Shown here piece after piece: positions 1 to 41,817 of a stretch of 41,817 bases of DNA. Position 1 is the first letter of the stretch. Each line of letters starts with the position of its first letter. A program made the translations under genes and the position numbers. The notes under the pieces are model-generated. The model was not told where the DNA came from, did not search any database, and was given only the letters and a program-made list of their open reading frames with translations. This DNA is from Lachnospiraceae bacterium (GTDB taxonomy: Bacteria; Bacillota; Clostridia; Lachnospirales; Lachnospiraceae): positions 1-41,817 of the forward strand of contig JAIKXN010000133.1 in NCBI GenBank assembly GCA_024684055.1, given 5' to 3'.

Positions 1-447
1 TACGTATCGGATGTAACACTTGTTCCTGCTGAAGGATATAAGGTAAGTCTTAATCCTGACGGAAGCGGTGCTTCCGAATCCATTACATTTACTGAAACCG
101 CAGAAAATGTAGTTATTTATCTGGTTAATGCCAAAGGACAGGCAACAGGAGCAATTGAAGTAGGAACAATTATTGCGAACTTTGAAGAAACTCCCGAAAC
201 AATTCCCGTACCCGATAATCCTTATACATTAAGCGGAACAAAGGGCAAAGGCGATTATTATGTATCGGATGTAATTCTTACACCCGCTGAAGGATATAAG
301 GTAAGTCTTAATCCTGACGGAAGCGATGCAAAGGATTCGCTTACATTTACTGTTACAACGGAAAATGTAATTATCTATCTGGTTAATTCCGAGGGTGGAG
401 TAACAGGTCCGATTAAAGTGGGTACTATTATTGCCAACTATGAAGAA
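1..447 (+). repeat. 258-bp direct repeat encoding surface-protein modules
   Basis: Bases 1-189 and 259-447 are closely similar in phase (period 258 bp) and share long identical stretches such as the one coding for AEGYKVSLNPDGS. The first copy is cut by the window edge, so further copies probably lie upstream. A third, protein-level-only copy covers about 769-996. The repeat is intragenic. Confidence 0.8.
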
Positions 448-1416
448 CCGGAACCCGATCCCGAGCCGGAACCCGATCCCGAGCCGGAACCCAATCCCGT
501 TACACCCGTAACTTTGCTTGACGGTTCAGGATCTGTTTCAGTTTCACACTGCTACTATGGCGGTAAATATGATGTAAAAGTATCTTCGAATACAAACGAT
601 GCATCCAAAGCCACTGTAAGATTCAAACAGAGCGGAACGGGCATTTATCTGAATTCGGCTCCCACAAATGTCGGAAGTTATATTGCAGAAGCAACATTCC
701 CTGCGAATGACAAATACAAAGCATATACAGCAACAGCGGCGTTTACAATCGATTATCTCCCTGTTCCCGCAAAGGCATATGTTCTTGATGGCAAGAAGGG
801 TGAGAATGACTTCTTTGTTTCTGATGTTAAGGTTAGTGCGCCTGAAGGATATCTTGTTTCGACGGCACTTCTTGGCGAATATACGGATTCCATTACAATC
901 AGTGCATCGAAGATAAGTGTCAGAATTTATTTAAAGAAAAAAGATACAGGCGAAATGACGGATGCCATTGCCGTTCAGACCATTAAACTGGATAAGGTGC
1001 TTCCTGAGGTTGATGGTGTTGAATCCGGAAAAGAATACTATTCGGACGATTATTCCATTACCGTTAAAGATGAAAATCTTTCAAAAGTTACGCTTAACGG
1101 CGAGGAAATGGAATTAGTTGACGGAATGTGTACGATCAAGCTTAATCCGGACGGAGATGCCGTAGAGTATACACTTGTAACGGTGGATATCGCTGGAAAT
1201 ACTACAACCACGGTATTTACGATCGCTTCGGAATGGCTTAAAGACAAAGTTATCATTTCAGGCAAATTCATTGTACTTAAAGCCGGAAGCGCGTATACAC
1301 TTCCCGAGGGAGAATGGAGAATAGTTCTTGATGACGGTACCGTTGATCCTACCGTATACAAGGGTGGATGTACGATCAAGGTAAATTCTGATACGAAACT
1401 TAAGTTTTCAAATTAG
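1..1416 (+). CDS. Repeat-rich surface/secreted protein, 3' part only
   Basis: The reading frame is open from base 1 to the TAA at 1414-1416, so the true start lies upstream and only the C-terminal 471 residues are present. The visible part holds two near-identical modules that end in VGTIIANxEE. A Pro/Glu/Asp linker follows (about residues 148-166, PEPDPEP type). Next come a YDG/MBG-like beta domain (VGSYIAEATFPAN), a third, diverged copy of the module (about residues 256-332), and a terminal Ig-like segment ending in KLKFSN. There is no LPXTG motif, C-terminal membrane helix or recognisable cell-wall binding repeat. Such modules are typical of extracellular adhesin-like proteins of gut and rumen Clostridia. 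The signal peptide and any catalytic domain would be upstream of the window, so the function is unknown. Confidence 0.75.
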   Translation, partial: YVSDVTLVPAEGYKVSLNPDGSGASESITFTETAENVVIYLVNAKGQATGAIEVGTIIANFEETPETIPVPDNPYTLSGTKGKGDYYVSDVILTPAEGYKVSLNPDGSDAKDSLTFTVTTENVIIYLVNSEGGVTGPIKVGTIIANYEEPEPDPEPEPDPEPEPNPVTPVTLLDGSGSVSVSHCYYGGKYDVKVSSNTNDASKATVRFKQSGTGIYLNSAPTNVGSYIAEATFPANDKYKAYTATAAFTIDYLPVPAKAYVLDGKKGENDFFVSDVKVSAPEGYLVSTALLGEYTDSITISASKISVRIYLKKKDTGEMTDAIAVQTIKLDKVLPEVDGVESGKEYYSDDYSITVKDENLSKVTLNGEEMELVDGMCTIKLNPDGDAVEYTLVTVDIAGNTTTTVFTIASEWLKDKVIISGKFIVLKAGSAYTLPEGEWRIVLDDGTVDPTVYKGGCTIKVNSDTKLKFSN

Positions 1417-1440
1417 TAATATAGTCAAATTTTGATAACA

Positions 1441-1477
1441 AAAAAAGTTTTGCATAATATGGCGAAACTTTTTTTGT
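1441..1477 (+). terminator. Rho-independent terminator after the surface protein
   Basis: AAAAAAAGTTTTGC (1441-1454) pairs with GCGAAACTTTTTTT (1463-1476) around an 8-nt loop, with one G-T wobble, and the 3' arm is itself a T-run. It lies 24 nt after the stop codon. The A-rich 5' arm means it could also work on the other strand. Confidence 0.8.
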
Positions 1478-1482
1478 GTGTT

Positions 1483-1488
1483 ATAATA
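1483..1488 (+). promoter_or_regulatory. Possible -10 box of the GTPase operon
   Basis: A perfect TATAAT lies 35 nt before the ATG at 1523, directly after the terminator. No convincing -35 hexamer sits 16-18 nt upstream, because that space is occupied by the terminator hairpin. I found no clear Zur-type palindrome. Confidence 0.35.
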
Positions 1489-1522
1489 ATTAGTTAGAAA
1501 TTTAAGAAAGAAGGGATTAGCG

Positions 1523-2836
1523 ATGACCAAAATTGATATTATTTCCGGCTTTTTAGGCGCCGGAAAAACAACTTTTATTCAGAAGATGCTTAAAGAAGTT
1601 CTTAATAAAGAAAAAGTGGTTCTTATTGAAAACGAATTTGGTGAAATAGGAATCGACGGCGGATTTCTTAAAGAGGCCGGTATCGAAATAAAGGAAATGA
1701 ATTCAGGATGTATCTGCTGTTCGCTTGTAGGTGATTTCGGTGCATCCTTAAAGGAAGTTATCAAAACATATTCTCCCGAAAGAATTCTTATCGAGCCTTC
1801 GGGAGTCGGAAAACTTTCCGATGTTATTAAAGCAGTTGTTGATCTTGAATCGAAAGAGAACATGAGTGATGTTGCCCTTAATGCAGCTGTAGTTGTTGTT
1901 GATGTTTCCAAGTGCAAGATGTATATCAAAAATTTCGGAGAATTCTTCATCAATCAGGTAGAAGCTGCAGGTACTATCATTCTTTCGAGAACACAGAATG
2001 TTTCCGAAGAAAAGCTTAACGAAGCTGTAGCACTTCTTCGTGAGCATAATGCAAAAGCAACAATTATTACCACTCCCTGGGATAAAATTACAGGTGAGCA
2101 GATCCTCAATACTTATGAAGCAGGCAAGAGTCTTGAAGAGGAACTTCTTGAAGAGATAAAGAAAGAGATGGCTCACAAGCATGGCGAAGAATGCGATGAT
2201 CCCGATTGTGATTGTCATCATCACCATCACGATGACGAAGATGAGCATGAACATCATCACCATCACGACGACGAAGATGAACATGAGCATCATCACCATC
2301 ATGATGACGAAGACGAGCATGAACATCATCACCATCACGATGACGAAGAAGAACATGAGCATCATCACCATCACGATGACGAAGACGAACATGAGCATCA
2401 TCACCATCACGATGACGAAGACGAGCACGAACATCATCACCATCACGATGACGAGGATGAACACGAGCATCACCATCATCATGACGACGGAGAGTGTGAC
2501 GATCCCGATTGTGACTGCCATCACCATCATGGAGACGGCGAACATCATCACCATCATCACCATGCAGATGAAGTATTTTCAAGTATCGGATTCGAAACAG
2601 CGAAGTCTTATACAAAAGAACAACTTGAAGAGATTCTTAACAAATTTGATGATAATGATACATACGGAATTATTCTTCGTTCAAAGGGAATGGTATATGA
2701 CAAGGACGGCGGATTTATTTATTTCGATTATGTTCCCGAAGAGAAAAATATCAGAGCCGGAAGTCCTGAGGTTACAGGCAAGGTCGTTGTGATCGGCTCC
2801 AAACTGAATGAAGAAAAGATAAAGGAATTGTTCTGA
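1523..2836 (+). CDS. COG0523/CobW-type GTPase with metal-binding His-rich array
   Basis: A P-loop GTPase of the COG0523 metallochaperone family (437 aa). It has Walker A GFLGAGKTT (residues 9-17), the family-defining CxCC motif C63-I-C65-C66, EPSGVGKLSDV after the Walker B region, and SRTQ in place of the usual NKxD base-recognition motif. Residues 224-347 are an extreme low-complexity insert: CDDPDCDC, seven 12-residue HHHHHDDEDEHE units, a second CDDPDCDC (325-332), then further His runs. The CobW C-terminal domain fills about 351-437. COG0523 proteins deliver or store Zn, Ni or Co; the His/Asp/Cys insert suggests high-capacity metal binding, probably zinc (inference). AAGAAGGG precedes the ATG. 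The next gene starts 1 nt after the stop, so the two are probably translationally coupled. Confidence 0.92.
   Translation: MTKIDIISGFLGAGKTTFIQKMLKEVLNKEKVVLIENEFGEIGIDGGFLKEAGIEIKEMNSGCICCSLVGDFGASLKEVIKTYSPERILIEPSGVGKLSDVIKAVVDLESKENMSDVALNAAVVVVDVSKCKMYIKNFGEFFINQVEAAGTIILSRTQNVSEEKLNEAVALLREHNAKATIITTPWDKITGEQILNTYEAGKSLEEELLEEIKKEMAHKHGEECDDPDCDCHHHHHDDEDEHEHHHHHDDEDEHEHHHHHDDEDEHEHHHHHDDEEEHEHHHHHDDEDEHEHHHHHDDEDEHEHHHHHDDEDEHEHHHHHDDGECDDPDCDCHHHHGDGEHHHHHHHADEVFSSIGFETAKSYTKEQLEEILNKFDDNDTYGIILRSKGMVYDKDGGFIYFDYVPEEKNIRAGSPEVTGKVVVIGSKLNEEKIKELF
2216..2494 (+). repeat. 36-bp tandem repeat (7 full copies) coding for the His/acidic array
   Basis: Seven in-frame 36-bp units run from 2216 to 2467, each coding HHHHHDDEDEHE (the fourth has DDEEE), with a partial unit to 2494. 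Copies differ mainly at synonymous positions (CAT/CAC, GAT/GAC, GAA/GAG). The array is bracketed by two codings of CDDPDCDC (2192-2215 and 2495-2518). Antisense and alternate-frame ORFs over this stretch are artefacts of the repeat. Confidence 0.95.
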
Positions 2837-2837
2837 A

Positions 2838-3770
2838 ATGAAAAATGTATTTGTAATTAACGGTTTTCTGGAAGCCGGTAAAACTGAATTTATAAAGTTT
2901 ACCATTTCACAGCCTTATTTTCAGACTTCAAACACCACGCTTTTGATTCAGTGTGAAGAAGGCGAAGTGGAAATAGAGGAAGCACTGTTAAGAAAAACGC
3001 ATACTGTAGTTGAAACAATTGAAAATAAAGAAGATTTAACCAGTTCAACTCTTCTTAATCTTGAGAAAAAGCACAAACCGGAAAGAATAATTATCGAGTA
3101 TAACGGAATGTGGCAGATGTCAGATCTCAAAATGCCATGGCACTGGAAACTGACTCAGCAGGTTACCATTATCAATGCGGCTACATTCAATATGTATTTT
3201 GCCAATATGCGTTCGCTTATTTCAGACATGGTTAAAAAATCCGAACTCATCATTTTCAACAGATGCGACGGATTAAATAAAGACCTTCCCACCTATAAGA
3301 GAAACATGATGGCACTTAACAGAAATGCGGATATCGTATTCGAAGATGCCAACGGAGAGATTAATACAACGCTTGATGAAGAATTACCATTTGATGTTAA
3401 TGCTGATGTGATTGAACTTCTTGAAGAAACATACGGCATCTGGTTTTTCGATACACTTGATAATCCCGACAGATATAACGGCAAGAAGGTTAAATTCCTT
3501 GCGCAGATTGTTAAGCCTGACGGCTTCGAAAAAGGATATCTTGTTCCCGGCCGTTCTGCAATGACATGCTGCGCCGATGATATTGCATTCCTCGGATTTG
3601 TCTGCAAGACCGATGAAGCGGATAAATACAAAAAAGGTGACTGGGTAACGCTTACCGCTGAAATAAAAATGGAGTTTTGGAAGGATTACAACGGCGTCGG
3701 ACCCGTGCTTCATGCAGTATCGATTACTCCTGCACAGGCTCCTAAAGAAGAAGTAATCAATCTTGTTTAA
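2838..3770 (+). CDS. CobW-like GTPase fused to YcgQ/DUF1980-like C-terminal domain
   Basis: 310 aa. The N-terminal half is a second, diverged CobW-like P-loop domain: GFLEAGKT (residues 9-16), IIIEYNGMW at the Walker B region, and NRCD (141-144) matching the NKxD motif. It lacks the CxCC motif and the His array. From about residue 208 it changes to a beta-rich domain with R-x-x-M-T-C244-C245-ADD, GF, a YKKGDWVTL stretch and a terminal P-rich segment. This pattern resembles the C-terminal domain of Bacillus YcgQ (DUF1980/TIGR03943), normally a membrane-permease partner. No permease gene is nearby. It starts 1 nt after the stop of the upstream COG0523 gene, which supports a shared role in metal handling. 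The domain match is from memory and the function is unproven. Confidence 0.75.
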   Translation: MKNVFVINGFLEAGKTEFIKFTISQPYFQTSNTTLLIQCEEGEVEIEEALLRKTHTVVETIENKEDLTSSTLLNLEKKHKPERIIIEYNGMWQMSDLKMPWHWKLTQQVTIINAATFNMYFANMRSLISDMVKKSELIIFNRCDGLNKDLPTYKRNMMALNRNADIVFEDANGEINTTLDEELPFDVNADVIELLEETYGIWFFDTLDNPDRYNGKKVKFLAQIVKPDGFEKGYLVPGRSAMTCCADDIAFLGFVCKTDEADKYKKGDWVTLTAEIKMEFWKDYNGVGPVLHAVSITPAQAPKEEVINLV

Positions 3771-3784
3771 CAGGGATTATAAAA

Positions 3785-4933
3785 ATGAAAATCAAATGTG
3801 AATACTGCGGTTCGATGTTTGATGATACTTTGGAAAAGTGTCCGAACTGCGGGGCTGACAATTCAAATGTAAGAAAAAGCACCCCCGATTCGCCCACTAC
3901 CATTGAAGGTTTAAAAGAATGGTATGCTTCCAAAGGTCTTCCTCCCGAGGATATAACCAGATTTTTTATTGGCAAAGATATCAAAGAACCCAGAGCGTTC
4001 GGTATTTACAAAGATGAAAATACCGGCAATTTTATAGTATATAAGAATAAAGATAACGGAACACGTGCCGTAAGATATGAAGGAAGCGACGAAGCTTTTG
4101 CCGTCAATGAAATCCATACGAGATTAAAACAGGAAATTCTTCAGCAAAAGGGAAGGAACGCAGCAAACAAAGCTTCTAAATCCGACAACCGGAATGCATC
4201 GAAAAAGAGAACAAAGAACAAAAAGAGCAGAAGAAGGGGACTAAGCAGTTCATTAAGTTCGTTTTTGCTCATTGGAATTTCTATGACTGTTCTCATAATT
4301 ATAATGATTCTTGAGAGAGGTCCTGACGTAGGCTATTATAATTATCAGAATGCTCTGTATTACCACTACGGTGAAGATGAGAATGGCTGGGCTTTGTATG
4401 ACACGGAGATTAATGACTGGAAAAAAATGGGTTATTCTCCGGATGTTATAAGACACAGGAAAAATCAAAAGGATTATTATCTTTCTTCGGATTATAATTC
4501 AAGCTATGGCGGATATGATTTCGCTGACAGCCAGGTTTATCAGGATTATTTACATAATTTCAAAGTCAATGTCGGTTACTATTCTTATGGAGATAGTGTT
4601 TATTACCATATGAAAGAAGCCGATGATGATGGCTGGTATTTTTATAATTCCGATGATGATGACTGGCATTCTGTTAACAGTGACAGCATACCGTCAGAAC
4701 TTACTCACGCCGATATGGCTGATGATTTCTGGTATACGCCGAATTGGAGTTCCGAGACTCAGATTTCCGACTTCAGCCAGACCGAAGAATATCAGGATTA
4801 CCAGGAAGAACTGAGGCGAAAAGAAGAAGAATCATCTAACAGTTCGTCCCATGATTCCGATGACAGCGACTATTCATGGGATTCAAGTGATTCCTGGGAT
4901 TCGGGCGGATCAGACTGGGACAGCGACTGGTAA
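3785..4933 (+). CDS. Zinc-ribbon, single-TM protein with duplicated Tyr/Trp/Asp-rich domain
   Basis: 382 aa, 14 nt after the preceding gene. A zinc ribbon opens the protein (C5-x2-C8, C19-x2-C22). It is followed by a soluble domain (about 35-120), a Lys/Arg-rich stretch (about 125-155) and one hydrophobic helix (about 160-176), which suggests an N-in, C-out orientation by the positive-inside rule. The outer part contains two copies of one module, beginning VGYYNY (V182) and VGYYSY (V263). Each carries YYH, then GW.xY and DW, then a YQDY end. The tail is Ser/Asp/Trp-rich. Zinc-ribbon membrane proteins of this layout are common and uncharacterised in Lachnospiraceae. Co-directional placement after two CobW-like genes hints at a metal-related or envelope role, but this is only inference. 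Confidence 0.75.
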   Translation: MKIKCEYCGSMFDDTLEKCPNCGADNSNVRKSTPDSPTTIEGLKEWYASKGLPPEDITRFFIGKDIKEPRAFGIYKDENTGNFIVYKNKDNGTRAVRYEGSDEAFAVNEIHTRLKQEILQQKGRNAANKASKSDNRNASKKRTKNKKSRRRGLSSSLSSFLLIGISMTVLIIIMILERGPDVGYYNYQNALYYHYGEDENGWALYDTEINDWKKMGYSPDVIRHRKNQKDYYLSSDYNSSYGGYDFADSQVYQDYLHNFKVNVGYYSYGDSVYYHMKEADDDGWYFYNSDDDDWHSVNSDSIPSELTHADMADDFWYTPNWSSETQISDFSQTEEYQDYQEELRRKEEESSNSSSHDSDDSDYSWDSSDSWDSGGSDWDSDW

Positions 4934-4966
4934 AAATATCAATGTGAGAATAATAAAGAACACTAA

Positions 4967-5006
4967 AAAACAGGTACATATTAAAAGGTATGTACCTGTT
5001 TTCTTT
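4967..5006. terminator. Bidirectional terminator between convergent genes
   Basis: AAAACAGGTACATA (4967-4980) is perfectly complementary to TATGTACCTGTTTT (4989-5002) around an 8-nt loop. T-runs follow on the plus strand (TTTTCTTT), and six T's follow on the minus strand. It serves the zinc-ribbon gene and the facing pyrBI operon. Confidence 0.9.
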
Positions 5007-5109
5007 ATGATTAAATATACATGTCTGTTAAGAATAAAATGCCTGTTAAATAATGTGAATTCTGTTTGGCATTGTATTTTTTGTTTGTAAATTTAATTTA
5101 ACTTTGGAA

Positions 5110-5538
5110 TTACAACTCCTGTCTGGTTTTCTCTTCACAGTATTTACATCTGTAAACTTCTTTTTTCTCATCAAGAACGAAGATGTGAGGTAGCTCCTGC
5201 TCGATGCTGCTTATGCATCTGGGGTTTTTACATTTGTAAATGTTTTTGATTTCTTTGGGAAGAGTGAGTTCTTTCTTGGCAACGATCTCGCCGTCTTTAA
5301 TAACATTAACTGTGATGTTGTGATCGATTACCGCAAGAACATCCATATCCATTTCTTCTATGTCGCATTCAACCTTTAATATATCTTTCTTTCCCATCTT
5401 TTCGCTTTTGGCATTCATGATCATTGCGACTGTACAGTCTTTTTTGTCTAACTGAAGATGATGGTAAAGAGAGAGGCTTTTTCCGGCTTTTATATGATCG
5501 AGTACGAAACCTTCGTGTATCTTTCCTACGTTAAGCAT
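5110..5538 (-). CDS. pyrI: Aspartate carbamoyltransferase regulatory chain PyrI
   Basis: 142 aa, close to the usual length of about 150. The N-terminal allosteric domain contains GFVLDHIKAGKSL and is followed by the C-terminal zinc domain with its four-cysteine pattern: C-KNPRC and CKYC near the end. In characterised ATCases this chain binds nucleotides and tethers the catalytic trimers. It starts 55 nt downstream of pyrB in the same direction, the typical pyrBI order, and AAAGGAT precedes the start. It ends toward the bidirectional terminator. Confidence 0.95.
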   Translation of the reverse strand: MLNVGKIHEGFVLDHIKAGKSLSLYHHLQLDKKDCTVAMIMNAKSEKMGKKDILKVECDIEEMDMDVLAVIDHNITVNVIKDGEIVAKKELTLPKEIKNIYKCKNPRCISSIEQELPHIFVLDEKKEVYRCKYCEEKTRQEL

Positions 5539-5593
5539 ATAAGATAAATCCTTTCATTTTATTTCTAAACTTTTAAACCAAAGGGTATTGCAT

Positions 5594-6517
5594 TTACAGG
5601 CTGTTAACATCGATTTCGAGAAGTGTAAGTATCAGTGCCATTCTTACATAGACTCCATACTGAACCTGTTTGAAATATACGGCTCTTTCATCGTCATCGA
5701 CTTCAACCGAGATTTCATTTACTCTGGGAAGAGGATGGAGCACGAGCATATCAGGTTTTGCGAGAGACATCTTTTCTTTGTTGAGAATGTAGAAGTCTTT
5801 CAGTCTTACGTAGTCTTCCTCGTTGAAGAAACGTTCTCTCTGAACTCTCGTCATATATAAAAGATCGAGTTCGGGCATAACTTCCTCGAGAGAAATAACT
5901 TCTTTGTAAGGAATGTTCTGTTCTTTTAAATTGTCTGTGATATATTCGGGAATTCTTAATTCTTCCGGAGAAACGAAGATAAATGTAATATTATCGTATC
6001 GTGATAAAGCATTGATAAGTGAATGGACTGTTCGACCGAATTTAAGGTCTCCGCAAAGTCCGATAGTGAAATTGTTAAGACGTCCTTTTAAAGAACGGAT
6101 AGTAAGCAGATCTGTTAATGTCTGCGTCGGATGCTGATGTCCGCCGTCACCTGCGTTGATAACAGGAATGCGGGAATGGGTTGATGCAACCATTGGTGCA
6201 CCTTCTTTCGGATGTCTCATGGCACATATATCAGCGTAACATGAAATCATTCGAATGGTATCTGAAACACTTTCGCCTTTTGCGGCTGATGATGAATTCG
6301 CATCGGAGAAACCGAGAACGCTTCCACCGAGGGACAACATAGCCGATTCAAAACTAAGACGGGTTCGCGTACTTGGCTCATAAAAGCAGGTAGCGAGCTT
6401 TTTGCCGTTACAGGCATGCGAGTATTTTTCCCTGTTTTTTTCGATATCGTTAGCCAGGTCAAAAAGCTTCTCCAACTCATCTACCGAAAAATCCAAAGGA
6501 CTCATAAGATGACGCAT
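5594..6517 (-). CDS. pyrB: Aspartate carbamoyltransferase catalytic chain PyrB
   Basis: 307 aa. It condenses carbamoyl phosphate and aspartate in pyrimidine synthesis. Signatures visible are [15 protein letters not shown] (carbamoyl-phosphate loop), HPTQTLTDL and [15 protein letters not shown] longer frame opens at 6547, but the start at 6517 (protein [10 protein letters not shown]) is preferred: TAGGAGAAT lies 7 nt upstream and the length fits the family. The extra residues of the longer frame would lie across the ribosome site. Transcription probably begins near 6543 from the -10/-35 pair described separately, leaving a leader of only about 25 nt. That is too short for a PyrR attenuator, so control is probably mainly allosteric through PyrI. 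Confidence 0.96.
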
Positions 6518-6548
6518 AAATATTCTCCTATAAAAAATCATTTTCATT

Positions 6549-6577
6549 ATGATAACACTTCAAATAATTGAAATCAA
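6549..6577 (-). promoter_or_regulatory. Predicted pyrBI promoter
   Basis: Reading on the minus strand, TTGATT (6577-6572) and TATCAT (6554-6549) are separated by exactly 17 nt. The element overlaps the divergent promoter of the response-regulator gene, so the two may interfere with each other. Confidence 0.6.
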
Positions 6578-6596
6578 GAATCAAATGTAGTAAAAT
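6568..6596 (+). promoter_or_regulatory. Predicted promoter of the response-regulator gene
   Basis: TTGAAA (6568-6573) and TAAAAT (6591-6596) are 17 nt apart. The -35 boxes of this and the divergent pyrBI promoter overlap at 6572-6573. Confidence 0.6.
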
Positions 6597-6654
6597 AGTG
6601 GACAAGAAATGCAAAATTTTTTTTAGCAAAAAACAGTAAGGGAGAATAATAGGA

Positions 6655-7434
6655 ATGAGGATTCTTGCAGCGGATGACGAACTTATCGCGCTTGAGGTTT
6701 TGGTTGATGCAATAAAGGAAGCAGAACCTACTGCCGAAATTGTATCGTTCAGAAACGGAAAGGATACTATCAGTTATCTTTCCGAAAATCAGGTTGATGT
6801 TTGTTTCTTTGATATTGAAATGAGGGATTGCAACGGAATTGAACTTGCTTATGAGGCAAAGAAATTCAACCCCATGGTAAATATCGTCTTTGTAACCGGT
6901 TATTCGGAATACTCAAAGGATGCTTTTGAAGTAAGAGCGAGCGGCTATATTCTTAAGCCGGTTACCAGCGTGAAAATCGCCGAAGAAATCAGAAATTTGA
7001 GAAATCCCATAGAAGAAAACAAAAACAGTTATGACATATATATCAAAACCTTTGGAAACTTCGATGTTTATTCCAAAGGTGAACCCATAATCTTCAAAAG
7101 AAGCAAGTCAAAGGAACTTCTTGCATACTTAATCGACAGAAAGGGTGCCGGAGTTACGAAGAAGGAAATAGCTTCGATCATTTTTCCCAATCAGGAATAT
7201 GACAGAAAAGTAGAAGATTATATCAACAAGATTTATCGCGAAATGACCAGATCTCTTAATGAAGCGGGTATCGGCGATATCGTTGTTAAAAAGAGAAATT
7301 ATTATGCAATTAATCCCGAGAAGATTGAATGCGACAGATATGATTTCGAAAAAGGAAAGACATCTGCGATCAAGGCTTACATGGGAGAATACATGCAGCA
7401 GTACAGCTGGGCGCATTTTAAGGTTTCAAGATAA
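6655..7434 (+). CDS. Orphan response regulator: receiver plus SARP-like winged helix
   Basis: 259 aa. The receiver domain (1-118) has the acidic pair D7/D8, the phosphoacceptor D53 in FFDIEM, T81 and K101 followed by P102. Residues 127-235 form an OmpR/SARP-type winged-helix DNA-binding domain (FKRSKSKELLAYLIDRKGA, then the helix around DRKVEDYINKIYREM). The short C-terminal tail (GEYMQQYSWA) looks like the beginning of a BTAD domain that is otherwise absent. No histidine kinase is nearby. AGGGAGAAT lies before the ATG. The PH-domain gene follows in the same direction and may be co-transcribed. The target genes are unknown. Confidence 0.85.
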   Translation: MRILAADDELIALEVLVDAIKEAEPTAEIVSFRNGKDTISYLSENQVDVCFFDIEMRDCNGIELAYEAKKFNPMVNIVFVTGYSEYSKDAFEVRASGYILKPVTSVKIAEEIRNLRNPIEENKNSYDIYIKTFGNFDVYSKGEPIIFKRSKSKELLAYLIDRKGAGVTKKEIASIIFPNQEYDRKVEDYINKIYREMTRSLNEAGIGDIVVKKRNYYAINPEKIECDRYDFEKGKTSAIKAYMGEYMQQYSWAHFKVSR

Positions 7435-7470
7435 TCGGGTTTTATCGGAAGATGTTTTTACGGAGGAAAT

Positions 7471-7872
7471 ATGGGCGTAGAAATAATTGACGGCGAAGAA
7501 TGTGTAATTGAAAAGAAAAGATGGGCACTTTTCGGATTGCCTTTTACATTTACCAAATATATTGTAAAGAAGGATGTACTTACCATAGAATCCGGTTTTT
7601 TTACAAAAACCGAAAATGACTGCTATATGTACAAAATCCAGGATGTTGAACTGACCAGAAACTTTTTCCAGAGACTTTTTGGTTTAGGCTGTGTTATCTG
7701 TTTTACGGGTGATACGACACATCCGAAACTTTACCTTCACAATATTAAGAATTCAAAGGAAACAAAAGATTATATTCTTAAATATTCCGAGGAAGCCAGA
7801 CTTAAGAGAAGAACTCTTAACACACTTAATATCGGTGCGCAAGACATTGATGATGCAATGGATGACTGTTAA
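7471..7872 (+). CDS. PH-domain-like (bPH_2/YdbT type) protein
   Basis: 133 aa. The central part alternates short hydrophobic strands (FTKYIVKKDVLTIESGFF, then YKIQDVELTRNFFQRLFGLG), which resembles bacterial PH domains of the bPH_2 family. These usually occur in membrane-associated proteins. There is no clear membrane helix here, and the tail is charged (about 105-133). It starts 36 nt after the response regulator with ACGGAGGAAAT as the ribosome site, and a short hairpin terminator follows. Confidence 0.7.
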   Translation: MGVEIIDGEECVIEKKRWALFGLPFTFTKYIVKKDVLTIESGFFTKTENDCYMYKIQDVELTRNFFQRLFGLGCVICFTGDTTHPKLYLHNIKNSKETKDYILKYSEEARLKRRTLNTLNIGAQDIDDAMDDC

Positions 7873-7878
7873 TTAAAG

Positions 7879-7900
7879 GGCGGGTTTTAACCTGCCTTTT
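7879..7900 (+). terminator. Short Rho-independent terminator
   Basis: GGCGGG (7879-7884) pairs with CCTGCC (7891-7896), one wobble, loop TTTTAA, then TTTT. It begins 6 nt after the stop codon of the PH-domain gene. The stem is short, so termination may be partial. Confidence 0.6.
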
Positions 7901-7924
7901 GTATTGTATATATATCAAATATAT

Positions 7925-8062
7925 CTGAGACTTTTAATGAAAGATAAAAGGGACTTTAGATGAAATAATATATCAGAGATTTTTTTAAGATAACAGGGGC
8001 TTTTGATGAAACATATCAGAGTATTTATTTGAAATGTAACAGAGGTTTTAAATGAAATATAT
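7925..8062 (+). repeat. ~23-nt imperfect tandem repeats running into the folC start
   Basis: About six degenerate copies of CAGAGGTTTTAAATGAAATATAT occur. The last three are exactly 23 nt apart (7994, 8017, 8040), and the final copy is the real ribosome site and start codon of folC. Copies at 7937 and 8006 carry ATGAAA and open 8-codon mini-ORFs. The ORF at 7937 ends in a TGA that overlaps the next ATG. A TTG-initiated frame at 8029 ends in the TGA overlapping the folC ATG. The stretch contains no other gene. Confidence 0.75.
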
Positions 8063-9341
8063 CGAGTGCAGGGAATGGCTTGAAGAGAGAAGAAAAAACA
8101 TGGGAAGTGTTCCGGGACTAAAGGAAGTCACATCCCTTCTTGAAGCTTTTAAAAGACCTGATAAAGAACTGAATATCATACATATAGCCGGTACGAACGG
8201 AAAAGGAAGCACGGGCTATCTTCTTGAAAGCATTCTTTCAAAAAGCGGAATTAAAACAGGGCGCTTTTTGTCGCCTGCGGTAACGGACGAGCGTGAAATC
8301 ATATCCGTTAACAACAAGATGGTTTTTAAAACCGTCTGGGAAAAACATTTGTCGGAAATAATCGAAGTTATAGAAAAGACGGGGATTAAGGCAACGGCAT
8401 TTGAAATCGAATTTGTTCTTTCGCTTCTTATCTTTAAGGAAGCAGGATGTAAAGCAGTTATTCTTGAGTGCGGAATGGGCGGAACTTTGGATGCAACCAA
8501 CGCGATCGATGAAAGTATGGTTGACATAATCACATCCATAAGTATCGACCACTGCAACTTTTTGGGCGATTCTTTAAAAGAAATAAGTTTACATAAGTTC
8601 GGAATTATAAAGAATGGTTCGAAGAATGTCATACTTGCGCCTCAGACAGAAGAAGTATATGAATTTTTCGATAAATATCTTGAAGGTAACAAACTTCAGG
8701 TAAAAACTGTTAAAAGCGATTCGGGCAAAACAAAATACAAAATAAACAGATCAAAGAATGGGATATCGCAGGTTTTTGATTACAAAGAATACAAACAATT
8801 GAGGCTTTCTCTTTTGGGAACACATCAGATCGATAACGCAAAGGTCGTTCTTGATACTGCAGATGTTCTTAAGGCTGAAGGATGGTGCATTTCTGACAAA
8901 GCAATCAGGAAAGCTTTTGAAGAAGCTCTGTGGCCCGGAAGATTCGAGATCATAGAAAAAGACAGGACTTATATCCTGGACGGAGCACATAATTACGATG
9001 CTGTTTTGCGCCTTTTTGAAAATATTAACTTATATTTTACAAAACGAAACTTGATATATATAATGGGTATGTACAAAGACAAGGCATACGAGGATGTAAT
9101 AGCATTTTGTGCACCGAAAGCAAAGGCAGTTGTATGTATTTCGGCGAAAGATAAAGCAAGGGCAATAGATGCTTTTGAAATCGGGAAATGTGTAAAAGAA
9201 TATAATGAGAATGTTACGGCAGCCGATTCGTACGAAGAAGCACTTGAAATTGCCGGACTTCTTTCCGATAAAAAAGATGTGGTTCTTATATTCGGGTCGC
9301 TTTCGTTTCTCGGAGATTTCAGAGAACTGCTTTTGAAATAG
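8052..9341 (+). CDS. folC: Folylpolyglutamate synthase / dihydrofolate synthase FolC
   Basis: 429 aa, normal length. It is a Mur-ligase-family ATP-dependent enzyme that adds glutamate to dihydropteroate or to folates. Visible are the P-loop G47-T-N-G-K-G-S-T54, [14 protein letters not shown], a [10 protein letters not shown] segment with the metal/ATP-binding histidine, HKFGIIK, and WPGRFEI...[10 protein letters not shown] in the C-terminal domain. The start has AGAGG 7 nt upstream, within the repeat ladder. It is the first of three folate genes in one direction; folE starts 17 nt after its stop. It could act as a dihydrofolate synthase alone or be bifunctional; sequence reading does not decide this. 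Confidence 0.95.
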
Positions 9342-9358
9342 AAGCTGATACAGGTTAT

Positions 9359-9955
9359 ATGAAAAATGTATCGGCAATACAAAACGGAAAAGAGACTGAA
9401 ATGATTGATGAAGAGAAGATAAGAGAAGGAGTGAAACTTCTTCTTGAAGGTATAGGAGAAGATGTTACGAGAGAAGGATTAAAGGATACTCCCGACAGAA
9501 TCGCGAGAATGTATTCCGAAATCTTTGCGGGCTACGAAGAATCCGCTTCGCAACATTTATCCAAAAGATTTCATGTAGACAATAATGATATTGTTCTTGA
9601 GAAGAATATAGTTTTTTATTCGACCTGCGAGCATCATATGATGCCTTTTTACGGTACGGCGCATATCGCATATATTCCCAATGATGAAGTAGTCGGTATT
9701 TCAAAACTTGCACGTACTCTTGAAGTATTTTCCAAGAGACTTCAGATTCAGGAAAAACTTACCGAGCAGGTTGCCGAAAGCATATATAAGGAATTGAATG
9801 CAAAGGGCGTGATGGTGGTTATTGAAGCCGAGCATATGTGCATGACCATGCGCGGTATTAAGAAGCCCGGCAGCAAAACGGTAACGATTGCGACAAAAGG
9901 TCTGTTTGAAAAGGAAGAATACAAAAACAGATTTTTTGATATGCTGAGAATATAG
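9359..9955 (+). CDS. folE: GTP cyclohydrolase I (type IA)
   Basis: 198 aa as given; a start at 9401 (protein [10 protein letters not shown], 184 aa) matches the usual family length equally well, and neither has a strong ribosome site. It converts GTP to dihydroneopterin triphosphate, the first step of folate synthesis. The zinc ligands are visible as C90 and H93 ([12 protein letters not shown]) and C161 ([11 protein letters not shown]), numbered from 9359. [11 protein letters not shown] is the conserved helix. Being the zinc-dependent IA form, it would be sensitive to zinc shortage. It sits between folC and folP. Confidence 0.95.
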
Positions 9956-10038
9956 ACATATACATAACAAATTCGGAATATTATAGTAATAAATGTTTTT
10001 TATTTATATCTGATAAGATTTATCTTCGGATAATTCGG

Positions 10039-10068
10039 TTTACAGTTTTGGTAAATAATATTTTTAAT
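10039..10068 (+). promoter_or_regulatory. Weak candidate promoter before folP
   Basis: TTTACA (10039-10044) and TTTAAT (10063-10068) are 18 nt apart in the 127-nt AT-rich gap between folE and folP. The match is modest, and folP could equally be read from upstream. Confidence 0.3.
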
Positions 10069-10082
10069 ATGAGGAAATCAAA

Positions 10083-10898
10083 ATGAATGAAATTAAAATC
10101 GGAAAGAGAGTGTTTGATTTAAAGAACCATACTTATGTAATGGGAATACTTAATGTTACTCCCGATTCATTTTCGGACGGCGGCCTTTTCATTAATTCTG
10201 AAGCGGCTTTTAAGAGAGCGGTACAGATGGTAAATGACGGCGCGGACATTATCGACGTCGGCGGTGAATCCACCAGACCGGGATATACTCCCGTAAGCGC
10301 TGAAGTTCAGATTGAAAGGGTAATGCCTGTAATAGAGCTTATCAAAGAAAAACTTGATGTCCCCGTTTCGATAGACACATATAATGCAGAAGTTGCAAAA
10401 GAAGCGATCAAAGCCGGATGCGACATGGTAAATGATATCTGGGCTTTACAGAATACCGAAGAAATGGCAAAACTTCTTATAGACAACGATGTAGTGGCAG
10501 TTCTTATGCACAACAGAAAAAATCCGGATTATGCAGAATTCAGAAAAGAAGTTTTATCCGATCTTGGAGGATATCTTGAAAGAGCAACTGCCGAGGGAAT
10601 CTCAAAAGACAGAATCATTCTAGATCCCGGTATCGGTTTCGGAAAAACATACGAACAGAACTTAAGTATTATTCATCATATAGACGATCTTAAAGATCTC
10701 GGCTGCCCAATATTAATGGGCACCAGCAGAAAATCAGTTATCGGCCTTACACTTGACCTTCCCATCTTTGAAAGAGTTGAAGGCACAATCGCGACAACGG
10801 TTGTTGCATGTATGAAGGGCGTTAATTTCGTCAGAGTACATGATGTAAGAGAGAACGTCAGAGCCATTCGAATGACTGAGGCTATTCTCAGAACCTGA
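10083..10898 (+). CDS. folP: Dihydropteroate synthase
   Basis: 271 aa. It joins 4-aminobenzoate to the pterin pyrophosphate and is the sulfonamide target. Hallmarks are MGILNVTPDSFSDGG (about 20-34), IIDVGGESTRPGYTPVS, the NDIWALQ strand, ILDPGIGFGKTYEQN and MGTSRKSVIG. ATGAGGAAATCAAA precedes the start. A strong terminator follows, and folBK faces it on the other strand. Confidence 0.96.
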   Translation: MNEIKIGKRVFDLKNHTYVMGILNVTPDSFSDGGLFINSEAAFKRAVQMVNDGADIIDVGGESTRPGYTPVSAEVQIERVMPVIELIKEKLDVPVSIDTYNAEVAKEAIKAGCDMVNDIWALQNTEEMAKLLIDNDVVAVLMHNRKNPDYAEFRKEVLSDLGGYLERATAEGISKDRIILDPGIGFGKTYEQNLSIIHHIDDLKDLGCPILMGTSRKSVIGLTLDLPIFERVEGTIATTVVACMKGVNFVRVHDVRENVRAIRMTEAILRT

Positions 10899-10919
10899 AA
10901 AGATAAGAGATAAAAGATA

Positions 10920-10955
10920 ACGCAGGACTTATGATATAGTAAGCCCTGCGTTTTT
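10920..10955 (+). terminator. Terminator after folP
   Basis: ACGCAGGACTTA (10920-10931) pairs with TAAGCCCTGCGT (10940-10951) with one mismatch, followed by TTTTT. It starts 22 nt past the folP stop codon. Confidence 0.85.
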
Positions 10956-11004
10956 GCATGTAAGTTGGACCAAGTGAAGGTTCTGTTTTTACTACCCTGA
11001 AGTA

Positions 11005-11110
11005 GTGAAAATGACATACAAACCCCGAGTGTGAAAATGACATACAAACCTCGAGTGTCAAAATGACATATAAATCCCGAGGGTGAAAATGACATACAAA
11101 CCCCGTCCCC
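11005..11110 (-). repeat. GGGGACGGGGTTT-headed 26-bp tandem repeats after folBK
   Basis: Four units of about 24 bp at 26-bp spacing (starting 11005, 11031, 11057, 11083 on the plus strand; consensus GTGAAAATGACATACAAACC followed by CCGA). Read on the minus strand, the block begins with GGGGACGGGGTTT (11110-11098), 5 nt after the folBK stop codon, and each unit continues GTATGTCATTTTCAC. Spacers are only 2 nt, so this is not CRISPR. The same 13-mer opens another repeat block after glmM. Confidence 0.85.
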
Positions 11111-11115
11111 AAGTG

Positions 11116-11940
11116 TCATTTTTCGGCGGATTTCAGCTTATGAGACAATTCCTGAACGGTTAACATAAGTCTGGGATGGATAACGTACGGATCAATCTGG
11201 CAAATAGGGTCCAGTACAAAGCTTCTGTTAGACATATCAGGATGAGGTATAACAAGAGTATCGGTTGACATAATTAAGTTATCGTAGAATACTATATCAA
11301 GATCGAGAGTTCTGGGGCCCCAGCGCATAAGTCTTTTTCTTCCTGCTTCCTGCTCTTCGATATGAAGTCTGGCGAGAAGTTCTTCGGGAGAGTAGAGTGT
11401 TTCGATTTTGAATACTCCGTTTAAGAAGTCATCCTGATCGGTAACGCCGTAGGGCTTGGTCTCGATAAGGTCGGATACCGAAAGCATTTTGATGCATTCG
11501 TCTGCGGCGAGATTATCGATTGCGTTTCTGATATATGTTTCGCGTTCTCCCATATTGGAGCCGACTGAAATGAAAGCCGTATGACGGCTTCTTTTTATTT
11601 TAACCGAAACGGTATTGAACTTTACGGGAATCGGAGCATCGGGCTTGCAGATTTCGAGAGAAAGCGATTTAATTCTCTCAAATGTAACGAGAAGTTTTCT
11701 TGCGAGAGAGTTAATGAGAGCCTCAAGCAGATTAAACTGATTTACAACCATGTATTCGTTGATAAATTCGCAAACTTTGCCGTAATCGAGCGTATCGTCG
11801 ATTTCATCGCTGAGACCTGCGGTAAGAGTGTCGATTTCGAATTCGGCATTGATGATAAACTTCTGCCCTTTGAGTTTTTCCTGTTCGTATACACCGTGAT
11901 GAGCGAATACTTCCAAACCGGTAATAACAATCTTATCCAT
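11116..11940 (-). CDS. folBK: Bifunctional dihydroneopterin aldolase / HPPK (FolB-FolK fusion)
   Basis: 274 aa. Residues 1-115 are FolB: MDKIVITGLEVFAHHGVYEQEK, YGKVCEFI, and EICKPDAPIP near the domain end. Residues about 121-274 are FolK: HTAFISVGSNMGERETYI at the start and RWGPRTLDLDIVFYD, the HPPK signature. Together they make 6-hydroxymethyl-dihydropterin and activate it to the pyrophosphate used by FolP. Fusions of these enzymes are known in several lineages. It is the last gene of the minus-strand moxR operon, 21 nt after the DUF5050 gene, and it faces folP. The stop TGA at 11116-11118 lies at the edge of a repeat block. Confidence 0.95.
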   Translation of the reverse strand: MDKIVITGLEVFAHHGVYEQEKLKGQKFIINAEFEIDTLTAGLSDEIDDTLDYGKVCEFINEYMVVNQFNLLEALINSLARKLLVTFERIKSLSLEICKPDAPIPVKFNTVSVKIKRSRHTAFISVGSNMGERETYIRNAIDNLAADECIKMLSVSDLIETKPYGVTDQDDFLNGVFKIETLYSPEELLARLHIEEQEAGRKRLMRWGPRTLDLDIVFYDNLIMSTDTLVIPHPDMSNRSFVLDPICQIDPYVIHPRLMLTVQELSHKLKSAEK

Positions 11941-11961
11941 ATCGTTAACTCCTTTCTCTTT

Positions 11962-13008
11962 TTATTCTTTATATGCAATGTCTCTTGCTGCTTCGAATTC
12001 CGTAACGTTTACAGAACCGTATGACGGTGTTCTTAAAGTCGTAACAGTGTCTCCGAAAGGCTGAAAATAAACATATCTGTCTGTAATATTTATATTAGTG
12101 TAGTTTCCTTCCGCGATGATTTCTTCAGAGGAGCCGTTTACCGACATACGCTTAAGAGCGGGATTCTTTGCGTCGTTTTTCTGATAATAAATGTATTCGG
12201 TATTAAGGTTATAACAGTCAACTCTGTCTTTTGTAAGTGTTTCTATGGCGGCTTCGCTTAAGGAATATCTTGCAAGTCTGTAATTGTTGTCGATATCCAT
12301 AAAATAAATGTAGTTGCCCAGTCTTACGGGGTTCCACATGTTGATCCTGACAGCTTCGCTTATGGTATCCGTTGCGGTATCGAGGACCATAAGAAAATGG
12401 TTGTTTTCGTTATTTGAAAAATAAATAACATCTTCGTATACACCTGCGGGATTTATGACGGAGTTCGAAATGTCGGTTACGTCTCTGCCGTCGGTTCCCA
12501 TTTTGCCCAGATGCACGCCTTTGGTCTTGTCGTAATCGAGATAGTATATGCTGTTGTTTACGAGGATCATTTCGAGGGAAGGGTCTCTTGATAAAGTAGC
12601 GGGAGATTTGCCGTTCTTTTTCACACGGTAAATTCCCATTACACGTCTTAAGAAACCAAGGCCTGTGGAAGTGGAAGAGTTGGCCATATAGTAGTAAAGA
12701 TAATCACCGCCTGCGTTTATATACTGAACGTCGGCCGTGATTATTTTCTTCATTTCGGTTTCGTCTTCCTTCATTCTGTATAAAGAACCCTGATCGTAAG
12801 AATTTGCAAAATAGATATATCCGTCGTCTTCACAGAAAAGCCCTTTGTTGTAAATGTTTCCGGCGGTATTGCCTACAGTTCCGGGAGCATTTTTCGGTAC
12901 GATTTTAGACAGTTTTGAAAAGACTGACAAAGCGATTGCCAGAATGAGAAGTACTGCAGTAACTATTATAAAAGGAATATGTGATTTGTTTTTATTGCCG
13001 GATGCCAT
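11962..13008 (-). CDS. Membrane-anchored DUF5050-type beta-propeller protein
   Basis: 348 aa. A short basic N-terminus leads into one membrane helix (about 12-32, IPFIIVTAVLLILAIALSVF). The rest is predicted to be extracytoplasmic, with repeated beta-blade signatures of the type GYIYFANSYDQGSLYRM, YYLDYDK, IYFSNNENN, IYFMDIDNNYRLARY and YIYYQKND. Each is the 'IYY...N/D..LYR' pattern of DUF5050/propeller proteins. The ligand is unknown. It lies 12 nt after the transglutaminase gene in the same operon, so it may act with that system at the cell surface. GAGGTATT precedes the start. Confidence 0.8.
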   Translation of the reverse strand: MASGNKNKSHIPFIIVTAVLLILAIALSVFSKLSKIVPKNAPGTVGNTAGNIYNKGLFCEDDGYIYFANSYDQGSLYRMKEDETEMKKIITADVQYINAGGDYLYYYMANSSTSTGLGFLRRVMGIYRVKKNGKSPATLSRDPSLEMILVNNSIYYLDYDKTKGVHLGKMGTDGRDVTDISNSVINPAGVYEDVIYFSNNENNHFLMVLDTATDTISEAVRINMWNPVRLGNYIYFMDIDNNYRLARYSLSEAAIETLTKDRVDCYNLNTEYIYYQKNDAKNPALKRMSVNGSSEEIIAEGNYTNINITDRYVYFQPFGDTVTTLRTPSYGSVNVTEFEAARDIAYKE

Positions 13009-13020
13009 AATACCTCATTT

Positions 13021-15360
13021 CTATGAATACATAATTCTCTCATAATATTCAAATAATCGGTCAGTATCAATGACTTTTTTCTTCTTGTGTGTATTGTTGT
13101 AACTTGCCAAATAAAGATCGTATGCTTTTTTAACGTCGACAGGAAGAGGATTGGCTTTGGTAAGGAATCTTTTCCTTCGAAGCATTTTTACAAGACGGTC
13201 ATATTCGTACATAACAAGTTTGTATTCGTCGTTTTTAGCTTTATAAACAAGTAATCTTACTCTCATAATAACAAATTTTCCCAAAAAGAACAAAGTAAGT
13301 GAGAGAACGATTACTGCTAACATCATAAACATAAATGAGGATGTCGATCTCGTATTGAAATTGAGAAAATTAAGCACATCAAGGCTGAATCCGGAAGGAC
13401 CGTCTGCGCTCGGATCCTGAGGAAGATTCTCGTAATCGATTGTATTTGATGTAAGAGAAGCGAAGAGTCCTCCGAAATTAAAAAGATTGAAGTTTGAACC
13501 GTTTTCCTCGTCAAATGAAGGGATGGTAGCTTCAAAAGGAACGAAACCGTAACCTTCGAGATATATTTCAACCCAGGCATGTGCGCGTGAATCGTTTACG
13601 GGAACCGTGATAACGGTATTAAGCTCGGTTATGTTTTCGCCCGTGTACCATTCATCATATTTCTCGCCGGCAAGAACACCGTTGTCCGCTACCGTTGAAA
13701 TCGGTATGCTGTAACCTTCGCAGTATCTAGCGGGAATGCCCAGTTCACGAAGAAGCATTACTTCAGTGGATGCAAAGTGAGCACAGAAGCCTCGTTTCTG
13801 TGTGTTAATGAAATACTCTATATAATCTCTTCTGGGAGGCGTAGCACCGGGGGCCATTGTATAGGAATAACCGTCCATGAAATAAGCATATATTGCATGG
13901 GCGCATTTTAAACGGTATTCGTTTTCGGTAAGTCCTTCATGTGAAATCACGTTAACGTCCAAAAGCGCGTTATCGAGGTCTTTTTTCAGATATTCAGGAA
14001 CATTCAGACAGATATTGTAAACGTAATCTTTATAATCCGGATCGTCGATGAGTTCGTCTTCGTTTTCGATCTTGTAATCGTTCTGGGTATTGATGGGGTA
14101 GTAGATAATATCGTAATTGTTTTGGCTGTCCGCATCAAATTTTAATGCTTCGCCCGAATAAAAATATGGAATGTACTTGAATCTTGCGTCGGCATCAATA
14201 TTTTCAACATGCATTTTTGCAGTGTTTTCTATGTTGTATTTTCTGGTATTTTCATATTCGGTAAAATCTTCCGTATGGGCATACCATCCCGAAGAAATAT
14301 ATGTGCTTCCGGTGAAACCCTTAAGGTATACGGTTTCATAGTTGTTCGGAGCGAAAGTTACATTGAGGTCTGTTTCGAAATCAGGTCTTACCTGGCTTAC
14401 GCCGCCGAGCCTTCCGCTTGCAAGTCCTCCTGTTGAAGCGTATCTGTCAAGGAATCCGGTAAAACCTGACTGAACAAGAATTTTAACGTATTCCTGGGTA
14501 TTTTTGTGAATGGCATTTCCGGGGATCTTGGAAAGAGGAAGATTGGACAGTCCTAAAATAACTGAAAGAAGAATGACCGAAATAATACCCGAAAATGCGA
14601 AAGATCCTAAGAATACGGGAACATCCGCCTGATAGGAATAGGAATTCAGTTTTTTTGTCTTAAGCCTCATGAATTCGTGCGTGTGCTTTCCTTTTACCTG
14701 CATTCGTGAATGCGCGGAAAACTGAAGAAAAGCAACGGAAACGTATACGAAAAAAAGTCCGAAAAGATATATCGGATTGGGAGTTTTGTGAATGAACAAA
14801 GCTATTTCGATAAAAGGAAACGTAACAAGAATTGTTTCGAGAACATTCATGTAACCGCTTATCGTGACGTTAAGCAGAATGGCTAAAAACGCACCCATGA
14901 AAAGGGCTGCAACGGTTACGGTGAAGAAACGGTTCGTTACGATTTCCTGAGCTTCTCTGACGGAAAGGAGTGAGAAGTAATCCGAGTACTCATTGTTTAT
15001 GATGTTGATCACTGCCTGGAAACCTGAGTTTGCGCTCATGTAATATCGCCCGAGTTCTATCGTGAATCCAAAGAAGAGTACGAAGTAGAAAATGTAGAAA
15101 ATAAATTTATTCATGTAAAGGAGCGCAACATAGAGTGACAGGAACATAAATCCGGCAAAAACTATGGGTTTGTTGAATGAAATATCAAAGGCGTCGAGCA
15201 AACCGCAGATGGTGCAGTAGGATGCAATGAAAATCAGCAGTCCTTTTAAAAGGCACAGAATAAGACGACTGCTCTTTTTGGCCTGAGCAATCTCACCGAC
15301 GAGAAGAAGATTTTCTTCTTTTTCTTTTTTGTAAATTATCCTTTCGATAAAAGAAAACAT
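13021..15360 (-). CDS. TgpA-like membrane transglutaminase-domain protein
   Basis: 779 aa. The N-terminal half has about six membrane helices (between about 32 and 285), then a long outer domain. The papain-fold transglutaminase core has C526 (KRGFCAHFASTEVMLLRELG), the GIPARYCEGY strand and H594 (SRAHAWVEIY). The third catalytic position, usually Asp in DPT, is Glu here (E610 in PFEAT), a substitution common in Clostridial homologues as I recall. A further membrane helix lies near residues 680-705, and the tail is cytoplasmic. MoxR, DUF58 and TgpA-type genes form a widespread cluster, thought to act in envelope protein processing or assembly; the substrate is unknown. It starts 12 nt after the DUF58 stop. 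Confidence 0.88.
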   Translation of the reverse strand: MFSFIERIIYKKEKEENLLLVGEIAQAKKSSRLILCLLKGLLIFIASYCTICGLLDAFDISFNKPIVFAGFMFLSLYVALLYMNKFIFYIFYFVLFFGFTIELGRYYMSANSGFQAVINIINNEYSDYFSLLSVREAQEIVTNRFFTVTVAALFMGAFLAILLNVTISGYMNVLETILVTFPFIEIALFIHKTPNPIYLFGLFFVYVSVAFLQFSAHSRMQVKGKHTHEFMRLKTKKLNSYSYQADVPVFLGSFAFSGIISVILLSVILGLSNLPLSKIPGNAIHKNTQEYVKILVQSGFTGFLDRYASTGGLASGRLGGVSQVRPDFETDLNVTFAPNNYETVYLKGFTGSTYISSGWYAHTEDFTEYENTRKYNIENTAKMHVENIDADARFKYIPYFYSGEALKFDADSQNNYDIIYYPINTQNDYKIENEDELIDDPDYKDYVYNICLNVPEYLKKDLDNALLDVNVISHEGLTENEYRLKCAHAIYAYFMDGYSYTMAPGATPPRRDYIEYFINTQKRGFCAHFASTEVMLLRELGIPARYCEGYSIPISTVADNGVLAGEKYDEWYTGENITELNTVITVPVNDSRAHAWVEIYLEGYGFVPFEATIPSFDEENGSNFNLFNFGGLFASLTSNTIDYENLPQDPSADGPSGFSLDVLNFLNFNTRSTSSFMFMMLAVIVLSLTLFFLGKFVIMRVRLLVYKAKNDEYKLVMYEYDRLVKMLRRKRFLTKANPLPVDVKKAYDLYLASYNNTHKKKKVIDTDRLFEYYERIMYS

Positions 15361-15372
15361 AATCGACTCCGG

Positions 15373-16377
15373 TTAAATCATTTTTATCTTTTTGCCCGAT
15401 ATATGAATTATTGTAGCAATTTTGTTTGAAGAATTCGTGAAAGTGTTAAGTGCATTTTCATTCCCCTCATAAAGAGGCTGACAGTAAAAATGCGTCATGA
15501 TTTCGACAATTCCCTCGTCATCGGTTATCGTGAAGAAAGAGTAGTCGCAAAGTTTGTCATTATATATGCAGACTTCAAATCTTTCCTTTTTTTCGTTCAT
15601 GGCTTTTATGCATGAAAGAAGAGTTTCCGCGGTATCGTGAATTATATCCTTTGTAAGTTCCGGTAAAAGAATGATGGCGAGAGAAGAAGTGTGAGCCATT
15701 TCCTTTACGAACAGATCGTCAAGTTTTGCGGACAGTTTCCAGTGTATTCTCTGAAGTCTGTCGCCCGGTCTGTATTCACGGATTTCCTTGACGTCGCTTG
15801 AAATATTGCCTATATTTTCCGATTCCGTATATTCATCCGGTCCGTCTTTGGGTACGGCGGGCGGGAAATCGTTTATATGCCTGTCTGCCGGCAGGATAGG
15901 AACGGATGCTTCGTCAGTAAAATCGATTTCTTTTGTGACCAGAGAAAGATAATCATGAAGCACGAGCTTTGAAATTCTCAAAGTGATGAGTCCGATTTCA
16001 TATGATTCGATGGGAATGTTGAATGAATTGTTTTTTCTGACAAGCGGAATGGATAAAACATGCTTTGTCTCATTGGGAAAATATCGATTGCTCACATAGA
16101 ATTCAAGATCGCCCGTGAAAAGACCGATACTTGACGAATTTTCATATTTGATTACGAAAGTCGGATGATTGGGTTCCTCGACGTATTCGGAAAGAGCGTT
16201 AAGCGAGAATTTGTATTTCGAAACAACCGATATAAAGACTCCCACGGAAATGGGAACCGGAATAATCAGCATAAAAATAAAAAGAACAAGCATAGGCTGT
16301 TCATATATAACAGCAAGGGCGCAGAATAACGCCAGAGTCAGTATATAAGGAATTAGTATTCTGAAATTAAGTTTCAT
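15373..16377 (-). CDS. DUF58 (VWA-like) membrane protein
   Basis: 334 aa. Two adjacent hydrophobic helices lie at the N-terminus (about 8-25 and 28-50). A beta domain follows, and then the DUF58 signature: IREYRPGDRLQRIHWKLSAK around residues 198-217 with FVKEM soon after. DUF58 proteins are MoxR partners with a degenerate von Willebrand A fold. The ATG directly abuts the stop codon of the MoxR gene (no gap), which suggests coupled translation and a shared complex. Confidence 0.9.
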   Translation of the reverse strand: MKLNFRILIPYILTLALFCALAVIYEQPMLVLFIFMLIIPVPISVGVFISVVSKYKFSLNALSEYVEEPNHPTFVIKYENSSSIGLFTGDLEFYVSNRYFPNETKHVLSIPLVRKNNSFNIPIESYEIGLITLRISKLVLHDYLSLVTKEIDFTDEASVPILPADRHINDFPPAVPKDGPDEYTESENIGNISSDVKEIREYRPGDRLQRIHWKLSAKLDDLFVKEMAHTSSLAIILLPELTKDIIHDTAETLLSCIKAMNEKKERFEVCIYNDKLCDYSFFTITDDEGIVEIMTHFYCQPLYEGNENALNTFTNSSNKIATIIHISGKKIKMI

Positions 16378-17307
16378 TTAAGGGACCTTTACGGAGTCAA
16401 AAGCGGTAGAAAGCGCATCTTCCGTACTCATTCCGCAGGCTTTGGCTTTTGTGGAAAGAATTACTCTGTGGTTTGCGATAGGGAAGAATACAGCTTTGAA
16501 ATCTTCGGGTATAACATAATCTCTGCCTTTAAGAAATGCATGAGCTTTGGTCATTTTGATCAAAGCGATGCTGCCTCTGGGCGAGAGTCCGAGGTTAAAT
16601 GAATCGGGATTTCTGGTTGATTCCGTTAAAGATACGGCATAATCGTAAAGCGTATCTTTGATTTTTATCTGTTCTACTTCATTCTGATATGCAATGATTT
16701 CGTCTTTTGAAATTATCTTATCCATTGCTTCGATGGTTTTGTGAGAATCGCCTTTAAGGATCGTTACGGCAGATTCGTGTGAAGGATAGCCCATGGAAAG
16801 ACGAACCATAAAACGGTCGAGCTGTGACTCGGGAAGTTTCTGTGTTCCCGATGCGCCGATGGGGTTCTGTGTAGCTATGACCATGAAGGGATTGGGAAGA
16901 TATCTTGTAACGCCGTCAACCGTAGCATGACCTTCTTCCATAACTTCAAGAAGTGCAGACTGCGTTTTGGGTGAAGTTCTGTTTATTTCGTCGGCAAGAA
17001 AGAGGTTGGTATATACAGCGCCTTCCTTGAACGTGAATTCATTCGTTGTTTTGTCAAACATCGTGAATCCGGATACATCACTCGGCAGAACGTCGGGTGT
17101 AAACTGCATTCTTTTGTAGTCGAGATCCATTACTTTAGCCAAAGCGGTAACAAGTGTTGTTTTGCCCACGCCCGGTATGTCTTCAAGCAGGATATGACCT
17201 TTTGCAAATACTGCGCATAACACCATGTCTATGACATCGTCTTTGCCGTGAATGGCCGTTTTAATGGCTTCTTTCATTGATTCTATGGAGTTTAAAGACT
17301 GATTCAT
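16378..17307 (-). CDS. MoxR-family AAA+ ATPase
   Basis: 309 aa. Walker A is EDIPGVGKTTL (GVGKT at 46-50), QFTPDVLPSDVSGF is the MoxR-specific helix, Walker B is LFLADEINRTSPKTQSALLEVMEEG, and sensor regions are ATQNPIG and LDRFM. The C-terminal lid has LSPRGS. MoxR ATPases are chaperone-like remodelers that work with VWA/DUF58 proteins. It is the first gene of the five-gene minus-strand operon, with AAAGGAAAT before the start. Confidence 0.95.
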   Translation of the reverse strand: MNQSLNSIESMKEAIKTAIHGKDDVIDMVLCAVFAKGHILLEDIPGVGKTTLVTALAKVMDLDYKRMQFTPDVLPSDVSGFTMFDKTTNEFTFKEGAVYTNLFLADEINRTSPKTQSALLEVMEEGHATVDGVTRYLPNPFMVIATQNPIGASGTQKLPESQLDRFMVRLSMGYPSHESAVTILKGDSHKTIEAMDKIISKDEIIAYQNEVEQIKIKDTLYDYAVSLTESTRNPDSFNLGLSPRGSIALIKMTKAHAFLKGRDYVIPEDFKAVFFPIANHRVILSTKAKACGMSTEDALSTAFDSVKVP

Positions 17308-17342
17308 TGGATATTTCCTTTTATAGTTTTATTTGTCTCATA

Positions 17343-17371
17343 ATTATACTTTAGGTGATACTTTTTATCAA
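17343..17371 (-). promoter_or_regulatory. Predicted promoter of the moxR-folBK operon
   Basis: On the minus strand TTGATA (17371-17366) and TATAAT (17348-17343) are 17 nt apart, a near-consensus sigma-A promoter, 36 nt from the moxR start. Confidence 0.8.
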
Positions 17372-17377
17372 TATTAT

Positions 17378-17406
17378 TTGAAGAGAGACACTTGATGTGA
17401 TATTAT
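17378..17406 (+). promoter_or_regulatory. Predicted promoter of the EAL-queH genes
   Basis: TTGAAG (17378-17383) and TATTAT (17401-17406) are 17 nt apart, 29 nt before the ATG at 17435. It is back to back with the moxR promoter. Confidence 0.6.
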
Positions 17407-17434
17407 ATTAGAAACAAAAAGAAGACTGCCGCCA

Positions 17435-19732
17435 ATGAAGAAAAAATTCGGATCGGATAAAAGCATATCTTTGATTTTGAGAATTGCACTTATCGTAGTA
17501 ATAGTCTGCGTCTGTGCAACTTTTTTGCATGTTTTTGACGTTAAGAATGTCTTTACCGGAAACAAGGAAAAATCATACGAAGGACATGTTGATACCGCCT
17601 ACAGCGAGATAGAATATCAGATCGACGTATTGAGAAATATGATGTTCACATACAAAGACAGTACGGAAGGCGTATACAGCACCGAAGAGATCATGGAGAT
17701 AGTAAGCGATTCTGAAAGTTTTACCAAAGGATATCATTTCTTTTATCTTAATGCGAACGGTGTGCTGATATCGAGTGAAGACAGTCGGTACGAGCCTGAG
17801 ATATACGAAAAATTCCGGGATATATCTTCATTTAATTATACGGATGATTATATCTGTCTTCCGGCAAGGAGCTATTTCGATGATACGAAATATCTTAATT
17901 CGGTAATCGGGATCAACAAGATTTACGATGAAAACGGAGACAGCAATTACCTTATCATCGAAAGAGACCTGACGGGAATTCTTAACCTTAATACTTTTAA
18001 TTATCTTAACAGCGTAGGCGCATTCGCCATTATAGAAGGCAACGGAAACATAATTGCGACCACGCCCTCGTATGATACGTATTTTAAGGGTTATACCAAT
18101 ATATTTGAAGCACTTACCGAAAACAGTTCCAAAACTGTTGCTTCTCTTAAGAAAATTGAGCTGATCAAAAAGAACTTTTATTCAAAAATGAGATCTTCGG
18201 TCAAACTTTCTGATAAAAACGGCGAGGAAGTTTTCATTTACACAGGCGAAATAAGAAAAACGCACAATCTGTATTATGTGTATTATTTTGATTCGTCTTC
18301 GATGAGCAAGGATACAAGAGGCGTTACCTTCAGAAGCTTCCTTATCTGTCTTTTCATGGTTCTTATAATGGGTGCCCTTATTATGTTCGTATGGGCTACA
18401 TTAAACGAATCGAATGAAATGATAATTAAGCTCGCATATATCGATGAGGTTACGGGCGGCTATAACTACAATTTCTTCAGAAGAAATATTCCGGATGTCG
18501 TTCACAACAACAGAGAAACTCCTTTTCTAATGTTAAGATTCGATATCATGAACTTCAGATACATAAACGAATCCTACGGACACGAAAAAGCCGACAAGGT
18601 TCTTGCGGCGACGATACAGGAGTTCGGCAAGTTTTTCGATTCTCCCAAGGAAATGTGCGTAAGAGTCAATTCCGACCAGTTCGTTGCACTTGTGATCAAC
18701 GATATGAGTTTCGACGATAAATACATGAAATATCTGAAGGGTATAAGTGATGAGGCTAACGAAGCCATGATCAAATACCCCATAAGACTCAAGGTAGGAA
18801 TGTATCAGATAAGAAAAGATGATTATGATATCGACCTGATGATCGACCGTGCGAATGCGGCAAGAAAATCGATCGATGTTACTTCCAATGCTTTGATGGC
18901 GACATATTCAGACAATATCATCTCAAACATGAGAAAAGTCGATGCCATTGAATCCGAAATGGAAAAATCGCTTAAGAGCGGTGAATTCAGAGTATTCATT
19001 CAGCCCAAGTGGGATATCGTAAAAGATGAGATACTCGGCGGCGAAGCTCTGGTAAGATGGATCAAGAATAACGGCGAAATGGTTTATCCTTCTGATTTTA
19101 TTCCCATTTTCGAATCCAACGGATTTATTGAAAATCTCGATTTTTATATGCTTGAGCAGCTCTGCATCAAGATGAAGGAAATGAGAAAGAGCGGAATTGA
19201 ATACAGATATTTCCCCATAAGCGTCAATCAGTCGAGAGTTCTTATCAACAACCCGGATTATGTGAAAAATGTTGAAAAAGTCCTGAAACGTTACGAAACG
19301 GACGTTAACAATATTCAGCTTGAAATTACCGAAAACGTATTCTTCGATCAGAGAGAAAAGATGGTGGAAGTCGTTACCGAATTAAAAAAACTCGGTCTCG
19401 AACTTGCAATGGACGATTTCGGTTCCGGATATTCGTCTCTTAATATCCTTAAGGATGTTCCTTTTGACATCCTGAAGATCGACAAGGATTTCTTTGACGA
19501 ATCGATCATTTCAAATGCCAGCACTGTTATCTTAAAGAAAATCCTAGAGATGGCAAAAGAACTCGATATCGATGTTATATGCGAAGGCGTTGAGACGAAA
19601 GAACAGGTTGAGATGTTAAAAGGTTTCGGTTGTCATGCCGTTCAGGGATATTTTTACGGAAAGCCCATGCCCTGCGATGAATTTATTGAAAAATATTGTG
19701 TCGTAAGGAAAGACGATAACACTGAAAAATGA
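17435..19732 (+). CDS. Membrane sensor with degenerate GGDEF and intact EAL domain
   Basis: 765 aa. Membrane helix 1 (about 9-30), an extracytoplasmic sensor region of roughly 250 residues (PDC/Cache-like, inferred from position), helix 2 (about 290-318), a GGDEF-fold domain (about 330-480), then EAL (about 505-760). The diguanylate cyclase motif is lost: NSDQF (412-416) occupies the GGDEF position. The EAL residues look complete: E537-A-L, the Asn of SVNQS, LEITEN, DDFGSGYSSL, ILKIDK, EGVET and QGYFYGKP. It is therefore predicted to hydrolyse c-di-GMP, with the GGDEF domain perhaps acting as a regulatory GTP-binding domain. The ribosome site is weak. Its stop overlaps the queH start (ATGA). 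Confidence 0.92.
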   Translation: MKKKFGSDKSISLILRIALIVVIVCVCATFLHVFDVKNVFTGNKEKSYEGHVDTAYSEIEYQIDVLRNMMFTYKDSTEGVYSTEEIMEIVSDSESFTKGYHFFYLNANGVLISSEDSRYEPEIYEKFRDISSFNYTDDYICLPARSYFDDTKYLNSVIGINKIYDENGDSNYLIIERDLTGILNLNTFNYLNSVGAFAIIEGNGNIIATTPSYDTYFKGYTNIFEALTENSSKTVASLKKIELIKKNFYSKMRSSVKLSDKNGEEVFIYTGEIRKTHNLYYVYYFDSSSMSKDTRGVTFRSFLICLFMVLIMGALIMFVWATLNESNEMIIKLAYIDEVTGGYNYNFFRRNIPDVVHNNRETPFLMLRFDIMNFRYINESYGHEKADKVLAATIQEFGKFFDSPKEMCVRVNSDQFVALVINDMSFDDKYMKYLKGISDEANEAMIKYPIRLKVGMYQIRKDDYDIDLMIDRANAARKSIDVTSNALMATYSDNIISNMRKVDAIESEMEKSLKSGEFRVFIQPKWDIVKDEILGGEALVRWIKNNGEMVYPSDFIPIFESNGFIENLDFYMLEQLCIKMKEMRKSGIEYRYFPISVNQSRVLINNPDYVKNVEKVLKRYETDVNNIQLEITENVFFDQREKMVEVVTELKKLGLELAMDDFGSGYSSLNILKDVPFDILKIDKDFFDESIISNASTVILKKILEMAKELDIDVICEGVETKEQVEMLKGFGCHAVQGYFYGKPMPCDEFIEKYCVVRKDDNTEK

Positions 19733-20445
19733 TTTCGGAAATAAATAATCCCAATAAAGATAATAAAAACAAAAAGAATATCAATGTTCCTTCGGATATC
19801 TATATAAGACAGATGAATGAAATACTTTCTTTAAAAGAAAATCCGAAGGTAATGCTTCATGCCTGCTGTGCGCCGTGCAGCAGTTTTTGTCTTCTGACGT
19901 TAAGGGGTTATGCTGATATCGGGGTATATTTCTATAATCCCAATATTACTTCCGAAGACGAATATGAATTACGATTTGCCGAAGAAAAAAGGCTTATTGA
20001 TATATACAATAACAGACCTGATTATATGCTTAAGGAAGACTGCAGACAGGTTAACATAAAAGGCTTTGATTATGTTAACCATAATATAAAAGTATTCGAC
20101 GTTCCTTACGAGAGTGATATATACCTGGAAGCGGTCAGGGGATATGAAAAATGTCTCGAAAGAGGAGAGAGATGTTCGATCTGTTTTGATTTAAGACTAA
20201 GAAAAACAGCAAAAGAAGCGAAAAGACTCGGATACGATTATTTCGCGACGACTCTGACACTCAGTCCTTTAAAAAATGCGGATATCATAAATGCGATCGG
20301 CGAGAAAATCGCCGGGGAAGTTGACATAAAATATCTTCCTACGGATTTTAAAAAGAAAAACGGATATAAGACTTCCATAGAATTGTCCAAAGAATTCAAT
20401 CTTTACAGACAGAATTTCTGTGGCTGTGCTTTTTCAAAACACTAA
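19729..20445 (+). CDS. queH: Epoxyqueuosine reductase QueH
   Basis: 238 aa. The last step of queuosine formation in tRNA is reduction of epoxyqueuosine. QueH (formerly DUF208) carries the cysteine signature HACCAPCSSFC (about 45-55), RCSICFDLRL in the middle and the C-terminal FCGCAFSKH. These cysteines hold an Fe-S cluster and a second metal site in the characterised enzyme. The gene overlaps the upstream EAL gene by 4 nt (ATGA), so it is translationally coupled to it. No other queuosine genes are in the window, although FolE also feeds that pathway where the complete route exists. Confidence 0.93.
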   Translation: MISEINNPNKDNKNKKNINVPSDIYIRQMNEILSLKENPKVMLHACCAPCSSFCLLTLRGYADIGVYFYNPNITSEDEYELRFAEEKRLIDIYNNRPDYMLKEDCRQVNIKGFDYVNHNIKVFDVPYESDIYLEAVRGYEKCLERGERCSICFDLRLRKTAKEAKRLGYDYFATTLTLSPLKNADIINAIGEKIAGEVDIKYLPTDFKKKNGYKTSIELSKEFNLYRQNFCGCAFSKH

Positions 20446-20461
20446 AAGGAGTTTACATAAT

Positions 20462-22231
20462 ATGGAGAAATTTTTAACTGAACTCGGAAATGCGGTTGCG
20501 AAAGCTTTTAAAGAAGCCGGATATGACGAGAATCTCGGAAAGGTTACTGTTTCAAACAGACCTGACCTTTGCGAATATCAGTGCAACGGTGCAATGGCAG
20601 GTGCCAAGATTTACAAAAAAGCACCCATTGCAATAGCAAACGACGTATGCGAAATTCTTAAAAATTCCGAAGCTTTCTCAACAGTTGAAGTATGTCCTCC
20701 CGGATTTATTAACCTTAACGTTAATGATAAATTCCTTGCGGACTATATTTCAAAAATGGCTGAGGCCGACAAACTCGGAATCGAGAATCCCAAAGAAAGC
20801 AAGAGATTCATTATCGACTATGGCGGACCCAATGTTGCAAAGCCTTTGCATGTAGGTCATTTAAGAAGTGCCGTTATCGGAGAGAGTATCAAAAGAATCA
20901 TAAGATATATGGGACATGAAGCCATCGGAGACATTCATCTGGGTGACTGGGGACTTCAAATGGGACTTGTTATTGCTGCTTTTAAGGAAGCGAATCCGGA
21001 CCTTGTATATTTTAATGATGATTACACAGGAGATTATCCCGAAGAAGCGCCTTTTACAGTTGCGGATCTGGAGGAAATCTATCCGAAGGCAAGCGCAAGA
21101 TCCAAAGAAGATGCTGCTTTCAAGGATGAAGCAATGGCATGCACGAAGAAACTTCAGGACGGTGTAAGAGGATACAGAGCTTTATGGAAGCATATAATCA
21201 ATGTTTCCGTTACCGATCTTAAGAAAAACTACGATAACCTTAATGTTGAATTTGACCTCTGGAAGGGCGAATCGGACGTTCACGATGTGATTCCCGGAAT
21301 GGTCAAATATTTAAAGGACGGCGGTTACGCGTATTTAAGCGACGGTGCTCTTGTTGTGGACGTTAAGGAAGAAACCGATACCAAGGAAATTCCTCCCTGC
21401 ATGATATTAAAATCGGACGGTGCGTCCCTTTACAATACAACGGACCTAGCCACAATTCAGGAAAGAGTTAAAGAATACGATCCCGACGGAATCATTTATC
21501 TTACCGATAAGAGACAGGAACTTTATTTTGAGCAGGTATTCAGATGCGCGAGAAAGACAGGACTTGTAAAAGAAGGAACAAAACTTGTTCATATCGGATT
21601 CGGTACAGTTAACGGTACTGACGGCAAGCCTTTCAAGACCAGAGACGGCGGCGTTATGAGACTTGAATATCTTATTAAGGATATTAACGACAAAATGTAT
21701 GAGAAAATCTCCACGGGAAGAGAAATGTCTGAAGAAGAGGCAAAGAAAGTAGCGAAGATGGTAGCACTTTCTGCCATCAAGTACGGCGATCTTTCAAACC
21801 AGGCTTCAAAGGATTACATTTTCGATACCGAAAGATTCATGTCATTTGAAGGAGATACGGGCCCTTACCTTCTTTATACGGTGGTAAGGATCAAATCAAT
21901 CCTTAAGAAATTTACCGAAAACGGGGGAAATCCTGAAGAATGCAGGATCACTTCAGAAATTTCCAATGCATCACATAAGAATCTTTTAATGAAACTTTCT
22001 GCTTACAATGAGATGATGGAAGGTGTATTCGAGGAACTTGCGCCTCACAGAATTTGTTCATATCTTTACGATCTGGCAAATATTTTCAACTCTTTCTATC
22101 ATGAAACAAAGATTTTAAGCGAAGAAAACGAGGAATTAAAGAAGAATTACATTGCTTTGCTGAACCTTACGCTTCGCGTATCCAAGGACTGCATGGACTG
22201 CCTCGGATTTGAAGCTCCCGAAAGAATGTAA
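20462..22231 (+). CDS. argS: Arginyl-tRNA synthetase
   Basis: 589 aa with the start at 20462, chosen because AAAAGGAGTTTACATAAT lies just upstream; a frame open from 20420 would overlap queH. Class I features are GGPNVAKPLHVGHLRSAVIGE (the HIGH motif is HVGH) and the Arg-N domain at the N-terminus with FINLNV. A DALR anticodon-binding domain lies at the C-terminus, ending LRVSKDCMDCLGFEAPERM. As in most ArgRS the KMSK loop is not canonical (near KPFKTRDGG). It charges tRNA-Arg. Confidence 0.96.
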   Translation: MEKFLTELGNAVAKAFKEAGYDENLGKVTVSNRPDLCEYQCNGAMAGAKIYKKAPIAIANDVCEILKNSEAFSTVEVCPPGFINLNVNDKFLADYISKMAEADKLGIENPKESKRFIIDYGGPNVAKPLHVGHLRSAVIGESIKRIIRYMGHEAIGDIHLGDWGLQMGLVIAAFKEANPDLVYFNDDYTGDYPEEAPFTVADLEEIYPKASARSKEDAAFKDEAMACTKKLQDGVRGYRALWKHIINVSVTDLKKNYDNLNVEFDLWKGESDVHDVIPGMVKYLKDGGYAYLSDGALVVDVKEETDTKEIPPCMILKSDGASLYNTTDLATIQERVKEYDPDGIIYLTDKRQELYFEQVFRCARKTGLVKEGTKLVHIGFGTVNGTDGKPFKTRDGGVMRLEYLIKDINDKMYEKISTGREMSEEEAKKVAKMVALSAIKYGDLSNQASKDYIFDTERFMSFEGDTGPYLLYTVVRIKSILKKFTENGGNPEECRITSEISNASHKNLLMKLSAYNEMMEGVFEELAPHRICSYLYDLANIFNSFYHETKILSEENEELKKNYIALLNLTLRVSKDCMDCLGFEAPERM

Positions 22232-22249
22232 ATTATTTAAAATATTTTC

Positions 22250-22278
22250 TTGACAATTGCCTTGTGATTTTGTATATT
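22250..22278 (+). promoter_or_regulatory. Strong promoter of the tRNA-Met gene
   Basis: Consensus TTGACA (22250-22255) and TATATT (22273-22278) are 17 nt apart. Transcription would begin near 22285, 11 nt before the mature tRNA. Confidence 0.85.
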
Positions 22279-22295
22279 AAATAGGCAGTTGTTTT

Positions 22296-22369
22296 GGCGA
22301 GATGGCTCAACTGGCTAGAGCATCCGGTTCATACCCGGAAGGTTGAGGGTTCGAGTCCCCCTCTCGCTA
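22296..22369 (+). tRNA. tRNA-Met (anticodon CAT), elongator type
   Basis: Cloverleaf: acceptor GGCGAGA with TCTCGCT (terminal G-U, as in other Firmicute elongator tRNA-Met genes), D-arm GCTC...GAGC, and anticodon stem TCCGG/CCGGA with loop TTCATAC (anticodon CAT). The T-arm is GAGGG-TTCGAGT-CCCCC with one A-C mismatch. CCA is not encoded. The anticodon alone cannot exclude tRNA-Ile2 (lysidine), but the body resembles elongator Met. It has its own promoter and terminator. Confidence 0.93.
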
Positions 22370-22374
22370 CTGTA

Positions 22375-22403
22375 AGCATCGACGTTTGTCGGTGCTTTTT
22401 TTT
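22375..22403 (+). terminator. Terminator of the tRNA gene
   Basis: AGCATCGAC (22375-22383) pairs with GTCGGTGCT (22388-22396), one wobble, loop GTTT, followed by a run of eight T's. Confidence 0.92.
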
Positions 22404-22516
22404 AACAAAATGTTCACATGATTTCATGGATTATTTGCATATGTTGTGGTAGAATAATCAATGGTTTTTAGAATGATTATGTGATTGGAAAACATAAATA
22501 TTATTTAGACTTTTTG

Positions 22517-22544
22517 CAATCCGGTTATTATTATAATCGGATTG
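22517..22544 (+). other. 12-bp hairpin upstream of the VanZ/ABC operon
   Basis: CAATCCGGTTAT (22517-22528) pairs with ATAATCGGATTG (22533-22544) with one wobble and a 4-nt loop. It is 31 nt before the VanZ start. No T-run follows, so it is not a standard terminator; it may be a leader structure or an operator. I found no confident promoter in this gap (22404-22575). Confidence 0.5.
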
Positions 22545-22575
22545 ATTTAATAAATTCGGGTATACAGAGGTTTTA

Positions 22576-23076
22576 ATGAAAAAAAACATAGGCAAAACCG
22601 TAATATGGATTGCTTTTGCAATTTATATGACAGCACTTATATATGCTACGATCATTACCGATTCAAGAAGTGCTCTCGGCGGATTGAATATGACGGAATA
22701 TGCCAGGCGCTACACAAATCTTGTTCCGTTTAAGACGATTTCGCTTTATATAAAATGGATTCTGGATGAAAACAGAAACAATAACACGGTTCCGATTGTT
22801 AATCTGACCGGGAATCTTATCCTTTTGTTCCCGCTTGGATTTATTTTTCCGGAACTTTTCTCCAAACTTAAAAACTTCTTTTTATATATCCTCGCATGCA
22901 CGGGACTGCTTGCGGTGATTGAATTTGTTCAGCTTCTTACAAGAAGAGGCTCTTTTGACATTGATGATTTTATTTTGAATATTCTCGGTGCCGTTATCGG
23001 ATTCGTTCTGTTCTTTTTTATCAAAAAGGCTTTGGCGGTTAATGAGAAAGATACGAAAAAGAAAGAAAGGAAATGA
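22576..23076 (+). CDS. VanZ-family membrane protein
   Basis: 166 aa with four hydrophobic helices (about 8-26, 74-94, 100-117 and 130-152). Family signatures are NLVPFKTI and NLTGNLILLFPLGFIFP, then EFVQLLTRRGSFDIDDFILNILGAVIG. VanZ relatives are linked to low-level glycopeptide tolerance or to lipid and exopolysaccharide processes, but most are uncharacterised. The start context ACAGAGGTTTTAATGAAA is nearly the same as that of folC. Its stop overlaps the start of the ABC gene (ATGA). Confidence 0.9.
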   Translation: MKKNIGKTVIWIAFAIYMTALIYATIITDSRSALGGLNMTEYARRYTNLVPFKTISLYIKWILDENRNNNTVPIVNLTGNLILLFPLGFIFPELFSKLKNFFLYILACTGLLAVIEFVQLLTRRGSFDIDDFILNILGAVIGFVLFFFIKKALAVNEKDTKKKERK

Positions 23077-24848
23077 TGATGTTTTCAACGCTTATAAAAC
23101 ATGTAAAGGGTTATACGAAAGCTTCGATACTGACACCGCTTTTTATGGTGCTTGAAGTAATTTTTGAAACGATCATTCCCATTTGCATGGGTAAAATTGT
23201 CACATTCGGTATCGAAGGCAACAACGGAGCCGGAGATATGGATTATATACTGAAAATGGGCGGCATCATGACAGTGCTCGTTATCCTGGCGTTTGTTTCC
23301 GGCATCCTGGGAGCAGTATACGGTTCGGTTGCTTCCACCGGACTTGCGAAGAATTTAAGACGCGATATGTATAAAAACATTCAGACATTCAGTTTTTCGA
23401 ATATCGATAAATTCTCAACCGCGGGACTTATTACAAGAATGACAACCGACGTAACAAATGTTCAGAACGCTTATCAGATGCTTCTTCGCCTTGCGTTCAG
23501 AGCTCCCGTCAGTATGATATTCGCAATGATCATGTCTTATCTTGTATCCGTGAAGATTGCAAATATTTATCTTGTTGCAGTTATTTTCCTTTCAATCGGA
23601 CTCGGAATAATCATGCTGAACGCGAGAAAATATTTTACGAGAGTATTTGAAAAATACGACGACCTTAACGAGACAATTCAGGAAAACGTTAATGCAATCA
23701 GAGTCGTTAAGGCGTTTGTCCGTGAAGATTATGAAAGCGAAGAATTAAAGAAAGCTGCGGGTAACATTTACAAGATGTTTGTAAAGGCCGAAAACGTGGT
23801 TATCTGGAACTCGCCCCTTATGCAGTTTACGATGTATACGACAATGATCATCATAAGCTGGATCGGCGCTCATATGGTTATTTCAAATGAACTTGATACA
23901 GGAAGTCTTCTGACACTTTTTACATACTGCCTGAATATCCTCGGAAATCTTATGATGGTTTCTTTTATATTCGTCATGCTTACGCTTTCCGCAGCAAGTG
24001 CGAAAAGAATTGCAGAGGTTCTTGACGAGAATCCCGCACTTTCAAATCCCGAAAATCCTGTTTTCGATGTCAAGGACGGAAGCGTACAGTTTAAGGACGT
24101 ATGCTTTTCATACAAAAAAGACGGTTCGGGAAAGAATGTTCTCAATAACATCAATCTTGACATAAAGTCCGGCGAAACCATAGGTGTGATTGGCGGTACG
24201 GGCTCAGCCAAGACGAGTCTCGTTAATCTTATTGACAGATTATATGATGTCACGGAAGGCGAAATTTTGGTCGGCGGTGTGAATGTCAAAGATTACGACA
24301 TGGAAGCTTTGAGAAATCAGGTTTCGGTTGTGCTTCAGAAAAACGTTCTTTTCGCCGGAAGCATCTATGACAACTTAAGATGGGGTAATCCCGAAGCTAC
24401 GGAGGAAGAATGCAGGGAAGCCTGCAAACTGGCATGCGCCGATGGATTTATCACTGCATTTCCCGAAGGTTATGAAACAAAGATCGAACAGGGCGGTACG
24501 AATGTTTCCGGCGGTCAGAAGCAGAGACTCTGTATTGCAAGAGCGCTTCTTAAAAAGCCCAAGATAATCATTTTCGATGATTCCACCTCGGCTGTTGATA
24601 CGGCTACCGATGCAAATATCAGAAAAGCACTGAGAGATGCAATCCCGGGCACTACCAAATTTATCATTGCACAGAGAATTTCATCAGTCAGCGATGCTGA
24701 CAGGATCATAGTTATGGAAGACGGTGAAGTAAACGGATTCGGTACACATGACGAACTCCTTAAGAATAATGATATTTACAGAGAAGTTTACGAATCCCAG
24801 ACGGGAGCCAACGCAGACTTTGATGAGGCGAAGGGAGGTGTTGACTGA
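23073..24848 (+). CDS. ABC exporter half-transporter, degenerate-site subunit
   Basis: 591 aa with six membrane helices (about 15-310) followed by the nucleotide-binding domain. Walker A is GGTGSAKT (374-381, with Ala where Gly is usual), the signature is VSGGQKQRL, Walker B ends IIIFDDST (Asp in place of the catalytic Glu), and the switch reads IIAQRIS (Gln in place of His). This is the pattern of the degenerate-site partner in heterodimeric exporters such as TM287/288. ATG triplets at 23073, 23076 and 23079 are all possible starts. The partner gene follows with a 1-nt overlap. The substrate is probably a drug, lipid or peptide and is not predictable. Confidence 0.92.
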   Translation: MMMFSTLIKHVKGYTKASILTPLFMVLEVIFETIIPICMGKIVTFGIEGNNGAGDMDYILKMGGIMTVLVILAFVSGILGAVYGSVASTGLAKNLRRDMYKNIQTFSFSNIDKFSTAGLITRMTTDVTNVQNAYQMLLRLAFRAPVSMIFAMIMSYLVSVKIANIYLVAVIFLSIGLGIIMLNARKYFTRVFEKYDDLNETIQENVNAIRVVKAFVREDYESEELKKAAGNIYKMFVKAENVVIWNSPLMQFTMYTTMIIISWIGAHMVISNELDTGSLLTLFTYCLNILGNLMMVSFIFVMLTLSAASAKRIAEVLDENPALSNPENPVFDVKDGSVQFKDVCFSYKKDGSGKNVLNNINLDIKSGETIGVIGGTGSAKTSLVNLIDRLYDVTEGEILVGGVNVKDYDMEALRNQVSVVLQKNVLFAGSIYDNLRWGNPEATEEECREACKLACADGFITAFPEGYETKIEQGGTNVSGGQKQRLCIARALLKKPKIIIFDDSTSAVDTATDANIRKALRDAIPGTTKFIIAQRISSVSDADRIIVMEDGEVNGFGTHDELLKNNDIYREVYESQTGANADFDEAKGGVD

Positions 24849-26770
24849 TGGCAAAAGAAAGCAAGCCTATCCAGATGGGACGTAACAGAGGAATGGGACC
24901 GAGACCCAAACTCGACCATCCGATGAAGACTTTTTTAAGACTTATGAAATATTCGTACGGAAGATATCCCATTCCTTCGATTATCGTATTTGTCTGCATC
25001 ATTTTTTCCACTCTTGTTCAGATCAGGGGAATGCTTTTCTTACAGGTACTGATCGATGATTACATCGCGCCTTTAAAAGAAATGGCAAATCCCGATTTTT
25101 CGGGACTTCTGCAAATGATGACGAAAATTGCGATCCTTTTTGCGGCTGCGGGAATAAGTACTTTTGTTTATAACAAAATTATGATCTATATCGCGCAGGG
25201 AACAATGAAAAGACTTCGTATCGATCTCTTCACGCATATGGAAAAACTTCCGATCAGGTATTTCGATACACATTCGCACGGCGATATCATGTCGGTTTAC
25301 ACAAACGATATCGATACCACAAGACAGATGATAGCTCAGAGTATTGTTCAGCTTGTTGCAAGCCTTGTAACGATCGTGGGTACTTTTATCGGTCTTATAA
25401 AATTGAGTCCGAGATTAACTCTGGTTTCCGTAGTAATGATCGGCGTAATGTTTTTCGTGACGAGGATTATCGCCGGAAAATCTTCAAGATACTTTGTGGC
25501 ACAGCAGAAAAACCTCGGTGCAGTAAATGGCTATATCGAGGAGATGCTCGAAGGACAGAAGGTCGTAAAGGTATTCTGCAGAGAAGAAATCTGTAAAGAT
25601 GAGTTTAACGTACTCAATGAAGAACTTTATCATACTGCTTCGAATGCCGGAAAACTTATCAATATTTTAGGCCCTGTAAACGGACAGCTCGGAAATTTAA
25701 GCTTTGTTCTGGTTTCGATAGTCGGCGGATTTTTCGCCATTAACGGAATCGGCGGATTTTCTATCGGTGCTCTCGGAAGTTACCTTACTCTTAACAAGAG
25801 CGTAAATATGCCGATCATGCAGATTTCACAGCAGTTTAATACCATCGTTATGGCACTTGCGGGTGCGGACAGAGTATTTAAACTTCTGGATGAGGAAGTT
25901 GAAACTGATGACGGATACGTTACTCTCGTTAATGCCGTGAATGAAAACGGTGTTATTAAGGAAAGCGAAAAACGTACGGGTCTTTGGGCATGGAAGCATT
26001 ATCACAAGGCTGACGACACAACAACATATGAAGAACTCAAAGGAAATGTCGTTCTCGACGATGTCGACTTCGGTTATACGGAAGAAAAGATGGTTCTTCA
26101 CAATATAGATATCTTTGCAAAGCCCGGACAGAAGATAGCTTTTGTAGGTTCAACCGGTGCGGGAAAGACAACGATCACAAATCTTATAAACAGATTCTAT
26201 GATATCCAGGACGGTAAGATAAGATATGACGGAATCAATGTTAACAAGATAAAAAAAGCCGATTTGAGAAGGTCGCTCGGAATGGTTCTTCAGGATACGC
26301 ATCTTTTCACGGGAACTGTTATGGAGAATATCAGATACGGAAAACTTGATGCCACGGATGAAGAAGTTTATGCGGCAGCAAAACTTGCCAATGCACACGG
26401 ATTCATTGAGAGACTTCCCCAGGGATACAATACTGTACTCAAGGGAGACGGTTCTTCGCTTTCACAGGGCCAGAGACAGCTTCTTTCAATAGCAAGAGCG
26501 GCGATAGCCGATCCGCCTGTTCTTATTCTTGATGAAGCTACAAGTTCGATCGATACAAGAACCGAAAAACTTGTTCAGGAAGGCATGGACAAGCTTATGA
26601 GCGGACGTACGACTTTCGTGATCGCTCACAGACTTTCCACCGTAAAGAATTCAGACTGTATCATGGTTCTTGAGGGCGGTCGGATAGTTGAGAGAGGAAC
26701 TCACGACGAACTGATAGCGCAGAAAGGCAGATATTATCGACTTTACACGGGAAATACCGAGTCAGCTTAA
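24848..26770 (+). CDS. ABC exporter half-transporter, canonical subunit
   Basis: 640 aa. Six membrane helices, a longer linker to the nucleotide-binding domain than in its partner (about 350-400), then complete motifs: GSTGAGKTTI, LSQGQRQLLSIARA, LILDEATSSID and FVIAHRLSTV. With the preceding subunit it would make one hydrolysing and one degenerate ATP site. GGGAGGTG lies inside the upstream gene and the ATG overlaps its TGA. Confidence 0.94.
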   Translation: MAKESKPIQMGRNRGMGPRPKLDHPMKTFLRLMKYSYGRYPIPSIIVFVCIIFSTLVQIRGMLFLQVLIDDYIAPLKEMANPDFSGLLQMMTKIAILFAAAGISTFVYNKIMIYIAQGTMKRLRIDLFTHMEKLPIRYFDTHSHGDIMSVYTNDIDTTRQMIAQSIVQLVASLVTIVGTFIGLIKLSPRLTLVSVVMIGVMFFVTRIIAGKSSRYFVAQQKNLGAVNGYIEEMLEGQKVVKVFCREEICKDEFNVLNEELYHTASNAGKLINILGPVNGQLGNLSFVLVSIVGGFFAINGIGGFSIGALGSYLTLNKSVNMPIMQISQQFNTIVMALAGADRVFKLLDEEVETDDGYVTLVNAVNENGVIKESEKRTGLWAWKHYHKADDTTTYEELKGNVVLDDVDFGYTEEKMVLHNIDIFAKPGQKIAFVGSTGAGKTTITNLINRFYDIQDGKIRYDGINVNKIKKADLRRSLGMVLQDTHLFTGTVMENIRYGKLDATDEEVYAAAKLANAHGFIERLPQGYNTVLKGDGSSLSQGQRQLLSIARAAIADPPVLILDEATSSIDTRTEKLVQEGMDKLMSGRTTFVIAHRLSTVKNSDCIMVLEGGRIVERGTHDELIAQKGRYYRLYTGNTESA

Positions 26771-26781
26771 GGGTTTTGCTC

Positions 26782-26811
26782 TTTACATCGAGTCGGCAAA
26801 TATAGTATAAT
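26782..26811 (+). promoter_or_regulatory. Predicted promoter of the Mrp gene
   Basis: TTTACA (26782-26787) and TATAAT (26806-26811) are 18 nt apart, 50 nt before the ATG. It may also drive the downstream four-gene operon, since only 22 nt separate Mrp from it. Confidence 0.6.
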
Positions 26812-26861
26812 AAAACAGATGTGCATACTAGATATGCCATCGGAATTTTGGAGGCAATATT

Positions 26862-27689
26862 ATGAGTGATTGTACACATGACTGTTCAACCTGTTCCGCA
26901 GAATGCGGTTCAAGAACTTCCGGACCGGAGAGTCTTCTTCAGCCCTGCAACGAATTAAGTCACATTAAGAAAGTTATCGCAGTAGTGTCAGGTAAGGGCG
27001 GCGTAGGAAAATCGCTTGTTACTTCACTTCTTGCAGTCAATATGAAAAGAGAAGGATATCAGGTCGGTATCATGGATGCGGATATTACCGGTCCTTCAAT
27101 ACCTAAGATGTTCGGTACAAAAGATAAATGCGAAGGAAGCGAAAACGGAATATTCCCCGTAAGAAGCAAACTTGATACGGATATTATTTCAATTAACTGT
27201 CTTCTTGAAAACGAAACAGATCCCGTAGTATGGAGAGGACCTGTTATCGCGGGTACCGTTACACAGTTCTGGACAGATGTAATCTGGGGCGACAAGGATT
27301 TCCTTTTTATAGACATGCCCCCGGGAACAGGCGATGTTCCTCTTACTGTATTTCAGTCAATTCCCATTGACGGGATCATTGTAGTGGCTTCTCCTCAGGA
27401 ACTTGTCGGAATGATCGTCGAAAAGGCGGTAAAGATGGCTGACCTTATGAAAATTCCCGTACTTGGACTTGTTGAGAATATGTCATATTTTGAATGCCCC
27501 AACTGCAAGGAAAAACATTTTATATACGGCGAATCAAAAGTTGAAGAGATCGCAAAGAAACATGACATTCAGAATATTGCCAGAATTCCCGTGAATCCCA
27601 AACTTGCCGGAGCGGCAGACAAGGGTATGATCGAACTTTATGAAGGTGACTGGCTCGACGATCTGACAGCGGCACTTAAAGAAATCTGA
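26862..27689 (+). CDS. Mrp/NBP35-type P-loop ATPase, Fe-S carrier
   Basis: 275 aa. The deviant Walker A SGKGGVGKS ends at S51, with MDADITGPSIPKMFG and MPPGTGDVPLT following, all typical of Mrp/ApbC/NBP35. N-terminal cysteines C4, C8, C11 and C15 recall the NBP35 ferredoxin-like motif, and CPNC near residue 209 is the C-terminal CxxC that binds a bridging 4Fe-4S cluster in dimers. The protein is predicted to assemble or deliver Fe-S clusters in the cytosol. TTGGAGGCAAT precedes the start. Confidence 0.93.
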   Translation: MSDCTHDCSTCSAECGSRTSGPESLLQPCNELSHIKKVIAVVSGKGGVGKSLVTSLLAVNMKREGYQVGIMDADITGPSIPKMFGTKDKCEGSENGIFPVRSKLDTDIISINCLLENETDPVVWRGPVIAGTVTQFWTDVIWGDKDFLFIDMPPGTGDVPLTVFQSIPIDGIIVVASPQELVGMIVEKAVKMADLMKIPVLGLVENMSYFECPNCKEKHFIYGESKVEEIAKKHDIQNIARIPVNPKLAGAADKGMIELYEGDWLDDLTAALKEI

Positions 27690-27711
27690 TGAATCAAGTG
27701 AGGTGAATTTC

Positions 27712-30700
27712 GTGAAGAAAACCGTACTTTCAATGGGTGAAGAAAATTTTGACTTTTCCGTTCACAGCGGAAATGTTGATTTTTCGACCGAAAGAATAGA
27801 GTTTGTCTTTGTTGAGGATGATATAAGGGACGGTTCATTTACGATAAGCTGTAACGGTGATACGCCGATACTCGGTGTATGTCAGTCAAACAACCCCAGA
27901 ATGAGAGTGATCACTTCTCAGTTCAAGGGTTTTGAATGCACAATTGAATTTGAATTTGATGCGACCGGAATGGAGCCGCAGGATGTTTCAAAGGGAGAGT
28001 TTATTCTGCTTACTGATAAAGGAGAATATACTCTTCCTTTTATTTGTGTACGCGAGATGAATTTTATCAATTCCACACTCGGACACATCAAGAATCTTTT
28101 CCATTTTGCAAACCTTGCAAGAACAAACTGGAACGAAGCCGTCAATGTATTTTATTCCAATGATTTTTCATCGATATTAATCGGCGGCGATGCCCAGTAC
28201 AAGAGCCTTTACAGAGGTTTAAGCGAAAATGTTTTAAATGAACAGAATATTGATGAATTTCTTGTTGCGATCAAGAAAAAAGACAGGATCGATTACAAAC
28301 TTGAAACCAATGAGATCAAAGTTGTTAATCCCAAGTCGGAAATTGCAAAGAAGATCAAACTTACAAAAAATACCTGGGGATACGTTAACATCGATATAAA
28401 ATCGGAAGGCAATTTCGTATTTATCCCATGCAATCATTTTACATGCGATGATTTTGACAACGATACACTTGAAATAGAAGTCCGTATCATTCCCGAATTT
28501 TTAAAGCAGGGACGAAATTTCGGCAAGGTATATATAGCAACAAACAAAGAAAATTTTGATATAGACATTATCTGTGACAATGAATGCAAAGACATTACGA
28601 AACACGAGAATTTTGTTTTCAGAAAAGCTCTCGACAAACTTTTGCGTCTTTATCTTGATTTCTCGCTCGACAGAATGTCGGAAGACGATTGGTGCAAGCA
28701 GAGTCTTAAGATAGCGGAGACGGTAAAGGGAACGAGAGAGCATGACCTTCTTGCAGCTCTTTTTAAGGCACAGATTTTTATAATCAGCAAAAAGGAAAGG
28801 GAAGCCGCAAGAATCCTTGACGGAGTTGATGAGGTAATCGAATCCGAAAGACTTTCAAACGAAACATACGGATATTATCTTTACATCACATCTCTTTTAT
28901 CCAAAGACGCGGATATCGTAAACAGATCTTTAAAGAAGATCAGAAAATATTATGCCAAGGATATGGGCAACCCGGTTCTTTCATGGCTTATCTTATACCT
29001 TACGGAAGAATTCTATACAAGAACCGAAAAGAAATATGAATTCCTTATCGAGCAGTACAGATACGGAAACAATTCGCCGCTTCTTTATATCGAGGCATTG
29101 ACCATACTTAACGATAATCCTTCGCTTCTTATAAAACTTGAAGATTACGAAGAAGCCGTACTCAGATTCGGTCTTAAGTACAAAGCCATAAGCGTTAATC
29201 TTGGCGAAAGGATTCAGTTCTTTGTATCCAGACAGAAAGAATTCAAACAGATATGGTTTGATATTCTCAAATACCAGTATTCCTATATGCCGAGCAAAGA
29301 ACTGCTTAATACGATCGTTACCTATCTTTGCAAGGGCAATAAGATAGGCAGCGAATATTTCGAATGGTATTCGCTCGGAATTCAGGCGGAACTTCGTATC
29401 ACGCGTCTTTATGAGTTTTACATGGATTCGCTTCCTGCCGATTACAACAAAGATCTGCCCAGAATGGTTATGATGTATTTTGCTTATCAGAACGATCTGG
29501 ATTACAGAAAGAAAGCTTTCCTTTATCACAATGTTCTTACAAGAAAGGCAAAATATCCCGAAATAGCTGTTTCTTACAGAGAGACGCTTGAGGCATTTGC
29601 AAGAGAGCAGATCAAGGAAAAACACATAAACGAGGATCTTCTTTTCATCTACGGAAAAGTTATGAATCCCGATTTCGTAAACGAGGACAATGCCAACGAG
29701 TGCGTTACTCTTCAGTTTATGAGAAGGGTTAAAGTTCCGGAAGGGGTAAGAAGAGTGATCCTTCTTCATGACAAGATAATCGGAGAGCAGAGATTTACCG
29801 CTGAAAACGGACTTGTTTACTGCCCGATCTATTCGAAGGATTACTGTCTCTTCTATGAAGACATTCACGGAAACAGACAGGTTATTCCGGAAGAAAATGT
29901 TTCGGAAGCGATCCTTAACAATCCCATGCTTCTTGAGAAGATTGCACATCTTGTCAAAGACAAGATAGGTCTTATCATGTGCAGGGTGGAAAGCGCATAT
30001 TCGTATGATCTGATAAACGAAGACAATATATTCGATTACGAACGACTTCTTCATTCGGACGTAATTACATACACTTACAAAAAGGTAATCGTCAAAGGTC
30101 TTCTCGAATATTATTTCGACAACGATTATTATTCGGAACTCGAAGATATATTAAAGAGCGTAAAACCCGAGATATTCGAAGGTCCGGAAAAGGGTAAATT
30201 TGTTCAGATACTTGTTGCGAGAGGCATGTATGATACCGCATTTGCAATACTTGAACAGTTCGGTGTCGAGCATATCGAGATAAAGAGCATTTTAAGACTT
30301 GTATCGAGACTTCTTGAGAGAACGGATTTCGAGGAAAACGAAAGACTTATCGCATATGCGCAGTATGCATATCGTGAAGGAAAATACGACGGTAATATTT
30401 TAGCTTATCTTGAACAGCATTTCCGCGGAAGCGTCAAAGAATTAAAGTCTCTTTGCAAGGACTGCGAATCATTCGGACTCGATACATTCATCCTTGTTGA
30501 GAATATCCTTATCCAGATTCTTTTCACGAACACATTCTGCTCGGACAAGATCAAATATCTCGATCAGTTCGTCGAAATGCAGGGTTCACTCGATCTGGAA
30601 AAATCATTCCTTGCACAGTGTGCATACGATTATTTCGTAAAGGATACCGTAACGGATGATTATATTTTCGAAAGAATAGAAAGACTTCTTCTTGATAACG

Positions 30701-31266
30701 AAAAAGTCAACAGAGTATCGAAACTGGCTCTTTTGAAATTCTATTCGTATGTAGAAAAAGAAAACTGGAACAAAGTGCTTATCGACAGACTTATCAATGA
30801 AGAACTCGAGAAGAAAGTATGCTTCCCGTTCTTCCTTACGTTCCAGACCATAGTAAGAAATCTTCAGAGTTATACCGATTATTCTTTCGTAGAATACAGA
30901 GGCAATCCCAACGGACATGTCGTTATTCATTACTGTGTGGAACATGATGACGGTGCCGCTACCGAATACAGAAAAGAAGAGATGAGTCATTTTTACAGCG
31001 GAATATTTGTTAAATCGTTCATTCTTTTCTGCGGCGATACGGTGCAATATTACATTACCGAGGAAAATCAGAACATGGAGCAGCTTACACAGAGTTCCAT
31101 TCTTACGAGAACGGAGTCTGAATCCGAAAGCAAGCCATGGAGATTTACCGCACTTAATGACTGCATTATCGCTAAACAGATGGATGATTATGCAACGGTT
31201 GAGGAAGATCTTCTCTCATATATGGAAAAAGATTTTCTTACCAGAGAACTTTTTAAAACGATTTAA
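27712..31266 (+). CDS. Giant DUF5717-type protein: beta domains plus long helical repeat array
   Basis: 1184 aa from the GTG at 27712, preferred because GAGGTG lies 7 nt upstream; the frame is open from a GTG at 27703. Residues about 1-110 and 190-300 look like beta-sandwich domains (CTIEFEFDATGMEP; TLEIEVRIIPEFLKQGRNFGK). From about 310 to 1040 it is almost wholly alpha-helical with TPR-like spacing of Tyr, Leu and Ala. A C-terminal beta/alpha part follows (HVVIHYCVEH onward). There is no signal peptide or membrane helix, so it is cytosolic. I recall this family as DUF5717, largely confined to Lachnospiraceae and relatives. No function is known. The order DUF5717 - Hsp70-like - TPR - coiled-coil membrane protein suggests a scaffold in one complex. 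Confidence 0.8.
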   Translation: MKKTVLSMGEENFDFSVHSGNVDFSTERIEFVFVEDDIRDGSFTISCNGDTPILGVCQSNNPRMRVITSQFKGFECTIEFEFDATGMEPQDVSKGEFILLTDKGEYTLPFICVREMNFINSTLGHIKNLFHFANLARTNWNEAVNVFYSNDFSSILIGGDAQYKSLYRGLSENVLNEQNIDEFLVAIKKKDRIDYKLETNEIKVVNPKSEIAKKIKLTKNTWGYVNIDIKSEGNFVFIPCNHFTCDDFDNDTLEIEVRIIPEFLKQGRNFGKVYIATNKENFDIDIICDNECKDITKHENFVFRKALDKLLRLYLDFSLDRMSEDDWCKQSLKIAETVKGTREHDLLAALFKAQIFIISKKEREAARILDGVDEVIESERLSNETYGYYLYITSLLSKDADIVNRSLKKIRKYYAKDMGNPVLSWLILYLTEEFYTRTEKKYEFLIEQYRYGNNSPLLYIEALTILNDNPSLLIKLEDYEEAVLRFGLKYKAISVNLGERIQFFVSRQKEFKQIWFDILKYQYSYMPSKELLNTIVTYLCKGNKIGSEYFEWYSLGIQAELRITRLYEFYMDSLPADYNKDLPRMVMMYFAYQNDLDYRKKAFLYHNVLTRKAKYPEIAVSYRETLEAFAREQIKEKHINEDLLFIYGKVMNPDFVNEDNANECVTLQFMRRVKVPEGVRRVILLHDKIIGEQRFTAENGLVYCPIYSKDYCLFYEDIHGNRQVIPEENVSEAILNNPMLLEKIAHLVKDKIGLIMCRVESAYSYDLINEDNIFDYERLLHSDVITYTYKKVIVKGLLEYYFDNDYYSELEDILKSVKPEIFEGPEKGKFVQILVARGMYDTAFAILEQFGVEHIEIKSILRLVSRLLERTDFEENERLIAYAQYAYREGKYDGNILAYLEQHFRGSVKELKSLCKDCESFGLDTFILVENILIQILFTNTFCSDKIKYLDQFVEMQGSLDLEKSFLAQCAYDYFVKDTVTDDYIFERIERLLLDNEKVNRVSKLALLKFYSYVEKENWNKVLIDRLINEELEKKVCFPFFLTFQTIVRNLQSYTDYSFVEYRGNPNGHVVIHYCVEHDDGAATEYRKEEMSHFYSGIFVKSFILFCGDTVQYYITEENQNMEQLTQSSILTRTESESESKPWRFTALNDCIIAKQMDDYATVEEDLLSYMEKDFLTRELFKTI

Positions 31267-31314
31267 TGTTTAACAGTTTATCGGATAAAATGATAAAGGT
31301 ATAAAAAGAGGAAT

Positions 31315-32607
31315 ATGATTTCTGATATTAAAGAAGTATTTGAAAAAATTAACAGAGACAGATTTGTTGTCGGACTTGATGTAAATGATTCGTTCGCACA
31401 GGTTTCGGTATGTAAAATTGATTCTGACAACCCTTCGACATTAAGCATTACCGAGGGTTCAGAAGAATACAATATTCCTTTGTACATGCTCAAAAGAAGA
31501 AGCGACAATACCTGGCTTTTCGGTAATGAAGCTCTCGAAGCGGAAGATGAAGGCGTGCTTGTCGACAATCTTTTCGAAAGAGCGAGAAACAAGAGTACCG
31601 TCCGGATCGACAGAGAAGAATATCTTGCAAAAGATGTTTTCCTTTTGTTCCTTAAAAAGGTTTTACTTCTTTTCCCTGTTATGGTATCACCCGACAAGAT
31701 CGTTTCGCTTACAATTACATTAAAAGATGCGAATTCCGACATAATCGTGATGCTTCAGGAACTTCCTTCGCTTTTGAAGATCAATCCCGACATTCTGCAT
31801 TTTGTGACATATGAAGAAAGTTTTTTCTATTACATGCTTTATCAGCCTGCAGAACTTCAGAATCACAATATTCTTCTTTATGATACATCGGGAGAGAATT
31901 TAAGATCGTATTCTCTTATGAGGAATTTCTTCAAATCTCCGGGAGTTGCATCCGTTGATGTAAAAGAATATTCAAACTTTTCATCCGACGCACCCATTCC
32001 TTATGAAAAGGGTGAGAAGGATGCACTTTTCTTAAATATTTCAACACAGCTTTGCAACTCGACGGTATATTCAGGTGTCTATCTTATCGGACAGTGCTTC
32101 TACAACGACTGGGCAGTTGAATCGCTTCAGTATTTATGCAAGGGAAGAAAAGTTTTCAAAGGAAACAACCTCTTTTCAAAGGGTGCGTGCTTTGCAGCCA
32201 AAGAAAAACTTTCTCCAAGCGGAAAAGAAAATAAGATCAAATATATCGGAAATGACAGACTTAAGGTGACGATCGGCGTCGAAACCGATGATGTTCCGAA
32301 AGAAGAAATACCTTTGATAGAAGCAGGTTCGCAGTGGTTTGAATCGATTGGAAGATGCGAACTTATCCTTAAGGAAACAGACAAGATAAATATTTATCTC
32401 TCATATATCTACAACAATTATATCGCAAGAGGAGAGATCACATTACCGGGACTTAACGTATCTAACAACAGGATAACGCGGGTATCGATCGAGGTAAAAA
32501 TGATAAGCGAGGATACCGCATTATTCAAGGTATGGGATATGGGATTCGGAGAACTGTATGCTTCGACCGGAAAAGACTGGGAACAGGAATTGAAACTGGA
32601 AGGATAA
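31315..32607 (+). CDS. Divergent Hsp70/actin-fold protein (DUF5716-like)
   Basis: 430 aa. Residues 19-30 (VGLDVNDSFAQV) align with the phosphate-1 loop of Hsp70 (GIDLGTT). LLYDTSGENLRSYSL (D190) fits phosphate-2, and YLIGQCFYND (G259) followed by LFSKGACFAAKEKL fits the adenosine motif. From about 320 to 425 a beta-rich region with IPLIEAGSQW and ITLPGLNV recalls the Hsp70 substrate-binding beta-sandwich; the helical lid is absent. The canonical DxGTT and DxGGGT are not conserved, so ATP hydrolysis is uncertain. I recall the family as DUF5716. AAGAGGAAT precedes the ATG, 48 nt after the giant gene. Confidence 0.75.
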   Translation: MISDIKEVFEKINRDRFVVGLDVNDSFAQVSVCKIDSDNPSTLSITEGSEEYNIPLYMLKRRSDNTWLFGNEALEAEDEGVLVDNLFERARNKSTVRIDREEYLAKDVFLLFLKKVLLLFPVMVSPDKIVSLTITLKDANSDIIVMLQELPSLLKINPDILHFVTYEESFFYYMLYQPAELQNHNILLYDTSGENLRSYSLMRNFFKSPGVASVDVKEYSNFSSDAPIPYEKGEKDALFLNISTQLCNSTVYSGVYLIGQCFYNDWAVESLQYLCKGRKVFKGNNLFSKGACFAAKEKLSPSGKENKIKYIGNDRLKVTIGVETDDVPKEEIPLIEAGSQWFESIGRCELILKETDKINIYLSYIYNNYIARGEITLPGLNVSNNRITRVSIEVKMISEDTALFKVWDMGFGELYASTGKDWEQELKLEG

Positions 32608-32611
32608 AAAC

Positions 32612-33442
32612 ATGGGGAATGTTTATAAACCTTTATCATCAAAAGCAAATAAACCTTTTTTTCTCGACAGGATATGTACGCAGATATTTTCTGCGGATGA
32701 ACTGATATTCTGCCTCGGAGAAAATCCCGAACTCTTAAGTGCTGATATGTTTAACAAAGATCTTGTCAGATGGCTATCTGAAGACTGCAGCGCAAACGAA
32801 ATAGCGGAAATGCTTGAGAAACTCATAAGAGCGAAGGCTGATGTTATCAAGATCGTTTCAGTGCTTCTTGATAAAGCGCCTTTTGTAACCAAGGATGAAA
32901 TCGACAGGATCGTTACCGTTATAAAAGAGGGAGAAGGCAGTTCGGAATTTGACAAGAGAAAAGCAAGAGGAGACTTCTTCCTTAACAAAGAGAGATACGA
33001 ATATGCTATCAGAGAATATGAAACCCTGCTTTCCGGATTAAATGACGAAGAATCGGAAAGAGTCGCATCCATTTATCACAATATGGGTGTTGCAAAGGCA
33101 AGGCTTTTCCTTTTTGAACAGGCAGCTGAAGATTTTCTGAGGGCTTATGACTGCGACGAGGATCCGATTCATTATTATTCCTATATCGCAACGCTTCGTT
33201 TTACGCTTACCGACAGAGAATACATAAAGATGATCGGCGATGATGCAAAGATGAGCGAAGTTACGTTAAAACTGGAAGCCGATCTTAAAAAAGCAAAGAA
33301 TGATTTCTTTGAAAGCCGCGAATATAAAGACTTTATGAGCAAAAAAGAAGAGAGTAAGGAAGCCGGAAGATATTCGTTCTGCAATTTCCTTAATACAAAG
33401 ATTGAAGAAAAAAAGGAAGAATACAGCAAATACGTGTATTGA
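32612..33442 (+). CDS. TPR-containing protein of the four-gene operon
   Basis: 276 aa. The N-terminal helical domain (about 15-100) has SADELIFCLGENPELLS. At least two TPR-like helix pairs follow (about 115-185: GDFFLNKERYEYAIREYETLL and HNMGVAKARLFLFEQAAEDFLRAY). The C-terminus is Lys/Glu-rich (about 215-276) and probably coiled. No membrane helix or signal is seen. It starts 4 nt after the Hsp70-like gene; TPR proteins are frequent Hsp70 partners, which fits the context but is inference. Confidence 0.75.
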   Translation: MGNVYKPLSSKANKPFFLDRICTQIFSADELIFCLGENPELLSADMFNKDLVRWLSEDCSANEIAEMLEKLIRAKADVIKIVSVLLDKAPFVTKDEIDRIVTVIKEGEGSSEFDKRKARGDFFLNKERYEYAIREYETLLSGLNDEESERVASIYHNMGVAKARLFLFEQAAEDFLRAYDCDEDPIHYYSYIATLRFTLTDREYIKMIGDDAKMSEVTLKLEADLKKAKNDFFESREYKDFMSKKEESKEAGRYSFCNFLNTKIEEKKEEYSKYVY

Positions 33443-33451
33443 TCGAAGCCT

Positions 33452-34603
33452 ATGGGATTTTTTAAGAATCTTTTCAAAAGAAAAAAGAATATTGAAGAAG
33501 AATCCCCGTTAGATTTTCTCGAAAGTCAGATCCATGACGATGAAGAGCGCAGGAAATACGTTTCCACTGCGTTCCTTCAGATGAAGGAGATTTCATCGGA
33601 TATAGACAATCTGCGCTTTGAGTACAATGTGATCACATCGTATTTAAATGACTGCGAAGAAATAGACAGACTTCCCGAAGAAATCAAACTGCCGATAGAA
33701 GATGCGGCAAATGATATTCTTACGATCAAAAGCAACAAAGAAAAATATTATCTCGACAAGCCTTTGATGGAAGACAGCGAGTATGAAAAATACGACAAGC
33801 TTTCCGATGAATTTGACGAGGTTATAAAAAAGCTTAAAGATGCCGAAGATTTTCAGCATAAGATCAAATCGGATCTAAAAAAATTAGACGGTGAAAGACA
33901 GGCCTACAATTACAGAAAACATGAAATGAATTCGATGATGAAAAATATCGTCGGAGTTTTGATCATCTCGTCGACGGCATTTGTCATCTGTATAGTCTCA
34001 CTGCTTCTTCTGGCAGTTCTTCTTGATCTGAATGTAAAACTCGGATTTCTTTTGACTGTTACGATTATCTGCGTCGTATATTCCTTTTTGTTTCTTAAAG
34101 GAAACGAGCTCAGAAAAGAATCCGTTAAACTTGACAAAACGATCGTAAAGATTATTCAGTTACAGAATTCCGTTAAGATAAGATACGTAAACAACACAAA
34201 TCTTCTTGATTATCTTTATATGAAATACAATACCGATTCTTCAAAAGAACTCAAGGCAGGATTCGATGTTTACGTTGAAGAAAAGCACAGAAGAGAACAG
34301 TATGAGCAGGCCAACAGAGAACTGCCGGCTGCCAAAAGAAGGCTTCTCGGACTTCTTAAGAATCTTCCGATCAGCGATCCTGTTTCATGGATACATACAC
34401 CGGAAGCGCTTGTCAACAAGAATGAACTCGTTGAGATCAGGCATGAGATGATCCAGCGAAGACAGAAACTCAGAGAAAAGATTGACGAGAGCACGAAGGA
34501 AGCGGAAAGCATGAAAGACGAAATAAAGGAAATAATTAAAAGATATCCCAAGTATTCGCTTGAAATCAGAAGCATGATGAAGGATTTCGAGGATGACGAG
34601 TGA
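33452..34603 (+). CDS. Coiled-coil protein with a central two-helix membrane hairpin
   Basis: 383 aa. The basic N-terminus MGFFKNLFKRKKN is followed by an acidic and coiled-coil-rich region (about 15-160). Two adjacent membrane helices (about 167-192 and 197-215) have only a short loop, so both termini should face the cytoplasm. A second coiled-coil region covers about 220-380. It starts 9 nt after the TPR gene, with a weak ribosome site. It would be the natural membrane anchor of the otherwise cytosolic DUF5717/Hsp70-like/TPR set. No family recognised. Confidence 0.75.
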   Translation: MGFFKNLFKRKKNIEEESPLDFLESQIHDDEERRKYVSTAFLQMKEISSDIDNLRFEYNVITSYLNDCEEIDRLPEEIKLPIEDAANDILTIKSNKEKYYLDKPLMEDSEYEKYDKLSDEFDEVIKKLKDAEDFQHKIKSDLKKLDGERQAYNYRKHEMNSMMKNIVGVLIISSTAFVICIVSLLLLAVLLDLNVKLGFLLTVTIICVVYSFLFLKGNELRKESVKLDKTIVKIIQLQNSVKIRYVNNTNLLDYLYMKYNTDSSKELKAGFDVYVEEKHRREQYEQANRELPAAKRRLLGLLKNLPISDPVSWIHTPEALVNKNELVEIRHEMIQRRQKLREKIDESTKEAESMKDEIKEIIKRYPKYSLEIRSMMKDFEDDE

Positions 34604-34809
34604 CAATTTTTTTCTTGATTTTTGATACTTATTTTTTTAAAATCATTTAGTGTTTGATTTAAAGACTGAAATTTGATTTATTTAAATCTGATTTCATCAA
34701 AATCGAATCAAAGTTTTTTATTTATGGATTTACTCTGAAGCAATACTTATATTTTTTCAGTTTAAATATTTAACCAAAAGCAATAAACAATTATGAAAGG
34801 TGATAAATT

Positions 34810-36246
34810 ATGGATACAGACAGATACGTTTCTCCGCTTTCGGAAAGATATGCATCAAAAGAAATGCAGTACATTTTTTCTCCGGACATGAAGTTCTCCA
34901 CATGGAGAAAACTCTGGATTGCTCTTGCAGAGACAGAAATGGAACTTGGCCTTAAGCAGATTACTCCCGAAATGATAGCTGAAATGAAGGAGCATATCAC
35001 TGACATCAATTATGATGTGGCTAAGGAAAGAGAAAAACTCGTAAGACATGATGTTATGAGCCATGTATACGCTTACGGATGTCAGTGTCCTACAGCAAAG
35101 GGTATCATTCATCTTGGCGCTACAAGCTGCTATGTCGGAGATAATACTGACATTATCGTAATGAATGAAGCTCTTAAACTTGTAAGAAAGAAACTGATAA
35201 ATGTGATCAACAATCTTGCAGGTTTTGCTGAAGAATATAAAGATCTTCCTACACTTGCATTTACACATTTCCAGCCTGCTCAGCCCACTACACTCGGCAA
35301 GAGAGCGACACTGTGGATCAATGAGTTCATGATGGATTTAGAGGATCTTGATTATGTGAAGAGTACTTTGAAACTTCTCGGTTCAAAGGGAACAACAGGT
35401 ACACAGGCAAGCTTCCTTGAACTTTTCAATAACGACCAGGAAACTATCGATAAAATCGATCCGATGATCGCAAAGAAGATGGGCTTTGAAACATGTTATC
35501 CCGTTTCCGGACAGACATATTCGAGAAAGGTTGATTCAAGAGTTCTTAATGTTCTCGGTGCCATTGCTTTGTCTGCAACCAAAATGAGTAACGATATCAG
35601 ACTTCTTCAGCACTTAAAAGAAGTTGAAGAACCTTTTGAAAAGAATCAGATCGGTTCTTCGGCAATGGCATACAAGAGAAATCCAATGAGAAGCGAAAGA
35701 ATCGCATCTCTTTCAAGATACGTTATCGTTGATACCCTCAACCCTGCAATTACTGCAGCTACACAGTGGTTTGAGAGAACACTTGATGATTCTGCAAACA
35801 AGAGACTTTCGGTTCCCGAAGGCTTCCTTGCAATTGACGGTATTCTCGATCTTTGCATCAACGTAACAAACGGACTCAAGGTTTATCCCAAGGTTATCGA
35901 GAAGAGACTTATGTCCGAACTTCCTTTCATGGCTACTGAGAACATCATGATGGATGCAGTTAAGGCCGGCGGAGACAGACAGGAACTTCATGAGAAGATA
36001 AGAGTTCTTTCCATGGAAGCAGGAAAGAGAATCAAGGAAGAGGGTAAGGATAACGAACTTCCTTCACTTATTGCAAATGAACCCGCTTTCGGTATTTCCG
36101 AAGAGGAGATAAAAGAAATCTTAAAGCCCGAACTTTATACGGGAAGAGCATCAATTCAGGTAGATAACTATTTGAAGAATTATGTAAACCCTGTTCTTGA
36201 AGCAAACAAAGATTTACTGGGATTATCATCTGAGATTAACGTATAG
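34810..36246 (+). CDS. purB: Adenylosuccinate lyase
   Basis: 478 aa, the longer form seen in many Clostridia and eukaryotes. It acts in de novo purine synthesis (SAICAR to AICAR) and in AMP formation. The fumarase/aspartase superfamily signature is GSSAMAYKRNPMRSERI; HLGATSCYVGDNTD and THFQPAQPTTLGKR are the other conserved blocks. AAAGGTGAT precedes the start. The 206-nt gap upstream (34604-34809) is very AT-rich with several TTTGATTTA-like words and the small palindrome GATTTATTTAAATC, but I see no PurR box, clear promoter or terminator there. Confidence 0.96.
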   Translation: MDTDRYVSPLSERYASKEMQYIFSPDMKFSTWRKLWIALAETEMELGLKQITPEMIAEMKEHITDINYDVAKEREKLVRHDVMSHVYAYGCQCPTAKGIIHLGATSCYVGDNTDIIVMNEALKLVRKKLINVINNLAGFAEEYKDLPTLAFTHFQPAQPTTLGKRATLWINEFMMDLEDLDYVKSTLKLLGSKGTTGTQASFLELFNNDQETIDKIDPMIAKKMGFETCYPVSGQTYSRKVDSRVLNVLGAIALSATKMSNDIRLLQHLKEVEEPFEKNQIGSSAMAYKRNPMRSERIASLSRYVIVDTLNPAITAATQWFERTLDDSANKRLSVPEGFLAIDGILDLCINVTNGLKVYPKVIEKRLMSELPFMATENIMMDAVKAGGDRQELHEKIRVLSMEAGKRIKEEGKDNELPSLIANEPAFGISEEEIKEILKPELYTGRASIQVDNYLKNYVNPVLEANKDLLGLSSEINV

Positions 36247-36448
36247 TGTTATGTTAACCTGTTTGATTTTGTAATCTTTGTATTATGTCAACTAATTTGA
36301 TGGCAATATATTTTAAATTCTCTATATATTAATGAGGGTTTGGAATTATGTAAACTAATATATTTTTCATCTTAATTTTATAAACTATACACTTCCGCGA
36401 TACAGCGATAGGAGCGAAAGGTAGTATTAAAAATACGGAGGATATTTT

Positions 36449-37792
36449 ATGAAATATTTCGGAACAGACGGTTTCAGAGGAAGAGTAAATGAAACTCTGA
36501 CAGTCGATCATGCAATTAAAATCGGTAAATTTCTTGGTTATTATTTTTCAAACACACTCGGTAATGTAAGATGTGTAATCGGTAAAGATACAAGAAAATC
36601 CGGATACATGTATGAATACGGTCTTGTTGCGGGACTTACTTCGACAGGTGTTGATGTTTCACTTCTTCATGTTACAACAACTCCTTCAATTTCTTACATT
36701 ACAAGAACAGAGAAATTTGATTTCGGTATCATGATTACCGCAAGCCATAACCCTTATTATGACAACGGTATCAAGGTTATCGACAGAGACGGTTTCAAGA
36801 TGAGCGACAAGATTCTTGAACTCGTTGAGGAATATATTGACGGTAAGGTTGAAATCGAACTTGCAAAGAACGAAAAGATCGGACGTGCTTCCGATTATAT
36901 CCAGGGACGTAACAAGTATATTTCATATCTTGCTCAGATTCCCACACATTCATTCAGAGGATACAAAGTCGGCCTTGACTGTGCAAACGGTGCATCTTTC
37001 ATGATTGCAAAGAATGTATTCGATATGCTCGGTGCTGAAACATTTGTTATCAATAACCAGCCTGACGGTCTTAATATTAACAGAGACTGCGGTTCGACTC
37101 ATATCGAATCACTTCAGAAACTCGTAAAAGAAAAAGGTCTTGATATCGGATTCGCATTCGACGGTGACTCCGACAGATGTCTTGCTGTTGACGAGAACGG
37201 TGAAATCGTTGACGGTGATATGATCATCTATATTTACGGATGTTACCTCAAAGAAAGAACTCAGCTTGTAAAAGATACAGTAGTTACAACGGTAATGTCC
37301 AATATCGGACTTACAAAGGCTCTTAATGCCAAAGGCATTAAGAATGTTCAGACACCCGTAGGTGACAAATATGTTTCTGCGGAAATCCAGGCAGAAGGAT
37401 ATTCGGTAGGCGGTGAGCAGTCCGGTCATGTTATCTTTAACAAGTATGCTACAACAGGAGACGGTATCCTTACAGCAATCAAGGTTCTTGAAATCTGTAT
37501 CGAGAAGAAGTGCACATTATCTTCACTTGTTTCCGATGTTACAATTTTCCCTCAGCTCCTTATCAACGTAAGAGTTGAGAAGATGGAAGAAGTCCTTGAA
37601 AGACCCGAACTCAAGGAAACTACTGACGGAATCCTCGCCAAACTCGGCGATACGGGAAGAATCGTTCTTCGTAAATCAGGAACGGAACCTCTTGTAAGAA
37701 TTATGGTTGAAGCTCAGACAGACGAAGAGTGCGAGAAGTATTGCAACGAAATCAAAGACAAAGTTCTTGAGTTGTCCGATATGTTAAAGTAA
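36449..37792 (+). CDS. glmM: Phosphoglucosamine mutase
   Basis: 447 aa. It converts glucosamine-6-phosphate to glucosamine-1-phosphate for UDP-GlcNAc and peptidoglycan. The start MKYFGTDGFRG is typical. S99 in TASHNPYYDNG is the phosphoserine, DGDSDRC binds Mg, and GEQSGH and RKSGTEPLVRIM are the sugar- and phosphate-binding blocks. TACGGAGGATATTTT is the ribosome site. The 202-nt gap upstream (36247-36448) is AT-rich except for a short GC-richer stretch (36391-36420) that can fold weakly. A small GTATT/AATAC hairpin (36424-36436) sits beside the Shine-Dalgarno. No clear promoter. Confidence 0.95.
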   Translation: MKYFGTDGFRGRVNETLTVDHAIKIGKFLGYYFSNTLGNVRCVIGKDTRKSGYMYEYGLVAGLTSTGVDVSLLHVTTTPSISYITRTEKFDFGIMITASHNPYYDNGIKVIDRDGFKMSDKILELVEEYIDGKVEIELAKNEKIGRASDYIQGRNKYISYLAQIPTHSFRGYKVGLDCANGASFMIAKNVFDMLGAETFVINNQPDGLNINRDCGSTHIESLQKLVKEKGLDIGFAFDGDSDRCLAVDENGEIVDGDMIIYIYGCYLKERTQLVKDTVVTTVMSNIGLTKALNAKGIKNVQTPVGDKYVSAEIQAEGYSVGGEQSGHVIFNKYATTGDGILTAIKVLEICIEKKCTLSSLVSDVTIFPQLLINVRVEKMEEVLERPELKETTDGILAKLGDTGRIVLRKSGTEPLVRIMVEAQTDEECEKYCNEIKDKVLELSDMLK

Positions 37793-37799
37793 TGAAATA

Positions 37800-37915
37800 G
37801 GGGGACGGGGTTTCTAATTCAAAAAGAAAATGAATGACCTTAGTTGGTTCTCCGATTCAAAAAAACACAGTGTGCGGGTTCCCCGATTAATAAAGAAAAT
37901 GAATTCAGGAGATGT
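37800..37915 (+). repeat. GGGGACGGGGTTT-headed degenerate tandem repeats after glmM
   Basis: GGGGACGGGGTTT (37801-37813) lies 8 nt after the glmM stop. Three diverged units of about 33-36 nt follow, each with a GGTTCTCCGATT-like core and usually AAAGAAAATGAAT. The 13-mer and the placement match the block after folBK; the unit sequences differ. The repeats lie between glmM and its terminator and contain no credible gene. Confidence 0.7.
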
Positions 37916-37933
37916 GTTTCCGGATACAAAATC

Positions 37934-37961
37934 AAAAGTCTCGGTCAGCCGGGACTTTTTT
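37934..37961 (+). terminator. Terminator of glmM
   Basis: AAAAGTCTCGG (37934-37944) pairs with CCGGGACTTTT (37949-37959), one wobble, 4-nt loop, ending in TTTTTT. Confidence 0.9.
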
Positions 37962-38073
37962 AACAAAAAATAAAATTAAAGCATATTAGACTTGAATAAT
38001 TACATGTATTTGTGGTTTAATTGATATGCGGTTTTTAACGCAAAATAAATATTTCCAAAAGGAGGAAACGGAT

Positions 38074-38160
38074 ATGGACTATCGAAGTAGCAATACCGAC
38101 GCGGGCGCAGACCGAACGTGTGGAAGCGAAGACATTTTCGTTTCCTTTTACATGTTATAA
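38074..38160 (+). CDS. Putative 28-aa leader peptide upstream of mgtE
   Basis: AAAAGGAGGAAACGGAT gives a near-perfect Shine-Dalgarno 8 nt before the ATG, and the frame runs 28 codons to TAA. The peptide begins MDYRSSNTDAGAD and ends DIFVSFYML, with five Asp/Glu in all, followed by a hydrophobic end. Its DNA is much richer in G+C than the surrounding leader, which suggests selection on RNA structure as well as on the peptide. It lies 123 nt before mgtE. The last third overlaps a terminator-like hairpin. I know no family for it. It could instead be part of an untranslated structured RNA. Confidence 0.5.
   Translation: MDYRSSNTDAGADRTCGSEDIFVSFYML
38122..38149 (+). promoter_or_regulatory. Attenuator-like hairpin in the mgtE leader
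   Basis: GGAAGCGAA (38122-38130) pairs with TTCGTTTCC (38137-38145), one wobble, loop GACATT, followed by TTTT: an intrinsic-terminator shape inside the leader ORF. The 3' arm CGTTTCCT (38139-38146) is also perfectly complementary to AGGAAACG (38063-38070), which overlaps the leader ORF's Shine-Dalgarno. Two exclusive structures are therefore possible. The M-box (ykoK) consensus is not recognisable. No confident promoter seen between 37962 and 38057. Confidence 0.5.
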
Positions 38161-38283
38161 ATAGAACAAATCTGCATTTATTTTTTCTTGTGTAAAAACA
38201 GGTTTTGTTTTATTCGGGAGTCTGACCTGCATCGGTTACTCATCAATAAGCATTTATATGCTTTAGTTTAAGGAGGAAGACCG

Positions 38284-39663
38284 ATGGCAGAAACAAAAGA
38301 TGTATCAATCATTGTAAGCACACTGCTTACACTTCTTGAAGAGAAAAAATATCCAACAATCAAAGAAATACTGGTGACGATGAATCCCGCTGATATAGCT
38401 GCTGCATTCGAAGAGATGGATGAGAGCAGGCTTCCTGTTTTGTTTCGTCTGATACCCAAGGAAGCGGCTGCAGAAACATTCGTTGAAATGGAATCCGATC
38501 TGCAGGAACTTCTTATCAGAGGTTTTTCGGACAGTGAACTTAAGGAAGTGCTCGATGAACTATATGTCGATGACGCGGTAGATATCGTCGAGGAAATGCC
38601 TGCAAATGTTGTAAAGCGTATTCTTGCACAGGCTGATCCGGAGATGAGAAAGGATATCAATGAAATCCTCAGATATCCCGAGAATTCCGCCGGCTCGGTT
38701 ATGACGACAGAATATATAACACTTCGTCCCGATATGACTGTAAAGGAAGCAATACTTCGTATCAGACGTACCGGATTCGATAAGGAAACCATATATACCT
38801 GTTACGTAACATCATACAGCAAACTGATTGGTTTCCTGACTGTAAAAGACCTTTTGCTTGAGCAGGATGAAGACACACTGATTAAAGAAATCATGGATCA
38901 GAATGTTATCTTTGCCAATACGCATGATGACCGGGAAGAAGTTGTACAGATGCTTTCAAAATATAACTTCATAGCGCTTCCCGTTGTTGACTCGGAATTG
39001 AGACTGGTCGGTATCGTAACATTCGACGACGCCATGGATGTCATGGAAGAAGAGGCTACCGAGGATATCGAAATCATGGCAGGTATGACACCCAGTGACA
39101 AGACTTATCTTAAGTCTAATGTTCTGGATCTGTTCAGACACCGTATACCATGGCTTTTGCTTTTGATGGTATCGGCTACTTTTACGGGTATCATCATGAC
39201 GAAGTTTGAAAATGCACTTGCCGCGCAGGTTGTTCTTGCGGCATTCATTCCGATGCTGATGGATACGGGCGGTAACTCCGGTTCGCAGTCGTCAGTTACG
39301 ATTATCCGTGCTTTGTCACTCGGTGAACTTGAATTCGGAAATCTTATCGGTGTTATCTGGAAAGAATTAAGAACAGCGGTCCTTTGCGGTACAGCACTTG
39401 CTACTGCCTGTTTTGTAAAGATCATGCTCGTTGACAGACTGATAATGCATAATCCGAATGTAACACTGCTTGTTGCACTTACTGTCTGCCTTACAATGAT
39501 TCTTACCGTAATGGTCGCAAAGGTTATCGGATGTACGCTTCCCATGGTAGCGAAGAAACTCGGATTTGACCCCGCAGTAATGGCTTCGCCTTTCATTACA
39601 ACCATGGTCGATGCGATTTCGCTTCTGGTTTATTTCGGAATGGCAAATGCATTGCTTTTCTAA
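38284..39663 (+). CDS. mgtE: MgtE-type magnesium channel/transporter
   Basis: 459 aa, usual length. The cytosolic MgtE N domain (about 20-130: MNPADIAAAFEEM, DDAVDIVEEMP) is followed by two CBS domains (about 135-260, starting SAGSVMTTEYITL), then five membrane helices from about 288. The pore signature PMLMDTGGNSGSQSSV and the last-helix Asp in DPAVMASPFITTMVDAISL are present. In characterised MgtE, Mg2+ bound between the N and CBS domains closes the pore. AAGGAGGAAGACCG precedes the ATG, and an AAGCAT/ATGCTT hairpin (38248-38263) stands just before it. Expression may be controlled by the leader element described separately. Confidence 0.95.
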   Translation: MAETKDVSIIVSTLLTLLEEKKYPTIKEILVTMNPADIAAAFEEMDESRLPVLFRLIPKEAAAETFVEMESDLQELLIRGFSDSELKEVLDELYVDDAVDIVEEMPANVVKRILAQADPEMRKDINEILRYPENSAGSVMTTEYITLRPDMTVKEAILRIRRTGFDKETIYTCYVTSYSKLIGFLTVKDLLLEQDEDTLIKEIMDQNVIFANTHDDREEVVQMLSKYNFIALPVVDSELRLVGIVTFDDAMDVMEEEATEDIEIMAGMTPSDKTYLKSNVLDLFRHRIPWLLLLMVSATFTGIIMTKFENALAAQVVLAAFIPMLMDTGGNSGSQSSVTIIRALSLGELEFGNLIGVIWKELRTAVLCGTALATACFVKIMLVDRLIMHNPNVTLLVALTVCLTMILTVMVAKVIGCTLPMVAKKLGFDPAVMASPFITTMVDAISLLVYFGMANALLF

Positions 39664-39731
39664 AAATGTGTTAAACAGTTTTAATAAAGAATTTAGTACT
39701 TATTGTATAATCAGTTATTAGGGTGATAAAC

Positions 39732-40199
39732 ATGAGAATTGGAATGGGATATGACGTTCATCGTCTTGAAGAAAACAGAGATATGATAATCGGCGGAGTT
39801 AAGATTGATTATGAAAAAGGATTGCTTGGTCATTCAGACGCCGATGTTCTGACTCATGCGATTATGGATGCAATACTCGGTGCTGCCGGAGAAGGAGATA
39901 TCGGTCTTCATTTCCCCGATACTTCAGGTGAATTCAAGGATATTTCCAGTATTGTTCTTTTAAAGAGAGTTAAAGAAATCATAGAAAAAGACGGATACAA
40001 GATCGGAAACATCGATGCAACCATTATTGCACAGGCACCAAAAATGAGACCTCATATCGATGAAATGAGAAAGATCATTGCCGGTACTTTGGAAATTGAT
40101 TTAAGTCAGATTAACATTAAGGCAACAACAGAAGAACATCTTGGCTTTACGGGCCGCGGAGAAGGAATTGCTGCAGAAGCGATATGCCTCCTTTTATAA
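39732..40199 (+). CDS. ispF: 2-C-methyl-D-erythritol 2,4-cyclodiphosphate synthase
   Basis: 155 aa from the ATG at 39732, chosen over the GTG at 39723 because AGGGTGAT lies 5-9 nt before it. It is the MEP-pathway enzyme forming the cyclic diphosphate. [12 protein letters not shown] carries the zinc ligands Asp and His; [21 protein letters not shown] and [20 protein letters not shown] are the active-site blocks. TATAAT at 39706-39711 may be its -10 box; no good -35 is seen. It stands alone, without ispD. Confidence 0.95.
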
Positions 40200-40237
40200 A
40201 GATGTAATTCAAAATAAACAGAGATCAGGAAATAAAA

Positions 40238-40900
40238 ATGGAAGTTGAATTAAGAGTAGAGGGCAGAAATCTCGTATTTGCCGCAAAAGAAAAAGATCAG
40301 GTAATATCCACACTGTCGCTGACTCCCGATATCGGAGGAGACGGTACCACCATTTACCAAATCAGAAATGCTTTTACAAAGGGATTATACAGACGAAGAG
40401 GATATATGGATGCGATACTTAAAGAAGTATTCGCGTGCATGCAGTCCGAGAATGAAGCATTTGTTTTTCTCGGAACAAGAGAACCGCATATTTTTAAGAA
40501 ATACGGATTTGTAAATATCGTAAAACCGCAGGATCCGTTCCCTGATACTCTCGGAAGAATAATAGATGTAAAATCTTTTTTAAACTTCTTTGAGAGCGAG
40601 CATGAATTTGTTTTATCGCTTCGTATCCATGATGAAATGCTTCCTGAAAATGACGGAGTTTACATGGTTCACTGCGGACCTGAAGGCGGAAGATTAAACT
40701 CTGTTAAAATAGCCAATCCTCTGATGACCAACGAACAGGGAGAGAAACTTGCAAGCGAAGCAAGCGTTGATGTTGCTGATTTGATCCAATTTGGATTCGG
40801 ACTCAAAGAAGCAAAAGATGCATTTAAGATTACGGTTAAAATGAAAGAAGAAGAAATCTGTGGCAGATTAAACGAACTTAAATTCAAGCAGTCTGTGTAA
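40238..40900 (+). CDS. GNAT acetyltransferase, Eis-like, with sterol-carrier-like C-terminus
   Basis: 220 aa. Residues about 1-110 fit a GNAT fold: IRNAFTKGLYRRRGYMDAIL is the acetyl-CoA pyrophosphate-binding region, and FLGTREPHIFKKYGF is the late strand and helix found in Eis-type enzymes. The C-terminal part (about 120-215: VYMVHCGPEGGRL, then SVDVADLIQFGFG) resembles the SCP2-like domain of Eis relatives, but the whole protein is much shorter than full Eis (about 400 aa). The substrate is unknown. It begins 38 nt after ispF, and a terminator follows. Confidence 0.75.
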   Translation: MEVELRVEGRNLVFAAKEKDQVISTLSLTPDIGGDGTTIYQIRNAFTKGLYRRRGYMDAILKEVFACMQSENEAFVFLGTREPHIFKKYGFVNIVKPQDPFPDTLGRIIDVKSFLNFFESEHEFVLSLRIHDEMLPENDGVYMVHCGPEGGRLNSVKIANPLMTNEQGEKLASEASVDVADLIQFGFGLKEAKDAFKITVKMKEEEICGRLNELKFKQSV

Positions 40901-40919
40901 ATCAAAATACAAGCAGAAT

Positions 40920-40965
40920 CGACGAGCTGTATGGCGGTAAGATTACCGTTGTCCGGCTCGTTTTG
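40920..40965 (+). terminator. Terminator after the Eis-like gene
   Basis: Two nested stems: ACGAGC (40922-40927) with GCTCGT (40956-40961), and inside it CGGTAA (40935-40940) with TTACCG (40943-40948). TTTT follows (40961-40964). Confidence 0.8.
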
Positions 40966-41011
40966 ACTATACCTAATCCCATTGATTTCGTAAAGAACTA
41001 TGATAAATTTG

Positions 41012-41039
41012 TGCCAAGGGGCTTAAGTGCTCCTTGGCA
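41012..41039 (+). promoter_or_regulatory. Strong leader hairpin before the YoaP-like gene
   Basis: TGCCAAGGGGC (41012-41022) pairs with GCTCCTTGGCA (41029-41039) with one wobble and loop TTAAGT. No T-run follows, and the ribosome site GAGGAG begins about 8 nt later. The 5' arm region resembles an anti-Shine-Dalgarno context only loosely. Its role is unknown. Confidence 0.5.
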
Positions 41040-41058
41040 TATTATACGAGGAGCGATC

Positions 41059-41805
41059 ATGGAATATATCCGGGTAACAAAAGATAATATCGAAAAAGAG
41101 CATATTTGCTGTGCAATATCTAATAATACGGATGTTCAGGTTTCTTCTAAAAAAGCATGGCTTTCGGAGAGGTTTGATGAAGGACTTGTTTTCCTGAAGA
41201 GCGTGGAACGCGGAAAGTGCTTTATCGAATACATCCCAGCGGAAAACGCATGGATACCGATTGAGGCTGACAGGTATATGTATATTGACTGCCTGTGGGT
41301 GTCTGGTTCTTTCAAAGGTCATGGATATTCTACTGATTTACTTACTGCCTGCATCGAGGATAGTAAGGAAAAGGGGAAAAAAGGGCTTTGTATTTTATGC
41401 GCTGCAAAGAAGAAGCCGTTTTTGGCTGATCCTAAGTTTCTTAAGTACAAGGGATTTGTTGTGGGTGATGAAGCTGACAATGGTATTCAGCTTTGGTATC
41501 TGACGTTTGATGAGAAAGCGAGTACACCACGATTCAAAGAATGCGCCAAACATCCGCATATAGATGAGAAGGGATATGTTTTGTACTATACAAGCCAGTG
41601 TCCGTTCAATGCGAAGTATGTGCCTGTCTTGGAGCAGACGGCTAAAGAGAATGATATTCCGTTCCGGGCGATTCATATAGAGAGCAGGGTTGAAGCACAG
41701 AAGGCTCCCACTCCGATTACGAATTATGCGTTGTTTTATGATGGGGAATATATTACAAATGAGCAGATGAATGATAAGAAATTCCTGAAACTTATCGGAA
41801 AGTGA
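41059..41805 (+). CDS. YoaP-like GNAT acetyltransferase with thioredoxin-fold C-terminus
   Basis: 248 aa from the ATG at 41059 (ACGAGGAGCGATC upstream). The frame is open from 40963, but that start lies in the terminator and hairpin region. The N-terminal GNAT domain (about 1-150) has IDCLWVSGSFKGHGYSTDLLTACIEDSKEKG, the acetyl-CoA binding segment. The C-terminal YoaP domain (about 170-248) has VLYYTSQCPFNAKYVPVLE, a thioredoxin-like strand and a lone cysteine of CPF type. This matches the two-domain YoaP family of Firmicutes. The substrate is unknown. The 12 nt after it to the window end hold nothing. Confidence 0.88.
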   Translation: MEYIRVTKDNIEKEHICCAISNNTDVQVSSKKAWLSERFDEGLVFLKSVERGKCFIEYIPAENAWIPIEADRYMYIDCLWVSGSFKGHGYSTDLLTACIEDSKEKGKKGLCILCAAKKKPFLADPKFLKYKGFVVGDEADNGIQLWYLTFDEKASTPRFKECAKHPHIDEKGYVLYYTSQCPFNAKYVPVLEQTAKENDIPFRAIHIESRVEAQKAPTPITNYALFYDGEYITNEQMNDKKFLKLIGK

Positions 41806-41817
41806 TATTCAACAGAA

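Follow-up and report, generated by a model that had tools for sequence, protein, structure and literature searches.

What controls mgtE in this Lachnospiraceae bacterium is the question raised by the region upstream of the gene. Within the window, the whole stretch of 41,817 nucleotides that we analyzed, mgtE occupies 38284..39663 on the forward strand and encodes a magnesium transporter of 459 amino acids (TIGR00400, E value 2.3e-132; Pfam MgtE, MgtE_N, and CBS). Transporters of the MgtE type are regulated by the M-box (ykoK leader) riboswitch, RF00380, which is a direct Mg2+ aptamer. No M-box was found at the gathering score in the window, nor at E values up to 5 in the interval 37790-38300, nor in the 31 genomes of our genus sample, and the leader is thus, as the preliminary description of this locus had it, unlike the known M-box. 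The leader of the window matched no Rfam family at the gathering score, and the 13 matches obtained in 37790-38300 at E values up to 5 all lay far under their gathering scores.

The region harbors a short open reading frame (ORF), MDYRSSNTDAGADRTCGSEDIFVSFYML, of 28 codons plus a stop codon (38074..38160, forward strand), led by a perfect Shine-Dalgarno (SD) sequence, AGGAGG, read from the sequence at 38060-38065; both were present as originally described. Upstream of it, the sequence and the alignments point to a probable promoter (TTGAAT, 18 nucleotides, then TTTAAT after TGG; 37992..38021, forward strand), and the transcript would probably start near 38028. The promoter box TGTGGTTTAAT, or a close variant of it, recurs in most leaders of the genus in the alignments, although loci L045 and L047 lack it at this distance. 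The probable promoter of the window was absent from the output of the consensus promoter scan.

We then asked how consistently this leader accompanies mgtE. From the 31 genus genomes, we took the mgtE copies that were at least 90% identical to that of the window and had an assembled 5' end, which gave 17 copies spread over 16 genomes; G012 and G030, which hold only mgtE fragments without the 5' end, were left out of the 17. The leader precedes 16 of the 17 copies, which bears out its proposed association with mgtE. A profile of the leader peptide gave 16 strong matches in 16 of the 31 genomes (E values from 8e-20 to 5.7e-13), lying 147 to 249 nucleotides upstream of mgtE in all 16 loci, so that the peptide does recur before mgtE in other Lachnospiraceae. 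No strong profile match was found in the 13 genus genomes without an mgtE orthologue, and two matches with E values of about 0.04 (G006 and G016), which covered the profile only in part, were treated as chance. The single copy without a leader in the 420 bases upstream of it (L007, on contig C43 of G026) is a second mgtE copy, which shares 92% identity with that of the window and lies in a bin of 81% completeness and 4% contamination; the other copy in G026 has the leader.

A wider search gave the same distribution. In a scan of one genome per species (84,980 species, contigs of at least 3,000 bases), a degenerate pattern for the start of the peptide hit 15 loci, all in Lachnospiraceae, each of which can be matched to one of the 15 other leader-bearing genomes of the genus. 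A stricter 30-base pattern, with up to three mismatches, matched the genome of the window alone in a 397-genome sample of the family. Two weak profile matches outside the genus (L050 and L051) were rejected, since they cover residues 8 to 19 only and L050 seems to fall within a coding sequence. Searches of Pfam and NCBIfam with the leader peptide, at E values up to 1, gave no match. One leader-bearing record, Lachnospiraceae bacterium G41 (L065), carries no MAG label, and it offers a testable case if a living strain exists. Lack of conservation before other mgtE genes and a match to a known Rfam riboswitch had been named beforehand as speaking against the proposal; both were looked for, and we found conservation and no such match. 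This conservation is the main support for the reality of the leader element.

The pattern of variation supports the view that the ORF is a conserved coding sequence, and we infer its translation from this conservation. The spacing between the conserved core and the 3' arm of the ORF is 13, 16, 19, or 22 nucleotides in the 16 loci, and because these four spacings share one remainder modulo three, the frame is kept in all 16. Within codons 1 to 15, nonsynonymous changes account for 218 of the 463 pairwise codon differences counted in the frame of the ORF (a share of 0.47), compared to 458 of 498 (0.92) and 459 of 525 (0.87) in the other two frames, and codon 7 varies only among codons for Asn, Ser, and Thr. 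All 16 peptides keep a Val-Ser pair near the C terminus. The acidic residues common to most of them stand singly, at positions 2, 9, and 13, the window having Asp at all three, and none of the 16 peptides contains a proline or an acid-proline run. These peptides thus lack the acid-proline signature of MgtL.

Coding does not appear to be the only constraint on this sequence. Among the residue-invariant columns of codons 1 to 15 that have at least four synonyms, four of six are also codon invariant (CGA, AGT, ACC, and CGA), while only 2 of 71 such columns are codon invariant over codons 1 to 164 of mgtE from the same 16 loci (Fisher P = 1.6e-4). In the parts of mgtE compared, 22 of the 280 codons for Arg are CGA, and 14 of the 338 for Ser are AGT. 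Judged by these codon comparisons, the leader is under RNA constraint in addition to coding constraint. Folding was also more stable than expected, with z scores of -2.9 for the 116-nucleotide element and -3.9 for the 321-nucleotide leader. Coding and RNA pairing would constrain the same ca. 90 bases.

The strongest candidate pairing links the two ends of the ORF. Strand A (38060..38076), which comprises the leader SD and start codon, is complementary to strand A' (38133..38149), close to the 3' end of the ORF, and the predicted helix of 13 plus 3 bp joins 38060-38072 with 38137-38149 and 38074-38076 with 38133-38135. The 8-bp pairing noted earlier between 38063-38070 and 38139-38146, said to exclude a hairpin in the 3' end of the ORF, is exact and forms part of this longer helix. 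In the window, none of 200 downstream shuffles matched the real pairing with the SD region, and in five leaders of the genus, 0 to 4 of 200 shuffles were as good. In all 16 species of the genus, the predicted energy of A:A' lies between -11.2 and -20.3 kcal/mol. The hairpin was likewise present as described, at 38122..38149 on the forward strand (stem 38122-38131 with 38136-38145, -12.1 kcal/mol, followed by TTTT), and it rivals A for A', so that the two predicted folds are mutually exclusive. For the 116-nucleotide piece, the minimum-energy fold contains the A:A' helix and the centroid contains the hairpin; for the 321-nucleotide leader, the minimum-energy fold contains the hairpin and not A:A'. 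With A' masked, the leader SD became more accessible by at least 0.2 in 9 of 16 species, but in the window the value shifted only from 0.53 to 0.55.

To determine how far this architecture extends, we examined 116 regions upstream of mgtE across the family (L067 to L182), which were the best of the matches listed (37 first loci, plus 79 taken from the list from the best downwards) and left out at least G116 and G230. We defined class I as an SD-led ORF of 15 to 45 codons that starts with Met-Asp and ends before mgtE. By this rule, 14 of the 116 listed regions carry a class I leader, one each in 14 genera other than that of the window, this wider class having been found only through regions upstream of mgtE. 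When both strands of the 37 loci were scanned (314,632 strand-bases), 14 class I-type ORFs were found, and 13 of them were the mgtE leaders. Two loci among the nearest relatives, L067 and L068, have a CGAAGTAGC box in common with the genus of the window.

In the 14 class I leaders, the SD region finds its best partner in the second half of the ORF and in most cases at the ORF end. Compared with 200 shuffles, the A:A' pairing was better than at least 190 in 10 of the 14 leaders; the remaining four (L071, L072, L073, and L076) did not beat their shuffles. We also performed a swap test on 17 leaders, the 14 and three of the genus, in which the own A' ranked 3.8 of 17 on average, a value reached by none of 200,000 random draws. 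The P values of this test assume independent leaders, which the three genus members are not. On these comparisons, the predicted A:A' pairing is well supported across genera.

Two further predicted pairings connect the ORF to mgtE. Strand B, ACCGACGC, corresponds to codons 8 to 10 of the leader ORF (38095..38102) and is complementary, with one C-A mismatch in the window, to strand B', GCATCGGT (38229..38236). Strand B' is also complementary to the mgtE start region, strand C (38270..38287), which comprises the mgtE SD and start codon, so that B' can pair with B or with C in mutually exclusive predicted pairings. In the 16 species, 118 of 128 B:B' cells are paired, as opposed to 17 to 41 of 128 when the strands are slid by 1 or 2 bases. 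All eight positions pair in 6 species, and one mismatch occurs in the other 10, the window included; in L043, both partners of one pair have changed. In each of the 16 species, a local B':C fold of -11.8 to -18.6 kcal/mol covers either the mgtE SD or its start, and it occurs in two main registers, against ACCGATG and against GGAAAGACC.

Shuffling the partner strands was less decisive. Across 30 leaders (the 14 of other genera and the 16 of the genus), no more than 10 of 200 shuffles were as good as the real pairing in only 12 leaders for B:B' and in only 7 for B':C; for the window, the counts were 33 and 24 of 200, respectively. In the swap test, with the same proviso that the three genus members are not independent, P was 4e-5 for B:B' and 0.006 for B':C. 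Taken together, these data moderately support the predicted B:B' pairing and weakly support B':C.

We then carried out ensemble folding with ribosome masks, in which the switch was not reproduced in full-length RNA. In these nested ensembles, the mgtE SD stayed largely paired, with a mean unpaired value of 0.18 to 0.37, masking of B or A' was nearly without effect on it, and only two of the 16 full-length RNAs had a probability of B:B' above 0.5. In nascent RNA ending soon after B' and before the mgtE start, this probability exceeded 0.5 in 13 of 16 species; in L043, the unmasked value was 0.00 even there. Formation of A:A' together with B:B' amounts to a pseudoknot, which is beyond scoring by the folding programs used.

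The reading that we favor, although we rate it at slightly less than an even chance, is a leader-ORF switch that sets mgtE translation, with Mg2+ likely sensed through the progress of ribosomes; we infer both the signal and the direction of the response. The pairings of codons 8 to 10 and of the mgtE start point to control of translation. At adequate Mg2+, ribosomes would complete the leader and hold A' open, so that the leader SD stays usable, and B would be covered by ribosomes again and again, leaving B' to close the mgtE start and keep mgtE off. At low Mg2+, ribosomes would fail or drop off early, A' would then shut the leader SD and latch it, and the bare B would pair with B' during RNA synthesis, leaving the mgtE start open. 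Leader translation and mgtE expression would thus be inversely related. Because the full-length ensembles do not reproduce the switch, it would need to act during transcription, and this is the weakest step of the proposed mechanism.

The nascent RNAs also bear on a stall-type attenuator, an unlikely alternative that nevertheless has several points in its favor. Here, low Mg2+ would arrest the ribosome near the end of the leader, around Val-Ser, where it covers A' and leaves B free, so that B:B' forms and mgtE is on. The Val-Ser pair kept in all 16 peptides would fit such an arrest, as would the conserved N-terminal residues, which would occupy the exit tunnel, and with A' masked, the probability of B:B' exceeded 0.5 in 13 of 16 nascent RNAs. 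However, the count was likewise 13 of 16 without the mask, so that covering A' adds nothing there, and no common C-terminal motif is evident in the leaders of the other genera. Moreover, the Val-Ser codons are part of strand A', and pairing could account for why they are conserved.

The switch favored above could also answer to a signal other than Mg2+, such as a different metal, a rare tRNA, or translation stress in general, an explanation that overlaps with ours in all but the signal and that we regard as rather improbable. The two frozen CGA codons could indeed answer to a rare tRNA. Against this, the regulated gene is mgtE, and three related leaders have an M-box aptamer upstream of them: an M-box and a class I leader both precede mgtE in L072, L076, and L184, the last being a second species of the genus of L072. 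The gene and these M-boxes together make Mg2+ the likely signal. An M-box without a class I leader precedes mgtE in L075, L098, and L099, and none was found in the 681-base regions of L104 to L182, which are perhaps too short to include one further upstream. In L072 (928-1282) and L184 (3052-3406), two species of one genus, we observed the order M-box, Clostridiales-1 RNA (RF01699), class I leader, and mgtE.

Alternatively, the leader might be a riboswitch with an incidental ORF, in which the folded RNA, a junction closed by A:A' with small hairpins, binds Mg2+ or another metal directly. This we hold to be quite improbable. The RNAalifold consensus does show a junction closed by A:A', and it includes a possible small hairpin in codons 2 to 6, CUAU-CGAA-GUAG (38079..38090, forward strand), with two compatible synonymous changes, neither of them two-sided; the frozen synonymous sites would also be in keeping with such an RNA. 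However, an incidental ORF would not account for the conservation of frame and residues, none of the 23 RNAalifold pairs of the leader alone has changes on both sides, and no common junction core is evident by eye in the leaders of the other genera.

The preliminary description had proposed that two alternative folds control mgtE, and the alternative pairings that involve the SD stand, while the choice between hairpin and SD pairing as a transcription attenuator is less supported. Such an attenuator, with the hairpin at 38122-38149 as intrinsic terminator and A:A' as antiterminator, is the least credible reading. In its favor, the terminator scan found 1 terminator against 0.3 (standard deviation, 0.6) in shuffles, the hairpin energy lies between -4.3 and -12.1 kcal/mol in all but one of the 16 species, and a run of six T's shortly follows the stem in L033 and L035. 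Against it, the hairpin energy is -0.3 kcal/mol in L038, which retains the SD pairing, only four T's follow the hairpin in the window, where it is strongest (-12.1 kcal/mol), and this reading gives no account of the strand over the mgtE start.

Ribosome-based sensing of Mg2+ is documented in enteric bacteria, and the leader looks like a sequence-unrelated counterpart of the enteric Mg2+-responsive leader peptides. Translation attenuators of the ermC/cat type, which depend on drug-induced stalling, offer a second parallel, the position of the ribosome on the leader ORF freeing or hiding the SD of the next gene; in the mgtE leader, the ORF is additionally complementary to its own SD. According to published work on Escherichia coli and Salmonella, mgtA or corA expression is low when mgtL or corL is translated efficiently, and the inefficient translation of mgtL at low Mg2+ is due to its acidic or proline residues (PMC11552253, PMC11282234). 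The mgtE leader resembles mgtL-mgtA and corL-corA in that a short ORF with alternative folds precedes a Mg2+ transporter gene, and in the inverse relation between leader and transporter, which for the mgtE leader is a prediction. It differs in transporter family and phylum, in lacking from all 16 peptides the acid-proline stretch found there, in its predicted output, the mgtE start being hidden where the enteric systems use Rho-dependent termination, and in the complementarity of the ORF end to its own SD.

Two other RNAs invite comparison. The published summary on pe20 of Mycobacterium tuberculosis describes an Mbox with a conserved upstream ORF (uORF) that the Mbox controls (PMC12810186). 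The mgtE leader is likewise Mg2+-related and has a conserved small ORF, and it is predicted to share the control of translation described for pe20, but the Mbox governs the uORF there, whereas no M-box was found in the genus of the window. The mgtE motif SRC-65-1, a riboswitch candidate described from Thioalkalivibrio only (PMC11109978), is by its published description likewise a structured RNA upstream of mgtE with the SD in its model. We found no title or abstract in the open-licence literature on a leader peptide before mgtE in Lachnospiraceae. If the proposed mechanism is true, it would be a separate and apparently unrelated system, serving another transporter in another phylum, and the strategy would have arisen repeatedly.

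The 116 listed regions also contain two other types of leader ORF. Class II ORFs, which typically follow the SD AAAGGTGGTGG and encode peptides containing D(N/V)P(L/V)PGR-like stretches that recall MgtL, were assigned by rule in 31 regions (L085, L092 to L095, L104, L106 to L108, L113, L114, L116, L128, L135, L143, and L151, among others). The rule itself demanded that an acidic residue precede a proline and that the ORF end close to the mgtE start or beyond it, and because of this, neither trait is independent evidence. Class III, in which AAAGGA(A/T)GTGAACAC is followed by ORFs like MEGRSRKMEADAHPEPEAI...YVYCRS, was assigned by rule in 5 regions (L141, L167 to L169, and L181), with L165 and L166 added by eye. 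It is conceivable, though doubtful, that in Lachnospiraceae several leader-peptide sensors of independent origin have taken the place of the M-box before mgtE or have been added to it. The class found in the window would be self-latching, the end of the ORF covering its own start so that one incomplete round locks the leader off and the transporter on, and the two other classes would be of the acid-proline type, like MgtL.

Finally, we made two observations outside the leader itself. An inverted repeat followed by T's, absent from the terminator scan output, was read by eye at 37934-37961, after a gene ending at 37792, and is possibly the terminator of that gene. In addition, Rfam identified a tRNA gene at 22296-22369 of the window.
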